A stretch of 64,000 bases of DNA, taken from positions 1-64,000 of the forward strand of contig NZ_VUMM01000001.1 of the NCBI RefSeq assembly GCF_009696175.1. Reading direction: 5' to 3'. The notes beneath the pieces are model-generated. The model saw only the letters and a program-made list of their open reading frames with translations, searched no databases and had not been told where the DNA came from. The stretch's first letter is position 1, and each line of letters begins with the position of its first letter. This DNA comes from Floccifex porci (GTDB taxonomy: Bacteria > Bacillota_I > Bacilli_A > Erysipelotrichales > Erysipelotrichaceae). The translations under genes were made by a program, and so were the position numbers. Positions 1 to 64,000 of this stretch are shown one piece after another.

Positions 1-84
1 TACTATAACAATCAGAGAATCACTGAAAAATTAAAAGGATTAACTCCTGTAGAATACAGAAATCAATCCTTAATTACCGTTTAG
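1..84 (+). pseudogene. IS3-family (IS150-like) transposase, C-terminal end, cut by window edge
   Basis: The first 27 codons read YYNNQRITEKLKGLTPVEYR and a short tail before a TAG stop at 82-84. The pattern YNN-RI-EKLKGL-PVEYR is the usual C-terminus of IS3/IS150-group OrfB transposases (DDE integrase core). Only this end is visible, so whether the element is intact lies outside the window. The next open frame begins immediately downstream and is itself a remnant, so the insertion or a later deletion probably cut into a gene here. Confidence 0.8.
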
Positions 85-101
85 ATAGTATACTTATTTT
101 A

Positions 102-335
102 ATGTCCAAGAAATTGGGTTCACTTCAGATGGGATGGGATAGATATAATATCGCAAAAAATATACTGGAAAATGCAAGTGATGATTTTGATGTAAACGAT
201 TGTTTTGAATTGCTGAAAAAAGTATCACAACAAGTTTGTCCAACTGTTGTTTCGATGGTACTGGATGCAGATAAGGGCATTGTATACTGGTGTGAAAATC
301 AAAAGTGGGACACAATTGAAAAAAGAATCCTCTAA
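102..335 (+). pseudogene. C-terminal remnant of a linear-amide C-N hydrolase (choloylglycine hydrolase-like) protein
   Basis: A 77-codon open frame with no convincing ribosome site. Its frame stays open upstream into the transposase end, as expected for a truncated 3' part of a longer gene. The last 40 residues (VVSMVLDADKGIVYWCEN, then KWDTIEKR) resemble the closing beta-strands of Ntn hydrolases of the choloylglycine hydrolase / isopenicillin N acyltransferase type, where a line such as V-YD---K-VY-C-N precedes the end. The catalytic N-terminal Cys is absent because the N-terminal part is missing. Family assignment is by pattern only; it could also be a small unrelated protein. Confidence 0.5.
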
Positions 336-369
336 AAAGAAAACTTGCTTATTGAGCAAGCAAGTTTTC
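334..369 (-). terminator. Rho-independent terminator of the citZ-icd operon
   Basis: A perfect 12-bp inverted repeat (339-350 with 358-369, 7-nt loop) ends, on the minus strand, in a run of five T. It overlaps the last codons and stop of icd. The + strand side has no T-run, so it serves the minus-strand operon. Confidence 0.85.
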
Positions 370-1560
370 TAAAGAATTTTTAATGGCTTTGATAAAGTCC
401 TGTGAATTTAATACCGTTACATTTTCTAAAGAAGTGATCAGTGCTAAATCTTTTGTCATTTTTCCACTTTCAATTGTTTGAATGGTCGCCTGTTCTAACA
501 TTTTCGCAAATTCCTGTAAGTCCAGATTTCCATCCAGTTCACCACGTTTATTTAAAGCCCCTGTCCAGGCAAAAATGGTAGCCACTGAGTTTGTAGAAGT
601 TTCTTCTCCTTTTAAATGTTTGTAATAATGTCTTTGAACGGTTCCATGGGCTGCTTCGTATTCATATACACCACTAGGGGAAACCAGTACAGAAGTCATC
701 ATTGCCAGAGATCCAAAAGCACTGGAAACCATATCACTCATGACATCTCCATCGTAGTTTTTACAGGCCCAGATAAATCCACCTTCGCTTTTCATTACAC
801 GAGCAACGGCATCATCGATCAATGTATAGAAATAAGTGATGTTTTCCTGTTGGAATTTTTCTTTATATTCTTTATCATACAGATCCTGAAAAATATCTTT
901 AAAGGTATGATCGTATAATTTAGAAATGGTGTCTTTGGTTGAAAACCATAGATCCTGTTTTGTGGATAATGCATAATTAAAACAAGAACGAGCAAAAGAG
1001 GTAATCGATTCATTGGTGTTATGCATTCCCTGAATGATTCCATCTCCTTTAAATTCATGAATCAGCTTTCTTGTTTCGTTGCCATTTTCATCTGTAAAAA
1101 CAAGTTCAGCTTTTCCAGCTGGAACTTTCATTTCAGTATTTTTATAGACATCTCCATAGGCATGACGAGCTAAAGTGATTGGCTTTTTCCAGTTTTTGAC
1201 ACAAGGTTCAATACCCTTAACAATAATTGGAGTTCTGAATACAGTACCGTCTAATGCAGCACGAATGGTACCATTTGGACTTTTCCACATTTCTTTTAAA
1301 TTGTATTCTCCCATTCTGGCCTGATTGGGAGTGATAGTTGCACATTTAACCGCAACACCATATTTTTTTGTGGCATTGGCACTATCAATTGTCACCTGAT
1401 CATTTGTTTCATTTCGATGAACCAGACCTAAATCATAATATTCTGTATTCAATTCAATATAAGGTTCCAGTAACTCTTCTTTGATCATTTTCCAAAGAAT
1501 ACGAGTCATTTCGTCTCCATCCATTTCTACTAATGGAGTGCTCATTTTAATCTTTTCCAT
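349..1560 (-). CDS. icd: NADP-dependent isocitrate dehydrogenase
   Basis: Converts isocitrate to 2-oxoglutarate and CO2 with NADP+ (EC 1.1.1.42). The 403-residue protein matches the eukaryote-like homodimeric subfamily: it starts with the block [12 protein letters not shown], then [20 protein letters not shown] (substrate-binding Ser/Asn region), GTVFR, and the metal-binding Asp region DGDVMSD, followed by [11 protein letters not shown] and [10 protein letters not shown]. Length is typical. Its ATG lies 14 bp inside the end of the citrate synthase gene, so the two are translationally coupled. A strong terminator overlaps its 3' end. The pair supplies 2-oxoglutarate for glutamate synthesis; note that the aconitase gene linking the two reactions is broken in this sequence. 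Confidence 0.96.
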
Positions 1561-2857
1561 TTAATATTCCTTCTACTTTCTTCATTTCCCCAACATATAC
1601 ATTGGCAGGACGAATCAGTTTACGATCGTTCTGACGACTTTCCAAATGGTGACCGATCCATCCGGATGTACGAGCGATGGCAAACAATGGGGTAAATATT
1701 TCTTTTCTAAATCCTAACATACGATACGCAAATCCACTATAGAAATCAACATTGGCACAGGCTGTAATTCCTTTTCTTTTCTTCATTGTTTTAATGGCTG
1801 CTTTTTCAAAGGCTTCAAAGAAATTAAAAGTATCCATTAAACCTTTTTCTATTGCCAGTTCTTTACATTCTTTTTTTATAATTTGAGCTCTTGGATCGCT
1901 TTTTGTATAAATGGCATGTCCGATTCCATAAATCAATCCGCTGTGATCGAATAATTCTTTATCCAGCATTTTATTGCAGACATCCATCAATACATCTTCA
2001 TCACATGTTAATCCAACTTCATTGATTAAATATTCAAACTGTTCATAAACTTTTAAATTGGCACCTCCATGTTTAGGCCCTTTTAAAGATCCTAAAGAAG
2101 CTGCAATACAGGAATAAATATCTGTTCCAGTAGAAGAAATGACAACATCGGCAAAAGTGGAGTTGTTTCCACCACCGTGATCGGCATGAACAATCAGCAG
2201 TTTATCCACCAGGCTGACTTCTTTTTTCGTATATTTACGGTTTTCTCTTGCCATATAGAGGATGTTTTCCGCGAAACTTTTATCGGGTTTTGGATAAGTT
2301 TCCCAGAATGTTTTCGCATGAACATCGGTATAATAAGAGAATACGAATAAAGGCATACTGGATAAAATGTGTATTCCTTTTAACATACGATGTTCCAATG
2401 TATCATTGTCTGGATTTTCATCGTTTCCATAAAGTTTTAAAACTCCAATTTGCATGGCATTTAAAATACTGCTGGTTTTATACGTAAAATCAGTCATTGT
2501 ATTGGTTGCCCTTGTCAATAATTCATAATGGAATGATTCCAATTCTTCTTTTGTTGGTAAGGCACCAAAAATCAATAAAAACGCAATTTGTTCAAACCCA
2601 AATAAGTTATCCTGATCAAAGTGACTGACTAAATCGTCTACTGAATATCCACGATATATTAATTTTCCTTCTAAATCGGCTTTTCTACCATGAATTTCTT
2701 TGTATCCGACAACTTGACTTACTTTTGTAAGTCCTACTTTAACTCCTGTCCCATTATCGTTACGTAATCCTTGTTTTACACGATAACGTGGGTACAATGA
2801 GGGCTCAATAAAGTTATCTGGCTCATGTTCTTTATAAATGTCCTGTAAATTTTTCAT
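1547..2857 (-). CDS. citZ: Citrate synthase
   Basis: Condenses oxaloacetate with acetyl-CoA to give citrate. The 436-residue protein carries the three catalytic elements of the family: a His in [12 protein letters not shown], a His in [14 protein letters not shown] and the Asp of [10 protein letters not shown], with the Arg-rich C-terminal line [21 protein letters not shown] good ribosome site (AGGAGG) sits 8 nt before the ATG. It is the first gene of a two-gene minus-strand operon with icd and is transcribed divergently from aconitase across a 92-bp gap. The length and motifs favour citrate synthase; methylcitrate synthase is possible, but the icd partner argues for citrate. Confidence 0.93.
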
Positions 2858-2879
2858 AACATCCTCCTTTTATTTTTCA

Positions 2880-2885
2880 AGTATA
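2880..2885 (-). promoter_or_regulatory. Extended -10 of the citZ-icd promoter
   Basis: On the minus strand the box reads TGATATACT (TGN plus TATACT), about 23 nt upstream of the citZ ATG. The -35 region is poor, as is common with extended -10 promoters. Confidence 0.5.
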
Positions 2886-2894
2886 TCACATTTC

Positions 2895-2923
2895 TTTCAA
2901 AAATTTTCATTTTTGTGTATAAT
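2895..2923 (+). promoter_or_regulatory. Sigma-A-type promoter of the aconitase operon
   Basis: TTTCAA (2895-2900), 17-bp spacer, TATAAT (2918-2923), with a TG-rich extension before the -10. The ribosome site GAAAGGA lies just before the ATG at 2950. This promoter and that of citZ are packed back to back in 92 bp, so both operons could be co-regulated from one site. Confidence 0.7.
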
Positions 2924-2949
2924 AGATAAAAAGTTGAAAGGAATATTGT

Positions 2950-4873
2950 ATGGAAAATTTAACTCAAAAGATTTTACGAGCTCATTTAGTCAAAGGAGAA
3001 ATGATAAAAGGATCTCCTATTGAAATTAAAATGGATCAGACATTAACACAGGATGCCACTGGAACCATGGCTTATATGCAGCTGGAAGCGATGGGAGTGG
3101 ATCAGGTCAAAACGGAAAAATCGATCAGTTATGTCGATCACAATACATTACAAAGTGGATATATGAATGCGGACGATCATGCGTATTTACAGTCGGTTGC
3201 TTCCAAACATGGAATCTATTTTTCAAAACCTGGGAATGGAATCTGTCATCAGGTCCATCTGGAACGATTCGCAAAACCTGGAAAAACATTGATTGGCTCC
3301 GATTCGCATACACCTACTTCTTCAGCAATGGGAATGATAGCCATTGGAGCAGGTGGCCTGGATGTCGCAAAAGCAATAAGCAATGGCAGGGATTCCTTAT
3401 CGATTGACAATGCCAGAAGTGGTCAATATTAAACTGGAAGGAAAATTATCCCACGGTGTTTCGGCTAAAGATATTATTTTAGAAGTATTACGACAATTGA
3501 GTGTAAAAGGTGGAGTGGGTAAAGTATTTGAATATTCTGGTGAAGCCTTAAAAGATTTAACGGTTTATCAAAGAGCGACCATTACCAATATGGGTGCTGA
3601 ATTAGGAGCAACCACTTCGATTTTCCCAAGCGATGAAGTAACACATGAATTTTTAAAACAGCAGGGAAGAGAAGAAGATTATATTTGTTTAGGTGCAGAT
3701 GAAGGATGTCAATACGATGATACCCTGGTAATTGACTGTTCGACATTAAAACCTATGGCAGCTTGTCCAAATTCACCAGATGCAGTGGTGACCATTGAAT
3801 CTTTACAAGGAAAAAAAGTAGATCAGGTAGCCATTGGTTCCTGTACAAATTCCGGATACGAAGATTTGATGAAAGCTGCAAAAATTCTGGAAGGAAAGAA
3901 AATTGCCGACCATGTCAGTCTGGTGGTTTCTCCAGGTTCTCGACAGGTATTAATGAAACTGATGGAAAATGGAACTTTAAAAACATTTGTTCAGGCAGGT
4001 GCCCGTATTCTGGAATGTACTTGTGGACCTTGTATTGGTATGGGACAGTCACCAAAAAGCGATGGTGTATCATTAAGAACGTTTAATCGTAATTTCTATG
4101 GACGATCTGGAACATTGAGTGCGGGAGTCTATCTGGTTTCTCCAGAAACTGCAGCAGCCAGTGCGGTAGCTGGTGTTTTCTGTGATCCAAGTACAATTGA
4201 GTATGAAGATACATTTGACCAAAGTCCTTATTATGTAGATGATTCAATGATCATTGCTCCAAGTTCTCATCCAGAAGATGTTGAAATTATTCGTGGACCA
4301 AATATCAAACCATTACCGGTAAACGATGAAATGAGCGATGTCATTGATAAAAAAGTAGTCATCAAACTGGAAGACAATATCACAACCGATCACATTGCAC
4401 CTGCAGGAGCCCGTGTATTGCCATATCGTTCCAATATTGAAAAATTGTCGGAATTTGTCTTTGAAAACAACATTGAACATTTTGATCAGATCTGTAAAAA
4501 GAACAATGGAGGTATCATTGTAGCAGGTCACAACTATGGACAAGGTTCTTCTCGTGAACACGCTGCCTTGGCTCCTATGTATTTAGGAATCAAAGCGGTC
4601 ATTGCCAAAAGCTTTGCGCGTATACATAAAGCCAATTTAGTAAACTTTGGAATCATTCCTTGTGAATTTGAAAATGTCCAGGATTATGACAATATTGATT
4701 TTATGGATGAACTGGTTATAGAAAATACATACAATTTATCCAAAGATCCAGTATTGGTCGTTCAAAATAAAACAAAAGGCACTTCTTTTAAAGTCAAAAC
4801 CACTCTTTCAAAAGAAGATGTAGAAATATTAAAAGCAGGAGGAGCGTTAAATTATATACGCAATCAACAATAA
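2950..4873 (+). pseudogene. acnA: Aconitate hydratase, frame broken by a 7-bp tandem duplication
   Basis: Aconitase isomerises citrate to isocitrate through a [4Fe-4S] cluster. The N-terminal part (2950-3432, 160 codons) ends prematurely; the rest (3383-4873) is open in another frame. The break is the heptamer AAGCAAT present twice in tandem (3371-3377 and 3378-3384). Removing one copy restores LDVAKA-MAGIPYRLTMPEV and gives a continuous 638-residue protein, the usual size of the Aquifex-type aconitase subfamily. All key residues are present on either side: the cluster cysteines in IGSCTNSGYEDL and LECTCGPCIGMG, and the C-terminal swivel motif GHNYGQGSSREHAALAP. As written, only a 160-residue fragment and possibly an N-terminally truncated product (start at 3383) could be made, and neither should be active. 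It could be a real mutation, a reversible slippage or a sequencing error. Confidence 0.93.
3371..3384 (+). repeat. Perfect 7-bp tandem direct repeat (AAGCAAT x2) inside acnA
   Basis: AAGCAATAAGCAAT: two abutting copies of the same heptamer at the exact point where the aconitase reading frame is lost. Deletion of either copy restores the frame and a conserved family sequence, so the duplication is the lesion. Confidence 0.97.
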
Positions 4874-4874
4874 T

Positions 4875-5786
4875 ATGATTCATAGTGTGGGATTAATTGG
4901 TCGAGGTGCCATAGGTGTTTTGTATGGAAAATTAATGGAGCGATTTCTGTCCAAAGAGGATCTTGTTTATATTGTAGATGAAAAAAGAAAACAGTATTAT
5001 TTGGATAATCCTTTAATTTGTAATGGTAAACAAACTGATTTTCATTATGTAAGTACAATCGATGAATTTAAAAAAGTGGATCTGATCTTCATTTCCACAA
5101 AATATTCTGGTTTAAAAGATGCGATTAAATTGATGAAACCATTCTTGAAAGAAGATACCATAATCGTATCCTGTTTAAATGGAATTTCTTCGGAAACAAT
5201 TTTAAGAGAACAGTTTCCTGAACATAAAGTCATTCGTACAATTGTACAGGGCATGGATTCTACTTATTTAAATAATGAAGTGACTTTTACCGTTTTAGGA
5301 GAATTATTGTTTGGTGAAGAATTTGTCCAGGAAAAACAAGCTTGTGATCTACTGGAAGAATTTTATCAAAGAGTGCAGATTCCTTATCGAAGATGTGAAG
5401 ATATAGTCTTTGATCAATGGAATAAACTGATGTTTAATTGTGGAATCAATCAGACATGTGCGGCTTACTATTCTACTTATGGTGGATGTAAAGTGGATGG
5501 AGTCTTAAGAGATATTTTTATACAGGCTATGAAAGAAGTCAAAGAAGTGGCCAATGCGTATGGTATTTCCTTAAGCAATGAAAATATTGAAAACTGGAAG
5601 GTTGTATTGTCTCAATTAACAGATGAAGGTATGCCAAGTATGAGACAGGATATTATCAGTCATAGAAAAACAGAAAAAGAATTGTTTTCTGGAACCATTC
5701 TTCCACTGGCAAAACAGAAAGGAATTTCCTGTAAAACTTTACAGAATCTATATGATTCCATCACAAAAATTGAAAATCAATTTTAA
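4875..5786 (+). CDS. Ketopantoate reductase (PanE/ApbA)-family NAD(P)-dependent oxidoreductase
   Basis: A 303-residue protein with an N-terminal Rossmann motif GLIGRGAIGVLYG, followed by VDLIFISTKYSGLKDA (the KxxD stretch), a central line SCLNGISSETILREQFPEHKV and a C-terminal helical domain with DQWNKLMFNCGINQTCA, all as in 2-dehydropantoate 2-reductase. That enzyme reduces ketopantoate to pantoate in coenzyme A synthesis, but many PanE-family paralogues act on other 2-oxo acids, and no panB or panC lies nearby, so the substrate is left open. Its ATG begins one base after the aconitase stop, so it is co-transcribed with acnA and could be polarly affected by the acnA frameshift. A terminator follows at once. 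Confidence 0.85.
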   Translation: MIHSVGLIGRGAIGVLYGKLMERFLSKEDLVYIVDEKRKQYYLDNPLICNGKQTDFHYVSTIDEFKKVDLIFISTKYSGLKDAIKLMKPFLKEDTIIVSCLNGISSETILREQFPEHKVIRTIVQGMDSTYLNNEVTFTVLGELLFGEEFVQEKQACDLLEEFYQRVQIPYRRCEDIVFDQWNKLMFNCGINQTCAAYYSTYGGCKVDGVLRDIFIQAMKEVKEVANAYGISLSNENIENWKVVLSQLTDEGMPSMRQDIISHRKTEKELFSGTILPLAKQKGISCKTLQNLYDSITKIENQF

Positions 5787-5810
5787 TACAGTCTAAGGAC
5801 TGTATTTTTA
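5785..5810 (+). terminator. Rho-independent terminator after the acnA operon
   Basis: 9-bp perfect stem AATACAGTC/GACTGTATT with a TAAG loop and a T-rich tail, starting at the stop codon of the reductase gene. Confidence 0.85.
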
Positions 5811-5843
5811 TTAATAAATAGAAAAATATGACTTCGATAAAAA

Positions 5844-5857
5844 TGTAAGCGCTTGAA
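5844..5857 (+). promoter_or_regulatory. cre-like CcpA site upstream of pckA
   Basis: TGTAAGCGCTTGAA matches the cre consensus TGWAANCGNTNWCA except at two positions. It lies about 32 bp upstream of the -35 box of pckA. A gluconeogenic gene is a plausible target of carbon-catabolite control, but the site is imperfect. Confidence 0.45.
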
Positions 5858-5888
5858 AAATATTCGTGAAAACTTAATGAAAAATAGT

Positions 5889-5917
5889 TTGATTTTAGTA
5901 TATAAAAACAATATAAT
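5889..5917 (+). promoter_or_regulatory. Promoter of pckA
   Basis: TTGATT (5889-5894), exactly 17 bp, TATAAT (5912-5917). It leaves a leader of about 57 nt before the chosen start. Confidence 0.75.
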
Positions 5918-5980
5918 TTGTAGGAAATGTGATTTATATCACATGATATGGAAGTTCTTTATGAAAGTGAGGAAGAAGAA

Positions 5981-7594
5981 ATGAGTGCGATTGATTTAAC
6001 TAAATATGGTATTTCTGGTACAACTGAAATTGTGTACAATCCTTCTTATGAACAATTGTTTGAAGATGAAACAAGAAAAGATTTAGAAGGATATGAAAAA
6101 GGTGTAAATACAGAATTAGATGCAGTCAATGTAATGACTGGTATTTATACTGGACGTTCTCCTAAAGACAAATATATCGTAATGGATGAAAATTCAAAAG
6201 ATACTGTCTGGTGGACAAGTGAAGATTACAAAAATGACAATCATCCAATGTCTGAAGAAACTTGGAAAACAGTAAAAGAAATTGCGGTTAATGAATTATG
6301 CAACAAAAAATTGTATGTTGTTGATGCATTCTGTGGAGCCAATAAAGATACTCGTATGGCAATCCGTTTCATTATGGAAGTTGCTTGGCAGGCACACTTT
6401 GTTAAGAATATGTTCATTCAGCCTACAGAAGAAGAATTAAAGAATTTTGAACCTACATTCGTAATCTACAATGCTTCAAAAGCTAAAGTTGAAAACTATA
6501 AAGAATTAGGATTAAATTCAGAAACTTGTGTAGCCTTCAACATCACAAGCCATGAACAGGTTATCATCAATACATGGTATGGTGGAGAAATGAAAAAAGG
6601 TATGTTCTCAATGATGAACTACTATCTGCCATTACAGGGAATTGCTTCTATGCACTGTTCTGCCAATACAGATAAAAATGGTGAAAATACTGCTATCTTC
6701 TTTGGATTGTCTGGAACTGGAAAAACAACTTTATCTACAGATCCAAAACGTTTATTAATTGGTGATGACGAACATGGATGGGATGATAACGGAGTCTTCA
6801 ACTTTGAAGGTGGATGTTATGCAAAAGTTATCAACCTGGATAAAGAATCTGAACCAGATATCTACAATGCGATTCGTCGTGATGCATTATTAGAAAACGT
6901 AACAGTAGATGAAAATGGTAAAATTGATTTTGCGGATAAAACTGTAACGGAAAATACACGTGTATCTTATCCAATTGATCACATTGAAAATATTGCTTCA
7001 AAAGTAAATGGTGTATCCAGTGGACCAGCTGCTAAAAACGTAATTTTCTTATCAGCTGATGCATTTGGTGTATTACCTCCAGTTTCTGTATTAACTCCAG
7101 AACAGACACAATATTATTTCTTATCTGGATTTACAGCTAAATTAGCAGGTACAGAACGTGGAATTACAGAACCTACTCCAACATTCTCTGCATGTTTTGG
7201 ACAGGCATTCCTTGAATTGCATCCAACAAAATATGCTGAAGAACTGGTTAAGAAAATGGAAAAGAGTGGAGCGAAAGCTTACCTGGTAAATACAGGATGG
7301 AACGGAACAGGAAAACGTATTTCCATTAAAGACACTCGTGGAATCATTGATGCGATTTTAAATGGAGACATTCAAAATGCTCCTACAAAAACAATTCCAT
7401 ATTTCAACTTTGAAGTACCAACAGAATTACCTGGTGTAGATTCAAATATTTTAGATCCTCGTGATACATACCAGGATGTTTCTCAATGGGAAGAAAAAGC
7501 AAAAGACTTGGCTAGCCGCTTTAATAAAAACTTTGTTAAATATACAACAAATGAAGCAGGTAAAGCATTGGTTAAAGCTGGACCTCAACTTTAA
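5981..7594 (+). CDS. pckA: Phosphoenolpyruvate carboxykinase (ATP)
   Basis: Interconverts oxaloacetate + ATP and PEP + CO2 + ADP (EC 4.1.1.49). In gut anaerobes it often runs toward oxaloacetate. The 537-residue protein shows [12 protein letters not shown] (substrate Arg), the P-loop [13 protein letters not shown], the metal-binding [11 protein letters not shown], and the family lines [19 protein letters not shown] and NTGWNGTG. The open frame extends to an ATG at 5948, but only the ATG at 5981 has a ribosome site (GAGGAAG), and [11 protein letters not shown] matches family starts. It is a single-gene unit between its own promoter and a strong terminator. Together with citrate synthase it places oxaloacetate at a branch point of this organism's metabolism. 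Confidence 0.96.
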
Positions 7595-7597
7595 TAG

Positions 7598-7630
7598 AAA
7601 AAAACGAAGATTGATTTCTTCGTTTTTTTT
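7598..7630 (+). terminator. Rho-independent terminator after pckA
   Basis: Stem AAAAAACGAAGA/TCTTCGTTTTTT around a TTGATT loop, ending in eight T. The A-run/T-run makes it potentially bidirectional. Confidence 0.9.
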
Positions 7631-7664
7631 ATGTTTTAATTAAGTATATGAAAAGGGGAAGATT

Positions 7665-8792
7665 ATGAGATTGTTTCACGTTTCAGATTTACATTTAGGA
7701 ATTCGTTTAATGAATTATGATTTAACAGAAGAACAGAATTATATACTGAATCAGATTGTACAGTATATAAAACAATATCAGCCAGATGTTTTAATTATTG
7801 CAGGAGATGTATTTGATCGATCTACACCTTCTGCAAATGCTTTAAGACAATACAATCAATGGTTATCGGATATTTATGAGGCAAAAGAAGATATACAAAT
7901 GATGGTCATTGCGGGAAATCACGATAATTCTTCTTATATGGATCAATATAAAAATTTATTATCAAAAGAAAAATTCTATACTGCAGGTACTTTACCTATT
8001 CAAAAAATAAAATGTGAAGATAAATATGGAGACATTCTATTTTATTTAATGCCATTTGTAAGACCCAGTCATGTCAAACAGTATTTGAATATCGATATGG
8101 ACCAGTCTTTAAGTTATGATAAAGCCATTCATTTATTATTAGAAAAAGAAACAATTGATCTGAATCAGCGAAATGTTCTTGTATCGCATCAATTTTATTT
8201 GCCAGAAGAAGCTTCCTTACAGGATATAGAACGAAGTGATAGCGAAATTCAAACGGTAGGAAATATTGATGTCATTTACAGTTCGGCTTTGAAACCATTT
8301 GATTATGCAGCTTTAGGACACATTCATAAACCGATGACGGTAAAACAGAATATCTTTCGCTATGCTGGCAGTCCGATGGCTTATTCAATCAGTGAACAAA
8401 ACCAGAACAAACAAATATTAATGGTAGATTTACTGGAAAAAGGAAATACAAAAATCACATCCTTACCTTTACATATGAAACATCCAGTTCGTACCATTCA
8501 GGGATATTATCAGAACATCATTCAACAATCCAGTCAGGATTATGTACGTATTGAACTGCTGGATCAGCAGGATTTAAATGCAGTGGATCTGCAGGAACAG
8601 ATTCGTTTTCATTATCCGCATGTATTGGAGATCCTCTTTAAAAACAGGAAATGGGTGGATATGGATATGGAAATCGACAACGAGAAAATTATGGAACCCA
8701 TGGAACTGATCCTTGAGTTTTTATCCGATTATGATGAAGAAGATGAAAAAATATTAAAAGATATTTTAAATGAAGAAAGAGGATTGTTATGA
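7665..8792 (+). CDS. sbcD: Exonuclease SbcD, nuclease subunit
   Basis: Mre11-like subunit of the SbcCD complex, a Mn2+-dependent nuclease that processes DNA hairpins and protein-blocked ends in the cytoplasm. The 375-residue protein has the metallophosphoesterase motifs in order: LFHVSDLHLGI (D, H), IIAGDVFDRSTPS (GD), VIAGNHDNSS (GNHD), VSHQFY (H) and ALGHIHKPM (GHxH). A C-terminal capping domain follows. The start has a GGGGA-type ribosome site. The stop overlaps the sbcC start by 4 bp, which fixes a translationally coupled pair. Confidence 0.95.
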   Translation: MRLFHVSDLHLGIRLMNYDLTEEQNYILNQIVQYIKQYQPDVLIIAGDVFDRSTPSANALRQYNQWLSDIYEAKEDIQMMVIAGNHDNSSYMDQYKNLLSKEKFYTAGTLPIQKIKCEDKYGDILFYLMPFVRPSHVKQYLNIDMDQSLSYDKAIHLLLEKETIDLNQRNVLVSHQFYLPEEASLQDIERSDSEIQTVGNIDVIYSSALKPFDYAALGHIHKPMTVKQNIFRYAGSPMAYSISEQNQNKQILMVDLLEKGNTKITSLPLHMKHPVRTIQGYYQNIIQQSSQDYVRIELLDQQDLNAVDLQEQIRFHYPHVLEILFKNRKWVDMDMEIDNEKIMEPMELILEFLSDYDEEDEKILKDILNEERGLL

Positions 8793-11700
8793 AGCCTATT
8801 TATTTAAAAATGAATTCTTTTGGTTCCTTTGTAGATCAGGAAATCGATTTTAGTCGATTAAAGGAAAACTTATTCCTTATATGTGGCGATACAGGAAGTG
8901 GTAAATCAACCATATTTGATGCCATTGTCTTTGCATTATATGGACAGGCAGGGTCTCAATATCGATCAAAATATAATTTTCAAAGTGAATTTGCACCACT
9001 GGATCTGGTACCGATGGTAAAGTTTGTATTTGAAATTCAACATCAGACATATACAATTGTACGAAAACCAAAACATAAACGATTAAAAAAACGTAAATCC
9101 AGTAAAGAACCATATACTTTTGTGAATGAAACGGTTGAATTATTTTTAGAAAATGGAACGGTACTGAATCAGAAAGAAGCGGATATTGAAATTGAAAAGA
9201 TTGTAGGTCTGACAAAATCTCAATTTATGCAGATTGCCATGATTGCACAAGGAGAGTTCAGAGAGCTTTTAAAATCAGACAGTGATAAGAAAAGAGAAAT
9301 GTTTCGAAAATTGTTTCATACCGAAAAATACAATACTATAATTGAAATTTTAAAAGAAAAATTAACAGCTTTAAATCATCAGTTAAATGAAATGAAAATG
9401 TTTGTCACTTTACAGGTATCACAAATTCAGGGAATGGATTCGAGCCAATATTTTGAAGCTGTAAAAAATGGACAATTATCTTTTCTGGAATCGTTTTTAA
9501 ATGAACTTGAATTAAAATTTGAAAAACAGAAAGAAGAATATGAAGTATCGGTTTTTCATTTAGAAAAAATTTTAAAACAGAAAGAAGAAATAAATACAAA
9601 ATATATAAAAGCCAATACTCTATTTGAATCGTTTCAAAAGTTAGAAAAATCCAAAGAGGAATACAGTCAGTTAATGAATCAGAAAATGGATATGGATCAG
9701 CTGGCTGAAAAAATTCAGAAACTATCTTTCTGTTTTGAGATTCAAAGAGAATACGACTGGCTGATCAGATATCAAAAAGATTTAGAAAAAATTCAGATGG
9801 ATATCCAAAAAGAAGAAAAGAATCTTCCTGTTTTAGAACAGAATTGGAAATATTTAAAAACTGAAAAAGATAAAATTCAACTGGAATATGAACATAATTT
9901 GAAGGTCTATAGTTCTTTTGAACAGAAAAGTTTTAGAATATTAGAAGCATTTGATCATTTAAAAGAATTATATGAAACCATTTCTAAAAAAGAAGAAGAT
10001 TTAAAAAAGAAAAAGGAACAATTCAGACTTCTTGAAAGATCCTGTCAGAAACTGGTTCAGGAACTTGAATATCATGAAAAAATAAAAGAAAAATATAAAG
10101 ATTCACTGGAAAGATACAATGAAAGAAAAGAAAAAATCAATGAAATTCTTGTGATAGAAGACAAAATTAAAGGTTGTCTGTCTTTGGAAGAAGAATACAA
10201 TCAGAAAGAAAAAGAAATATTGAATTATGAAAAGGAAGTTCAGAATTTAAATCGGATCTATCAGAATTCAAAAGAAAAAGCGGATGCGTCTTTTCAGCTT
10301 TATATAGCTTCTCAGGCCGGTATTCTGGCAAAGCATTTAAAGGAGAATGAACCTTGTCCAGTTTGTGGTTCTTTCCATCATCCAAAATTGTGTTCTTTAC
10401 CGGAACAATGGATTTCTAAAGAAAAAATGGATGAAGACAATCAGAAATGTGAACAGCTTAAATCCGAATTATTGAAAAAGGCAGCTTCTTTAAAGGCTTA
10501 TAAAGAAAATTTAAATGAATTGAATCAAAAGATCCAAATAAAATGGAATGAATGCTTTGAAAAGGTACAAATCTATAAAAAAGAAGAAATCCAGTCTTAT
10601 ATTTCAGATACCAGGAAACAGCTGGAAAAGGAAATGGATATAAAAAAGAAAGAATACCAGCAGTATTTGTCTTCGGATCAGAAATGGAATCAATTATTAA
10701 AGAAAAAAGAAGAGGAACAGACAATAAAACAAAATATATCAAATGTTCTTATTTCTTTACGGGAACAGATTCAGTCATTAAATCAGAATGTTCTTTCTAT
10801 TCAAAAAGAAATTAAACCGTATCAATCAAAAGAAGAATTGATTCTAGAAATAAAAGAGAAAAAAGATATATTGGTCAAAAAAGAAAAAGAATATCAGAAT
10901 ATACAGAATCAACTGATGAATTTGCAGAAAGAAAAGATACAGTGTGAGTCTGTTTTAAAGGAAAACCAGAAGAAAGCGATTGATTTAGAATGGGATATGA
11001 AAAAGCAGAAAGAAGTAGTCCATTCTAAATTTGAACAATATAAGATTAAAAAAGAAGATTATCTTAAGTATTTGAAAGAAAATACTAAAGAACAATATGA
11101 AATAGATAAAAAAGAGTGGGAAGCATACAATTCAAAACTTCATTCTTTAGAAACTTTGATTCAATCTTTATCTTATCTGGAAAAAGAAGAAAAGCCAGAT
11201 ATTCAAAAATTAAAGGTAGAATTGGATCGAATTTTTAAGGAAGCAGAAAATCAGATTCAAATTCATCATGAAATGGAAAGAATCGTAAAACAGAATGAAA
11301 ATGTATTCTATCAACTGAAAGAAAATCATCAGAAACGTAATGAAGTAATTTCTTTACAGATGCGCTATGAAAAACTGTATCGAAAATTGTCGGGTACTAT
11401 GTCTAAGGATGCGAAGATGGATATTGAAACATTTGTACAGCGATATTATCTAAAACAGATCCTGGTAAAAGCCAATCGTCGTTTTGAGAAATTAAGTGCG
11501 TATCAGTTTCATCTGGTTTTAAAAGATTTGGATGATTTTGGAAAAGTAAGAAATGAAGGATTGGATCTGATGGTGCATTCTTTGATTACCAATCAGTATC
11601 GGGATGTTTCTTCACTATCTGGAGGAGAATCGTTTATGGCTGCCTTGTCTCTGGCTTTAGGAATGGCCGATCAGATTCAGGAAACTCAGGGAGCTCTGCA

Positions 11701-11908
11701 TTTAAATATGATGTTTATTGATGAAGGATTTGGTTCATTGGATCAGGTTTCTTTACAGCAGGCGATTCGAATCTTAAAAGAAATGGCAACTGAAGAAAAA
11801 TGTATTGGTATTATCAGTCATGTCAGTGAATTGAAAGGGCAGATCGAACAGCAGCTGGTTGTTTCTAAAAATGAAAAAGGAAGTAGAGCAAAATGGCATT
11901 TTGATTAA
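8789..11908 (+). CDS. sbcC: Exonuclease SbcC, SMC-like ATPase subunit
   Basis: Rad50-like ATPase partner of SbcD. The 1039-residue protein has the Walker A motif GDTGSGKSTIF near residue 33, a Q-loop in the MQIAMIAQGEF line, two very long Lys/Glu-rich coiled-coil arms and, between them, the zinc hook CPVC at residues 523-526, through which two complexes join. Near the C-terminus are the ABC signature LSGGESFMAALSLALG, Walker B MFIDEGFGSLD and the H-loop IGIISHVSEL. Length and domain order are those of the family. Coupled to sbcD by a 4-bp overlap. No sign of damage. Confidence 0.95.
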   Translation: MKPIYLKMNSFGSFVDQEIDFSRLKENLFLICGDTGSGKSTIFDAIVFALYGQAGSQYRSKYNFQSEFAPLDLVPMVKFVFEIQHQTYTIVRKPKHKRLKKRKSSKEPYTFVNETVELFLENGTVLNQKEADIEIEKIVGLTKSQFMQIAMIAQGEFRELLKSDSDKKREMFRKLFHTEKYNTIIEILKEKLTALNHQLNEMKMFVTLQVSQIQGMDSSQYFEAVKNGQLSFLESFLNELELKFEKQKEEYEVSVFHLEKILKQKEEINTKYIKANTLFESFQKLEKSKEEYSQLMNQKMDMDQLAEKIQKLSFCFEIQREYDWLIRYQKDLEKIQMDIQKEEKNLPVLEQNWKYLKTEKDKIQLEYEHNLKVYSSFEQKSFRILEAFDHLKELYETISKKEEDLKKKKEQFRLLERSCQKLVQELEYHEKIKEKYKDSLERYNERKEKINEILVIEDKIKGCLSLEEEYNQKEKEILNYEKEVQNLNRIYQNSKEKADASFQLYIASQAGILAKHLKENEPCPVCGSFHHPKLCSLPEQWISKEKMDEDNQKCEQLKSELLKKAASLKAYKENLNELNQKIQIKWNECFEKVQIYKKEEIQSYISDTRKQLEKEMDIKKKEYQQYLSSDQKWNQLLKKKEEEQTIKQNISNVLISLREQIQSLNQNVLSIQKEIKPYQSKEELILEIKEKKDILVKKEKEYQNIQNQLMNLQKEKIQCESVLKENQKKAIDLEWDMKKQKEVVHSKFEQYKIKKEDYLKYLKENTKEQYEIDKKEWEAYNSKLHSLETLIQSLSYLEKEEKPDIQKLKVELDRIFKEAENQIQIHHEMERIVKQNENVFYQLKENHQKRNEVISLQMRYEKLYRKLSGTMSKDAKMDIETFVQRYYLKQILVKANRRFEKLSAYQFHLVLKDLDDFGKVRNEGLDLMVHSLITNQYRDVSSLSGGESFMAALSLALGMADQIQETQGALHLNMMFIDEGFGSLDQVSLQQAIRILKEMATEEKCIGIISHVSELKGQIEQQLVVSKNEKGSRAKWHFD

Positions 11909-11911
11909 AAA

Positions 11912-11934
11912 TGTAAGCGATATCATGATATAAT
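11912..11934 (+). promoter_or_regulatory. Perfect cre site overlapping the promoter of the tandem enoate-reductase genes
   Basis: TGTAAGCGATATCA (11912-11925) fits TGWAANCGNTNWCA at every position. A -10 box TATAAT follows at 11929-11934, so the site lies in the spacer region, where CcpA binding would repress. It is the best of four cre-like sites in the window. The -35 is weak. Confidence 0.65.
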
Positions 11935-11959
11935 GTTTATCAGAAAGAAGGTGTTTTAG

Positions 11960-13876
11960 ATGCGATATGCGTCTTTATTTGAACCAATTCAAATTGGGAA
12001 GACGGTGGTTAAGAACCGAATATTTATGCCACCGGTATCAACCAATTTATGTGCGAAAAATCATTATATCAGTGATGCTTTGATTGAACATTATGCTTCT
12101 CGAGCTAAAGGAGGAGTGGGACTGATCATTACCGAGGTAACGACTATAGAACCTGTCTATACGTATTTACCAGGTGATATTTCCATTTGTGATGACAGTT
12201 ATATTGAGGGATGGAAAAAATTAAGCGATGCCATCCATCAGTATGGAGCAAAAATAATGCCTCAACTGTTTCATCCGGCTTTTATGGCCTTTCCTTTGCC
12301 AGGAACACCACAGCTAGTGGCTCCCAGTAATGTAGGACCTTATTATGCCAAAAGTGCACCAAGAGCATTAAGTATTGAAGAAATCCATACACTGGTAAAA
12401 CAGTTTGGCCAGGCGGCCAGACGTGCCCAGATTGCCGGATGTGATGGGGTTGAAGTTCATGCGGCTCATGCGCATGGTTTATTGGGAGGATTTTTAACGC
12501 CTTTATACAATAAAAGATGCGATGAGTATGGAGGTGATATTAATGGTCGATTAAAAATCACATTAGAAGTTATTGAAGAAATTCGTAGACAATGTGGAGA
12601 TGATTTTATCATTGATGTACGTATTTCCGGAGATGAATACAGTGATGGTGGTTTAAATATTAATGATATGATCTATGTCTGTAAACAGCTGGAAAAAGCA
12701 GGTGTTGATTTTATTCACTGTTCAGGTGGAAATACAATCAAAAGAGGATCCAGTATGCCAGCTCCAGGAACAAAACAGGGCTCTCATTGTTTACTGAGTG
12801 AAGAATTGAAGAAATATATACATATTCCTGTATCGACAGTAGGAAGAATTAATGAACCATGGATTGCCAATGAACTGATTGAAAATGGCAAAGCCGATAT
12901 ATGTATGATGGGACGTGCCAATTTATGTGACAGTGAATTTGCCAATAAAGCCATGAACAATCGGGAAGATGAAATTCGTCCATGTATTGGCTGTGGTCGC
13001 TGTTTAACAGGCGTCATGTTTGGAAAACCGGTTGGCTGCACAGTCAATCCTTCGGTAGAATCCAATGTGATCGAAAAAGCAGAAGAAAAGAAAAAAGTAC
13101 TTGTGATTGGTGGAGGTCCAGCTGGAATGGAGGCAGCTTATGTTGCCAGTCAAAGAGGACATGAAGTGATTCTTTGTGAAAAAGAAAGTGAATTAGGAGG
13201 ACTTCTTCGTTTAGCTTGTGTACCAATCGCAAAACAGGATCTATCCAAAGTCATTAAATTCATGATCACAAGATTAAAGAAGACAGATGTAGACATTCGT
13301 CTGAATTGTGAAATCACTAGTGAAATGCTGGAAAATGAATTTAAAGATTATATTGTATTGGGAACAACGGGGGCTAAACCAAGAATTATAGATGCCTTTA
13401 CTTCCTTTAAATCCACAATGACAGCCGATGATATTTTGGCAGGTCGTAAAGTCACTGGAAGAAATGTTGTGATCATAGGTGGAGGAAGTGTAGGTTGTGA
13501 AACAGCCGATTATCTGGCTCCGCTGGTAAATGACTTATTCCCGGCAAATCGCAATGTCACAATACTGGAAATGACAAATGCTCTGATGACGGGTGAAGGT
13601 GGAGCTGCCAAAAGTGTTTTGACACGTCGATTGATGGAAAAAGGAGTTCGTATTGAATTCAATGCGAAAGTAGAACGTGTTGATTCCGATCACATTTATT
13701 ATTCTCAGAATGGAAAAGAACATGTGATAAGTGATGCGGATACATTGGTATTTGCTACAGGATATGTTCCAGTTCCAATTCAAAACGATCGCATTGTACA
13801 AATTGGAGATTGTGATTCAGTAGGAAATTTAAAAGATGCGATCTCATCTGCCTATCAGGCAACAATACATTTATAA
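11960..13876 (+). CDS. FAD/FMN/[4Fe-4S] enoate-reductase-type oxidoreductase (FadH/BaiCD-like)
   Basis: A 638-residue flavoenzyme of the old-yellow-enzyme plus pyridine-nucleotide-reductase type (2,4-dienoyl-CoA reductase, 2-enoate reductase, BaiCD). Residues 1-330 form the TIM barrel with VEVHAAHAHGLLGGFLTP and DEYGG. The cluster cysteines follow in CIGCGRC plus a fourth Cys 12 residues on. Residues from about 375 hold an FAD motif (VIGGGPAGMEAAYVA) and a second dinucleotide motif (VIIGGGSVGCETA). Such enzymes reduce activated C=C bonds (enoates, dienoyl-CoA, 3-oxo-delta4 steroids) with NAD(P)H. The substrate cannot be read from sequence. It is the first of a tandem pair, 11 bp from its homologue, with a perfect cre site in the promoter. 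Confidence 0.88.
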   Translation: MRYASLFEPIQIGKTVVKNRIFMPPVSTNLCAKNHYISDALIEHYASRAKGGVGLIITEVTTIEPVYTYLPGDISICDDSYIEGWKKLSDAIHQYGAKIMPQLFHPAFMAFPLPGTPQLVAPSNVGPYYAKSAPRALSIEEIHTLVKQFGQAARRAQIAGCDGVEVHAAHAHGLLGGFLTPLYNKRCDEYGGDINGRLKITLEVIEEIRRQCGDDFIIDVRISGDEYSDGGLNINDMIYVCKQLEKAGVDFIHCSGGNTIKRGSSMPAPGTKQGSHCLLSEELKKYIHIPVSTVGRINEPWIANELIENGKADICMMGRANLCDSEFANKAMNNREDEIRPCIGCGRCLTGVMFGKPVGCTVNPSVESNVIEKAEEKKKVLVIGGGPAGMEAAYVASQRGHEVILCEKESELGGLLRLACVPIAKQDLSKVIKFMITRLKKTDVDIRLNCEITSEMLENEFKDYIVLGTTGAKPRIIDAFTSFKSTMTADDILAGRKVTGRNVVIIGGGSVGCETADYLAPLVNDLFPANRNVTILEMTNALMTGEGGAAKSVLTRRLMEKGVRIEFNAKVERVDSDHIYYSQNGKEHVISDADTLVFATGYVPVPIQNDRIVQIGDCDSVGNLKDAISSAYQATIHL

Positions 13877-13887
13877 AAGGAGAAAAT

Positions 13888-15900
13888 ATGTCAAAAGAAT
13901 CTGTATTATTACAACCATTAAAAGTGGGTAAAATGATTTTAAAAAATCGTATTATGTTTCCACCTCTAACAACAGGTTATGAAGAAAGAGATGGTTCCAT
14001 TGGACCAAGAAGTTTTGAATTCTATAAACGCCTGGCAAAAGGTGGGGCTGCTTATGTTGTCATTGGTGATGTGGCTCCTGTCAATACCGCCAGTCCAACT
14101 CCAAAGCTGTATGATGAAAGACAGATTCCTACATTTAAAAAATTAGCTGATGCGCTTCATGATTACGATTGTAAACTGGCATTACAGTTATTCCATCCAG
14201 AATATGATGTTCCAGGTGTTGGAAAAATGATCATGCAGGCAAGACAGGCAGGAATGCTGGCTCAAAAAGCTAAACAGGAAGGCAATATGGAACTGTTTGC
14301 CCAGAAGATGGAAGAAAGTCAGAGAGTCACAAAAGAAGCGTACGCAAAACTTCATCATGACATGAAATTTTTTGTGAGCGAATGTTCGCATGAACAGCTT
14401 AATGAAATAAAAGAAGCCATTGCACGCAGTGCAAAAATGGCTCAGCTTGCAGGAGTGGATGCCATTGAAGTGCATGGAGACCGTTTACTGGGGTCTTTAT
14501 GTTCAACGATTTTAAATCATAGAAAGGATGAATATGGAGGAAGCTTAGAAAATCGTACTCGATATGCATTAGAAGTTGTTCAGGCAATCAAAGAAGCAGC
14601 TCCAGATTTGACCATTGAATATAAACTTCCAATCATCACTATAAATCCAGATGGATCGTATCGTGGAAAAGGTGGTTTACTGGAAGAAGAAGCCTATATT
14701 TTTGCACAAATGTTGGAAAAAGCCGGTGTGGAAATGATTCAGGTAGCCCAGGCAAATCATACTGGAAATATGGGAGATACAATACCTCCTATGGGTTCTG
14801 TACCATACAACTGGACTTTACCAGTGGCAAAAAAAGTAAAACAGCTGGTATCCATTCCGGTTGCGACTGTAGGTCGTGTGGTATCTGTTGAAGCAGGAGA
14901 AAAAATTGTTTCAGATGGACAGGCAGATATTGTTGGATATGGACGTTCTTTATTAACTGATCCAGATATAGCTATAAAAATTGAAAAAGATGAACCAGTA
15001 CGCGAATGTCTGAACTGCAACAAAGGATGTGTAGATGCCATCCAGAATCGTAAATACATTTCATGTGTTCTAAATGCTGAAAATGGGGATGAAGCCACAA
15101 TTTACATTAAACCAAATGATACAAGTAAAAATATTGCCGTTGTAGGTGGAGGAATTGCTGGATGTGAAGCAGCAAGAGTTCTGGCAAAACGAAATCATAA
15201 GGTCACATTGTTTGAAGCCACTTCTAAATTAGGTGGCCAGATCAATCTGGCAAGCATTCCACCTAGAAAAATGGAAATTCTTCGTTCAATAAAATATTTT
15301 GAAAAAATTCTACCTTCTTTAAATGTGAACATTCAATATAATACAAAACCAGATTCAGATACTTTAAATCAGTATGATGAAGTCATTGTTGCTATTGGTG
15401 CTTCCAACTTTATGCTTCCTTTATCCGGAAATACAGATTATGTTGTATCCAGCTGGGATGTACTGGAAGGAAATGTGGAAGTAAAAGGTAAAGTGGCTGT
15501 AATTGGTGGTGGACTGGTTGGAACAGAAACCGCTGAATATCTGGCCGAAAAAGGATGCGAAGTATCCATTATTGAAATGACCGATAAAATTGCAGCACAG
15601 GAATCCGGAACGATATTACCTCTGATCCAGGAAGACTTTAAGAAATATAACGTTAAAGAATATGTAAGTACGAAAGTTTGTGGATTATCCGAAGATGGAA
15701 AAACAATTTACGCAAACAATCCAGATCCTGTTGAAATTCAGGCCGATGCCATTGTAATGGCGGTAGGTTCGAAAAAACTATTATTTGATGAAACAGGAAT
15801 CAATGTTCCGGTTCATTATGTAGGAGACTGTTCAAACAAACAGACTGCGGATATTGCCAGTGCCATTCGTAGTGCTTACCATTGTGCAAATGAAATCTAA
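13888..15900 (+). CDS. Second enoate-reductase-type FAD/FMN/[4Fe-4S] oxidoreductase (BaiH/FadH-like)
   Basis: A 670-residue homologue of the preceding gene with the same layout: barrel (KNRIMFPPLTTGYEE, then DEYGGSLENR), cluster cysteines CLNCNKGC plus a fourth Cys 12 residues on, FAD motif VVGGGIAGCEAARVL and NAD motif VIGGGLVGTETAEYL. It differs at the barrel active site. The first protein has HAAHAHG; this one has VHGDRLLGSL, lacking the second His pair. It also has an insertion of about 55 residues (about residues 110-165, Met/Lys/Glu-rich) between strands. The pair may therefore have different substrates or act as the two BaiCD/BaiH-like stereo-types; this is inference. Good ribosome site AAGGAG. 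A terminator follows. Confidence 0.87.
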   Translation: MSKESVLLQPLKVGKMILKNRIMFPPLTTGYEERDGSIGPRSFEFYKRLAKGGAAYVVIGDVAPVNTASPTPKLYDERQIPTFKKLADALHDYDCKLALQLFHPEYDVPGVGKMIMQARQAGMLAQKAKQEGNMELFAQKMEESQRVTKEAYAKLHHDMKFFVSECSHEQLNEIKEAIARSAKMAQLAGVDAIEVHGDRLLGSLCSTILNHRKDEYGGSLENRTRYALEVVQAIKEAAPDLTIEYKLPIITINPDGSYRGKGGLLEEEAYIFAQMLEKAGVEMIQVAQANHTGNMGDTIPPMGSVPYNWTLPVAKKVKQLVSIPVATVGRVVSVEAGEKIVSDGQADIVGYGRSLLTDPDIAIKIEKDEPVRECLNCNKGCVDAIQNRKYISCVLNAENGDEATIYIKPNDTSKNIAVVGGGIAGCEAARVLAKRNHKVTLFEATSKLGGQINLASIPPRKMEILRSIKYFEKILPSLNVNIQYNTKPDSDTLNQYDEVIVAIGASNFMLPLSGNTDYVVSSWDVLEGNVEVKGKVAVIGGGLVGTETAEYLAEKGCEVSIIEMTDKIAAQESGTILPLIQEDFKKYNVKEYVSTKVCGLSEDGKTIYANNPDPVEIQADAIVMAVGSKKLLFDETGINVPVHYVGDCSNKQTADIASAIRSAYHCANEI

Positions 15901-15902
15901 TC

Positions 15903-15933
15903 AAAGAATGATCCATAGTGATCATTCTTTTTT
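15903..15933 (+). terminator. Rho-independent terminator after the enoate-reductase pair
   Basis: Perfect 11-bp stem AAAGAATGATC/GATCATTCTTT, 6-nt loop, six-T run. Confidence 0.9.
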
Positions 15934-16122
15934 GTCAGATTTACCAAAATTTAAACCAATCAGGACAGTATGCTTTTATAATTTCTTTTTTGTTTTATAA
16001 TGTAGACAAGAAAAGAACTAAAGCCATTAGTTCTTGTATCAGTAGAACTCTCTGAAACAAAAAATAAAAACTGATACAAAATAATCCTCCAGAAAATTTG
16101 CAGAACAAAAGAGAAAGAAGGA

Positions 16123-16161
16123 ATGATGCCAATGGACACATTAGAAAAAAGCGATTCATAA
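16123..16161 (+). CDS. Possible 12-residue small ORF inside the candidate RNA
   Basis: ATG ATG CCA ATG ... TAA encodes MMPMDTLEKSDS, preceded at 5 nt by an AAGAAGGA ribosome-like site and followed at once by a terminator stem. The peptide is acidic and not hydrophobic, so not a typical type I toxin. It has no repeated regulatory codons such as those of attenuator peptides. Expression is unproven. Confidence 0.3.
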   Translation: MMPMDTLEKSDS

Positions 16162-16162
16162 T

Positions 16163-16200
16163 AAGACGAACTGATTGGTAAAATAGTTGGTTCGTCTTTT
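16163..16200 (+). terminator. Terminator of the candidate small transcript
   Basis: 9-bp stem AAGACGAAC (16163-16171) with GTTCGTCTT (16190-16198), 18-nt loop, T-run. It stops transcription before the next promoter. Confidence 0.75.
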
Positions 16201-16219
16201 ATGTTTTTTAAATATGTCG

Positions 16220-16233
16220 TGAAAAGGCTTACA
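16220..16233 (+). promoter_or_regulatory. cre-like site upstream of the hypothetical gene at 16269
   Basis: TGAAAAGGCTTACA differs from TGWAANCGNTNWCA at a single position (G for the first C of CG). TATATT-like -10 sequences follow at 16242-16252, so it sits in the promoter region. Confidence 0.5.
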
Positions 16234-16268
16234 TTTCATGATATATTATATTAGAAAAGAGGAGCAGT

Positions 16269-16745
16269 ATGATTTTTACAAATTTATTTAAAATAAGTGA
16301 TTTTGAACCAGTGGATTTAAATGAAAGATTTGTTGTGAATCTATACAATCGTTGTCTGCCAACATCAACCACAACCGATTATGAACCGTCTACATTAATC
16401 GCAAAACCAAATTATTTTAATGTAGTGGATCGTTTACAGTTTGATAAACATAAACTAAAGAAAGAAAAAAAGACAATTATGTATTTAATGGGACAGTTAA
16501 GAGACGTTCATAAACATAAATATCTGGTACTGGACCATTCTATATTGAAATATGATGGAACACAGTGGACACAAAATCGTGATGCAGAACTGGCACTTCT
16601 TCATTTATGTAAAGCTTGTGATCTTATAGAACCTTTTGATGTTGGGAAAAGAGGGTTAATGTCTTATTATCATAAAGATATTATTCCAACTTTAACTCCA
16701 GAAGATAAAAATTTTAAATCCTGGTATAAGAAACAATTTGGGTGA
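16269..16745 (+). CDS. Conserved-looking protein of unknown function, 158 aa
   Basis: I do not recognise a family. The protein is soluble-looking, with no signal peptide or membrane segment. It is rich in Lys, Asp, Tyr and Leu, and has His/Tyr-containing stretches such as DVHKHKYLVLDHSILKYDG and a C-terminal YYHKDIIPTLTPEDK. A strong ribosome site (AGAGGAG) precedes the ATG, and it has its own promoter with a cre-like site and its own terminator, so it is very likely a real gene. Possible catabolite regulation hints at a carbon-metabolic or stationary-phase role; this is speculation. Confidence 0.7.
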   Translation: MIFTNLFKISDFEPVDLNERFVVNLYNRCLPTSTTTDYEPSTLIAKPNYFNVVDRLQFDKHKLKKEKKTIMYLMGQLRDVHKHKYLVLDHSILKYDGTQWTQNRDAELALLHLCKACDLIEPFDVGKRGLMSYYHKDIIPTLTPEDKNFKSWYKKQFG

Positions 16746-16763
16746 TTTTTATCACCTTTTTTT
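16740..16763 (+). terminator. Terminator after the 158-aa gene
   Basis: Stem GGTGAT/ATCACC with TTTT loop followed by seven T; it overlaps the stop codon of the preceding gene. Confidence 0.8.
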
Positions 16764-16776
16764 ATACAATATATCT

Positions 16777-17586
16777 ATGATCAAAAGAATATATATAGAA
16801 ATCACAAATCAATGCAATTTAAGATGTTCTTTCTGTGACTTTCATCATAGAGAAATAAAAGAGATGAATTTAGATGAGTTTGAAATCATACTGAAAGAGA
16901 TTCAACCCATTACTTCTTTTATTTATCTGCATGTACAGGGAGAACCATTCTGTCATAGTCAATGGGATAAAATTCTGAACTTATGTGAAAACTATAATAT
17001 GAAAGTTCATATTGTGACCAATGGATTATTGTTGCCAGAGACACTATCTTATTCCTGTATTCGAAAAGTATCCATATCCATTCATTCGATTGATGAACAC
17101 AATTATGATACCAAATTATATATGAATCGTATTTATCAATTTATCAAAAACAATCATTCTAAATATTATATAGATTTAAGATTCTGGGTTATCGATCGTT
17201 TAAAAGAAAAATCAAAATTCTGTTTAGACTATTTAAAGAAAGAATTTGAATTTGAAATCACAAAAAAGAAACAGTCATATCGAATTTATGAAAATACATT
17301 TGTTTCGTTTGCCTCTTCTTTTGAATGGCCAGATACAGCCAATAATGAGGTAAAACAGGGAACATGCAAAGGGGCTAAAAATATGCTGGCTATTTTAAGT
17401 GATGGACAGGTAACAATCTGTTGTCTGGATAATCATGGTTCCATTCATTTAGGAAATATTTTTGAAACTTCTTTAAAACAAATACTGGCTTCTTCTTATT
17501 ATCAAAGTATAATTAACGGATTCAATGAAAATAAATGCATTGCACAATTGTGTCAGAAATGTACTTATCGGAACCGATTTCGATAG
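16777..17586 (+). CDS. Radical SAM / SPASM-domain protein
   Basis: A 269-residue protein with the radical-SAM cluster motif CNLRCSFC (CxxxCxxC) near residue 12, a glycine/Glu SAM line VQGEPFCH, and a C-terminal region with CC after VTI and a final C-x4-C-x2-C (CIAQLCQKC), typical of SPASM auxiliary-cluster proteins. These modify peptides or act in cofactor or RiPP maturation; no precursor peptide is apparent nearby, although the 12-codon ORF at 16123 is within 700 bp. The frame opens earlier with a TTG at 16738, but the ATG at 16777 fits family starts. There is no ribosome site before it, and a TATACAAT-like -10 lies only 9-14 nt upstream, so the mRNA may be leaderless. Confidence 0.8.
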   Translation: MIKRIYIEITNQCNLRCSFCDFHHREIKEMNLDEFEIILKEIQPITSFIYLHVQGEPFCHSQWDKILNLCENYNMKVHIVTNGLLLPETLSYSCIRKVSISIHSIDEHNYDTKLYMNRIYQFIKNNHSKYYIDLRFWVIDRLKEKSKFCLDYLKKEFEFEITKKKQSYRIYENTFVSFASSFEWPDTANNEVKQGTCKGAKNMLAILSDGQVTICCLDNHGSIHLGNIFETSLKQILASSYYQSIINGFNENKCIAQLCQKCTYRNRFR

Positions 17587-17602
17587 GTACATTTCTTTTT
17601 TT
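17555..17602 (+). terminator. Terminator at the end of the radical SAM gene
   Basis: Long stem AGAAATGTACTTATCG (17555-17570) with CGATAGGTACATTTCT (17581-17596), one G-T pair, then a T-run; the left arm lies inside the CDS. Confidence 0.85.
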
Positions 17603-17629
17603 GCATAATGAACAAGATTTCGTTATAAT
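17601..17629 (+). promoter_or_regulatory. Promoter of the 4,6-dehydratase gene
   Basis: TTGCAT (17601-17606), 17-bp spacer, TATAAT (17624-17629), about 20 nt before the ATG. Confidence 0.65.
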
Positions 17630-17648
17630 AATTTTGTTGGTGATTTAA

Positions 17649-19484
17649 ATGGATAATGTATATCAAACAAGTTTATATAAAAAATATAGAGGAGCTGTTA
17701 TTATAGCCATTGATTTGATCATTGTTTTCTGTTCCTATGTACTGGTGTTTTTAGCAGGAAACAACTTCTTTTTAAATGGTGGATTTCTTCATTTCACAAA
17801 ATTAATTATTTTTGGAATGATTTTTGTTCTTGTTCTTCATTTAATCAGTGAACTCTTCTTTAAACAGCATAAATCATTATGGACCTATACCGGACCTAGA
17901 GATATTATACGCAGTTTCTACAGTTTTCTATTTTGTGTTGTGATCATGTCTTTCTTTTCCCATACAATGCATGTATTTAAAATACAGACTTTTGTAGCCG
18001 CTGAATGTGTTGCTTTTGTACTGCAGATGGGAATTCGTATTGCCTATCGATATATGCATTCTTATCTGGAAAATGTAGATCGTACAACCAAAGCATTGAT
18101 CATTGGAGCTGGAAATGGTGGATATTTAATGTTGAATGAGATATATCGAAATAATAAATATCCTTATCATGTGATTGGTTTTTTAGATGATTTTAAATCA
18201 AAAGGAACCATTGTCAGTGGAAAAAAAGTATTGGGAACCATTGATGAAGTGTCCGAAATTGTTGAGCAGTACAATGTAAAACAATTGTTTATATCCATTA
18301 CCAATGCAACAGATGCACAGAAACAAAGAATCATTGAATTGTGTGCCAATACAAGCTGTAATACGAAAATTATGCGTTTTTCATTAGAAAATGAAAATGA
18401 AGTCAGTGTGGATGATATTTCCATTGAAGATTTATTGAATCGTCACAGTATTGATTTAAAAACAGAAGAAATTGGTTCTTATTTAGAAAATAAAGTAGTT
18501 TGTGTAACTGGAGCTGGAGGATCGATTGGTTCGGAATTGTGTCGTCAGATTGTAAAATTCAATCCTTCAAAATTAATTATGGTGGATATTAATGAAAATT
18601 CTTTATATATGTTAAAACAGGAATTTTTACGAAATCAGAGAAACCATATTATGAATGAAAAAATAGAAATGGAATCATTGATCATTTCCATTCGTGAAAG
18701 AGAAGATATATTTAAACTGATGGAAAAATATCATCCAGAAGTTGTCTATCATGCGGCAGCTCATAAACATGTTCCTTTAATGGAAGATCGACCAATGGAA
18801 GCCATTCGAAACAATGTTTTTGGTACTAAAAATGTGATTGATGCCAGCATGAAGTATGGCGTTAAACGTTTTATTATGATTTCCACAGATAAAGCAGTGA
18901 ATCCGACCAATGTAATGGGAGCAACCAAACGAATGACGGAACTGATTTTACAGTCTCGTAAATGCAATGGAGACATTAAGATGGCTGCGGTTCGATTTGG
19001 GAATGTACTGGGTTCCAATGGTTCGGTGATTCCAATCTTTAAAGAACAGATCAAACAGGGAGGACCGGTAACGGTTACCGATTACAATATTCAGCGTTAT
19101 TTTATGACCATACCAGAGGCTGCTCAACTTGTATTACAGGCAGGATATTACGCTCAGCATCGAGAAATCTTTGTATTGGACATGGGAAAACCAGTCAAAA
19201 TATTAGATTTAGCGGAAAAAATGATTCGATTGGCGGGCAAAGTTCCTTACAAAGATATTGAGATACAGGAAATAGGTTTACGGCCTGGAGAAAAGATGTT
19301 TGAAGAATTGGCTTTAGAAATTGAAAAATGTCATAAAACCGATAACAATCTTATTTTTGTCCATGAAAGAATGGACATTTCACAGGATGATATTGATCAG
19401 AAACTAAAGGTTTTAGATGATACAATTGAAAAGACCGATGACATTTACGAAATAAAAGATATTTTAATGAAAGTTATACAATAG
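17649..19484 (+). CDS. Membrane-bound nucleotide-sugar 4,6-dehydratase (CapD/PglF/WbpM-like)
   Basis: A 611-residue protein. About four membrane helices fill residues 10-135. A first Rossmann-like domain (IIGAGNGGYLMLNEI) follows, and then the catalytic SDR domain with VTGAGGSIGSELCRQI near residue 285, the lines AAHKHVPLMEDRP and STDKAVNPTNVMGATKR, and GLRPGEKMFEEL. The M-x3-K in place of Y-x3-K is the mark of this UDP-GlcNAc C4,C6-dehydratase family. The enzyme makes UDP-4-keto-6-deoxy sugars, often leading to diacetamido sugars or FucNAc-type sugars for surface glycans. It is a single-gene unit that opens the surface-glycan region. Confidence 0.92.
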   Translation: MDNVYQTSLYKKYRGAVIIAIDLIIVFCSYVLVFLAGNNFFLNGGFLHFTKLIIFGMIFVLVLHLISELFFKQHKSLWTYTGPRDIIRSFYSFLFCVVIMSFFSHTMHVFKIQTFVAAECVAFVLQMGIRIAYRYMHSYLENVDRTTKALIIGAGNGGYLMLNEIYRNNKYPYHVIGFLDDFKSKGTIVSGKKVLGTIDEVSEIVEQYNVKQLFISITNATDAQKQRIIELCANTSCNTKIMRFSLENENEVSVDDISIEDLLNRHSIDLKTEEIGSYLENKVVCVTGAGGSIGSELCRQIVKFNPSKLIMVDINENSLYMLKQEFLRNQRNHIMNEKIEMESLIISIREREDIFKLMEKYHPEVVYHAAAHKHVPLMEDRPMEAIRNNVFGTKNVIDASMKYGVKRFIMISTDKAVNPTNVMGATKRMTELILQSRKCNGDIKMAAVRFGNVLGSNGSVIPIFKEQIKQGGPVTVTDYNIQRYFMTIPEAAQLVLQAGYYAQHREIFVLDMGKPVKILDLAEKMIRLAGKVPYKDIEIQEIGLRPGEKMFEELALEIEKCHKTDNNLIFVHERMDISQDDIDQKLKVLDDTIEKTDDIYEIKDILMKVIQ

Positions 19485-19509
19485 ATAGTTGAAAAACTAT
19501 CTTTTTTTA
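19483..19509 (+). terminator. Terminator after the 4,6-dehydratase gene
   Basis: 8-bp stem AGATAGTT/AACTATCT, GAAA tetraloop, seven T; overlaps the stop codon. Confidence 0.9.
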
Positions 19510-19571
19510 TAATCACATATAATTAAATGTAATAAATAACAAATATAATGTAATAAAAGGAAATTTTTATG

Positions 19572-19577
19572 TATAAT
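19572..19577 (+). promoter_or_regulatory. -10 box of the first Cna-B surface protein gene
   Basis: TATAAT within TGTATAATATAT, about 65 nt upstream of the ATG. No good -35. Confidence 0.4.
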
Positions 19578-19641
19578 ATATTTGTAAAAATAACTATTCA
19601 TTTGGATTTTGTTTTTATAAGCAAAAGAAAGGAGAGAGTAT

Positions 19642-21573
19642 ATGAATAGAATAGCAAAATTATTTTGTCTGATTGCCTGCTGTTTTATGTTGTTTACAAA
19701 TTCCCCTGTAAATGTATTTGCTCAGGAAGAAGAAACAGTAGAAGAAATCAAACAGGAAAATGAGCCAGTTTTAGAACAGGAAGAAAATGAAGAAGAACAG
19801 GAAGAAAACTTTCCGGATTTAGCAACAGGTCTGGTAGCCTCTACTTTTACAGGTATTCAAACGTTCAGCAGATGGAAACCGGGTGGAGGAAGTAAGGCCC
19901 ACATAGACGTTCGTGTTGCAGGAACTTTGACTATCGCTTCTAAAGTAAATGGAGTGACTATTACAAGTGAAACTATTAATGTGCAAACAAGCAATGTCAC
20001 AGGTTCAATCAATGGGTCCAGCGTATCATTTACTCGTAAATCAGGGAGTGGAAAAGAAAATGAGTGGCGTGCAAGTATTAGTAAAAAAACACCATCTTCC
20101 GATATTATTTCCATTAGCTGTACATTAACGGGAACAAATTCAAAAGGACAGAAAATCAGTGTTCCATTCAGTATTACTTATTCAGGATACAGTACATTGA
20201 ATGGATTCATTCTGAACTGTCCAGATAAATCTGGATATGACATTGATATCGCTGCACAGACCATCTCAGAATCTTTTACAGTGGATCGTACCATTGAAAA
20301 AGAATGGGATGACAACAGTAACCAGGATAACAAACGTCCAGATAGTATTCAGGTTCAATTAAAAGCCAATGGTGAAAATTATGGTGATAAAATCACATTA
20401 AATGAAGAAAATGGATGGAAAGTCGAATTAACCGATTTACCTAAATATTCTTCCGGAACCAATGAAATTGTATATACAGTGGTAGAAGATAGTGTAGATA
20501 ACTATACACCATCCTATGCTTATAATGGAGAAACTATCACAATCACAAATACGATTACAGAAATTGAAAAAACATCGGTTACCGTTAATAAAGTATGGAA
20601 AGACAACGATGATCAGGATCGAATTCGCCCAGATCGTATCAAAGTATATTTGATGATTGGAGATAAAGTTGTCGATTCTGTGCATCTGAGTGAAGCAAAT
20701 CAATGGACATATACATTTACAAATCTGGATAAATATGCAGATGGACAAGAAATTGTATATACAGTAAGAGAATTTATTTCCGATGATTTAGAATTGCCAT
20801 ATAGTACAGAAATTACAGGATCTATGGCAGAAGGGTATACAATCACAAATACACATATTCCAGCTACCATTGAAAAGATTACGGTTTCTAAAACTTGGGA
20901 AGATTTAGATGACAATGATCGAATTCGTCCAGAAGATATTACCGTATATTTATATGGAAATGATTCACTTTATGATTCTATCGTATTAAATGAAGACAAT
21001 GATTGGAATTCTGCTTTTATAAATGTTCCTAAATATGATAAAGGAGAAGAAATCAACTATAAGATTGAAGAAATTGATGTCGAAGGATATACATCTGAAA
21101 TAAAAGGAAATATTACAGAAGGATTTGAAATTGTTAACTATCATGATCCAGAACAATTAGATCCAATTACTATTCAAAAAGTATGGGTAGATGAAGATGA
21201 TAAAGATGAAATTCGTCCAGATTCCATTACAGTTTATTTACTTGCCAATGGAGACAAGGAATGTTCTTTAACTTTAACAAAAGAAGAAAACTGGCAAGTC
21301 ACTCTAGAAGGTTTGTATAAATATAGAGATGGTGAAGAAATTGAATATACAATCGTTGAAGAAGAAGTAGAAGGATATACTTCAAATGTGGATGGATTCA
21401 CAATCACAAATACACACGAAGTGAAAGAAGAAGAGAAAAAGGAAGAACCAAAAAAAGAAAATCCTAAGAAAAATAACACAAATACAGGAGTCACTTCTTC
21501 TTTAAAAACTTATATTTCTTTATTCACAATCAGTGGATTGGCCTTAATTCTTTTAAGTAAGAAAAGAAAATAA
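19642..21573 (+). CDS. Wall-anchored surface protein with four Cna-B repeats
   Basis: A 643-residue secreted adhesin-like protein. Residues 1-28 are a signal peptide (IAKLFCLIACCFMLFTN, cleavage near VFAQ). An acidic linker of about 35 residues follows. Residues about 75-210 form a domain shared with the next gene (GAHIDVR/KAHIDVR, NVNGV, ENEWRASIS). Four Cna-B domains begin near residues 214, 312, 412 and 508, each with VxKxWxDxxDxDxxRP and ending in an ITNT-type line, the pattern of self-made Lys-Asn isopeptide bonds. The C-terminus has a charged spacer, NTNTG, a hydrophobic helix and KKRK: a sortase signal with an unusual NTNTG motif in place of LPXTG. Strong ribosome site AAAGGAGAG. Paralogous to the next gene. 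Confidence 0.9.
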   Translation: MNRIAKLFCLIACCFMLFTNSPVNVFAQEEETVEEIKQENEPVLEQEENEEEQEENFPDLATGLVASTFTGIQTFSRWKPGGGSKAHIDVRVAGTLTIASKVNGVTITSETINVQTSNVTGSINGSSVSFTRKSGSGKENEWRASISKKTPSSDIISISCTLTGTNSKGQKISVPFSITYSGYSTLNGFILNCPDKSGYDIDIAAQTISESFTVDRTIEKEWDDNSNQDNKRPDSIQVQLKANGENYGDKITLNEENGWKVELTDLPKYSSGTNEIVYTVVEDSVDNYTPSYAYNGETITITNTITEIEKTSVTVNKVWKDNDDQDRIRPDRIKVYLMIGDKVVDSVHLSEANQWTYTFTNLDKYADGQEIVYTVREFISDDLELPYSTEITGSMAEGYTITNTHIPATIEKITVSKTWEDLDDNDRIRPEDITVYLYGNDSLYDSIVLNEDNDWNSAFINVPKYDKGEEINYKIEEIDVEGYTSEIKGNITEGFEIVNYHDPEQLDPITIQKVWVDEDDKDEIRPDSITVYLLANGDKECSLTLTKEENWQVTLEGLYKYRDGEEIEYTIVEEEVEGYTSNVDGFTITNTHEVKEEEKKEEPKKENPKKNNTNTGVTSSLKTYISLFTISGLALILLSKKRK

Positions 21574-21589
21574 AATATAAAAATCAATG

Positions 21590-21615
21590 AACCAGGATGA
21601 AAGTCCTGGTTTTTG
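21590..21615 (+). terminator. Terminator after the first Cna-B gene
   Basis: 8-bp stem AACCAGGA/TCCTGGTT, TGAAAG loop, T-run. Confidence 0.9.
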
Positions 21616-21758
21616 ATTTAACATACATTGAAATGGTTAAATATTACTTTTTAATATTTTTTTTGAAAGTGAATTAAAATAAAATGAAAATTTATATATA
21701 ATATATATAGATTCAATTCATGTTTTTATTTTAAACAAAAAAAGAAAGGAGAGAGGAA

Positions 21759-24422
21759 ATGAATGGAATTAGAAAAATGATGTGTTCGATTGCGTGTTGT
21801 TTCATGATATTAGGAAATGCTCCAATAAATATCTATGCAGCCGAAGAAGATCCAACAATTGAAGCTACAATAACTGAAACTTTAGCAAACGAACCAGAAC
21901 AAAATCCTGAGGTTTTAAGCACACAACCATCACAAGATCCAAGTATACAAGATCCAAGTACGGATCCAGATTTGGAAGAAGAACCTGAAGAAGAAATCAA
22001 AGAAGGAGAAACAACAGAAACACCAAATGCAGATCTAGGTGTTGCAACAGCACTTATGATGGCAGGTGCAAGTACATACCGTGGTCAAAGTGGAAATGGT
22101 CAAAATGGAAATCATGATGGAAATAGTGGCGGAGGAACAGGCGCTCATATCGATGTACGTTTTGCTGCATCTTTAACAATTGAATCTAAAGTAAATGGTA
22201 TTACGGTTTCCAGTGAAACAATCAGTGTAGACACAAGTAATGTCTTAGGATCCTTTAATGGCACACCTGTGTCATTTACTCGCAAATATGGACAAGGAAT
22301 TGAAAATGAATGGCGTGCAAGTATTAGTCAATTAACGCCAGCAACTGACAAAATTTCAATTTCATGTACATTAACAGGAACTAAGAAAGATGGAGAAAAA
22401 ATTAATATTCCATTCTCGATGGATTATTCTGGGGCTGCAACTTTAAACCAATTTAAAACAAATTGTCCCAATCATACTGGATACGATATTAATATAGTCG
22501 CAAACGATATTTCAGAATCCTTTACTGTAAATCGCACAATTCAAAAAGTATGGGACGATGACAACAATGCGAACAATACACGTCCTGATAATATTTCTGT
22601 CCAATTATTTGCAGACAATGAAGTATATGGCGAACCAATTACTATATCAAAAGACAATAATTGGCAAATTACAATAGAAAATCTACCAAAATATTCATCG
22701 GGAAATAAAGAAATTTATTATTCAGCTGAAGAAATCAATATACCAGCTGGTTATAGTTCTTTTACTTCATGTAGTGGTCAAAACATAACAATCACAAATA
22801 CGTATCGAGTAGAACAAACACAATCCATTACAGTTAGAAAAGTATGGGATGACAAAAATAATCAAGATGGAATTCGTCCGAATTCTATCAAAGTTTATTT
22901 AATGGACAATGAAGTTTCAAGAGGGGAAGTAATATTAAGTGAAGAAAATCATTGGACACATACTTTTACTGGTCTTGATGCGAATAAAGAATATCGTGTG
23001 GTTGAATACAAAGATACAACGACTACTGCATTAAATGAATATACAACAACTTATTCTGGTTCAATGCAAAATGGTTTCATAATCAAAAATAGTTATACAC
23101 CAGAAACAATCGAAAAACTAAATGTAAAAAAAGTTTGGGATGATAATAATGATCAAGATGGACTTCGTCCTAAATCCATTTATGTTTACTTATATGCCAA
23201 TGGAAATTATTACGATAAAATTATATTAAATGAAGAAAATGATTGGTCAGGTTCATTTGAAAATCTTCCAAAGAAATCCAATGGAGAAGACATTAAATAT
23301 ACTATCAAAGAACCTGCTTTAGATGGTTATACATCTAAAGTAACTGGTGATGTAGATAATGGATTTACTGTTACGAACACACAAGTATATGATTCTATAA
23401 CTGTTAAAAAAGAATGGAATGACAATAATAACCAAGATGGTCTTCGGCCTGAAAAAGTTTATATTTATCTAATTGGTAAAGTGAAAACTGAAAATCGTGT
23501 CATATTTTTGGCTTATGATGAACAAATTCTTTTAAATGATACAAATAATTGGACTTATTCATATTTGGATCATCCAGTATATTATGAAGGACATAAAATT
23601 GAATATATTTTACATGAAGGGGAAGTAGATAACTATACAACTGAAATAACAGGTGATGCTGAAAATGGATTTACTATCACAAATACACATATACCAGAAG
23701 TAAAAGATATTACGGTTCAGAAAGTATGGAATGATAATGATGATTTTTATGGTAAGCGTCCAGATGAAATTACGGTAGCTTTATTTGCGAATGGTAAAGA
23801 AGTGTCTACAATTCAGGTAAAAGAAAGTGAAGATTGGACGGCTACATTTGAAGATGTTCCGGTCTATGAGAATGGAAACAAAATAAAATATGAAGTATAT
23901 GAAAAATATACAATCGATAACGATGATTATAAATACTATGATTCTTCTGTTAAAGAAGATGAAAATGGTGGATTTATAATTACGAATACCTTTAATTATT
24001 TTAGTTTCACAGTTCGAAAAGTATGGAATGATCAAAATGATAAAGATGGTATACGTCCAGAAAAAGTACAGTTTGAATTGTATCAAAATGGAAAACTAAA
24101 AGATACATTTACTTTATCGGAAGGAAATGACTGGGATATTGATTTTACGGTACATGCTTTTGATGACGATGGAAATGTAATTGAGTATTCTGTTGTTGAA
24201 ATTAATGTAGCTGATGGTTATACATCTAAAGTGACTGGAAGTGCATTAGATGATTTTACAATTACGAATACACATGAAATCACTAAGAAAGAAGATCCTA
24301 AGAAAGAAGAAACGAAAACCAATAACACAAATACGGGTGTTGTATCTTCTTTTAGATCAAATATTCTATTATTGACTTTAAGTGCAATTGGTGTATTCTT
24401 CTTTAATAAGAAAAGAAAATAA
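21759..24422 (+). CDS. Wall-anchored surface protein with six Cna-B repeats
   Basis: An 887-residue paralogue of the preceding protein, with the same order: signal peptide (CSIACCFMILGNAPINIYA), Glu/Pro/Thr-rich linker, a Gly/Asn-rich stretch (NGNHDGNSGGG), the shared N-terminal domain (GAHIDVRFAASLTIESKVNG...ENEWRASIS), and Cna-B domains starting near residues 256, 356, 451, 546, 649 and 748. It ends with NTNTG, a hydrophobic helix and NKKRK. The Cna-B domains keep the Lys of KVW and the Asn near ITNT needed for internal isopeptide bonds. Repeat number differs from its neighbour (6 against 4), suggesting expansion by recombination. No sortase gene lies in the window. Its ribosome site region (AAAGGAGAGAG) is almost the same as in the paralogue. 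Confidence 0.9.
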   Translation: MNGIRKMMCSIACCFMILGNAPINIYAAEEDPTIEATITETLANEPEQNPEVLSTQPSQDPSIQDPSTDPDLEEEPEEEIKEGETTETPNADLGVATALMMAGASTYRGQSGNGQNGNHDGNSGGGTGAHIDVRFAASLTIESKVNGITVSSETISVDTSNVLGSFNGTPVSFTRKYGQGIENEWRASISQLTPATDKISISCTLTGTKKDGEKINIPFSMDYSGAATLNQFKTNCPNHTGYDINIVANDISESFTVNRTIQKVWDDDNNANNTRPDNISVQLFADNEVYGEPITISKDNNWQITIENLPKYSSGNKEIYYSAEEINIPAGYSSFTSCSGQNITITNTYRVEQTQSITVRKVWDDKNNQDGIRPNSIKVYLMDNEVSRGEVILSEENHWTHTFTGLDANKEYRVVEYKDTTTTALNEYTTTYSGSMQNGFIIKNSYTPETIEKLNVKKVWDDNNDQDGLRPKSIYVYLYANGNYYDKIILNEENDWSGSFENLPKKSNGEDIKYTIKEPALDGYTSKVTGDVDNGFTVTNTQVYDSITVKKEWNDNNNQDGLRPEKVYIYLIGKVKTENRVIFLAYDEQILLNDTNNWTYSYLDHPVYYEGHKIEYILHEGEVDNYTTEITGDAENGFTITNTHIPEVKDITVQKVWNDNDDFYGKRPDEITVALFANGKEVSTIQVKESEDWTATFEDVPVYENGNKIKYEVYEKYTIDNDDYKYYDSSVKEDENGGFIITNTFNYFSFTVRKVWNDQNDKDGIRPEKVQFELYQNGKLKDTFTLSEGNDWDIDFTVHAFDDDGNVIEYSVVEINVADGYTSKVTGSALDDFTITNTHEITKKEDPKKEETKTNNTNTGVVSSFRSNILLLTLSAIGVFFFNKKRK

Positions 24423-24439
24423 TCTATGAATTATGATTT

Positions 24440-24466
24440 GCCTTGTGTATTCGCACAAGGCTTTTT
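24440..24466 (+). terminator. Terminator after the second Cna-B gene
   Basis: 8-bp stem GCCTTGTG/CACAAGGC, TATTCG loop, five T. Confidence 0.9.
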
Positions 24467-24504
24467 CATGTGATATAATATTAAAAAATGTTCTGGAGGT
24501 TATT

Positions 24505-26241
24505 ATGAAGAAGAAAACAAAAAAAGCACTCCTTATCACTGGATTGTCTTTGGGTGCTGCTTATGCTGGTTTGTCGATTCTTGCCAAACATTCACGCGAT
24601 AAACAAAAAGAAGATCCAGATTTAAAAGTACAGACCTATGAAGATCAGGGAATTCGATTGAGTCCAAAAGATAAAACTTTTTATGAAAAATATGGAAAAA
24701 GAGTGGTTGATGTTGGCCTTTCCTTTACTGGTTTAATTGTATTGGCTCCTGTATATGGACTGATTTCTCTTGCCATTGTGATGGATGATCCAGGTCCTGT
24801 ATTGTTTACTCAAAAGCGAGTGGGAGAAAATAAAACATATTTTAAGCTTCATAAATTCAGAAGTATGAAGATGAGCACGCCTCATGATGTACCAACTCAT
24901 CTACTGGAAAATCCAGATCAGTATATTACTCGTGTTGGTAAAATTTTAAGAAAATATTCATTAGATGAGCTTCCTCAAATATGGGATATATTTGTGGGAA
25001 ATATCACAACGGTTGGACCTAGACCGGCTTTATGGAACCAGAAAGATCTGATTGCACAAAGAGATTTATATTATGCCAATGATGTCAAACCTGGTTTAAC
25101 GGGCTGGGCTCAGATCAATGGTAGAGACGAACTGGAAATTGATGTAAAAGCTTCTTTAGATGGAGAATACACTAGAGCGCTTCAAAAAAACAGTTTATCG
25201 GGTTTCATGATGGATGTGAAATGTTTCTTTAAAACGATTACTTCCGTTTTACATCATGATGGAGTCGTAGAAGGTGGAACCGGTTCTCTTCCTTCAAATT
25301 ATGATCAGATTGGTTTTGGACACGATGTTAAAATCAATTTGAATAAAAAAAGAAAAGTATTGATTACAGGAAAAGATTCTTATATTGGTACTTCCTTTGA
25401 AAAATATGCGTATAAAAAATATCCGGATTCTTTTGAAATCGATACTTTGGATATGAAAGATGAAAATTGGAAAGAGCATGATTTTTCAAAATACGATGCC
25501 ATTTTCCATGTTGCAGGAATTGCGCATGCAGATGTAGATTCCATTGATGAAGATCAAAAGAAATTATATTATCAGATCAATTGTGATCTAGCTTATGATT
25601 GTGCTAAGAAAGCCAAAGAAGAAGGTGTTAGACAATTCATCTTTATGTCCAGTATGATTGTTTATGGACAGATAAGCAATCTGAAACAGAGTGGTCGCAT
25701 TACTCGCTTAACAAAACCTGAACCATCCAATTTCTATGGAGATTCAAAATGGAAAGCGGATTGTAAAATACGAACTTTAATGGATAAGAAATTTAATGTA
25801 GTAACGATACGTCCTCCAATGATATATGGAAAAGGAAGTAAAGGAAATTATCCGATTTTATCAAAAATTGCTCAAAAAACACCAGTGATTCCGAATGTGG
25901 AAAATGAAAGATCTATACTATATATTGAAAATTTATGTGAATTTGTTTGTCAGGTTCTATTTTCAGGAAAAGGTGGAATCTTCTTTCCACAGAATAAAGA
26001 ATTAGTAAGTACTACTCAAATTATGGAAGAAGTAGCTAAAGTACATAATCACAAAGTGATTTCTTCTTCCTTATTGAGTCCAGCTGTATTTATATCCAGT
26101 ACATTACCTGGAAAAGTAGGAAAACTGGTGAATAAAGCCTTTGGTTCGTGTGCGTATGATCCATCTATGAGTGTATATCCTGGATTGGATTATCAGGTTG
26201 TCGATTTTAAAAAATCAATTAAATTAACAGAAGGAAAATAA
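24505..26241 (+). CDS. Phosphoglycosyltransferase fused to a sugar-nucleotide epimerase/reductase
   Basis: A 578-residue fusion. Residues 1-30 contain a Lys-rich start and a first hydrophobic segment. Residues about 60-260 are a bacterial sugar transferase (WcaJ/PglC type) with one re-entrant hydrophobic stretch, DDPGPVLFTQKRVGENKTYF, LHKFRSMK, SLDELPQIWDIFVG and GPRPALW, which moves a sugar phosphate onto undecaprenyl phosphate. Residues about 285-578 are an SDR domain (VLITGKDSYIGTSF, HVAGIAHAD, YGDSKWKAD with Y-x3-K). The frame starts earlier, but the ATG at 24505 has a clear GGAGG. The fusion suggests the epimerase/reductase finishes the sugar used by the transferase, perhaps the keto-sugar from the dehydratase at 17649. 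It abuts the next gene with no gap. Confidence 0.9.
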   Translation: MKKKTKKALLITGLSLGAAYAGLSILAKHSRDKQKEDPDLKVQTYEDQGIRLSPKDKTFYEKYGKRVVDVGLSFTGLIVLAPVYGLISLAIVMDDPGPVLFTQKRVGENKTYFKLHKFRSMKMSTPHDVPTHLLENPDQYITRVGKILRKYSLDELPQIWDIFVGNITTVGPRPALWNQKDLIAQRDLYYANDVKPGLTGWAQINGRDELEIDVKASLDGEYTRALQKNSLSGFMMDVKCFFKTITSVLHHDGVVEGGTGSLPSNYDQIGFGHDVKINLNKKRKVLITGKDSYIGTSFEKYAYKKYPDSFEIDTLDMKDENWKEHDFSKYDAIFHVAGIAHADVDSIDEDQKKLYYQINCDLAYDCAKKAKEEGVRQFIFMSSMIVYGQISNLKQSGRITRLTKPEPSNFYGDSKWKADCKIRTLMDKKFNVVTIRPPMIYGKGSKGNYPILSKIAQKTPVIPNVENERSILYIENLCEFVCQVLFSGKGGIFFPQNKELVSTTQIMEEVAKVHNHKVISSSLLSPAVFISSTLPGKVGKLVNKAFGSCAYDPSMSVYPGLDYQVVDFKKSIKLTEGK

Positions 26242-27366
26242 ATGAAAATTGTTATCGTATGTGCTTTTGATACGTATTTTGAACGTGTCAGACTTTTAAA
26301 AAAATATTATGAAGAAAAAGGAAATGAAGTATTAATTCTTTCTTCTTCGTTTTCTCATCGGAAAAAAGAACAGATTCAATCGGATTTAGTGGATATTTCT
26401 ATATCCACTAAACCGTATTATAAAAATTTATCCATTGATCGTCTTTACAATCATTATGAATTTTCGAGTAAAACAAAAGAACAATTGGAAACTATACAAC
26501 CCGATTTAATTCATTGTTTGATTCCATGTAATAGTTTATGTAAAACAATGAGTGAATATAAAGAAAAACATAATGTAAAACTTATATTTGATGTAATGGA
26601 TCTATGGCCAGAAACTATGCCCATTCAAACCTTAAAGAATCATTTCCCATTTACTTTATGGAAAAATATTAGAGACCGATATCTAAAAAATGCCGATTAT
26701 ATATTGTGTGAATGTGATCTGTTCAAAGAAAAACTGAATTTGATTCATTATGAATCTTGTAGCACTTTATACTGGTCAAAGGAAAATCTGCCTTTAGATA
26801 GTCATCCAGAATTATCGGATGATCTGGAATTCTGTTATTTAGGAAGTATCAATCATATTATTGACATTCCTTTTATCGTTCAGTTTTTAAAAGAGTGTTC
26901 TTTATATAAAAAAGTAAGACTTCACATTATTGGAAATGGAGAAAATAAAACAGACTGGATCTATTCCTGTTTAGAAAATGGTATAAATGTCATCGATCAT
27001 AAAGAAATTTACGATCCTGAAAAGAAACAGAAAATATTTGATCAATGTCATTATGCTTTAAATGTTATGAAACCCAGTGTGGTAGTGGGATTGACAATGA
27101 AATCACTGGATTATTTGTGTGGCTCAATTCCAATGATCAATACAATACAGGGGGATACGTATACTTTATGTGAAGAAAAAGATTTAGGATGGAATGTAGA
27201 TACTTTAAATTATAAAAAGGCTGCTTATCTATTATGTGAAGAAAGTAAAGAGTGCCAGCTTCAAAGAAGAAGAAACTGTAAGGAAGCTTATTATACTTAT
27301 TTCACTTATGAGTCTTTTAAAATGAAATTAGATGAAGTTTATGGAAAAATATTACACAACGGGTAA
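26242..27366 (+). CDS. Glycosyltransferase, GT4-like
   Basis: A 374-residue cytoplasmic protein of GT-B layout. The N-terminal domain opens with KIVIVCAFDTYFERVRLLKKYY and contains LIFDVMDLWPETMP, a line typical of WbuB/WcaI-like GT4 enzymes. The C-terminal domain has LEFCYLGSINHIID, LHIIGNGENK and GLTMKSLDYLCGSIPMINT, matching the nucleotide-sugar binding half. The usual GT4 ExxxxxxxE is only loosely kept. Its ATG touches the stop of the initiating phosphoglycosyltransferase, so it probably adds the second sugar to the lipid-linked primer. The 3' end overlaps the MerR-methyltransferase gene by about 30 bp. Confidence 0.8.
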   Translation: MKIVIVCAFDTYFERVRLLKKYYEEKGNEVLILSSSFSHRKKEQIQSDLVDISISTKPYYKNLSIDRLYNHYEFSSKTKEQLETIQPDLIHCLIPCNSLCKTMSEYKEKHNVKLIFDVMDLWPETMPIQTLKNHFPFTLWKNIRDRYLKNADYILCECDLFKEKLNLIHYESCSTLYWSKENLPLDSHPELSDDLEFCYLGSINHIIDIPFIVQFLKECSLYKKVRLHIIGNGENKTDWIYSCLENGINVIDHKEIYDPEKKQKIFDQCHYALNVMKPSVVVGLTMKSLDYLCGSIPMINTIQGDTYTLCEEKDLGWNVDTLNYKKAAYLLCEESKECQLQRRRNCKEAYYTYFTYESFKMKLDEVYGKILHNG

Positions 27367-28510
27367 ATTTGCGAAATTGGCAAATGTCAGTGAAAGAACA
27401 TTGCGATATTATGATCAGGTAGGCTTATTAAAGCCTTCTTTTGTATTGGAAAATGGATATCGACAGTATGGCAATCAGGATTTATTACGACTACAGAAAA
27501 TCTTATTGTTGAGAAAATTAGGGTTTTCCATTGAAGAAATCGTTTCCTTTCTTTCCAATCAGAATAAAGAAGAAGATGTTTTAAAATCTTTACAGATGCA
27601 GAAAGAATTGATTGATCATCGAATTCAAACGTATAACAGCATTAAAGAATCTTTAACGCTAACAATGGATACCATTCAAAATCAGGGAATGAACTGGAAT
27701 AAAGTCATTGAAGTTTTAAATTTATTATCAAGAGACGATCAGATGATTGAATCGTATAAGAATTCAAACAACTTAAAAGTTCGAATTAATCTACATGAAT
27801 TGTACTCTCAAAATAAAATAGACTGGTTTACCTGGATCTTTTCTCATATAAAATTTTCTAAAATTAATAGTTTATTAGAAATTGGATGTGGAAATGGTCA
27901 ATTGTGGTTAAACAATCATATTGAGTTGCGAAATCGACAGATTTTCTTATCCGATTCCAGTTATGGAATGATTGAAGATATAAAGAAACATTTAAGTGAT
28001 GATTTTAGTTTTATGGTTTTTAATTGTGAAAACATTCCGTTTAAAAAAGATTTTTTTGATTGTGTAATTGCCAATCACGTCTTATTTTATTTAAAAGATT
28101 TACAGAAAGGTTTAAAAGAAATCTCTCGAGTTTTAAAAACGGATGGATATTTTTATTGCAGTACTTATTCAAAGAATCATATGAAAGAAATAGGGGAACT
28201 GGTACATGAATTTGATCCTTCTATTTATTTATCAAAAACAAATTTAAGTGAGCAGTTTGGTAAAGAAAATGGAGAACAATTATTAAAATCTTATTTTAAA
28301 GACATTCAATGTTTTGAATACAATGATACTTTAGTTGTCACAAATGCTTCTCATTTAGTGGATTATGTACTTTCTTGTCATGGAAATCAGAATGAAAAAT
28401 TATTAAAACGTGTCAACGAATTTTATCGTTTTATTGAAGATAAAATAAAACGAAATGGAAACATTCAAATCACAAAGGAAGCTTGTCTGTTTGAATGTAA
28501 GAAAAAATAA
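27341..28510 (+). CDS. MerR-type regulator fused to a SAM-dependent methyltransferase
   Basis: About 389 residues. The N-terminal 75 residues are a MerR winged helix (YYTTGKFAKLANVSERTLRY, YDQVGLLKPS, GYRQYGNQD, then the LRKLGFSIEEI helix). A helical linker of about 50 residues follows, and then a class I methyltransferase (LLEIGCGNGQLW SAM loop, NCENIPFKKDFFDCVIANHV, LKEISRVLKTDGYFYCSTYS). An alternative start at 27332 gives three more residues. Either start lies inside the upstream GT4 gene. MerR activators work on promoters with a 19-bp spacer; just such a promoter, with a perfect dyad, lies 260 bp downstream in front of rmlA. Whether the methyltransferase is a sensor, enzyme or both is unknown. 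Confidence 0.85.
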   Translation: MEKYYTTGKFAKLANVSERTLRYYDQVGLLKPSFVLENGYRQYGNQDLLRLQKILLLRKLGFSIEEIVSFLSNQNKEEDVLKSLQMQKELIDHRIQTYNSIKESLTLTMDTIQNQGMNWNKVIEVLNLLSRDDQMIESYKNSNNLKVRINLHELYSQNKIDWFTWIFSHIKFSKINSLLEIGCGNGQLWLNNHIELRNRQIFLSDSSYGMIEDIKKHLSDDFSFMVFNCENIPFKKDFFDCVIANHVLFYLKDLQKGLKEISRVLKTDGYFYCSTYSKNHMKEIGELVHEFDPSIYLSKTNLSEQFGKENGEQLLKSYFKDIQCFEYNDTLVVTNASHLVDYVLSCHGNQNEKLLKRVNEFYRFIEDKIKRNGNIQITKEACLFECKKK

Positions 28511-28560
28511 AAAACATGTTAAAAATGAATTGAAAAAAGGATTTAAAAGGAAAGAAAGTG

Positions 28561-28686
28561 TTGAAACGAATACCCATTGGAATCGAAATTTTTAAAGAAA
28601 GGCTCGATACCCAATCCCACTATATTGATAAAACACAATTGATTTTCAATATAAGAAAAAGTGGTGTTCTTTACTGGACATTATAG
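28561..28686 (+). pseudogene. N-terminal remnant of an AAA-ATPase-like / PD-(D/E)XK nuclease superfamily protein
   Basis: From TTG at 28561 the frame reads LKRIPIGIEIFKERLD, then SHYIDKTQLI, and stops at TAG 28684-28686. This is the standard start of the large family of AAA-ATPase-like proteins with a C-terminal PD-(D/E)XK nuclease domain (KRIPIGI--F---I----YYVDKT-LI), which are about 550 residues long and common as accessory genes in gut Firmicutes. The P-loop part and all the rest are missing, so this is a decayed fragment left in the gap. Confidence 0.7.
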
Positions 28687-28770
28687 ATCAGCAGATCCTC
28701 TAAATACGTTAGAAAATAACTGCTTCTAAAGTATTACAATATTCTCATGTTATAAATTTGCGAATAAGAC

Positions 28771-28801
28771 TTGACCCTTACGTTACGTAAGGGTTTAATA
28801 T
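28771..28801 (+). promoter_or_regulatory. MerR-type promoter and operator of the rml operon
   Basis: TTGACC (28771-28776), a 19-bp spacer, TAATAT (28796-28801). The spacer holds a perfect dyad: ACCCTTACGT, one central T, ACGTAAGGGT (28774-28794). A 19-bp spacer with a centred dyad is the hallmark of promoters that MerR-family proteins twist into an active form. The start point would lie near 28808, 20 nt before the rmlA ATG and ahead of its AAAGGAG ribosome site. The regulator is probably the MerR-methyltransferase encoded just upstream. Confidence 0.85.
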
Positions 28802-28827
28802 TAGTGTGCATGTAAAGGAGTTTTATT

Positions 28828-29706
28828 ATGAAAGGTATAATTTTAGCAGGTGGAAGTGGAACACGTTTATATCCTTTAACAAAAGTAACAAGTAAACAAT
28901 TGCTTCCTATTTATGACAAACCAATGATTTACTATCCAATGTCCATTTTGATGCAGGCAGGGATCAAAGACATTTTAATTATTTCTACACCGGATGATAC
29001 ACCTCGTTTTAAAGAATTATTAGGAGATGGACATCAGTTTGGTGTTGAATTATCGTATGTTGTGCAACCAAGTCCAGATGGATTGGCACAGGCATTTATT
29101 TTAGGAGCAGACTTTATTGGTGATGACAGTTGTGCCATGATTTTAGGAGACAATATTTTCCATGGACATGGTCTGACAAAACGGTTAAGACAAGCTGCCA
29201 ATCAGGAAAAAGGAGCGACTGTATTTGGATATTATGTAGAAGACCCTGAACGTTTTGGTGTGGTTGAATTTGATGAAAATGGAAAAGCAGTTTCTTTAGA
29301 AGAGAAACCAAAGATGCCAAAATCCAATTATGCGGTTACGGGATTGTATTTCTATGATAATAAAGTGGTGGATTACGCTAAGAATTTAAAACCAAGTGCA
29401 CGTGGAGAATTGGAAATTACAGATTTAAATCGCATTTATTTAGAAAACAATGAATTAAATGTCACTTTATTGGGTGATGGATTTACATGGCTGGATACAG
29501 GAACACACGAATCTTTAGTGGATGCGACAAATTTTGTGAAGACCATAGAAGAACATCAGCATCGTAAGATTGCTTGTCTGGAAGAAATTGCGTATGAAAA
29601 TGGATGGATTTCTAAAGAACAATTGTTGGATACATATGAAATTTATAAAAAGAATCAATATGGTGCGTATTTAAAGAAAATTATTGATCGTAAATATATT
29701 AAGTAG
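28828..29706 (+). CDS. rfbA: Glucose-1-phosphate thymidylyltransferase
   Basis: First step of dTDP-L-rhamnose synthesis: dTTP + glucose-1-phosphate to dTDP-glucose. The 292-residue protein has the nucleotidyltransferase start [16 protein letters not shown], then [16 protein letters not shown], the metal site LGDNIFHG and [20 protein letters not shown], all diagnostic of RmlA. Ribosome site AAAGGAG. It is the first gene of a tight rmlA-C-B-D operon headed by a MerR-type promoter. Confidence 0.97.
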
Positions 29707-29714
29707 GTGAAAAG

Positions 29715-30287
29715 ATGAAAGTAACAGAAACAAAAATTCCAGGCGTATTGATCATTGATACCGATGTGTTTGGAGATCATAGAGGATATTTTACGGAAAC
29801 GTATTCAAAACCTAAATATGAAAAATTGGGAATTGATGTGGAATTTGTACAGGACAATATGTCTTTTAGTTCGCAAAAAGGAACACTAAGAGGTCTTCAC
29901 TGGCAAAATCCTCCTTATGCTCAATCCAAACTAGTTTCCTGTACAAAGGGAAAAGTGATCGATGTAGCTGTGGATATTCGTAAAGGATCACCCACTTATG
30001 CACAATGGGTCAGTGTTGAATTAAGTGAAGAGAACCATCGTCAGTTTTTTATTCCTCAGGGATTTGCTCATGGTTTTTTAACTTTAAGTGAGAATGTAGA
30101 ATTCCGTTATAAAGTGGATAATGTTTATAATAAAGAATCCGAAGGTGGAATGCGTTATGATGATCCTACGGTTCATGTAGATTGGGGTACTTTATTAAAT
30201 GGAATCGAACCGGTTTTATCACAAAAAGATAAAGATGGACCAACTTTAGAAGAATCAGACAATCAATTTATTTATGAAGGAGAATAA
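29715..30287 (+). CDS. rfbC: dTDP-4-dehydrorhamnose 3,5-epimerase
   Basis: Converts dTDP-4-keto-6-deoxyglucose to dTDP-4-keto-rhamnose. The 190-residue cupin has GYFTETYSKPKYE, QDNMSFSSQKGTLRGLHWQ (catalytic His), DVAVDIRKGSPTY and FIPQGFAHGFLTLSE, ending with a variable tail. It begins 8 bp after rfbA with an AGGTGA ribosome site. Confidence 0.96.
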   Translation: MKVTETKIPGVLIIDTDVFGDHRGYFTETYSKPKYEKLGIDVEFVQDNMSFSSQKGTLRGLHWQNPPYAQSKLVSCTKGKVIDVAVDIRKGSPTYAQWVSVELSEENHRQFFIPQGFAHGFLTLSENVEFRYKVDNVYNKESEGGMRYDDPTVHVDWGTLLNGIEPVLSQKDKDGPTLEESDNQFIYEGE

Positions 30288-30290
30288 GAT

Positions 30291-31325
30291 ATGAAAATTT
30301 TAGTAACAGGTGGAGCTGGATTTATTGGTGGAAATTTTGTTCATTATATGGTGAATAAATATCCAGAAGATATGATTGTGAATTTAGATAAATTAACTTA
30401 TGCAGGAAATTTAGAAACTTGTAAACCAGTAGAAGATAAACCAAATTATAAATTTGTAAAAGGGGATATTGCCGATCGTCCATTTATTATGGATTTGTTT
30501 GAAAAAGAAAAATTCGATGTTGTGGTTAACTTTGCGGCAGAATCGCATGTGGATCGAAGCATTGAAGATCCAGAAATCTTTGTGAAGACAAATGTTATGG
30601 GAACAACAACTTTATTGGATGCCTGTGTAAAATATGGAATTCAAAGATACCATCAAGTATCTACAGATGAAGTGTATGGAGACTTACCTTTAGATCGTCC
30701 AGACTTATTCTTTACAGAAAACACACCACTTCATACAAGTTCTCCATATTCTTCAGCAAAAGCCAGTGCGGATTTATTTGTTTTGGCTTATCATAGAACC
30801 TATGGACTTCCAGTAACAATTTCACGTTGTTCAAATAATTATGGACCTTATCATTTCCCTGAAAAATTAATTCCATTAATTATTTCACGTGCTTTAAATG
30901 ATGAAACCATTCCTGTTTATGGAACGGGAGAAAACGTTAGAGACTGGTTACATGTATACGATCACTGTGTTGCCATTGATTTAATTGTTCGTAATGGTAG
31001 AGTGGGAGAAGTATACAATGTAGGTGGACACAATGAAAGAACAAATCTGGAAGTTGTCAAAACTGTATTACGTGCTTTAAATAAACCAGAATCTTTAATC
31101 ACTTTTGTATCCGATCGTAAAGGACACGATATGAGATATGCCATCGATCCAACAAAATTAGAAACGGAATTGGGATGGAAACCAAAATATACATTTGATA
31201 CAGGGATTCCTATGACCATTCAATGGTATTTGGATAATAAAGAATGGTGGGAAAATATCATTTCTGGAGAATATCAGAATTATTTTGATAAAATGTACGT
31301 AGAAAAAGGAAGAGCCAATAAATAA
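30291..31325 (+). CDS. rfbB: dTDP-glucose 4,6-dehydratase
   Basis: Second step of the dTDP-rhamnose pathway. The 344-residue SDR enzyme shows the NAD motif TGGAGFIGGNFV, NFAAESHVDRSIEDP, VSTDEVYGDL with the catalytic Asp-Glu, the YSSAKASAD Tyr-x3-Lys, and NNYGPYHFPEKLIP. The ribosome site is formed by the last codons of rfbC (GAAGGAGAA). The stop shares its last base with the start of rfbD (TAATG), so they are coupled. Confidence 0.97.
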   Translation: MKILVTGGAGFIGGNFVHYMVNKYPEDMIVNLDKLTYAGNLETCKPVEDKPNYKFVKGDIADRPFIMDLFEKEKFDVVVNFAAESHVDRSIEDPEIFVKTNVMGTTTLLDACVKYGIQRYHQVSTDEVYGDLPLDRPDLFFTENTPLHTSSPYSSAKASADLFVLAYHRTYGLPVTISRCSNNYGPYHFPEKLIPLIISRALNDETIPVYGTGENVRDWLHVYDHCVAIDLIVRNGRVGEVYNVGGHNERTNLEVVKTVLRALNKPESLITFVSDRKGHDMRYAIDPTKLETELGWKPKYTFDTGIPMTIQWYLDNKEWWENIISGEYQNYFDKMYVEKGRANK

Positions 31326-32236
31326 TGAAAGTATTTGTGACAGGAGTTGGAGGTCAATTAGGCCACGATGTAATCAATGAATTGGATAAAAGAGGACATA
31401 TAGGAATTGGCAGTGATATTCATGAAACCTATAGTGGGATTCAGGATAACAGTGCAGTAACAAAAGCACAATATGTTTCTTTAGACATTACCAATGAAAA
31501 AGATGTAATGGATACCATTCTGTCTATAAAGCCAGATGCCATCATTCACTGTGCAGCCTGGACAGCTGTGGATTTAGCAGAGGACGATGACAAAATTGAA
31601 AAAGTTCGTTTGGTTAATGTGAAAGGAACCGAAAATATCGCAAAAGCAGCAAAAGCTGTGAACTGTAAGTGCTTATATTTATCTACGGATTATGTATTTG
31701 ATGGTCAAGGGGATATACCTTGGGATCCAGATTGTAAAGATTATAAACCATTAAATGTTTATGGACAGACCAAATTAGAAGGAGAATTGAAAATATCTTC
31801 TATTTTAGATAAATATTTTATTGTTCGTATCGCATGGGTATTTGGTTTAAATGGAAACAATTTTATTAAAACGATGTTAAATATTGGGAAAAAATATGAA
31901 ACATTAAGAGTTGTCAACGATCAGATTGGTACACCAACGTATACATATGATTTAGCTCGTTTATTAGTGGATATGATTGAAAGTGAACAATATGGTTATT
32001 ATCATGCCACAAATGAAGGTGGATATATTTCATGGTATGATTTTGCGTGTGAAATTTTTAAACAGGCAGGTTATGAGACAAAGGTCATTCCTGTAACAAC
32101 GAAAGAATATGGATTATCTAAAGCCGCTCGTCCATTTAATTCACGATTGGATAAATCTAAATTGGTTAAAAATGGTTTTACACCTTTACCAACCTGGCAA
32201 GATGCGTTATCCAGATATTTAAAAGAGATTGGATAA
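31325..32236 (+). CDS. rfbD: dTDP-4-dehydrorhamnose reductase
   Basis: Final step giving dTDP-L-rhamnose. The 303-residue SDR protein has VTGVGGQLGHDV, IHCAAWTAVDLAEDD, STDYVFDG, NVYGQTKLEGE (Tyr-x3-Lys), the RIAWVFG line and a C-terminal FNSRLDKSKL, all typical of RmlD. It closes the rml operon, which ends at a good terminator. The dTDP-rhamnose feeds the glycosyltransferases and exporter encoded downstream. Confidence 0.97.
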   Translation: MKVFVTGVGGQLGHDVINELDKRGHIGIGSDIHETYSGIQDNSAVTKAQYVSLDITNEKDVMDTILSIKPDAIIHCAAWTAVDLAEDDDKIEKVRLVNVKGTENIAKAAKAVNCKCLYLSTDYVFDGQGDIPWDPDCKDYKPLNVYGQTKLEGELKISSILDKYFIVRIAWVFGLNGNNFIKTMLNIGKKYETLRVVNDQIGTPTYTYDLARLLVDMIESEQYGYYHATNEGGYISWYDFACEIFKQAGYETKVIPVTTKEYGLSKAARPFNSRLDKSKLVKNGFTPLPTWQDALSRYLKEIG

Positions 32237-32263
32237 TTTCAGTATCAAAAAAATGATTTATTG

Positions 32264-32288
32264 ACCGGTCTTATAAGATCGGTTTTTT
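32264..32288 (+). terminator. Terminator of the rml operon
   Basis: Eight-pair stem ACCGGTCT/AGATCGGT with one G-T pair, TATA loop, six T. Confidence 0.85.
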
Positions 32289-32545
32289 ATTATAAATCAG
32301 AACAGTAATCAAAGTCTGTGATATACAATGAACAGCTTCTTTCCACAATCAAAAGATTTAGACCTTTTGAGGATACGTACATGTGTATCTTATTTCGAAA
32401 CAATATAGAACGACTGGAAAAAGAGAATGTTGAAATTAAAAAATATGGAAGTGGAAAATGGCTCAAAAGCTAAATGAACTTTTCTGTTCCAGTTCTTTTT
32501 AAAAAAAGTGCACTGGAACAATCATTAAACAAACAATCTCAATTT
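32289..32545. other. Gap with decayed coding DNA
   Basis: No intact gene. Short open pieces occur in different frames, for example an ATG at about 32329 followed by NSFFPQSKDLDLLRIRT, and, one frame over, NNIERLEKENVEIKKYGSGK before a TAA near 32471. Two adjacent frames that each look protein-like suggest a frameshifted remnant; I cannot name the parent. Confidence 0.4.
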
Positions 32546-32573
32546 TTGACACATTTATACTTAAAAAGATAAT
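32546..32573 (+). promoter_or_regulatory. Promoter of the DUF2975-like gene
   Basis: TTGACA (32546-32551), 16-bp spacer, GATAAT (32568-32573). Confidence 0.6.
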
Positions 32574-32622
32574 TTCTAATATTTATAAAATTTTGTATTC
32601 TTATGATGCAAGGAGAAAGAAA

Positions 32623-33126
32623 ATGAAAAGTTTAGAAATCGTTCAAAAATTTTTTAAAATGTTTAAAGTTTTATCAAAAATAGCTATGATATTTTGTATT
32701 GTGATCAGTTGTATCTGGGTTGTGGGTCTGATCTGTGCTTTATTTTATACAGATATAACAACATTAAATAAAGTCTTTATGGTTCAGAATATGAATACAA
32801 GTACATTATGGGTATCTTGTTTATGTGGAATGATCCTATCTGTAACTTATGGTATTTTATCTTATTATTCTTATAAGTATTGTGAAAAAGAAGTAAATGA
32901 TGGAACACCTTTTACACATGAAGGGGCTACAATGATAAGACAACTGGCAATAAAATCTATATGGATGCCTATTGTTTCCTATATAGTATGTGAAATATTT
33001 ATTACTTTATATGAAATTCAATATTATGATTTTGAAGCCTGGTTCAGTATTGGATGGATCCTATTATTATTTTTACTGGCTGCCATATTTGATTATGGAG
33101 CGGAATTAAAAGAACAGTCAAATTAG
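32623..33126 (+). CDS. DUF2975-like membrane protein
   Basis: A 167-residue integral membrane protein with four predicted helices (about residues 15-40, 62-85, 115-138, 145-160). The middle line NDGTPFTHEGATMIRQLAIKS and the end FDYGAELKEQS fit the DUF2975 family, small four-helix proteins often encoded next to an XRE-type regulator. Here the usual downstream regulator is absent. The ATG at 32623 has AAGGAGA; the frame is open further up but without support. Function unknown. It is an isolated unit with its own promoter and terminator inside the glycan region. Confidence 0.75.
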   Translation: MKSLEIVQKFFKMFKVLSKIAMIFCIVISCIWVVGLICALFYTDITTLNKVFMVQNMNTSTLWVSCLCGMILSVTYGILSYYSYKYCEKEVNDGTPFTHEGATMIRQLAIKSIWMPIVSYIVCEIFITLYEIQYYDFEAWFSIGWILLLFLLAAIFDYGAELKEQSN

Positions 33127-33184
33127 ATTGTTTTTGAATAAAAAATATATGTTTTACAATTAAATGTAAGATAGAAAGAATGAT

Positions 33185-33230
33185 AAAAAAGATAGAAATA
33201 AACAACGTTCAGGTAATTTCTATCTTTTTT
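33185..33230 (+). terminator. Terminator after the DUF2975-like gene
   Basis: 15-bp perfect stem from AAAAAAGATAGAAAT (33185-33199) and ATTTCTATCTTTTTT (33216-33230), 16-nt loop. It can work in both directions. Confidence 0.9.
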
Positions 33231-33278
33231 ATTTTGTTTATATATTTTGAATATTTAGGAAAACTGAAATGATTAGTG

Positions 33279-33284
33279 TATAAT
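33279..33284 (+). promoter_or_regulatory. Extended -10 box before the glycosyltransferase at 33312
   Basis: TATAAT preceded by TG at one base distance region (GTGTATAAT), 27 nt before the start; the -35 is weak. Confidence 0.5.
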
Positions 33285-33311
33285 GTATTTGTTTAGATTG
33301 TGAGAAATAAA

Positions 33312-34991
33312 ATGAAAATTAAAACTTTTATTCATAATATATTGAAGTTTGGATTGATAACAACATTAAAACAAAGAAAACTTACTAAAAAAAGACAAAA
33401 ATTGTCTTTGAAAGATATACAATCTTTTCATATGGTAGACGATGCTGTTTTGTCATCCCAAAGAAATATAAAATTTAAAGAGGGTATTCTTTTTAGTATT
33501 ATTACTCCTCTTTATAATACACCTAAAGAATATTTAGAAGAATTGATTGAATCCGTAAAAAAACAAACATATGAAAATTGGGAATTGTGTTTTGCGGATG
33601 GAAGTGATTTTTCACATAACTACGTTGAAGATATATGTAAAAAATGTATTTTGGAAGATAAACGTATTAAATACATAAAATTAACAGAAAATAAAGGAAT
33701 TTCTGAAAATACAAATGAATGTATAAAAATTGCTAAAGGTAATTATTATGTTTTACTCGATCATGATGATTTATTGCATCCGAGTGCGTTATTTGAAGCT
33801 GCTAAAGTTATTGAAGAAAAAAATGCAGATTTTATATATACAGATGAAGCAAAATTTTCAAAAAAGCCAGAGTTGATAGATAATATTTATAATTTTAATT
33901 TTAAATCAGGATTTGGTATCGATGAATTAAGATCTCATAATTATATTTGTCATCTTACTATATTTAATAAATCATTAATTCAAAATGAGAAGGTTATTTA
34001 CAGAAAAGAATTTGATGGAAGTCAAGATCATGATATGGTTTTGAGATTAACTGAAAAAGCAAAATGTATCGTTCACATTCCAAAAGTCCTATATTATTGG
34101 AGAGTCCATGAAAATTCTGTATCAAAAAATATTAATGTAAAGAGTTATTGTATTGATTCTGCAATAAAAGCAGTTACAGAACAATTGATAAGAAATAATG
34201 AAAATGGTATTGTTTATAGTAGTTTTCCGTTTCAAACTTTGTATAAGATTGATTATAAATATGATCCTAAAGTGAATATCACAATTATTCTTCACCATTG
34301 TGAAAATAGAAATATACTTGAAAAAAACATTAAAGAGCTAAGAAAAATAGGTGATTTTGAAATAATATATTTATATTCGGAACCTATTTCTTCATTGGGC
34401 GGGATTAATTTTATTTCAAACAATATTAATTTTTCTGATCAAATAAATCAAGCCGTAAAACAATCATCGAATGAGTTTATTTTACTTTTAGAATGTGGAT
34501 GTGTCCCAAAAAATTTGGATTGTATTTATCAGCTATTAATGCATGTACAAAGAAAGAATATAGGGTCTGTTAGTGGAAAAGTAATTAATAAGGATAATAC
34601 AGTTTACTATGCTGGAATAGCTTTAGATTTTAGTAAAAATGACTGTATTTATCGTTTTGGTGAATTAAGTACCACAATGGACTATGGTTATGAAGCCATG
34701 TTAAGCTATGTAAGAAATACTACAATACAGTCAGATACTTGTTTAATCTTTAAAAAAGAATTGTTTAATAAAATAAATGGTTTTAATGATATAAAAGGTT
34801 ATGAATGTATAGATTTTTCATTGAGATTATTTAGTGAAGGATATAGAAATGTTTGGACTCCATATGCGCTGTTTTCAAAAATTAATAAAAACAATGATTA
34901 TAGTTACGACAGTTCAGAATTTTATGGTTTTTGGAATGGAATGAAAGAAGAGTATTTAAATGATTCAATTAAAAAAATTCATTTAGTTTAA
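33312..34991 (+). CDS. Family 2 glycosyltransferase with a degenerate second GT2 domain
   Basis: A 559-residue cytoplasmic enzyme. Residues about 60-190 form a GT2 domain (SIITPLYNTPKEYLEELIES, WELCFADGS, metal-binding LLDHDDLLHP, YTDEAKF) and continue to the acceptor line FDGSQDHDMVLRLTE and YYWRVHENS. Residues about 320-540 follow the course of a second GT2 domain (NITIILHHCENRNILEKNIK to GYECIDFSLRLFSEGYRNVW), but where the DxD metal site should be it has LLLECGCVP, so this half is probably inactive. The related protein at 37272 has both domains intact. A rhamnosyltransferase role (RgpF/GacG-like dual architecture) is a fair guess. GTG at 33300 is an alternative start. Confidence 0.83.
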   Translation: MKIKTFIHNILKFGLITTLKQRKLTKKRQKLSLKDIQSFHMVDDAVLSSQRNIKFKEGILFSIITPLYNTPKEYLEELIESVKKQTYENWELCFADGSDFSHNYVEDICKKCILEDKRIKYIKLTENKGISENTNECIKIAKGNYYVLLDHDDLLHPSALFEAAKVIEEKNADFIYTDEAKFSKKPELIDNIYNFNFKSGFGIDELRSHNYICHLTIFNKSLIQNEKVIYRKEFDGSQDHDMVLRLTEKAKCIVHIPKVLYYWRVHENSVSKNINVKSYCIDSAIKAVTEQLIRNNENGIVYSSFPFQTLYKIDYKYDPKVNITIILHHCENRNILEKNIKELRKIGDFEIIYLYSEPISSLGGINFISNNINFSDQINQAVKQSSNEFILLLECGCVPKNLDCIYQLLMHVQRKNIGSVSGKVINKDNTVYYAGIALDFSKNDCIYRFGELSTTMDYGYEAMLSYVRNTTIQSDTCLIFKKELFNKINGFNDIKGYECIDFSLRLFSEGYRNVWTPYALFSKINKNNDYSYDSSEFYGFWNGMKEEYLNDSIKKIHLV

Positions 34992-35000
34992 AGGAGTTAT

Positions 35001-35267
35001 ATGGCAAATAAAATCACATTAAAAGATAAAGTAGAATTTTTATAAAAAAATGAGGGGATTGTAGGATTAATTCGTAAAACATTTTTCTATTTACATAAAA
35101 ACATGAGAGAAAAATAGATGATGAATTAAATAATTATTAATTATTTATCAAATGAAAATCCAATTAAATTATTGATTCAAAATTTTAGTCCGTATTATAA
35201 AAATATTAAAACCAAAAAGGCTAGGGTAATGGATATTTTCTTTGCGATAAAACAAAGACTAGTGTAG
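35001..35267 (+). pseudogene. Remnant of a glycosyltransferase-like gene with in-frame stops
   Basis: A good ribosome site (AAGGAG, 34991-34996) and ATG start MANKITLKDKVEFL, which then meets TAA (35043). The same frame continues as NEGIVGLIRKTFFYLHKNMR, stops at TAG 35115 and TAA 35127, and goes on as NYLSNENPIKLLIQNFSPYY up to TAG 35265. The start looks like the N-terminus of the neighbouring GT2 proteins, and the end like a glycosyltransferase tail, so the middle has probably been deleted. All pieces share one frame over 267 bp, which is unlikely by chance. Confidence 0.6.
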
Positions 35268-35298
35268 AATAGGAATGTTTAGTAAAATTGAGGTAATT

Positions 35299-36423
35299 AT
35301 GGATAAACAAAATGCGATTGAAGTAAAAGATATGTCTAAAAGCTTTAAGATTCAACATGATACCGCAAAAGGTTTAAAAGAAAAACTGTTGTTTTGGAAT
35401 AGAGGTACTGTTGAATATCATGAAGTTTTAAAACATATTAGCTTAAATATAAAAAAAGGAGAAACGGTGGCTTTGATTGGTACCAATGGCTCTGGTAAAT
35501 CTACTTTATTAAAATTAATGACAAAGATTTATTATCCTACTTCTGGTACGTTAGAAACAAATGGTAAATTAACTTCTTTATTAGAATTGGGAGCTGGGTT
35601 TCATACCGAATTTACGGGAAGAGAAAATATTTATTTTAATGCATCGATTTTTGGTCTGACACGGGCAGATATTGATAAAAGAATCGATGAAATTATTGAA
35701 TTTTCTGAATTAGGAGATTTTATCAATTCACCAGTTCGTACTTACTCTTCTGGTATGTTCATGCGTTTGGCCTTTTCAGTTGCGATTAATGTAGACGCGG
35801 ATATTCTTTTAATTGATGAAATCTTAGCTGTTGGGGATCAACATTTTCAGGATAAATGTTATGCGAAATTAGAAGAATTAAAAAAAGAAGGAAAAACCAT
35901 TGTCATTGTTACTCATTCTTTAGATGTTGTAAAAGAAATGTGTACACGAGCTATTTGGATTTATAATGGAGAATTAAAAATGGATGGAGAACCATCTTTA
36001 GTTGTAGATGCTTATTTAAAACAAATTGCTGAAGATCATAAAAATAAATCAAAGAAAGTCTCAAAAGATATTGAATTAAAAGCAGATTTATTTATTGATG
36101 AACCAGATCAATATGAAGTTGTGGATTCTACACAGGATTCTTTATTGTTAAGAGGATGGTGTGTAACCAATGACGATGAAAGTGTATTAAAAGTTTCATT
36201 AGATGGTAAAGAAGTGGAAGAAATTGAAAGACATCCTAGAGGTGATGTTTATGCAGTCTATTATGAAATGTATGATGGAATGTTAAATGCAGATATTTTA
36301 GGATGGAAGAAAAATGTAATGATGTCAAATTTAGAAAAAGGTATACATAAAGTTGTTGTTTCTTGCTGGTGTGAAGATGGTCGATGTTTGGCTTCTAAAG
36401 AACAGACATTTACAATTGAATAG
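35299..36423 (+). CDS. Wzt-type ABC transporter ATP-binding protein for polysaccharide export
   Basis: A 374-residue ATPase that powers export of a lipid-linked glycan with the permease encoded next. Residues 1-240 are the nucleotide-binding domain: Walker A IGTNGSGKSTLLK, LLELGAGFHTEFTGRENIYF (typical of TagH/Wzt), signature YSSGMFMRLAFSVAI, Walker B ILLIDEILAVGD and H-loop VTHSLDVV. Residues about 265-374 are an extra beta-rich domain (SLLLRGWCVTNDDES, VSLDGKEVEEIERHPRGDV). It resembles the N-terminal domains of the glycosyltransferase at 37272 and may bind glycan. The ATG at 35299 has GAGGT; upstream in-frame starts do not. Confidence 0.93.
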   Translation: MDKQNAIEVKDMSKSFKIQHDTAKGLKEKLLFWNRGTVEYHEVLKHISLNIKKGETVALIGTNGSGKSTLLKLMTKIYYPTSGTLETNGKLTSLLELGAGFHTEFTGRENIYFNASIFGLTRADIDKRIDEIIEFSELGDFINSPVRTYSSGMFMRLAFSVAINVDADILLIDEILAVGDQHFQDKCYAKLEELKKEGKTIVIVTHSLDVVKEMCTRAIWIYNGELKMDGEPSLVVDAYLKQIAEDHKNKSKKVSKDIELKADLFIDEPDQYEVVDSTQDSLLLRGWCVTNDDESVLKVSLDGKEVEEIERHPRGDVYAVYYEMYDGMLNADILGWKKNVMMSNLEKGIHKVVVSCWCEDGRCLASKEQTFTIE

Positions 36424-36435
36424 TGGGGTGAAAAG

Positions 36436-37221
36436 ATGAATGTTTTCAGTGATATATATAAATATCGTGAATTATTAAAAACGAATATTAAAAAAGATAT
36501 ACGTGGAAAATATAAAGGATCTTTTCTAGGAATTTTATGGTCTTTTTTGACACCACTATTACAAGTATTAGTTTATTGGATTGTATTTCCTTATTTATTA
36601 GGAAGAGCTGGTACAGAAGATAATTATTTATGTTACTTAGTGACTGGAATTATTCCTTGGACATTTTTTACCAGTGCAGTCACTTTAGGAACAATTTGTA
36701 TTAAAAATAATAAAGGTATCATAAAAAAAGTATATTTTCCTAGATCAATTTTACCAATTTCGGTTTGTTTATCTACATTGGTCAACTTCTTTATTTCTTG
36801 TACAATTGTTTTAATATTTTGTATTGGAACAGGAGCAGGAATTTCTTATCATTTAATATTATTACCAATTATAGCTTTTACACAATTGATTTTGACATTG
36901 GGTATTGTGTTTATTTTATCGGCTATTAATGTTTATGTACAGGATATTGAGTTTGCGGTTCAATTTATTATTAATATGGGATTCTATGCAACACCAATTT
37001 TGTATAGTATGTCATTACTTCCAGAAGGAAATATTTTAACAACATTGATATCTCTAAATCCAATTACTGTACTAGTCAATGCATATCGTGATATTTTCTT
37101 GTATCATGCTTGGCCAGATCCAATGGGATTATTATATGTTCTTGTATTATCATTTGTTGTTTTAATTATAGGTTATTTGATTTTTGGAAAACTAGAAAAA
37201 GGTTTTGCGGAACAATTTTAA
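36436..37221 (+). CDS. Wzm/TagG-type ABC transporter permease
   Basis: A 261-residue ABC-2 membrane protein with six predicted helices. It opens with the cytoplasmic amphipathic segment YRELLKTNIKKDIRGKYKGS, followed by FLGILWSFLTPLLQVLVYWI, as in TagG/RgpC/Wzm exporters. The C-terminal helices include NMGFYATPILYSMSLLPEG and LNPITVLVNAYRDIFLY. It forms the membrane channel for the ATPase 12 bp upstream and probably moves an undecaprenyl-linked rhamnan-type chain across the membrane. A terminator follows. Confidence 0.93.
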   Translation: MNVFSDIYKYRELLKTNIKKDIRGKYKGSFLGILWSFLTPLLQVLVYWIVFPYLLGRAGTEDNYLCYLVTGIIPWTFFTSAVTLGTICIKNNKGIIKKVYFPRSILPISVCLSTLVNFFISCTIVLIFCIGTGAGISYHLILLPIIAFTQLILTLGIVFILSAINVYVQDIEFAVQFIINMGFYATPILYSMSLLPEGNILTTLISLNPITVLVNAYRDIFLYHAWPDPMGLLYVLVLSFVVLIIGYLIFGKLEKGFAEQF

Positions 37222-37251
37222 TCATTTTCATAATGTGAAAATGGTTTTTTT
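37222..37251 (+). terminator. Terminator after the export permease
   Basis: 8-bp stem CATTTTCA/TGAAAATG, TAATG loop, seven T. The next gene begins only 20 bp beyond, so readthrough is likely to matter. Confidence 0.8.
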
Positions 37252-37271
37252 GTGAAAAGAAAGGAACAATA

Positions 37272-39716
37272 ATGCGTAAATATATTGATTATATAAAGTA
37301 TAAGTATACAGAAAACGAAAAATATTTTTGTATCAATGGATGGTGTTTAGATAAAGATAATAAAATAGAATATAAAGTGGAAATCAATGGAAAAGAAATA
37401 AGTACAGATGTCGTTCCGTTTAATCGAAATGATGTATTAAAAAAATTTGAAATTCAAAATGAGAAATGTCTACCTGGATTTGCGATTCGAGTTGATTTAG
37501 AAGAAGAACTGAATCACTTTAAATTAACGGGATATTCTTCTGAAGAAAGTGTTGTGATTTTAGATTATAATAGAAAAAAATTATCACAAATAAAGGATCA
37601 GGATGAATTTGATTATGAAATTGAAGCATTTGATATAAAAGATAAAAAGTTTACTGTAATAGGATGGGCAAAATCAAATTGTAAAAAAGAAGTAGAATAT
37701 AAAATTGTGGATTCAAAAGGAAATGAAGTACCAATTGAATTATTTAGAGTAGTCTGTCAGAAACAAGTTTTATATAAAATGTTGTCAGAAAATCAAATTA
37801 ATTCAGGTTTTGTAATTCATTTTAAAGGTGATGTCAATGATAAGTACAAATTAATTATAAAAGGAAAAGAAGAAAAAATCATTGATTTAAATTCTGTAAA
37901 CAATATTTTTAGAAGAATTATTCAAAATAGTCATAAGATTACTCCAACTTTAATAAAACAATCATTTTCTTACGTTAGAAAAAATGGAATTAAACAATTT
38001 ATAAAACGTCTAAAATTTAATGTACCTGATCAAATCATTTATCATGATTGGTTTATGAAACATCAAGTCACAAAAGAACAATTAGAGATTCAAAAACAAA
38101 AACATTTTGATTATCAGCCTCTAATCAGTATTATTGTCGCAACCTATAATACGAAAGAAGAACATTTTAAAGAAATGGTTAATTCTGTTTTAAATCAATC
38201 CTATTCTAACTGGGAATTATGCATAGCGGATGGGAGTACGGATAACCAGGTACAAGATGTTTATTTAAAAGAGTATTCTAATGATACAAGAATTTTATAT
38301 AAGAAATTAAATGAAAATTTAGGAATTTCAGGAAATATGAATGCTGCTTTAGAAATGACAAAAGGAGACTATGTTGGTTTATTTGATCATGATGATTTAT
38401 TAACACCGGATGCATTATTTGAAGTAGTGAATGCATTACAGAATAAAAAATATGGATTTATATATACGGATGAGGATAAAATATTAGATCAGACAAAGAA
38501 ATATGATAATCCGAATTTTAAACCCGATATAAATATAGATTATTTGAGAAATGTGAATTATATTTGCCATTTCCTTGTCGTGAATAAAGAATTAATAAAT
38601 AAAACAGGAAACTTTAATTCAGATTTTGATGGAGCACAGGACTATGATTTTGTATTAAGGCTATATGAAAATTGTGATGAAGATAATATTTATCATATTC
38701 CTAAAATTTTATATCATTGGCGTATGCATGCTCAATCTACAGCAGAAAATCCAGAAAGTAAATTATATGCCTTTGAAGCTGGAAAAAGAGCTATACAATC
38801 GCATTTGGACCGTATAGGATTAAAAGGTACTGTTTCGATGGGGAAATCTCTAGGATTATATAGAATTAAATATGAAGTAAAAGGAAATCCTATGATTTCT
38901 GTTATTATTCCTAGTTATGAACATGTTAAAGACTTAGATCGTTGTATTCAATCTATATTAAATAAAATAACTTACAAAAATTATGAAATCATTGTGATTG
39001 AAAACAATAGTAAAAAGAAAGAAACATTTGATTATTATCATAAAATTGAACAAAAATATAAGAATATTCATATTGTATACTGGAAAGATAAATTTAATTA
39101 TTCTGCCATTAATAACTTTGGTGTGAAATTTGCCAAAGGAGAATACTTTTTATTATTAAATAATGATACTGAAGTCATCAATGGAGATTGCTTTGATGAA
39201 ATGTTAAGCTATTGCCAAAGAGAAGATGTTGGAGCAGTAGGAACTTTATTATTCTATCCAGATAATACCATTCAACATGCTGGTGTAATTATTGGAAAAG
39301 GTGGAATCGCAGGTCATGCCTTTATTGGAAGTCAAAAGGATGATTTAGGTTACTTTGGACGAATTGTTTGTACACAAGAATTAAGTGCGGTTACAGCTGC
39401 TTGTATGATGGTAAAAAAAGAAGTATATGAACAAGTAAATGGTTTTAATGAAGAATTAGAAGTAGCCTTTAATGATGTGGATTTCTGCATGAAAATAAGA
39501 AAAGCAGGATATCATATTGTATATAATCCTAACGCAAAACTATATCATTTTGAATCTAAGTCTAGAGGTTTAGAAAATACAGCAGAAAAAGTAAATCGAT
39601 TTAACAATGAAATCAAAACATTTGAAAAGAATTGGCCTGAAATTTTAGAAAAAGGGGATCCGTATTATAATATTAACTTGTCATTGAAGGATAATGATTA
39701 TATTGTAGAAGAATAA
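37272..39716 (+). CDS. Dual-domain GT2 glycosyltransferase with two N-terminal beta-domains
   Basis: An 814-residue enzyme. Residues 1-100 and about 115-205 look like two copies of a beta-sandwich (KYFCINGWCLDKDNKIEYKV; KKFTVIGWAKSNCKKEVEYK) related to the C-terminal domain of the Wzt-like ATPase. The first GT2 domain begins near residue 285 (PLISIIVATYNTKEEHF, WELCIADGSTD, LFDHDDLLTP, YTDEDKI, FDGAQDYDFVLRLYE). The second begins near residue 543 (MISVIIPSYEHVKDL, LLLNNDTEVING, TAACMMVKKEVYEQVNGF, FNDVDFCMKIRKAGY). Both keep acidic metal sites, so the enzyme is probably bifunctional, as in rhamnan polymerases such as RgpF/GacG-type proteins. Confidence 0.88.
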   Translation: MRKYIDYIKYKYTENEKYFCINGWCLDKDNKIEYKVEINGKEISTDVVPFNRNDVLKKFEIQNEKCLPGFAIRVDLEEELNHFKLTGYSSEESVVILDYNRKKLSQIKDQDEFDYEIEAFDIKDKKFTVIGWAKSNCKKEVEYKIVDSKGNEVPIELFRVVCQKQVLYKMLSENQINSGFVIHFKGDVNDKYKLIIKGKEEKIIDLNSVNNIFRRIIQNSHKITPTLIKQSFSYVRKNGIKQFIKRLKFNVPDQIIYHDWFMKHQVTKEQLEIQKQKHFDYQPLISIIVATYNTKEEHFKEMVNSVLNQSYSNWELCIADGSTDNQVQDVYLKEYSNDTRILYKKLNENLGISGNMNAALEMTKGDYVGLFDHDDLLTPDALFEVVNALQNKKYGFIYTDEDKILDQTKKYDNPNFKPDINIDYLRNVNYICHFLVVNKELINKTGNFNSDFDGAQDYDFVLRLYENCDEDNIYHIPKILYHWRMHAQSTAENPESKLYAFEAGKRAIQSHLDRIGLKGTVSMGKSLGLYRIKYEVKGNPMISVIIPSYEHVKDLDRCIQSILNKITYKNYEIIVIENNSKKKETFDYYHKIEQKYKNIHIVYWKDKFNYSAINNFGVKFAKGEYFLLLNNDTEVINGDCFDEMLSYCQREDVGAVGTLLFYPDNTIQHAGVIIGKGGIAGHAFIGSQKDDLGYFGRIVCTQELSAVTAACMMVKKEVYEQVNGFNEELEVAFNDVDFCMKIRKAGYHIVYNPNAKLYHFESKSRGLENTAEKVNRFNNEIKTFEKNWPEILEKGDPYYNINLSLKDNDYIVEE

Positions 39717-39789
39717 ATTTTAAAGGATAAAGACTATACTTTACAAGAATAAATGGATTATTGAAAAGTATAATCTAATTCAAAATTTG

Positions 39790-39840
39790 AAAAGATGTAT
39801 ATAATCTTGACAATCAAGATTTATTGATACGTCTTTTTTT
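39790..39840 (+). terminator. Terminator after the dual GT2 gene
   Basis: A long imperfect hairpin: AAAAGATGTAT pairs with ATACGTCTTTT and TCTTG with CAAGA around an ACAAT loop, followed by T. Confidence 0.75.
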
Positions 39841-39884
39841 GCATTTACACTAATAATTCTTTATAATATTGTGAGGGACGAGGA

Positions 39885-40577
39885 ATGAAAATGAAGACTC
39901 TTATTGTAATACCTGCTTATAATGAAGCATTAAATATTGTTAAAACTGTGGATGATATAAAACAAAATGCACCTGAAGTAGATTATGTTGTTGTAAATGA
40001 TGGTTCTAAAGATAATACGTTAGAAGTATTAAAAGAACATCATTTTAACTATATTGATGGTTTCTGTAACTTAGGATTGTTTGGTGCTGTTCAAACCGGA
40101 TTTAAGTTGGCATTATTAAATGACTATGATATTGTGATTCAATTTGATGGGGATGGACAACATTCTGCTAAATATATTCAACCATTAATTGATGAAATTA
40201 AAAATGGAAATGATATTGTGATTGGATCTCGTTTTGTAACCGAAAAGAAGCCTGTTACAGCTCGTATGTTAGGATCACGATTGATTGCCTTTTCAATTCG
40301 ATTAATGACAGGAAAAAAGATTGCCGATCCAACTAGTGGTTTTAGAGCTTATAACAGAGCCTGCATTAAAGATTATGCAAATGATATGAACAATCCACCA
40401 GAACCAGATACTTTGGTTTATATGCTGAGAAAGAAACGTAAAATAAAAGAAGTACAAGTTCAAATGAGTGAAAGAGAATTTGGAGAATCGTATTTAAATT
40501 TAATGAATACAATAAAATATATGAGTCGTATGATGGTATCTATATTTTTAATTCAGCCATTTAGAAAGGTGAAATAG
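39885..40577 (+). CDS. GtrB/GacI-like polyprenyl-phosphate glycosyltransferase (GT2)
   Basis: A 230-residue GT2 protein of the dolichyl-phosphate-mannose synthase type: TLIVIPAYNEALNIVKTVDDI, VVVNDGSKDNT, the metal site IQFDGDGQHSAKYI, VIGSRFVTEK and DPTSGFRAYNR. Such enzymes load one sugar on undecaprenyl phosphate for use outside the membrane. It has no C-terminal membrane helices; these are provided by the next gene, a DUF2304 protein. The order GT2, DUF2304, large membrane protein mirrors GacI-GacJ-GacL, which decorate the streptococcal rhamnan with GlcNAc. Ribosome site GAGGGA; a second ATG lies two codons in. Confidence 0.9.
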   Translation: MKMKTLIVIPAYNEALNIVKTVDDIKQNAPEVDYVVVNDGSKDNTLEVLKEHHFNYIDGFCNLGLFGAVQTGFKLALLNDYDIVIQFDGDGQHSAKYIQPLIDEIKNGNDIVIGSRFVTEKKPVTARMLGSRLIAFSIRLMTGKKIADPTSGFRAYNRACIKDYANDMNNPPEPDTLVYMLRKKRKIKEVQVQMSEREFGESYLNLMNTIKYMSRMMVSIFLIQPFRKVK

Positions 40578-40580
40578 TCT

Positions 40581-40931
40581 ATGAGTTTTAAATTACAATT
40601 GGTATTTATATTTGCTAGTTTAATTACTTTTCTATTTGTGATTAAAAAGATTCAAAAACATGGATTGAATATAGACGATGCGATTATTTGGATTTTATGG
40701 TCTATCGGGTTATTAATCATTAGTGTTTTTCCACAGATTCCTAGTTGGATTTCCAAAGAATTAGGCTTTATGTCTACAAGTAATTTTATTTTTTGTGTCT
40801 TTATTTTCTTTTTATATATTATGCTGTTTACACAAACAGCACAGATATCAAAATTAAAAGAAAAACAAAAAGAATTAATACAAAAATTGAGTATTAAAGA
40901 ATATGAAGAAAAGAAAGGAGAAAACGAATGA
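40581..40931 (+). CDS. DUF2304 small membrane protein (GacJ-like)
   Basis: A 116-residue protein with three predicted helices (residues 3-20, 37-56, 72-92) and a charged coiled-coil tail (ISKLKEKQKELIQKLSIKEYEE). This is the DUF2304 family, whose streptococcal member GacJ binds and stimulates the partner GT2 enzyme GacI. It starts 3 bp after the GT2 gene and overlaps the next gene by 4 bp, consistent with an obligate complex. Confidence 0.88.
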   Translation: MSFKLQLVFIFASLITFLFVIKKIQKHGLNIDDAIIWILWSIGLLIISVFPQIPSWISKELGFMSTSNFIFCVFIFFLYIMLFTQTAQISKLKEKQKELIQKLSIKEYEEKKGENE

Positions 40932-42904
40932 ACTGGTTATTAACAATCGTTTTCTACTTCTTTTTGTTTTTTCAGTATTATTTATCGGGTGATTTTATGT
41001 TATCTGTATTTAAATATGAGAAAACATTTGGGAAAATATTGTTTTCAGGCTTTCTTACAACTTTCTTAATCACTTTTCTTGTGGGATTTCCATGTCAATT
41101 ATTTTTTACTTCATTCATTACATATTTTATTATTCAATCCATTGTTTTTATTTTATTTGATGCGGTTTTATTATTTAAATATAAAGATAAAATAAAATCA
41201 TATATAAAAAATAAACAATATAAAAATATTGATATAAAAACATTCTTAAAAGAAAACTGGTTATGTATATTATTTGTTGTGTTGTTTACATCATTTTCAA
41301 TGGCAAATCAATTACCAATCTATCAAATGAATTATGATGATATGTACTACATTGGTAAAGTTGAAAATTTAAAAACAGCAGAACATCTAATGGATACGGA
41401 TTTTTTTAATGGAAAACTGTTAAGTGAAAATTCTATTAATGTAGCTCGTGTCATAAATACATATGAATTAAGCTATGCATATTTCTCTACAATATTTCAT
41501 ATTCCATCAACATTTTTTTGTAGAGTATCTATGGTTATTCATAATTACCTTCTATTTTGTGTTGTGTATAAAGAAATTGCAAAAAACATACTGGATAAAA
41601 ATATTGCACAGTTCTCACTCCTACCATTCTTTATTTTTTTAATTCCTTTTGGTTTTTTACAAAGTGGTCTTCCTTTATGGCTAAGAGTTAATTGCTACGA
41701 TCTATGGCAATTTCAAACAGCAATGTTTTATGGTGGTTCTATAGTTAGAGTTATGTCAATACCTATTTTATATATTTTTTCAGAACCACTTTTATATAAG
41801 ATGGAATTTAAGAAATTATTTTATTTGTTTTTGATATCCATCTCTTTTATGTCTTTTTCAACAATTTATATACAAATTTTAGTCTTGTTTTTTCTTGTGA
41901 TTCTGTTTATTAAATTTTTTATTTTGTTAATAAATAACATAAAGAAAAAAAATATAGCTAAGATAATTCTATACTCTTTATGTTTGATTTCTTATATTGT
42001 TTTACTTATTTCAACAAAGTACTTGGACCATCTTAGTTTAATTAAAACTGATTCATTTGTTTATGCATATGAATCATTTATACCTTATTTAACTATTTGG
42101 TATGATCATGATATTATTTTAAATCTTGGGATAATAATTGTCTTAATAGGATTATGTATAACAAGTGAATGGCAGCATAAGATAGTATATTTTATAACTT
42201 TAGGATTATTTTTATTTATCTATAATGGTTATTTTATAGAAATATTAGTGATAACATCATTTAATTTCTTTTTTGTTATTTTAAGAACAATAGCATCAAT
42301 CCAGTTTATTATTTTATTTTTATGTGGATGTACTTTTTTATCGGTTTTGAAAAAAATAAAATTTAAAAAAATATTTATAAATGTATTTAGTATAATATCA
42401 ATCTCGTTAGTTTTGCTATTTTTTTATTTAAGTCAAAATATATTTCTAAATTATGTTTACCTTGGGTCTGGAATTTCAGAAAGTGGTTGGAATTTCCATC
42501 GTTTATTAGATTTTAATACAAATATGACAGCTGATATTTTTGAAAGTGTAGGGCAATATTTTAATGAGTTAACTGATGATACATACAAATTATTTTCACC
42601 ATCTGTTTTTTATACGGATGGAATAATGGCTTATGATTATGGTTTTACACTCTCGTCTTCTAAAATTCAAATTCAAGACCGTGGAGGTTTTGATGTATTA
42701 AATGCAGATGAATTAGTATATTTGAATGATTTTTCATTGTATGGCCAAGGAGAATTGTCAGTTGTTAAATCTTTAATTGAAAAAGAGGATATTTCCTATA
42801 TATTGCTATTTAATGAGACATCAAAATCGTATTTTGAAGATAATCAAATTGTGCTGGAAAACACTAAAAATGAAAATCCATGGTTTTTAATAAAAATATA
42901 TTAA
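40928..42904 (+). CDS. Large polytopic membrane protein, probable GT-C glycosyltransferase (DUF6077-like)
   Basis: A 658-residue membrane protein with about 13 predicted helices. After helix three comes an outside loop with YQMNYDDMYYIGKVENLKTA, an acidic DD motif placed as the catalytic Asp residues of GT-C enzymes, and a C-terminal soluble part of about 140 residues. The layout fits GT-C transferases that take sugar from an undecaprenyl-phosphate donor on the outer face. Its place after GT2 and DUF2304 genes (4-bp overlap) supports the GacL-like role of attaching the side-chain sugar. Family naming is by recall; the role is inferred. Confidence 0.78.
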   Translation: MNWLLTIVFYFFLFFQYYLSGDFMLSVFKYEKTFGKILFSGFLTTFLITFLVGFPCQLFFTSFITYFIIQSIVFILFDAVLLFKYKDKIKSYIKNKQYKNIDIKTFLKENWLCILFVVLFTSFSMANQLPIYQMNYDDMYYIGKVENLKTAEHLMDTDFFNGKLLSENSINVARVINTYELSYAYFSTIFHIPSTFFCRVSMVIHNYLLFCVVYKEIAKNILDKNIAQFSLLPFFIFLIPFGFLQSGLPLWLRVNCYDLWQFQTAMFYGGSIVRVMSIPILYIFSEPLLYKMEFKKLFYLFLISISFMSFSTIYIQILVLFFLVILFIKFFILLINNIKKKNIAKIILYSLCLISYIVLLISTKYLDHLSLIKTDSFVYAYESFIPYLTIWYDHDIILNLGIIIVLIGLCITSEWQHKIVYFITLGLFLFIYNGYFIEILVITSFNFFFVILRTIASIQFIILFLCGCTFLSVLKKIKFKKIFINVFSIISISLVLLFFYLSQNIFLNYVYLGSGISESGWNFHRLLDFNTNMTADIFESVGQYFNELTDDTYKLFSPSVFYTDGIMAYDYGFTLSSSKIQIQDRGGFDVLNADELVYLNDFSLYGQGELSVVKSLIEKEDISYILLFNETSKSYFEDNQIVLENTKNENPWFLIKIY

Positions 42905-42919
42905 TGATAAGGTGATAAT

Positions 42920-43837
42920 ATGATTTCAATTATTATGTCAACATATAAAGAAGAGGAGACTCTTTTAAGAGAATCAATTGAATCAATTTTAAATCAAACT
43001 TTTAAAGATTTTGAATTTATTATTATTTTAGATTTTCCAGATAATAATTTACATAAAAGAATTATAGAAGAATATTCTAAAATAGATAATAGAATTCGAT
43101 TCTTTGTAAACGAGAAGAATTTAGGATTAACAGGTTCTTTAAATAGAGGGTTATCTTTAGCAAAAGGTGAGTATATTGCACGCATGGATGCAGATGATAT
43201 TTCGTTACCATATCGTTTAGAAAGACAATTGGAATATATAAAAAAGAATCAATATGATTTAATTGGTGGTATTACTCAAATGATTGATGAAGACGGGAAC
43301 AGTATTTATTCGATTCAAAAAGTTCCAACGGATTTTAATAAAATAAAGAAAGCATTACGATATGGTCAATGTATTGCTCATCCTACATGGTTAGGAAGAA
43401 AAGAAGTATTTGATTGCTTAAATGGATATAGAAATATTCCTTTATGTGAAGATTTTGATTTTACGTTAAGAGCTGTTTTAAATGGATTTAAAATCTCAAA
43501 TTTAAATGAGACAGTATTAAAATATAGAATGACAAAAAATAGTATTTCCAGAAATAACTTATTTGATCAGTATTTGTATATGAAATACATTACAAATGAA
43601 TATAGTAATGGGAATATTGCTTCTATTGAGAATGCAAAAGAATATGTCAAAAGTTATTTAAATAAAAAGAATTCAGAGAAATATTTAAAAGCAAATGTAA
43701 TATTTAATAAAATGTTACAGGAGATGACGGATAAGAAATTTATTGGTTTTATTAAAGATGGATTTAAATTATTATTTGCTTCTAGATATTATTTAGATAA
43801 GATTTATAGGTTTGCGATGTTGAGTTTGAATAGTTGA
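42920..43837 (+). CDS. Family 2 glycosyltransferase
   Basis: A 305-residue cytoplasmic GT2 enzyme: MISIIMSTYKEEETLLRESI, FEFIIILDFPDN, NEKNLGLTGSLNRGL, the metal motif ARMDADDISLPYRLERQ, and acceptor-side CEDFDFTLRAVLNGF. The C-terminal 90 residues are helical and basic. It is close to the WaaV/CpsI-like GT2 enzymes found in capsule loci. It follows the GT-C gene by 15 bp with an AAGGTGA ribosome site. The acceptor is unknown. Confidence 0.88.
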   Translation: MISIIMSTYKEEETLLRESIESILNQTFKDFEFIIILDFPDNNLHKRIIEEYSKIDNRIRFFVNEKNLGLTGSLNRGLSLAKGEYIARMDADDISLPYRLERQLEYIKKNQYDLIGGITQMIDEDGNSIYSIQKVPTDFNKIKKALRYGQCIAHPTWLGRKEVFDCLNGYRNIPLCEDFDFTLRAVLNGFKISNLNETVLKYRMTKNSISRNNLFDQYLYMKYITNEYSNGNIASIENAKEYVKSYLNKKNSEKYLKANVIFNKMLQEMTDKKFIGFIKDGFKLLFASRYYLDKIYRFAMLSLNS

Positions 43838-43864
43838 TAAATATTTGATTAAGGAAGTGTGTAA

Positions 43865-44156
43865 ATGAAAAAAATCATTAGGTTTTAATGTATTAATGAA
43901 TGGATTGAAAAATGTAACAAGTATAATATTTCCTTTGATAACTTTCCCATATGTATCGAAAGTACTAGAGGTGGATTATGTTGGAAAATATAATTTTTCT
44001 TATTCTGTAATCAGTTATTTTATTTTATTTGCAGCATTAGGAATTTCTACTTATGCAATTCGTGAAGGATCAAAACATAGAAATAATAAAGAAAAAATGT
44101 ACACTTTTTCAAATAAAATATATGATATGTATACAGTCATAGATGATTTTAATTGA
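43865..44156 (+). pseudogene. Broken Wzx-type flippase, N-terminal part with an A-tract frameshift
   Basis: The ATG at 43865 is followed by seven A (43868-43874) and soon meets TAA. With six A it would read MKKSLGFNVLMNGLKNVTSI and join the long frame seen from 43896 (FPLITFPYVSKVLEVDYVGK, FAALGISTYAIREGSKHRNN), the standard N-terminus of an oligosaccharide flippase. That frame in turn stops at 44156 after about 95 residues, where a flippase needs some 420-480. So the gene has both a homopolymer frameshift and a large C-terminal loss. An intact flippase follows at 44464. Confidence 0.8.
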
Positions 44157-44388
44157 TTTTAATGTTGAAAGAGAAGTAATTGAATATCTAACAGTATATC
44201 ATGTTTTGGTCGGTACTGTTTTTAGAACAAGTTTTAAAAAAGATTTTTCTTTAAATGAACTGAAAAGTATAAATATTTGGGTGGAAGAAAGATTTAGTAA
44301 ATGGTACAAAAATAAGTATATAAAACAGCAATTATCTTTATTTTGCAGAATTTATTTATTTTGTTTAAAGTTGCACTTGTATAAATAA
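44143..44388 (+). pseudogene. Fragment resembling a glycosyltransferase C-terminus
   Basis: An 81-codon frame without ribosome site that overlaps the end of the broken flippase. Its later half (LNELKSINIWVEERFSKWYK, QQLSLFCRIYLFCLK) is basic and aromatic like the tails of some capsule GT2 enzymes. Most likely it is the 3' end of a deleted gene joined to the flippase fragment. The family is uncertain. Confidence 0.4.
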
Positions 44389-44463
44389 TCTATTTAATGT
44401 TAAAAACATTTAATAGATTATTAAGATTATGATATATATGTTAATAGGTATAGCAGGAGGCTT

Positions 44464-45735
44464 ATGAATCAAAATATTCTTGATAAACTGATTAATGTAA
44501 ATGAAAAAAGAATTTTAAAACGATCTTTTTTTTGGAATATGATTGCTAGTATTCTAAATGGTTTTACATCTGCGATTTTTCTTTTCTTTATCACTAGATT
44601 TTGTGGACTGAATGAAGCAGGCATATTTTCTATTGCTTCAGCAATTGCATATCAATGTATATCATTAGGTAACTTTGGAACTAGAGGAGTACATGCTTCT
44701 GATGTCAAAGAAGAATTTTCTTTCTGTGATTATTTTTATGTAAGGATATTTTCATATCTACTATTATTAATGATGTTATTATATTATGCATTCGGTTCTG
44801 GATATTCATTAGACAAATCACTTGTAATATTAAGTTATGGACTCTTTAAAAGTATAGATGTAATAGAAGATTTATATCATGGTGAGTATCACAGGCGTAT
44901 GCGATTAGATATTGCTGCAATTCTATTAACTTTTAGATATATAATTTCAATTGTTTGTTTCATTGTCATAGTTTTATTTACAGATGACATGTTTATAGCA
45001 AGTATTATTTCTTTTGTTTTAAGCCTATTGATTTTTATTTTTACAAATAAAAATGTTATCCATTATTTTTATAATAAAAAGTATAAATTTTCATTTGGTA
45101 ATTTTAAAAAGTTATTGTATGTTTTAATTCCTGTTGTACTTACAACATATATAAAAATGTATATTAATAATTCTCCTAAGTATGCTATTGATGCATGTTT
45201 AGGGAATATTGACCAAGCATATTTTAATGTATTATATATGCCAGTGTTTGTAATAGGTTTAATGTGTGATATTATATTCAGACCTTATATTCCTCTTTTT
45301 TCAAATAGTTGGAATACAAGAGACTTTCGTGAATTTAAGACTCTATTATTTAGACAAATATTTGTAATCATTGGAATTACAGTAGCAGTTATTCTTGGTG
45401 GATATATTATTGGGCTAACTTTGCTAGAATTAATATATGGTGTTCAACTTCATCAGTTTATGATTTCTTTTATGTTATTGTTAATTGGTGGAGGATTGAA
45501 TACTTTATATTCGTATTTAACAGTGGTTATGACAGTTATTCGATCTCAAAAGAAAATGGCTTTTGTTAATATAATCGTTTTTGCAGTTTGTTTGATTATT
45601 ATGAATCCATTGGTAAGAAAATATGAAATATTTGGTGCAACTTTAATTTCAGTTACATTAAATCTTATTGCAGTTATATTATCTTCTATAATTGTTTTAT
45701 ATGACTATTTTAAATATAAAAAAATGCAAAAATGA
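44464..45735 (+). CDS. Polysaccharide flippase-like membrane protein (MOP/Wzx superfamily)
   Basis: A 423-residue membrane protein with about 12 predicted helices, starting with a soluble segment and RILKRSFFWNMIASILNGFTSAIFLFF, as in Wzx/polysaccharide-transport proteins. A conserved middle line is NNSPKYAIDACLGNIDQAYF, which matches the YxxxxxLG region of flippases. It would turn an undecaprenyl-linked sugar or oligosaccharide to the outer face. It may serve the lipid-phosphate sugar used for decoration (compare GacK) or an independent Wzx pathway. Strong ribosome site AGCAGGAGG. Confidence 0.87.
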   Translation: MNQNILDKLINVNEKRILKRSFFWNMIASILNGFTSAIFLFFITRFCGLNEAGIFSIASAIAYQCISLGNFGTRGVHASDVKEEFSFCDYFYVRIFSYLLLLMMLLYYAFGSGYSLDKSLVILSYGLFKSIDVIEDLYHGEYHRRMRLDIAAILLTFRYIISIVCFIVIVLFTDDMFIASIISFVLSLLIFIFTNKNVIHYFYNKKYKFSFGNFKKLLYVLIPVVLTTYIKMYINNSPKYAIDACLGNIDQAYFNVLYMPVFVIGLMCDIIFRPYIPLFSNSWNTRDFREFKTLLFRQIFVIIGITVAVILGGYIIGLTLLELIYGVQLHQFMISFMLLLIGGGLNTLYSYLTVVMTVIRSQKKMAFVNIIVFAVCLIIMNPLVRKYEIFGATLISVTLNLIAVILSSIIVLYDYFKYKKMQK

Positions 45736-46370
45736 ATGTTATCTAATATTCCATAGTGATGGATCCACGAATACAGAGAAAAAGAGTTATTCAATCCATG
45801 TTGTTAGAACTTTTGAATTTATCAAGAAGAGTCAACAATCTACGACATGGAGCCATCTAGATCAAAAATGCTAGAACCATATGTTGTGAAAATTTTTATA
45901 GTGGTTTTTCATTTTATAAGAATACGCTTTTCTTGACACTAATCTCGTAAATTTATTCAGAAAGTGCAAAATCAGATTTTTAAAGGAAATAGGACCTTTT
46001 GTGGATAAGGAATTGAATTTGATTCAATACAATTATTTTCAATTTTTATTGATTTTACAGTAAATTTTTCCTTTTAATAATAAAAGCTACAAGTATCTCT
46101 ATGCGTTGGAATATATGATCAAAAGTGTGAGTAATTTTTATAAAAGAATGTCATAAAATTTTGGCTTTATTATCGGAATCATGTCTATTCTCTGTCGTAT
46201 TATTAAGGATATGGAAAGACGGATTTTTAAATACGAATTTATACAATAAATTAGGAATAATATTCATTTTTTATTTTTAACTATACAGTCGAACTAAATG
46301 TTATAAGAACTTTTTTTGGCAAAATATAAAAAAATTAAACGAAAAATTATATGTTTAAAGAATTTTAGGA
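45736..46370. other. Decayed, gene-free stretch
   Basis: About 630 bp with no intact gene. Short protein-like frames occur, for example 45965-46063 (CKIRFLKEIGPFVDKELNLI, then YNYFQFLLI, TAA) and around 46088 (SYKYLYALEYMIKSVSNFYK, stop near 46156), and a piece at 45746-45874 with FHSDGSTNTEKKSYSIHVV. The fragments suggest one or more worn-out genes, maybe of a mobile element, but I cannot name them. No terminal inverted repeats were seen. Confidence 0.4.
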
Positions 46371-46376
46371 TATAAT
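46371..46376 (+). promoter_or_regulatory. -10 box before the GT2 gene at 46455
   Basis: TATAAT, about 80 nt upstream of the start; poor -35. Confidence 0.35.
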
Positions 46377-46454
46377 ATAGGTATTGTGTTTAAATTTTGT
46401 TGTTAATTAGGATATATAGGTAGTTATAAAATTTAAATATTGAAGGAGAATATA

Positions 46455-47492
46455 ATGTACGATGTCAGTATTATTATTCCGGTTTACAATTCTGTAAAAT
46501 ATTTGGAAATAGCATTAAAATCTATTCTAGATCAAGATTATGAAAGCTTTGAAATAATATTAGTTGATGATGGATCTACTGATGGCAGTGAAATTGTATG
46601 TGATCAGTTTTCAAATAAATATAGTAATATTTCTGTTTTGCACAAAAAAAATGGTGGAATGTGTTCTGCAAGAAATGCAGGAATGAGAATCGCAAAAGGA
46701 AAATATATAATGTTTTGTGATAACGATGATATATATTTACCTAATATATTGAAAGATAATCTCAGCTTGGCAAAAAAATACGATGCAGATATAGTGAAGT
46801 TTTCGCGTTTAAGAATTCACGTAGATGATGAAAACATAACAGAAGAAAGTTATATTTATAAATATAATTTTTCGATATTCAAGGACGAAGAAGTAATAAA
46901 AAACTATAGAATTGCTAGAAATATCAGCTCTGGTGTATGGTGCAATGTTTATAAAAAAAGTATTATAGATAACTATAGTATACAATTTCCTGAAGATTTT
47001 CGATTTGGATATGAAGATATGTTTTTCAACATTAAATATTATCAATACGTAAAAAAAATGATATTGAATCCAAAAGTATATTATCATTGGATTCAAAGAG
47101 ATACACATTCGACAACGAAGAAATTTTCAGAAAATTTTTTATATGCCTTAGAAAAATGTTTAGAAGAAGAATATCAATTTATATTAGATAAAAATATACA
47201 AAATATATGTCCAGGTTCCTGGGAAGACATTTTGACTAATTATTATGTAATGGGATATTATTTGGCATTATTGAACCCAAAAGCACCTTATACAAAAAAA
47301 GAGAAATTGAAAAAATGTAAAGAATACAGAGAAAAAAAGTGCTTTAATCAATTAAACAAGATGAGTCTTACCAATCTGAAAAAAATTGATTATAAAAGAT
47401 ATTTGATTTTGAAATTATTTTTGAAAAATCAACATTTACTAAATTTTTTAATAATAGATTTTTATTCAAAACATATCTCAAAAATAGTGTAA
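46455..47492 (+). CDS. Family 2 glycosyltransferase
   Basis: A 345-residue GT2 enzyme of the capsule type: VSIIIPVYNSVKYLEIALKS, LVDDGSTDGSEIVCDQF, HKKNGGMCSARNAGM and the metal-site region MFCDNDDIYLP, then FGYEDMFFNIKYYQYV on the acceptor side. The ATG at 46455 has AAGGAGA seven bases upstream, so the earlier TTG at 46440 is rejected. It starts a four-gene run with licD, the cytidylyltransferase and the SDR gene. Codon use is more AT-rich than in the metabolic genes, hinting at horizontal origin. Confidence 0.9.
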   Translation: MYDVSIIIPVYNSVKYLEIALKSILDQDYESFEIILVDDGSTDGSEIVCDQFSNKYSNISVLHKKNGGMCSARNAGMRIAKGKYIMFCDNDDIYLPNILKDNLSLAKKYDADIVKFSRLRIHVDDENITEESYIYKYNFSIFKDEEVIKNYRIARNISSGVWCNVYKKSIIDNYSIQFPEDFRFGYEDMFFNIKYYQYVKKMILNPKVYYHWIQRDTHSTTKKFSENFLYALEKCLEEEYQFILDKNIQNICPGSWEDILTNYYVMGYYLALLNPKAPYTKKEKLKKCKEYREKKCFNQLNKMSLTNLKKIDYKRYLILKLFLKNQHLLNFLIIDFYSKHISKIV

Positions 47493-47508
47493 TTACGTGG
47501 GTAAATTT

Positions 47509-48357
47509 ATGAATATTGAAGAAATCAAAAAAATAGAATTATCTATGCTAATAGAGCTAGATAACATTTGTAGAAAGCATAAAATAAATTATTTTTTGGC
47601 GGGCGGAACTTTTTTAGGTGCAATAAGGCACAAAGGTTTTATTCCGTGGGATGATGATATTGATGTCGGTATGCTAAGAAAAGATTATGATGTATTCTGT
47701 GAGATTTGCAAAACAGAATTGAATCAAAATATGGTTTTACAAAATTATTTGACTGAACCTAATTGTGGACTTATTTTTTCTAAAATTAGAATGAAAAATA
47801 CGGTTATGTCTGAAAATTACTCTTATCATATAAATATGAGTCAAGGTATTTGGATTGATATTTTTCCTTTTGATAATATTCCTGATAATAAAATGAAACG
47901 TTTTTTTCAAAACAAATTTGTTTTTCTTTTAAAAAATTTATATATTATCAAAAGTGGATATAGAAATCCATATGTAAATTCAAAAATATACTGCATTGCA
48001 TACTCTATATCAAAAATAATTACAAAGCCTATTTCATTAAAGTATTTTATAAGTAAAATTGAAAAAAATGTTCGTAAGTATAACAATCAAGAAACAAAAT
48101 ATGTGTATGCTTTTGGTGGTGCATATCCAAAAAAAGATATATTAAAAAAACAAATATTAACAAATTTAGATGAATATCTTTTTGAATCAAGATATTTTAC
48201 GGCTTGTAAAGATTATGATTTATATTTGAAACATATGTATGGAGATTATATGAAACTTCCTCCAAAAGAAAAGAGAGTTGGAGGAATGCACACAATTCAC
48301 GAAATAAAGATTTTGGAGGACAAAAATGAATGTAGCATTGTTAACAGCGGCAGGTAG
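47509..48357 (+). CDS. LicD-family phosphotransferase
   Basis: A 282-residue protein with the LicD/fukutin nucleotidyl-phosphotransferase core: FLAGGTFLGAIRHKGFIPWD, where DDDIDVGM gives the metal-binding Asp residues, and later WIDIFPFDNIP. LicD enzymes move phosphocholine or alditol phosphate from a CDP carrier to a sugar; human FKRP and fukutin of the same fold move ribitol phosphate from CDP-ribitol. The next gene makes a CDP-linked compound, supporting such a role. The ATG at 47509 is preferred over GTG at 47497, though its ribosome site is weak. It overlaps the next gene by 32 bp. Confidence 0.9.
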   Translation: MNIEEIKKIELSMLIELDNICRKHKINYFLAGGTFLGAIRHKGFIPWDDDIDVGMLRKDYDVFCEICKTELNQNMVLQNYLTEPNCGLIFSKIRMKNTVMSENYSYHINMSQGIWIDIFPFDNIPDNKMKRFFQNKFVFLLKNLYIIKSGYRNPYVNSKIYCIAYSISKIITKPISLKYFISKIEKNVRKYNNQETKYVYAFGGAYPKKDILKKQILTNLDEYLFESRYFTACKDYDLYLKHMYGDYMKLPPKEKRVGGMHTIHEIKILEDKNECSIVNSGR

Positions 48358-49036
48358 TGGGACAAGGATGAAACAAGATATTCCTAAACAGTTTATGCAT
48401 ATTAATGATAAGCCATTAATTATTTATACTTTGGAAGCATTTCAAAATCATCCGAATATTGATGCAATTTTGGTAGTTTGTTTAGATGGGTGGCATGAAG
48501 TATTAAGAGCCTATGCAAATCAGTTTAATATTACAAAGTTAAAATGGATTGTTTCTGGAGGCAAAACAGGGCAAGAATCCATTTGTAATGGATTAAAATG
48601 TTTAGAAAAAGAAATTAGCAGTGAAGATATTGTACTTATTCACGATGGAAATCGTGCGTTAGTGTCATCAGATATAATTTCAGATAGTATTGCACAATGT
48701 AAAATTCATGGTGGAGCTGTAGCGGTAATTCCTTGTACGGAAGCGGTTTTTAAAAGTGAAGATGGATCAACATCTAATACTTCCATTCCTAGAAATAATT
48801 TATATAGAACGCAGACTCCTCATACGTATCCATTGAAAAAATTGTTATGGGCTCATGAAATGGCAAAAGAAAAAAACATAGTGAATACAGTGGCTACATG
48901 TACACTCATGGTGGAATTAGGAGAGAGAATTTATTTTTCTAAAGGCTCAGAAAAAAATATTAAAATTACGACTGTTGAAGATATAGATTTATTTAAATCA
49001 TTACTTACTTCCGAAAGAGAAAAATGGTTAAAATAA
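48326..49036 (+). CDS. IspD/TarI-like cytidylyltransferase
   Basis: A 236-residue nucleotidyltransferase: VALLTAAGSGTRMKQDIPKQ, ALLTAAGSGTRM glycine-rich loop, VSGGKTGQESICNGL, VLIHDGNRALVS and RTQTPHTYPLKKL. The fold is shared by IspD (methylerythritol pathway) and by TarI/Bcs1/Abp1-type enzymes that make CDP-ribitol and other CDP-alditols. Its place between licD and an SDR gene in a glycan locus favours the second role. The expected IspD partners are not here. Start with GGAGG inside licD. Confidence 0.85.
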   Translation: MNVALLTAAGSGTRMKQDIPKQFMHINDKPLIIYTLEAFQNHPNIDAILVVCLDGWHEVLRAYANQFNITKLKWIVSGGKTGQESICNGLKCLEKEISSEDIVLIHDGNRALVSSDIISDSIAQCKIHGGAVAVIPCTEAVFKSEDGSTSNTSIPRNNLYRTQTPHTYPLKKLLWAHEMAKEKNIVNTVATCTLMVELGERIYFSKGSEKNIKITTVEDIDLFKSLLTSEREKWLK

Positions 49037-49289
49037 ACTTTTTAAATATTATTTAGTTCATACTCTGTTGGATTTTTTTATAGTATTCTTAAAGAAAAAT
49101 ATATGAATGTACAAGGTATTTAGTACTCATTGGTCTATAGTTTATGATCTTTTATTGTTTTACACTTTTTATATTTGGATAAAAAAATTTGTTATTTAAA
49201 GAATATATGCCTATAGACAATGATAATAAACCTGATTTTATTATTAAGATGTTTGAATAAGATAGAAAAATAACATTTGAAAATTGTTT
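49037..49289. other. AT-rich gap before the SDR gene
   Basis: No gene is supported. Only a 17-codon frame near 49207 (MPIDNDNKPDFIIKMFE) is visible, without ribosome site. A TATAAT box at 49290-49295 may be the promoter of the SDR gene. Confidence 0.4.
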
Positions 49290-49362
49290 TATAATCTAAG
49301 TGTGATAATAATCTAACTTAGTTATTGTATTATTTTAAAAATTAAAAAAGGATGAGATTATT

Positions 49363-50394
49363 ATGAGATTATTAGATTCTAAATTATACAAAGCAGATTT
49401 AGAAAAAGCGGTAAAAAAAGCAGATTTAGAAAAATTAGATGGGAAATCGATTTTTATTACTGGAGGTTTGGGTCTAATTTGTTCAGCAGTTATCGATGTT
49501 CTTCTAACGTATGGGAATGTAAAAAAAATTTATGTAGGTGCTAGAGATGAAACTCAATTTTTTGAAAGATTTGGAGAAATCGATAAATTAAGTTTTGTAA
49601 AGTATGATGCATTAGAAAAATTACAAATAGACTTTATACCTGATTATATTATTCATGGTGCAGGATTAGCTAGTCCAGAATTATATACTTCAATGCCTGT
49701 AGAAACAATTTTATCGAATTTGAATGGAATTCATTTTTTACTTGAATTTGCAAAGAAAAATAATATAAAAAAAATTTTATATATTTCTTCAAGTGAAGTA
49801 TATGGAAATAAAGAAACGATAGAGTCTTTTGTTGAGGGAAAATATGGAATTATTAATATTGATAATATTCGTTCTTCTTATTCAATTGCTAAAAGAGCTT
49901 CAGAAATGCTATGTAAGTCTTATTCTCAAGAGTATGGTGTTAATACTACAATAGTAAGACCAGGACATATTTTTGGACCATCTGCAAGAAAAACAGATAA
50001 AAGGATATCTTCAGATTTTGCATTTAAAGCAGCTAAAGGGATTAAATTAGAAATGAAAAGTTCGGGTTTACAAAAACGATCATATTGTTATTCTATTGAT
50101 TGTTCTATACAAATATTATATGCATTAATAAATGGTGTGAATGGTGATGTTTATAATATAGGTCACGATAAAATAACAACTGTCAGGGAAATGGCGGAAA
50201 TTTATGCAAAAGCAGGTGGAGTGAAGATTTCAAGTGTAAGTCCCACTGAATCAGAATTAAACGATTTTAATCCCATGAACAATTCTTCTCTTGATAATAC
50301 TAAAATAAAAAAATTAGGATATTCTGATACATTTACTGTTGAAGAGGGGTTAACACATACCGTTAAAATTATTAAAGAAATAAATTGCTTTTAA
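49363..50394 (+). CDS. NAD-dependent epimerase/dehydratase (SDR) of the LicD cassette
   Basis: A 343-residue extended SDR protein: the dinucleotide motif reads ITGGLGLICSAVIDVLL, with Cys at the third Gly position of GxxGxxG. YISSSEVYGN, YSIAKRASE (Tyr-x3-Lys) and RPGHIFGPSARKTDKRISSD follow. The family is near the dTDP-glucose dehydratase-like enzymes found beside licD and ispD-like genes in capsule loci, where they may make or reduce the CDP-linked group (as with pneumococcal Abp2/Mnp2-type genes). The reaction cannot be deduced. Ribosome site AAAGGATGAG. Confidence 0.82.
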   Translation: MRLLDSKLYKADLEKAVKKADLEKLDGKSIFITGGLGLICSAVIDVLLTYGNVKKIYVGARDETQFFERFGEIDKLSFVKYDALEKLQIDFIPDYIIHGAGLASPELYTSMPVETILSNLNGIHFLLEFAKKNNIKKILYISSSEVYGNKETIESFVEGKYGIINIDNIRSSYSIAKRASEMLCKSYSQEYGVNTTIVRPGHIFGPSARKTDKRISSDFAFKAAKGIKLEMKSSGLQKRSYCYSIDCSIQILYALINGVNGDVYNIGHDKITTVREMAEIYAKAGGVKISSVSPTESELNDFNPMNNSSLDNTKIKKLGYSDTFTVEEGLTHTVKIIKEINCF

Positions 50395-50532
50395 ATGAAG
50401 TATGGCTCAATACAAATTAAAATAATTCTTTTAATATTAAAGTAAATAATTAAACTGTAATAGAAAATAATAATATTGTCATGTAAAGCGAATTGTTTTA
50501 AAATATTTTTTTAGTGAGAGGGAGTATATATT

Positions 50533-52383
50533 ATGGTTAAATTTTTTAAATACCTTTTTTCTATTTTATTTGTAGTAGTTATCTCTATGATAAATGTAGT
50601 GCCAACATTTGCTCAAGAAACATACGATACAGATACAATTACTTGTGAAACAGAAGAAAATCAGGACTCTATTAATTCAAGAAATAATGAAATTGAAGAA
50701 GAAATGATATCTATAGACTCATTTTTAATAATAGAAACTGAAGATTTCACAACAAGAGATTTTATTTTATCATTATTAAATCAAGATAACTTTTCAAATT
50801 TTTCGATTGATATTAAAGATGAAAATGGAAACGTTATTAATATAAAAAGTTGTTTTGAAGGGGAAAATAAGGTGTTATTTTCATATAAATTTGAAAAAGG
50901 AATTTATAATGTTGATAAAATACATTATGAATTGAATAATCAATCTTATGTGTTTGATTTTACAAAAACACAATTTAATAATAAATTTGAAGTAAAAGAT
51001 GATTTAGATTATGGAATAAATGCATTAAATGAAGAAATAGATGATGACGAAAAACAGATTTCATATCAGACACATGTACAAACATATGGATGGCAGGAAA
51101 CAAAATATGACGGTGAAACAAGTGGTACAACAGGCCAGTCAAAACGTCTGGAAGGTATCACAATCAAATTAATAGGGACACAGTACAGCGGAGATATTCT
51201 ATATAAAACACATGTACAAACATATGGATGGCAAGAATGGAAATCAAACGGGCAGGTAAGTGGAACAACTGGTGAATCCAAGCGATTAGAAGCAATTCAG
51301 ATTAAACTGTCAGGTGACATTTCAAATTACTATGATGTATATTATCGAGTACATGCACAGACGTTTGGATGGCTAGGATGGGCTAAGAATGGTGAAAAAG
51401 CAGGTACAGAAGGATTATCTAAACGATTAGAGGCTATAGAAATTGTTCTTAGAGAAAAAGATGATCCTATTACCACTTCAGGTAAATCTTATATTGGTGT
51501 TGATTCTATTGGAACTTTATCTTATTCAGTTAATTATAGTAATACAGGCTGGCAAGATAATAAATCTAATGGTGAAACTTCCGGTTCTACTACAAATAAT
51601 ATAGGAATAAATGGAATAAAAATTAATTTAGATAATTCTGATGTAAATTCTTTTAAGGGAAATATTAATTATCAAATATACAATAAGGATGCTGGATGGA
51701 GTAATGTTGCTTCTAATGGAGATACATTAGTTTTTACTGATGGTAATACTATTAATGCAATAAAAATTAGTTTAACTGATGAACTTTATACTTATTGTGA
51801 TATTTATTATCGTACATATATTACGGACATTGGATGGTTAGGATGGGCTAAAAATGGTCAATCTGCAGGTTCATCAAAAATTGGAAATGGTATTGAGGCC
51901 ATTCAAATTATGATAAATATGAAAACAACTTCAGCACCTGGACATAACTTAAACTATTATCGAGAATATATTAATTCTACTATGCAGTCTGCTTACGAAA
52001 TAAATAACTCTTTGGGAAGAGATTTGAGGAAAGCTTTTGATTATGCGAAAAACATTGAATATTCTAGATATGAACCAGCAGATGTAAACTCATATGGAAG
52101 TGAAAATTATGCAAAATATGGTTTTGCTAATCAAAGAGGAAATTGTTATGTTATGGCTGCTGTATTTACATATTTAGCACAAGAATTAGGATATGATGCA
52201 CATCAAGTGGGTGGGCAGCAAGGTAGTTTAAATACACCACATTCTTGGGTTGAAATTGTAGTAAATGGTACTATTTATGTGTGTGATCCTGATTTTGAAA
52301 AAGAATTAGGAAGAAATGGGTTTATGTTTACCTATGGATCTTCAGGAACATTAAAATATCATGATTATAGTCGTATGAACTAA
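50533..52383 (+). CDS. Secreted ChW-repeat protein with a transglutaminase-like domain
   Basis: A 616-residue exported protein. Residues 1-28 are a signal peptide (cleavage near TFAQE). Residues about 55-165 form a domain shared with the amidase at 54232. Six ChW repeats follow (residues about 176-480), each with a GW and often GTTGxSKRLEAIxI. Residues about 490-616 are a transglutaminase-like domain: Cys in QRGNCYVMAAVFTYLA, His in TPHSWVEIVV, Asp in VCDPDFE, in family order. ChW repeats of clostridia are thought to hold proteins at the cell wall. The enzyme may cleave or cross-link wall peptides. Bases 51050-51412 are almost identical to repeats in the amidase gene. Confidence 0.88.
   Translation: MVKFFKYLFSILFVVVISMINVVPTFAQETYDTDTITCETEENQDSINSRNNEIEEEMISIDSFLIIETEDFTTRDFILSLLNQDNFSNFSIDIKDENGNVINIKSCFEGENKVLFSYKFEKGIYNVDKIHYELNNQSYVFDFTKTQFNNKFEVKDDLDYGINALNEEIDDDEKQISYQTHVQTYGWQETKYDGETSGTTGQSKRLEGITIKLIGTQYSGDILYKTHVQTYGWQEWKSNGQVSGTTGESKRLEAIQIKLSGDISNYYDVYYRVHAQTFGWLGWAKNGEKAGTEGLSKRLEAIEIVLREKDDPITTSGKSYIGVDSIGTLSYSVNYSNTGWQDNKSNGETSGSTTNNIGINGIKINLDNSDVNSFKGNINYQIYNKDAGWSNVASNGDTLVFTDGNTINAIKISLTDELYTYCDIYYRTYITDIGWLGWAKNGQSAGSSKIGNGIEAIQIMINMKTTSAPGHNLNYYREYINSTMQSAYEINNSLGRDLRKAFDYAKNIEYSRYEPADVNSYGSENYAKYGFANQRGNCYVMAAVFTYLAQELGYDAHQVGGQQGSLNTPHSWVEIVVNGTIYVCDPDFEKELGRNGFMFTYGSSGTLKYHDYSRMN
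51050..51412 (+). repeat. Ectopic copy of the ChW repeat DNA in the transglutaminase-like gene
   Basis: Aligns without gaps to 56435-56797 of the autolysin gene with few substitutions, while the flanking ChW repeats of the two genes are clearly diverged. Direct orientation, 5.4 kb apart. Confidence 0.9.
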
Positions 52384-52397
52384 GAAAGGAAGTATAT

Positions 52398-53114
52398 ATG
52401 AATAAAATTTTAAAGTTTATTTTATCGAGTTTTGTTTGCTTTTCTTTTATTTTAAATGGGTGTAGTAAAGTGGATGAAAATAAAGAAACTGAAAAGAAAA
52501 TTATTGGTATAAAAATTGAAGGGGAAAATGTTTATATTGTAAATATAATTAATTCAACTGATAAAAATATTATCGAATTTTCTATTAAATCAAATTTTGA
52601 TGAATATTGTAATAATATGTTAAGTGAAGATTTTATTCCGAACGAAGAAAGAGTTCTTTACTATGATGCAAATAAGGCTATTGAAGAAAGCAAAAAGCAA
52701 AACGATTCTGAAATGGAAACATATCCAGACTTTACTATTCATTTAAAATTTGATGATGAATCAGAATTTGAATTACATTCTTTTCCTTTTGACGATGTAG
52801 AAACGGCTGAAATTAAAATGGAAGATGAAATTGTCTTTATTGAATATAATTCTATTCAACAAGACAAATTGGTTTCAACAAAAGATGCTGAATTAAAAAT
52901 TAAATCTGATAAAGAAAATTCAGAGGATATTCAAGAAAGTGTTGATGAACAAAATGAACCAATAAATCAAGATTCTATTCAATATCCAGATTACGATTAT
53001 GCACAAGATTATGAAAGTGTACAAGAACAAAATCAAGTTGTTGTACAGCCTCCTGTTAGTGGTAGTGAAACATCTAATGAAGGTTGTTTAGGAGATGATG
53101 TTGATACATGGTAA
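52398..53114 (+). CDS. Putative lipoprotein
   Basis: A 238-residue protein with a lipoprotein signal: KILKFILSSFVCFSFI and lipobox LNGC, so Cys at residue 22 would carry the lipid. The middle is a beta-rich domain of about 130 residues (IIGIKIEGENVYIVNIINST, then FIPNEERVLYYDA, FTIHLKFDDES), followed by an acidic Gln/Glu-rich linker and the tail EGCLGDDVDTW. I do not recognise the family. It lies 14 bp after the transglutaminase-like gene and overlaps the acyltransferase gene by 7 bp, so the three are probably one transcript acting at the cell surface. Confidence 0.8.
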   Translation: MNKILKFILSSFVCFSFILNGCSKVDENKETEKKIIGIKIEGENVYIVNIINSTDKNIIEFSIKSNFDEYCNNMLSEDFIPNEERVLYYDANKAIEESKKQNDSEMETYPDFTIHLKFDDESEFELHSFPFDDVETAEIKMEDEIVFIEYNSIQQDKLVSTKDAELKIKSDKENSEDIQESVDEQNEPINQDSIQYPDYDYAQDYESVQEQNQVVVQPPVSGSETSNEGCLGDDVDTW

Positions 53115-54124
53115 AGAATAACAATGTTTTAAGTTTTTTCTATATAAGAGTATTATCTTGCGTTGGTATTTTGATTCTCCATATATTGAACAGTGCTGTT
53201 GGATTATATAACAGCACTGTTAATATTAACGTTATTTTGACTTCAAAAATTATAGTAAATTTATTACTTTGGTGTGTACCATGTTTTGTTATGATTACTG
53301 GAGCGCTACTTCTTAATCCTGAAAAATCAATATTCTATAAAAAAATATTTTCTAAATACATATCACGTATACTTTTTGCATTGGTTTTTTGTTGTTTCTT
53401 ATTTTCTATATTCGATTTAGTAATGCATGGAGAGCAATTTACTTTTCAATTTATTTTCAATTCTATAAAAAATATTTTCTTAGGTACTAGTTGGAGTCAT
53501 TTATGGTATTTATATTTGTTGTTGGCTATTTATTTAATGTTGCCGATTTATAGATTAATAACTAAAAGTGCATCTAATAAAGATATTAAATATCTTTTGT
53601 GTTTATATTTTATTTTCCTATCAGCTATTTATGTATTACAAGTATTTGGTGTTTATGTAGCATTTTATATTATGGTTTCTTCTATTTATCCCTTTTATTT
53701 GTTTTTTGGCTACGCATATAAAAATAATATTGTTGAAATTAAAAATCTATTTGCAATAATTATATTTATTCTATCAAGTATTTGTTTAGCCTTCGTTACC
53801 TATTATTACAATATCGGAGTACAAACACTGGAAGTATTATTAAATTACTCATCAATTTTTGTTGTACTTCAATCCGTAAGTTTATTTTGTATTTTAAATA
53901 ATATCAAATGGAAGGAAAATAAATTTATAAAAGTTATTGACCAATGTTCGTTTGGAATTTATTTGTTACACATGATTTTTGTAAAAATAATTTTAAAGTA
54001 TTTATGTATTAATCCATACGATTCATTAATTATGTTGATTTCTGTCATATCAGTAACGTTTCTTTTTTCTTTTTGTACGACAATTATATTAAAAAAAATA
54101 CCATTTATTAAATCATTCATATAA
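53108..54124 (+). CDS. Membrane acyltransferase, family 3 (OafA/WecH-like)
   Basis: A 338-residue protein with ten predicted membrane helices. The start FFYIRVLSCVGILILHILNS holds the R-x10-H pattern of acyltransferase-3 proteins; WSHLWYLYLLLAIYLMLP and CSFGIYLLHMIFV are also family lines. Such enzymes O-acetylate sugars of surface glycans or peptidoglycan. Here the target could be the locus polysaccharide or the wall. It overlaps the lipoprotein gene by 7 bp and is followed by a terminator-like hairpin. Confidence 0.88.
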   Translation: MVKNNNVLSFFYIRVLSCVGILILHILNSAVGLYNSTVNINVILTSKIIVNLLLWCVPCFVMITGALLLNPEKSIFYKKIFSKYISRILFALVFCCFLFSIFDLVMHGEQFTFQFIFNSIKNIFLGTSWSHLWYLYLLLAIYLMLPIYRLITKSASNKDIKYLLCLYFIFLSAIYVLQVFGVYVAFYIMVSSIYPFYLFFGYAYKNNIVEIKNLFAIIIFILSSICLAFVTYYYNIGVQTLEVLLNYSSIFVVLQSVSLFCILNNIKWKENKFIKVIDQCSFGIYLLHMIFVKIILKYLCINPYDSLIMLISVISVTFLFSFCTTIILKKIPFIKSFI

Positions 54125-54127
54125 ATA

Positions 54128-54186
54128 AAAAGGTGTGGATAAAGTACATTTAATGTTTCTTTTCAAAGATGAACCACACTTTTTAT
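54128..54186 (+). terminator. Terminator-like hairpin after the acyltransferase gene
   Basis: AAAGGTGTGG region (54128-54138) pairs with CCACACTTT (54174-54182) across a long AT-rich loop, then T-run. Less tight than the other terminators. Confidence 0.5.
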
Positions 54187-54231
54187 TGTTATAAAATCAT
54201 TTTTAGATTAATATAAAAAAAAGGGGGAAAA

Positions 54232-57200
54232 ATGAAAAGAGTTCTTAAATTATCATTCTCAATCTTTTTAGCTATGACAATGTCATTATCAAATTTTGTT
54301 TCAATATTTGCGCAAGAAGAACAGAGTGAACAAATTGTAGAAATACAAAATGAGATAGAAAATGAAGACTTAGATGTAGAAGAAAATATAAATTCTGAAG
54401 AAATGAATGTTGAATCTCAAATTGAAGATTCAGATACAAATACAGAATTAACAGGTGATTCTACATGTATTGAATACTTTTTACTGGAAGAATCCAATGT
54501 ATCTTCTACACAAAATTTTGTTTTATCTTTATTAAAAGACGAAGGATATACAAATTTTTCAATTGATGTAAGTGATGCATATGGAAATATTTTTAATGTT
54601 GAAAGTAATGAAAGAGTAAACAACTTAATAAAATTTACTGAATCTTTTTCAAGTGGAGCTTATATTGTTACAAAAATACATTATCAGTTAAATGAACAAA
54701 ATTATGTAATTTCTTTAAGTGATATTGGAATTGAAGCAAAATTTGGTGTCAATCAGGAAGTATATTCTGAAAATGAGCTGGTAGATTTAGAAGAGATATC
54801 AGAAGGTTCAAGTTCTCAAGAAGGAGTTGTTTCAATTGATTCAGAAAATATGCATTCTTCATCTGAAATTATTAAAGAAGAGTTAAATGTACCACAATCA
54901 TATTCAATTTCATCTTATGCTTTAGATAATGAATCCGATGAAATTATTCTTTGTTTAGATCCTGGACATGGTGGAAGTGATTCAGGTACTTATACCTATT
55001 ATTCATCACAAAATGGATTGTATGAAAAATACTATAATCTTAAAATTGCACAGTACTGTAAACAGGAACTGGAAAAGTATGCCAATGTAAAAGTATATTT
55101 AACTCGTTACGATGATACGGATTTAGATTTAAAAGAAAGAGCCCAGATTGCCTCAGATTATGGTGCTAGCTATCTGATTAGTTTTCATCTAAATGGTTTA
55201 AATGGAACGAATAGAGGAGCTGTTATTTTTTATCCAAATACAAATTATAGACCCGATTTATCTGAAGATGGAAAAGTGGTAGCTCAAAGTGTATTAAATG
55301 AATTAACGGCTTTAGGAATTCAAAGTATGGGAATTCGTACCAATACGATTGATGGACATGATGAAAAGTATGATTATCCAGATGGGTCTGAAGGGGACTA
55401 TTATGGAGTCATTCGTCATGCTAAGAATTTGGGTATTACAGGTTTAATTATTGAACATTGTTTTGCGGATAATAAAGCCGATTTTGATGCATTCTTAAGT
55501 TCAGAATCTAAACTTCAGAATTTAGGAATTGCAGATGCAACAGGTATAGCAAAGGCTTTAGGATTAAAAATATATGATCAAGATGATTTTGTTATACAAA
55601 ATAAAAACATTATCAATGATGGAACTTATATGATTTCGTCGAATTCTTCTTATGTAATTGGCTTGAATTCAAATGATGTGAATTTATCAGAGAACACAAA
55701 TCTAGATTTACAAGCATGGAGAGTTATTAATCATGATAACGGATATGTTTCTTTTATGAATGTATACAATGGTAAATACTTAAATTGTGATGGTGATTCA
55801 TTGACTTTATCTGAGGATGACTTATCTATGAGTAGTTTATGGGTTGTTTCGAAACAAAATAGTAACTATTACATCCATTCAGGAATCGACATAAAATATG
55901 TGCTATCTAATGAAAACAATCAAATTAAGCTTTCGTTAAATAAAGAATTAGAAAATCAAAAATGGAGTTTTATTTCATTTAATCAAAATATTGCATCTGT
56001 GTTATATAAAACACATTTAGAAACTGTTGGCTGGACTTCTTGGAAACAAAATGGAGAGGAAAGTGGTTCCTTAACATATAATCAAGGAATTCAAGCATTA
56101 AATTTAAAGCTATCAGAAAATATTAATGGTTCTATACTATATCAAAGTTTATCGAACAATTCATGGGGAAATTGGCAATCTGATGGATCTTTGAGTGGAA
56201 CGACTGGTAAAGGAATTAATTTAGAAGCAATTCGAATTAAATTATCGGGTGAAGCTTCTCAAAAATATGACATATACTATCGAGTTTATTCAACAAAATA
56301 TGGATGGCAAGGATGGGCTAAAAATGGACAAGCATCTGGTTCAAATAGCATGAATTCAAAAATTGTTTCGATTCAAGTCAAATTGTTGTTGAAGGGAATT
56401 AATCCCCCTGGAAGTACAGAAAATTGTTTCTATGAAAAACAGATTTCATATCAGACACATGTACAAACATATGGATGGCAGGAAACAAAATATGACGGTG
56501 AAACAAGTGGTACAACAGGTCAGTCAAAACGCCTGGAAGGAATCACAATCAAATTAACGGGAACACAATACAGCGGAGATATTCTTTATAGAACCCATGT
56601 ACAAACATATGGATGGCAGGATTGGAAATCAAACGGGCAGGTAAGTGGAACAACTGGCGAATCCAAGCGATTAGAAGCAATTCAGATTAAACTGTCAGGT
56701 GACATTTCAAATTACTATGATGTATATTATCGAGTACATGCACAGAACTTTGGATGGCTAGGATGGGCTAAGAATGGTGAAAGTGCAGGTACAGCAGGAT
56801 ATGCTTATAGACTGGAGGCCATTGAGATACAGTTAGTACCAAAAGGTCAAACTGCGCCTGGAAGTACAGAAAATTGTTTCTATGAAAAACAGATTTCATA
56901 CCAGACACATGTACAAACATATGGATGGCAGGAAACAAAATATGACGGTGAAACAAGTGGTACAACAGGTCAGTCAAAACGCCTGGAAGGAATCACAATC
57001 AAATTAACGGGAACACAATACAGCGGAGATATTCTTTATAGAACCCATGTACAAACATATGGATGGCAAGAATGGAAATCAAACGGGCAGGTAAGTGGAA
57101 CAACTGGCGAATCCAAGCGATTAGAAGCAATTCAGATTAAACTGTCAGGTGACATTTCAAATTACTATGATGTATATTATCGAGTACATGCACAGAACTT

Positions 57201-57942
57201 TGGATGGCTAGGATGGGCTAAGAATGGTGAAAGTGCAGGTACAGCAGGATATGCTTATAGACTGGAGGCCATTGAGATACAGTTAGTACCAAAAGGTCAA
57301 ACTGCGCCTGGAAGTACAGAAAATTGTTTCTATGAAAAAAATATTCCTATAGAACCAGAACAGCCAGAATTACCAGAAACCACTTTACATCCAATTATGG
57401 GAAATAGTGAAGTCACTGTAAATCAAATGGTTTCCTATTTTAAATCAAAAAATCCAAACTACGATACTTTCTCAAAATATGGAACTACATATGATGGTAT
57501 TTTAGCGAGTGGTGGAGCTCCAACAATTGAATCTTTCTGTCAAATGTACTATGAAGAAGCTTTGATGGAAGGAATAAAACCTGAAATTGCTTTTGCGCAG
57601 GCAATGTTAGAAACTGGATTTTTACAATATGGTGGAGATGTAAAACCAGATCAGTATAACTTTGCCGGAATGGGAGCTACTGGTAATGGAGTAGCTGGTA
57701 ACAGCTTTGATAATGTAAGAATGGGAATACGTGCTCATATTCAGCACTTAAAATGTTATGCTTCTACAGAACCATTGAATAATGATAGAGTGGATCCAAG
57801 ATGGTCTGAAAGTTTAAGAGGAAAAGCTTTATATGTTGAATATTTAAGCATTCCAAACAATCCATATGGAACTGGATGGGCAGGGGATCCTAACTATGCT
57901 GAAAAGTTATTAACTATGGTTAATGATATAAAAGCAATATAA
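54232..57942 (+). CDS. Secreted bifunctional autolysin: N-acetylmuramoyl-L-alanine amidase, nine ChW repeats, glucosaminidase
   Basis: A 1236-residue wall hydrolase. Order: signal peptide (1-27), acidic linker, shared N-terminal domain (about 80-180, as in the protein at 50533), amidase_3 domain (about 237-445: LCLDPGHGGSDSG zinc His, YEKYYNLKIA Glu, LISFHLNGLNG His, GLIIEHCFADN catalytic Glu), a beta-trefoil-like stretch (about 460-585), nine ChW repeats (about 590-1035) and a C-terminal glucosaminidase (about 1060-1236, EIAFAQAMLETGFL with catalytic Glu, QYNFAGMGATG). It can cut both the sugar chain and the peptide link of peptidoglycan. ChW repeats 4-6 and 7-9 are a 150-residue tandem duplication, nearly identical in DNA. 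Ribosome site AAGGGGG. Confidence 0.93.
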   Translation: MKRVLKLSFSIFLAMTMSLSNFVSIFAQEEQSEQIVEIQNEIENEDLDVEENINSEEMNVESQIEDSDTNTELTGDSTCIEYFLLEESNVSSTQNFVLSLLKDEGYTNFSIDVSDAYGNIFNVESNERVNNLIKFTESFSSGAYIVTKIHYQLNEQNYVISLSDIGIEAKFGVNQEVYSENELVDLEEISEGSSSQEGVVSIDSENMHSSSEIIKEELNVPQSYSISSYALDNESDEIILCLDPGHGGSDSGTYTYYSSQNGLYEKYYNLKIAQYCKQELEKYANVKVYLTRYDDTDLDLKERAQIASDYGASYLISFHLNGLNGTNRGAVIFYPNTNYRPDLSEDGKVVAQSVLNELTALGIQSMGIRTNTIDGHDEKYDYPDGSEGDYYGVIRHAKNLGITGLIIEHCFADNKADFDAFLSSESKLQNLGIADATGIAKALGLKIYDQDDFVIQNKNIINDGTYMISSNSSYVIGLNSNDVNLSENTNLDLQAWRVINHDNGYVSFMNVYNGKYLNCDGDSLTLSEDDLSMSSLWVVSKQNSNYYIHSGIDIKYVLSNENNQIKLSLNKELENQKWSFISFNQNIASVLYKTHLETVGWTSWKQNGEESGSLTYNQGIQALNLKLSENINGSILYQSLSNNSWGNWQSDGSLSGTTGKGINLEAIRIKLSGEASQKYDIYYRVYSTKYGWQGWAKNGQASGSNSMNSKIVSIQVKLLLKGINPPGSTENCFYEKQISYQTHVQTYGWQETKYDGETSGTTGQSKRLEGITIKLTGTQYSGDILYRTHVQTYGWQDWKSNGQVSGTTGESKRLEAIQIKLSGDISNYYDVYYRVHAQNFGWLGWAKNGESAGTAGYAYRLEAIEIQLVPKGQTAPGSTENCFYEKQISYQTHVQTYGWQETKYDGETSGTTGQSKRLEGITIKLTGTQYSGDILYRTHVQTYGWQEWKSNGQVSGTTGESKRLEAIQIKLSGDISNYYDVYYRVHAQNFGWLGWAKNGESAGTAGYAYRLEAIEIQLVPKGQTAPGSTENCFYEKNIPIEPEQPELPETTLHPIMGNSEVTVNQMVSYFKSKNPNYDTFSKYGTTYDGILASGGAPTIESFCQMYYEEALMEGIKPEIAFAQAMLETGFLQYGGDVKPDQYNFAGMGATGNGVAGNSFDNVRMGIRAHIQHLKCYASTEPLNNDRVDPRWSESLRGKALYVEYLSIPNNPYGTGWAGDPNYAEKLLTMVNDIKAI
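56407..57306 (+). repeat. Two tandem 450-bp units encoding three ChW repeats each
   Basis: Units 56407-56856 and 56857-57306, followed by the first 30 bp of a third (57307-57338). They differ by only a handful of bases (for example GATTGG against GAATGG near 56622/57072). A third copy, about 363 bp, lies in the gene at 50533 (51050-51412). The high identity points to recent duplication or gene conversion. Confidence 0.93.
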
Positions 57943-57944
57943 CT

Positions 57945-57970
57945 GCAAAGTGAAATTCACTTTGCTTTTT
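57945..57970 (+). terminator. Terminator of the autolysin gene
   Basis: Perfect 9-bp stem GCAAAGTGA/TCACTTTGC, AAT loop, five T. Confidence 0.9.
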
Positions 57971-58037
57971 ATTTGTTCTCTTCATTGTTTCTTAAATTAA
58001 ATTTTGGTAAACTTGTATCAGAAAAGTGAGGAAGACT

Positions 58038-58583
58038 ATGAATGGATATGAAAGAAGAATGAATATTATAGAATATCTTCAAAACAGTGATAAAGCGGTT
58101 TCTGGAAAAGATTTAGCTTCTTTATATCGTGTATCCAGACAGGTTATTGTACAGGATATAGCTCTTCTTCGTGCAAAAGACTATGATATTGTATCCACAA
58201 ATCATGGTTATATTTTAAATGAAACGAAAAAAGTGACTCGTGTATTTAAAGTAAAACACAGTGATGAAAAAACACAGGAAGAATTGGAATGCATTGTAGA
58301 TTATGGAGGTATCATTGAAGATGTATTCATTTATCATAGACGCTATGGAATTGTAAGAGCAAAAATGAATATTCGTTCCAGAAATGATATCATCCATTTT
58401 TTAGAAGATTTAAAAAGTGGAAAATCGACTTATTTAAAGAATGTAACATCCGATTATCATTATCATACAGTGAGTGCTCCTACAGAAACGATACTAGATC
58501 TAATCGAAAAACAGTTAGAAGAAAAAGGTTTTATTGCTCAACTTCAAGATTATGAACCAGAAGACATTAAGAAATCCTCTTAA
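58038..58583 (+). CDS. niaR: NiaR-type transcriptional repressor of NAD synthesis
   Basis: A 181-residue cytoplasmic regulator: an N-terminal winged helix (RRMNIIEYLQNSDKAVSGKD, VSRQVIVQDIALLRAKDYDI) and a C-terminal 3H domain with its conserved His (VFIYHRRYG, SDYHYHTVSAP), the niacin sensor of NiaR/YrxA. With nicotinic acid bound it represses NAD synthesis or niacin uptake genes. None of those is in the window, so the targets lie elsewhere. The ATG at 58038 has GAGGA eight bases upstream; GTG at 58026 overlaps that site and is rejected. Confidence 0.9.
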   Translation: MNGYERRMNIIEYLQNSDKAVSGKDLASLYRVSRQVIVQDIALLRAKDYDIVSTNHGYILNETKKVTRVFKVKHSDEKTQEELECIVDYGGIIEDVFIYHRRYGIVRAKMNIRSRNDIIHFLEDLKSGKSTYLKNVTSDYHYHTVSAPTETILDLIEKQLEEKGFIAQLQDYEPEDIKKSS

Positions 58584-58595
58584 TGTCTTTTCATT
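58563..58595 (+). terminator. Terminator at the end of niaR
   Basis: 12-bp stem AAGACATTAAGA/TCTTAATGTCTT, AATCC loop, T-run; overlaps the last codons. Confidence 0.85.
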
Positions 58596-58663
58596 TGATT
58601 TTTGATACATATAAGTTTATAATTTCCATATATTTAACCTATGTTAAATAAAGGAGGAATTTG

Positions 58664-61246
58664 ATGTTACGTTGTGAAAACATTATTAAAGACTATCCTA
58701 CTAGTGAAGAAGTGGTTCATGCTTTAAAAGGAGTTAGTTTATCCTTTCGTAATAATGAATTTGTTTCCATTTTAGGACAAAGTGGATGTGGAAAAACGAC
58801 TTTTTTAAATATCATTGGAGGATTGGATCATTATACAAGTGGAGATTTGATCATTAATGGAAAGTCTACACGAAATTATAAAGATAAAGACTGGGATACG
58901 TATCGAAATCATAAAATTGGATTCGTGTTTCAAAGTTATAATTTAATTACGCATCAAAGTGTATTGTCCAATGTTGAATTGGCTTTAACTTTAAGTGGAG
59001 TTGGTAAAGAAGAAAGAAAAAAAAGAGCAATAGAAGCGTTAACAAAAGTTGGATTAAAAGATCAAATCTATAAAAAACCAACTCAATTATCTGGAGGACA
59101 AATGCAGAGAGTTGCCATTGCTCGTGCCATTGTCAACAATCCAGATATCATTCTGGCCGATGAGCCCACTGGGGCTTTGGATTCATCTACTTCCATTCAA
59201 ATTATGGAAATTTTAAAAGAAATATCCAAAGATAAACTGGTTATTATGGTCACTCACAATCCTGAACTGGCTCAAAAATATTCTTCTCGTATTATTCGTT
59301 TATCGGATGGAGAAGTGATCAGTGATTCAAATCCTTATAATGAATTTGAAGAATTAAATAATTCTCAAATCGATAAAAAAACAAGTATGTCTTTTAAAAC
59401 GGCTTTATCGTTAAGTTTAAATAACCTGATGACAAAAAAAGCACGTACAATTCTAGTATCTTTTGCGGGAAGCATTGGGATTATTGGAATTGCCTTGATT
59501 TTATCTTTATCCAATGGAGTTCAGTCTTACATTGATTCTGTTGAAAGTGATACGATGACAGCTTATCCTATACAGATTCAATCTACAACAATGGATATGA
59601 CCAGTATGATGGAAGCTATGGCCGGTAAAGAAGAAAGCTCAAATGAAAAAAGAGAAGACAATCAGATTTATACGCGTTCTTTTGTTAATGATGTTCTAGA
59701 AAGCATTGCTTCTTCTAAACAGAATAACTTAGAAGAATTAAAAAAATATATTGAAAGTGAACAGGGAAAAGAATTAAGAGAAAACACTCGTGCGATTGAA
59801 TATTCTTATGGCTTAAACTTAAATGTTTATAATGAAGATACAGACAGTGGTTTAATTCAGGTTTCTCCTAATGGTTTAATTGATAAACTGGGAATGAGTG
59901 ATATGGTAGATCTTCGTTCGCAATTTATGGCTGGTACATCAGATGCCAATGAAGTATGGCTTCAATTACCAGACAGCAATACGTTAAAAGAAAGTGAATT
60001 TGAATTATTAGAAGGATCCTGGCCACAAAATTATAACGAAGTGGTAATTGGTGTGGATAGTGACAATAATATTACAGACTATGCGTTATATTCTTTAGGT
60101 TTACTGAATCAGGATGAAGTGGTAGATTCCTACAATAAGATTTTACAGGGAGATTCAAATGAAATTGAAACAACAAACAACAAAAAATCTTATTCTTATG
60201 AAGAATTAATGAATTCAAAATTTAAACTGGTATTCAATTGTGATTTATTTGAAAAAGTAAATGGAATTTGGATCGATCAAAGTGACAATGAAGATTATAT
60301 AAAAAATGTAGTTAAGAATGCACAGGAAGTGAAAGTGGTCGGTATCATTCGTCAAAAAGATAATACAATGTCTTCTGGTATGTTAGGGGGAATTTATTAT
60401 TCTTCTAAAATGTCAGATTATGTCATTGAACAATGTGAAAATTCACAAATTGTAAAAGAACAGAAAGAAAATAAAGACATTAATATTTTTACTGGAAACA
60501 GTTTTAAATCCAATGAAAAATTAGATTTTTCCTCCTTAACTCCACAACAGCAGATGCAGTTTGCTTCTATGTCACAAGAAGAAATGATGGCTTATATGCA
60601 AACATACAATGACAATATGAATGCTTCTTATGAATCGAATTTAAAGAAGATGGGAGTGGTGAATTTAGATTCCCCAAGTCAGATTTCTTTATATGCTAAA
60701 GATTTTGACAGTAAAGAAGCATTAGCCGATTGTATTGAAGATTATAATGATTTACAGGAAGAAAATGGAAATTCTAATAATGTGATCAGTTATTCTGATA
60801 TGGTCGGTATGATGATTTCTTCTGTGTCCAGTGTGGTAAATATGATCAGTTATGTACTTATTGGATTTGTTTCCATTTCTTTAGTTGTATCTTCCATTAT
60901 GATTGGAATCATTACATATATTTCTGTATTGGAACGTACAAAAGAAATTGGAATTTTAAGAAGCATTGGAGCAAGTAAAAAAGATGTTTCTCGTGTATTT
61001 AATGCGGAAACTTTTATTATTGGACTGACAAGTGGATGTATGGGTATTTTTATTACGATCTTATTAAATATTCCAATTTCTACCATTGTCGCATCGAAAA
61101 CAGGAGTGGAACACATCGCAAAATTACCATGGCAGGGAGCTATTATTTTAATTCTTATTTCTTTGGTTTTAACTTTAATTGCAGGTTTGATTCCATCTAA
61201 ATATGCATCTAAAAAAGATCCAGTGGAAGCATTGAGAACAGAGTAA
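58664..61246 (+). CDS. ABC transporter, ATP-binding domain fused to FtsX-like permease (MacB/LolD type)
   Basis: An 860-residue fusion. Residues 1-225 are the ATPase: Walker [14 protein letters not shown]-loop VFQSYN, signature [14 protein letters not shown], Walker [14 protein letters not shown] and H-loop VTHN. A first membrane helix lies near residue 265-290 ([20 protein letters not shown]), then a large outer domain of about 430 residues rich in Asn, Ser, Glu, and three helices at about 725-860 with the FtsX line [21 protein letters not shown]. Such systems move peptides or lipoproteins, or give resistance to antimicrobial peptides. No two-component partner is adjacent. Ribosome site AAGGAGG fixes the ATG at 58664 rather than TTG at 58661. 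Confidence 0.92.
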
Positions 61247-61251
61247 AAAAG

Positions 61252-61284
61252 ATTGTTACGAAATAATTTCGTAACAATTTTTTT
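61252..61284 (+). terminator. Terminator after the ABC transporter gene
   Basis: 12-bp perfect stem ATTGTTACGAAA/TTTCGTAACAAT, TAA loop, eight T. Confidence 0.92.
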
Positions 61285-61439
61285 ATGCTTTAGATGTTTT
61301 TTTTAGAGAAAAATAACTTTAAAAAAATTTAAAACAAATGATTTAATAGATTTTAATATTGAAAATAAAATTTATAAAAAATTAAAGATTACCTTTAAGA
61401 ATATTTTATTGAAAATTTCAAAAAAATATTAAATTATAT

Positions 61440-61453
61440 TGAAAACGCATACA
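61440..61453 (+). promoter_or_regulatory. cre-like CcpA site upstream of the glycogen operon
   Basis: TGAAAACGCATACA matches TGWAANCGNTNWCA at all but one position. It lies 40 bp upstream of the -10 of glgC. Placement upstream of the -35 could mean activation as well as repression. Confidence 0.55.
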
Positions 61454-61492
61454 TATTTACTTGAATTTGATTTATTTTTCTTTCAAAAGTGG

Positions 61493-61498
61493 TATACT
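61493..61498 (+). promoter_or_regulatory. Extended -10 of the glg operon
   Basis: TGGTATACT (TGN plus TATACT), 32 nt upstream of the glgC ATG. A TTGATT lies at 61467-61472 with a long, 20-bp spacer. Confidence 0.6.
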
Positions 61499-61530
61499 TA
61501 AAACAGGTTACAAAGTATAGGAGGATGACT

Positions 61531-62670
61531 ATGGAACAAAATAATATGGTCGCCATGATTTTAGCCGGTGGCCGTGGAACGCGTTTATACGATTTAACAA
61601 AGAAAAACGCAAAACCAGCTGTTTACTTTGGTGGGAAATATCGTATTATCGACTTTCCATTAAGTAACTGTGCAAATTCTGATATTAACATTGTTGGAGT
61701 GTTAACTCAGTATGAACCAGTGACATTGAATGCATATGCAGGACAAGGACAAAGATGGGGTCTTGATACTGCAGGAAGTGGTGTATACGTATTACCACCT
61801 AGTGAAAAAGATGGAACAAAATTTGGTGTTTATAAAGGAACTGCCGATGCCATCACTCAAAACATTGATTTCTTAGATAATGCCGATCCAGAATATGTAT
61901 TGATCTTATCTGGTGACCATATCTACAAAATGGATTATGCGGATATGTTAGCAACACACAAAGCGAATAATGCTGATTTAACAATTGCGGTAATGCCTGT
62001 ACCTTGGGAAGAAGCTCCTCGTTTTGGGATTATGAACTGTGATGAAACAGGACGTATTGTTGAATTTGAAGAAAAACCAGCTCAACCTAAGAGTAATTTA
62101 GCTAGTATGGGTATTTATATCTTTAACTGGAAACAGTTGAGAAAAGCATTGGTTGCGGATATGAATAAAGAAGGAAGCAACCATGACTTTGGTAAAGATA
62201 TCATCCCTGATTTCTTAAATTCAAATAAAAAATTATTCTCTTATCGTTTTGAAGGATACTGGAAAGATGTTGGTACCATTGATTCTTTATGGGAAGCCAA
62301 CATGGACTTATTAAATAAAAATAATGAATTGGATTTAGATGATCCAAACTGGAAAATTTATACAGAAGACATTCCAGCACTTCCACATTATATTTCCGAA
62401 ACAGGAAGCGTTAAAAAATGTTACATCAATCAGGGAGCTATCATCAACGGTGATGTTAAAGAATGCGTTATTTCCAATGGAGTTGTGATTGGTGAAGGAG
62501 CAGATGTACAAAAATCTGTATTAATGCCTGGAGTTAAAATTGGTGCTGGTGCAAAAGTTTACCGTGCTATTTTAGCAGAAGGTGTAAAAGTGGAAGATGG
62601 AGCCGTAGTTGGTTCTATCAATAGTAAAGAAATCGCGTTAATTGCTAAAAACGTGAAGAAAGGGGAATAA
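61531..62670 (+). CDS. glgC: Glucose-1-phosphate adenylyltransferase, catalytic subunit
   Basis: Makes ADP-glucose from ATP and glucose-1-phosphate for glycogen synthesis. The 379-residue protein shows [59 protein letters not shown], the [15 protein letters not shown] metal region and [12 protein letters not shown], with a left-handed beta-helix at the C-terminus ([20 protein letters not shown]). The frame opens earlier, but AGGAGG eight bases before the ATG at 61531 decides the start. In Firmicutes GlgC works with GlgD, encoded next. Confidence 0.97.
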
Positions 62671-62673
62671 GAT

Positions 62674-63795
62674 ATGGCTACAGCATTAGGTATTGTTTCA
62701 TATAATGATTCAACTGTATATGTACAAGGATTGCAGCAGCATCGTCCTATCGCTTCTTTCTCATTCTTAGGACGTTACCGCTTACTAGATGTACCTGTTT
62801 CAAATATGACAAATTCAGGTATGGATGATATTGAAATTTATGTAAATGGAAATCCTCGCTCTTTATTTGATCATATTGGAGATGGACGTCAATACAATAT
62901 TAATTCAAAACATGGAAGTTTAAGTTTAATTCCTCTTTATAAAGAAACTGGATTAGGTACTTCTATTTATACAAGTGATGTTGAAAGTTATTATGATAAT
63001 ATTGATAACATCATCGAAACAAAACATGATTATGTCATTATTGCACCTGTAAACTATATTTATACAACAAATTATGCAGAATTGCTGCAGCAGCATATTG
63101 AAAGTGGTGCTGATATTTCTATGCTGTATAAAACAGTTAATGATGCTAATGAAAAATATATCAACTGTGATACATTGGCATTGAATAAACAAAAAGGTGT
63201 AGAAGGAATCGAATTAAATGTAGGTCGTTATAAAAAACGTGATCTTTCTTTATTGACTTACATTATGAAAAAAGATATTTTTGTTTCTTTAATTGAAGAA
63301 GCAAGAAAAGTATCCAGAATGTATTGGTTAAAAGATATCATCAATGATAAATGCGCTGAATTGGATATTCGTGCAATTGCACATCGTGGTAAAGTATACT
63401 GCATTAATGATTTAAAATCTTATTTTGATGCAAATATGGATATTTTATCATTAGATAACATGAAAGAATTCTCTGATCCAAAATGGCCAATTTATACAAA
63501 TACATCGGATACAGCTCCAGTTGTTTATATTGGAGATGGTACTGCTCAACAGTCTTTGATTTCAAATGGTTCTCAAATCAGTGGTACAGTAAAACATTCA
63601 ATTGTTGGACGTAGCTGTAAAATTGGAAAAGGAGCTATTATTGAAAACTGTGTAATTACAGAAGATGTTGAAATTGGACCAAATGCGATTCTTCAGAATG
63701 TTATCATTGATAAACATTCAAAGATCATTCATAAGAAAGAATTGGTTGGACAAGATTATGAACCTCTATATATCGGTAGAAGGGAGAAAATTTAA
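62674..63795 (+). CDS. glgD: Glucose-1-phosphate adenylyltransferase, regulatory subunit GlgD
   Basis: A 373-residue homologue of GlgC that forms the mixed enzyme in Firmicutes. It keeps the fold (RYRLLDVPVSNMTNSGMDDI, a C-terminal beta-helix with IVGRSCKIGKGAIIENCVI) but lacks the GGRGTRL loop, having ALGIVSYNDSTVYV instead, and has lost the GDHIY metal motif (APVNYIYTTNYAEL). This fits a non-catalytic, activating subunit. It begins 3 bp after glgC (ribosome site AAGGGGA) and shares a base with the glgA start (TAATG). Confidence 0.95.
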   Translation: MATALGIVSYNDSTVYVQGLQQHRPIASFSFLGRYRLLDVPVSNMTNSGMDDIEIYVNGNPRSLFDHIGDGRQYNINSKHGSLSLIPLYKETGLGTSIYTSDVESYYDNIDNIIETKHDYVIIAPVNYIYTTNYAELLQQHIESGADISMLYKTVNDANEKYINCDTLALNKQKGVEGIELNVGRYKKRDLSLLTYIMKKDIFVSLIEEARKVSRMYWLKDIINDKCAELDIRAIAHRGKVYCINDLKSYFDANMDILSLDNMKEFSDPKWPIYTNTSDTAPVVYIGDGTAQQSLISNGSQISGTVKHSIVGRSCKIGKGAIIENCVITEDVEIGPNAILQNVIIDKHSKIIHKKELVGQDYEPLYIGRREKI

Positions 63796-64000
63796 TGGCA
63801 ACGATTTTAATGGTTGCTTCGGAAGGCTTACCATTTATTAAAACGGGTGGATTGGCCGATGTGATTGGATCTGTTCCAGCAGCCCTGACAGAACAAGGAC
63901 ACGAAGTATCTGTTATCATGCCATTTTATAAAAAAATTAAAGATAAATACGCTACAAAATTTAATGACGTATTTACTTTTAAAAAGGAATACAATGTTTC
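63795..64000 (+). CDS. glgA: Glycogen synthase, N-terminal part (cut by window end)
   Basis: The first 68 codons of the GT5 glycogen/starch synthase, which adds glucose from ADP-glucose to glycogen. The start ATILMVASEGLPFIKTGGLA holds the KTGGLADV motif that binds ADP-glucose, followed by PAALTEQGHEVSVIMPFYKK. The ATG overlaps the glgD stop by one base with GGGAG upstream. The rest lies beyond position 64000. Confidence 0.95.
   Translation, partial: MATILMVASEGLPFIKTGGLADVIGSVPAALTEQGHEVSVIMPFYKKIKDKYATKFNDVFTFKKEYNV

Follow-up and report, generated by a model that had tools for sequence, protein, structure and literature searches.

The gene at 27341–28510 (plus strand) of the window, that is, of the whole 64,000-nucleotide stretch of DNA analysed here, encodes a fusion of a MerR-type DNA-binding head with a class I SAM methyltransferase. 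With a probability of about 0.8, we regard this fusion as a dedicated one-component MerR-type regulator of the dTDP-L-rhamnose operon in which the methyltransferase serves as the effector domain. Comparison of sequences strongly supports the presence of both domains, the conservation of the SAM site, the operator, and the identity of that operator as the target, and the geometry of the promoter suggests that the fusion is probably an activator of dTDP-rhamnose synthesis.

The open reading frame encodes 389 amino acids. A second possible start, an in-frame ATG, is found 9 bases further upstream (27332), and the start at 27341 (MEKYYTTG...) agrees with the starts of the Faecalibacillus and Thomasclavelia homologues. 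The initial annotation had described one protein with an intact DNA-binding half and a methyltransferase half, and both parts of this description were confirmed by matches to the Pfam families MerR_1, MerR-DNA-bind, and Methyltransf_11 along the single reading frame and by the existence of full-length homologues. The MerR_1 winged helix-turn-helix (PF13411) was matched over residues 5–72 (27353–27556, plus strand) at 6e-17, PF00376 at 1.3e-12, and MerR-DNA-bind over residues 50–105, all above the curated cut-offs; the nearest solved structures for this part are MtaN, TipA, and BmrR. On the basis of this predicted N-terminal winged helix-turn-helix, the fusion is assigned to the MerR family. 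The wing motif GYRQY contains residue 40, which tracks the operator half-site. A putative linker or coiled-coil region (residues ~76–135; 27566–27745, plus strand) follows and is the least conserved part of the protein, with a mean pairwise identity of 0.28, compared with 0.62 in the DNA-binding head and 0.56 in the methyltransferase core. A long helix at residues 77–112 appears here in a low-confidence AlphaFold model, and the MerR-DNA-bind match runs to residue 105. Assignment to the metal-sensing MerR proteins was rejected, as the scores for ZntR (55.4 bits against a cut-off of 167.95), CueR (57.7 against 147.4), and MerR (53.7 against 150.85) all fell far short.

The methyltransferase half (residues ~136–389; 27746–28507, plus strand), delimited by Pfam and by the alignment of homologues, comprises an N-terminal extension (136–175), a Rossmann core (176–290), and a C-terminal cap carrying the motif SCHGNQ (345–350). 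In line with the earlier assignment, the Pfam search returned Methyltransf_11 at residues 179–273 over the full profile (positions 1–95 of 95) with an E-value of 1.1e-18, above the curated cut-off, and its nearest solved structures are Rossmann methyltransferases. The SAM-binding loop, previously described as complete, was recovered as motif I, E180-x-G-C-G-x-G186, and D205 is the acidic residue after strand 2; E180, G182, G184, G186, and D205 were invariant across 33 aligned homologues. Invariant in the same alignment were W162, W165, H280, and S345, and C346–Q350 were nearly so. The conservation of the SAM-site residues indicates that the methyltransferase half is no relic, and makes the binding of SAM or SAH very likely. 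SCHGNQ marks the rml-linked clade, with single changes in two members, and is missing from the diverged paralogues and the stand-alone methyltransferases, both of which keep motif I; this clade specificity suggests a second ligand or a substrate. The stand-alone proteins, which resemble residues ~136–388 and have no MerR head, were found in related genomes and on Agrobacterium and Rhizobium plasmids (L074–L077, L199, L200). Identification of the fusion as BioC was rejected, because the best BioC match (4.3e-21) reached only 75.8 bits against a cut-off of 184.95, and identification as UbiE likewise, with 49.6 bits for MenG/UbiE against 158.35. AlphaFold models were poor (mean pLDDT of 50.7 for the full length and 55.1 for the methyltransferase half). 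Their Foldseek matches were GtmA, OxaG, TmtA, and other SAM methyltransferases with TM-scores to the query below 0.4; given these values, no pocket geometry was drawn and the Foldseek result goes no further than agreement with the sequence assignment.

The gene lies between glycan genes and a MerR-type rml promoter, as had been proposed. Upstream, the 3' end of a glycosyltransferase-like reading frame (26242–27366, plus strand; Glyco_transf_4 below the cut-off, 2.7e-05) overlaps the start of the regulator gene. Downstream, on the same strand, the target operon consists of rmlA (glucose-1-phosphate thymidylyltransferase; 28828–29706, TIGR01207), rmlC (29715–30287, TIGR01221), rmlB (30291–31325, TIGR01181), and rmlD (31325–32236, TIGR01214), each identified above the cut-off, and is followed by glycosyltransferases and an ABC exporter pair, which form a usual setting of a rhamnose polysaccharide. 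The promoter itself could be placed at 28771–28801 (plus strand, TTGACCCTTACGTTACGTAAGGGTTTAATAT): its −35 hexamer TTGACC (28771–28776) and −10 hexamer TAATAT (28796–28801) are 19 bp apart, and it ends 26 bp ahead of the rmlA start codon. The predicted operator is a perfect 21-bp dyad, ACCCTTACGT-T-ACGTAAGGGT, at 28774–28794. A pattern search of the 2.02-Mb source genome returned this site as the sole match at three or fewer mismatches. Over-long spacers of 19–20 bp are characteristic of MerR targets (PMC10028694), and the predicted dyad operator inside the 19-bp spacer of the target promoter is a further family trait of the fusion. In the window and in most members of the first family, the upstream gene, commonly a glycan gene, runs up to or into the regulator gene, and no rml-type dyad was found ahead of the regulator gene in the rml-linked clade of that family; the regulator is therefore probably co-expressed with the upstream glycan operon and then controls the supply of the rhamnose precursor.

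Several other features of this region were recorded. A decayed fragment resembling a PF09820 AAA-ATPase (28557–28682; 20.8 bits, just below the cut-off) lies between the regulator gene and the rml operator, and in the closest relative, G003, the operator directly follows the regulator gene without this insert. The reading frame at 24433–26241 encodes a 602-aa protein in which a bacterial sugar transferase (phosphoglycosyl transferase) is fused to an NAD-dependent epimerase/RmlD-like domain. Beside the glycan genes, two adjoining genes (19642–21573 and 21759–24422) encode surface-type proteins with four and six Cna_B domains. No Rfam element was detected within 24000–34000 of the window.

The association between regulator and operator extended across genomes. 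In all 57 scored regulator/operator pairs, the site had a 19-bp spacer and was located 20–51 bp (median 28) ahead of the first rml gene (rmlA in 55 and rmlB in 2); the regulator gene was more than 1 kb away or on another contig in 27 of them. The strict pattern preceded rml in 29 of the 36 same-family genomes that have rmlA and the regulator, compared with none of the 90 with rmlA and no regulator (Fisher p=3e-22, a value that overstates the case, as related genomes are not independent and the common descent of regulator and rml operon raises the counts). Weaker sites were found ahead of rml in five more regulator-bearing genomes of the family. A relaxed dyad search over ~0.75 Mb of neighbourhoods placed every dyad ahead of rmlA or, in operons that begin with rmlB, ahead of rmlB. 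With a weight matrix built from 28 sites and scored leave-one-out, regulator-bearing rml operons with available upstream sequence scored 10.5 to 50 bits, the lowest value belonging to G031, whose regulator gene is split, whereas 14 controls, regions upstream of rmlA in regulator-less genomes, scored −24 to −10 bits. Several of the control RmlA proteins are 86–88% identical to that of the window, yet their upstream regions score negative. Application of the matrix to the second family, an essentially independent set, revealed a site before rml wherever rmlA lay within the neighbourhood analysed. Where rmlA lay outside it, predicted trans sites were found, in G248 before rmlA on another contig and in G271 beyond that neighbourhood, with weaker ones in G251 and G256. 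The pattern persists where the locus is rearranged, where the genes are oppositely oriented (L008), and where the contig changes. Regulator genes were broken at two loci, L072 (G031) and L221 (G286); the rml operator is degraded in G031 and intact in G286. In regulator-less genomes, dyad promoters of the TTGACCTGTACGTNACGTATACGCTTA and TTGCTTGTTACGTTACGTAATG types, not before rmlA, were observed in G038, G060, G145, G051 and G043, G047, G076, G089; these are presumably the targets of other MerR proteins.

Further comparisons addressed the protein that binds the operator. Positions 5, 7, 8, and 9 from the centre of the dyad arms co-vary in a compensating manner above shuffles. At wing residue 40 (GYRxY), all 6 pairs with a ...CT outer arm have Ala, Thr, or Phe, and all 51 pairs without it have Tyr; the tree suggests about two independent lineages for this switch. 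Residue 18 of the recognition helix is not claimed as a specificity residue; its trend is weak (Glu or Gln mostly with ...GGG arms) and confounded by phylogeny. G257 (L168, L169) contains two regulator–rml pairs, each with an operator type of its own, CCATGACG...CGTCATGG and AAGGTGACG...CGTCATCTT, and these represent a candidate natural orthogonal pair. A similar site was present within ~120 bp ahead of their own genes in the diverged second-family paralogues, in G334, and in the Niallia plasmid copy; in G274 and G278, which have such a diverged paralogue only, there was no site before rmlA. Taken together, the covariation, the residue-40 association, the G257 pairs, the paralogue sites, and the findings in G274 and G278 are explained most simply if the fusion protein itself recognises the operator. 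The rml promoter, originally put forward as the target, is upheld by the 57 pairs, the 29/36 against 0/90 contrast, the dyad covariation, the association between wing residue and half-site, and the paralogue operators, and it is almost certainly controlled by the fusion. The diverged paralogues (L177, L182, L184, L186, L189, L191; L079 7901; L179) show 27–35% identity, lack SCHGNQ, and each have a dyad promoter of similar kind immediately ahead of their own gene; they may constitute an autoregulated sister subfamily.

Based on these data, the following mechanism can be proposed. Expression of the upstream glycan operon would yield the regulator, which would then switch on the supply of precursor. 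Presumably as a dimer, the fusion would contact the 21-bp dyad with its MerR winged helices, within the 19-bp spacer of the rmlACBD promoter, and a conformational change in the C-terminal part would twist the DNA and render the promoter usable by RNA polymerase, as in other MerR regulators. The methyltransferase domain would very probably bind SAM or SAH together with a second specific ligand, e.g., an intermediate of the rhamnose pathway or of glycan assembly, for which W162, W165, H280, and SCHGNQ (345–350) provide candidate contact residues.

It is very improbable that a different MerR protein uses the operator and that the fusion, a methyltransferase encoded close by, has some unrelated target. 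The source genome encodes eight other MerR-like matches, and ACGTNACGT-type dyads occur in fusion-less genomes too, away from rmlA; however, such an arrangement is hard to reconcile with the presence–absence association across genomes and the retention of the operator where rml is unlinked, with the co-variation of dyad and wing residue, and with the similar site before the diverged paralogues' own genes. A predominantly repressing rather than activating role in rml expression also seems improbable, if to a lesser degree. In the absence of ligand, MerR proteins are repressors, and for some of them repression is the main role. Nevertheless, good −35 and −10 hexamers spaced 19 bp apart with a dyad between them represent the arrangement that MerR proteins activate (PMC10028694).

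For the regulator of rml preferred here, the role of the methyltransferase half allows several readings, among which metabolite sensing with SAM as co-ligand is ranked first, an active sensor-enzyme second, and plain SAM/SAH sensing third. That the half is an active enzyme is a tentative possibility: it would methylate either a glycan residue or its own inducer, for instance an intermediate of the rhamnose pathway or a lipid-linked glycan intermediate, which would couple regulation to catalysis and make the signal self-limiting. The complete invariant SAM motif and the conserved candidate active-site residues are consistent with this, and the existence of related stand-alone methyltransferases without a MerR head suggests that the fold is probably enzymatic elsewhere, but SCHGNQ, the motif that sets the rml-linked clade apart, could just as well belong to a binding pocket. 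A more specific and rather speculative version is a self-resetting sensor-enzyme, in which a rhamnose-pathway or glycan-assembly intermediate would undergo SAM-dependent methylation, and active-site occupancy or turnover (SAM to SAH, substrate to product) would open or close the rml promoter; if this were true, the activity of the promoter would read out catalytic flux. It is unlikely that the domain simply senses SAM/SAH and so links rhamnose synthesis to one-carbon status. The invariant SAM motif would fit such a function, and the SAH-responsive one-component regulator SahR offers a precedent (PMC4239095); on the other hand, the operator occurs at one promoter only in the genome, that of the rhamnose operon, and a second ligand is indicated by the residues conserved in addition to the SAM site (SCHGNQ, H280, W162, and W165).

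MerR regulators that carry a ligand domain at the C-terminus are a familiar kind, and comparison with those of the TipA/Mta/BmrR/SkgA type revealed a shared winged-helix head (phmmer E-values of 4e-15 to MtaN and 3e-14 to TipA), predicted helical linker, C-terminal effector domain, and dyad in a 19-bp promoter spacer. The effector domain in these proteins binds drugs or metals and the targets are drug efflux or the regulator's own gene, whereas in the fusion the effector is a class I SAM methyltransferase with an intact SAM site and the target is rml. With the BioC/UbiE/YcgJ-like class I methyltransferases, the fusion shares motif I ExGCGxG, the acidic residue after strand 2, and the full-profile Methyltransf_11 match, and differs from them in the DNA-binding head, a conserved N-terminal extension of its own, and the SCHGNQ cap motif. 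SahR resembles it, by description and without sequence comparison, as a one-component regulator that responds to a SAM-cycle metabolite, but has an ArsR head and controls SAM-cycle genes (PMC4239095). The initial annotation had called such a regulator little studied; consistently, no description of the function of a MerR–methyltransferase fusion, or of a MerR regulator of rml, was found in the open-licence literature. The architecture is already in databases under generic names, and it is the regulator class itself that is apparently undescribed.

Full-length homologues with 40–72% identity are widespread in two families of one order, including Faecalibacillus intestinalis, F. faecis, and Thomasclavelia cocleata among the named members. 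They were present in all five genomes of the genus examined, the window's own included (the other four 50–72% identical), in about 40 of the 245 genomes of the family, and in 73 of the 295 genomes of the order, a count that includes a few stand-alone methyltransferases; at the class and phylum levels, matches outside the order were few and distant. In gut bacteria (Faecalibacillus, Thomasclavelia, and relatives), the fusion would represent a conserved type of regulator that is linked to one promoter of precisely known position and has a conserved methyltransferase as its sensing domain; the range of MerR effector domains would thereby gain an enzyme fold. In many Gram-positive bacteria, the polysaccharides of the cell wall have rhamnose as a main component (PMC4931226), and the way in which these gut bacteria match rhamnose supply to wall synthesis becomes directly testable. 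The matched regulator–operator pairs also offer natural specificity variants.

Two homologues with the same architecture from end to end were found on plasmids, in Lactobacillus johnsonii (42% identity; annotated as "methyltransferase domain-containing protein") and in Niallia sp. (35%; "MerR family transcriptional regulator"). On the maximum-likelihood tree, the copies with an rml operator formed one clade (support of 98/96) that also contained the L. johnsonii copy; the diverged paralogue group and the Niallia, G383, and G334 copies were external to it. Unlike the fusion of the window, neither plasmid copy has adjacent rml genes, and the Niallia copy, with a similar operator before its own gene, lacks SCHGNQ. 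The L. johnsonii homologue carries this motif; its plasmid is without annotated rml genes, and the surroundings of the fusion gene showed no matching operator. The record of the L. johnsonii G2A "plasmid" (NZ_CP040855.1; L224–L226) contains long mirrored gene blocks near 0–24 kb and 101–122 kb; either an assembly artefact or terminal inverted repeats may account for them.
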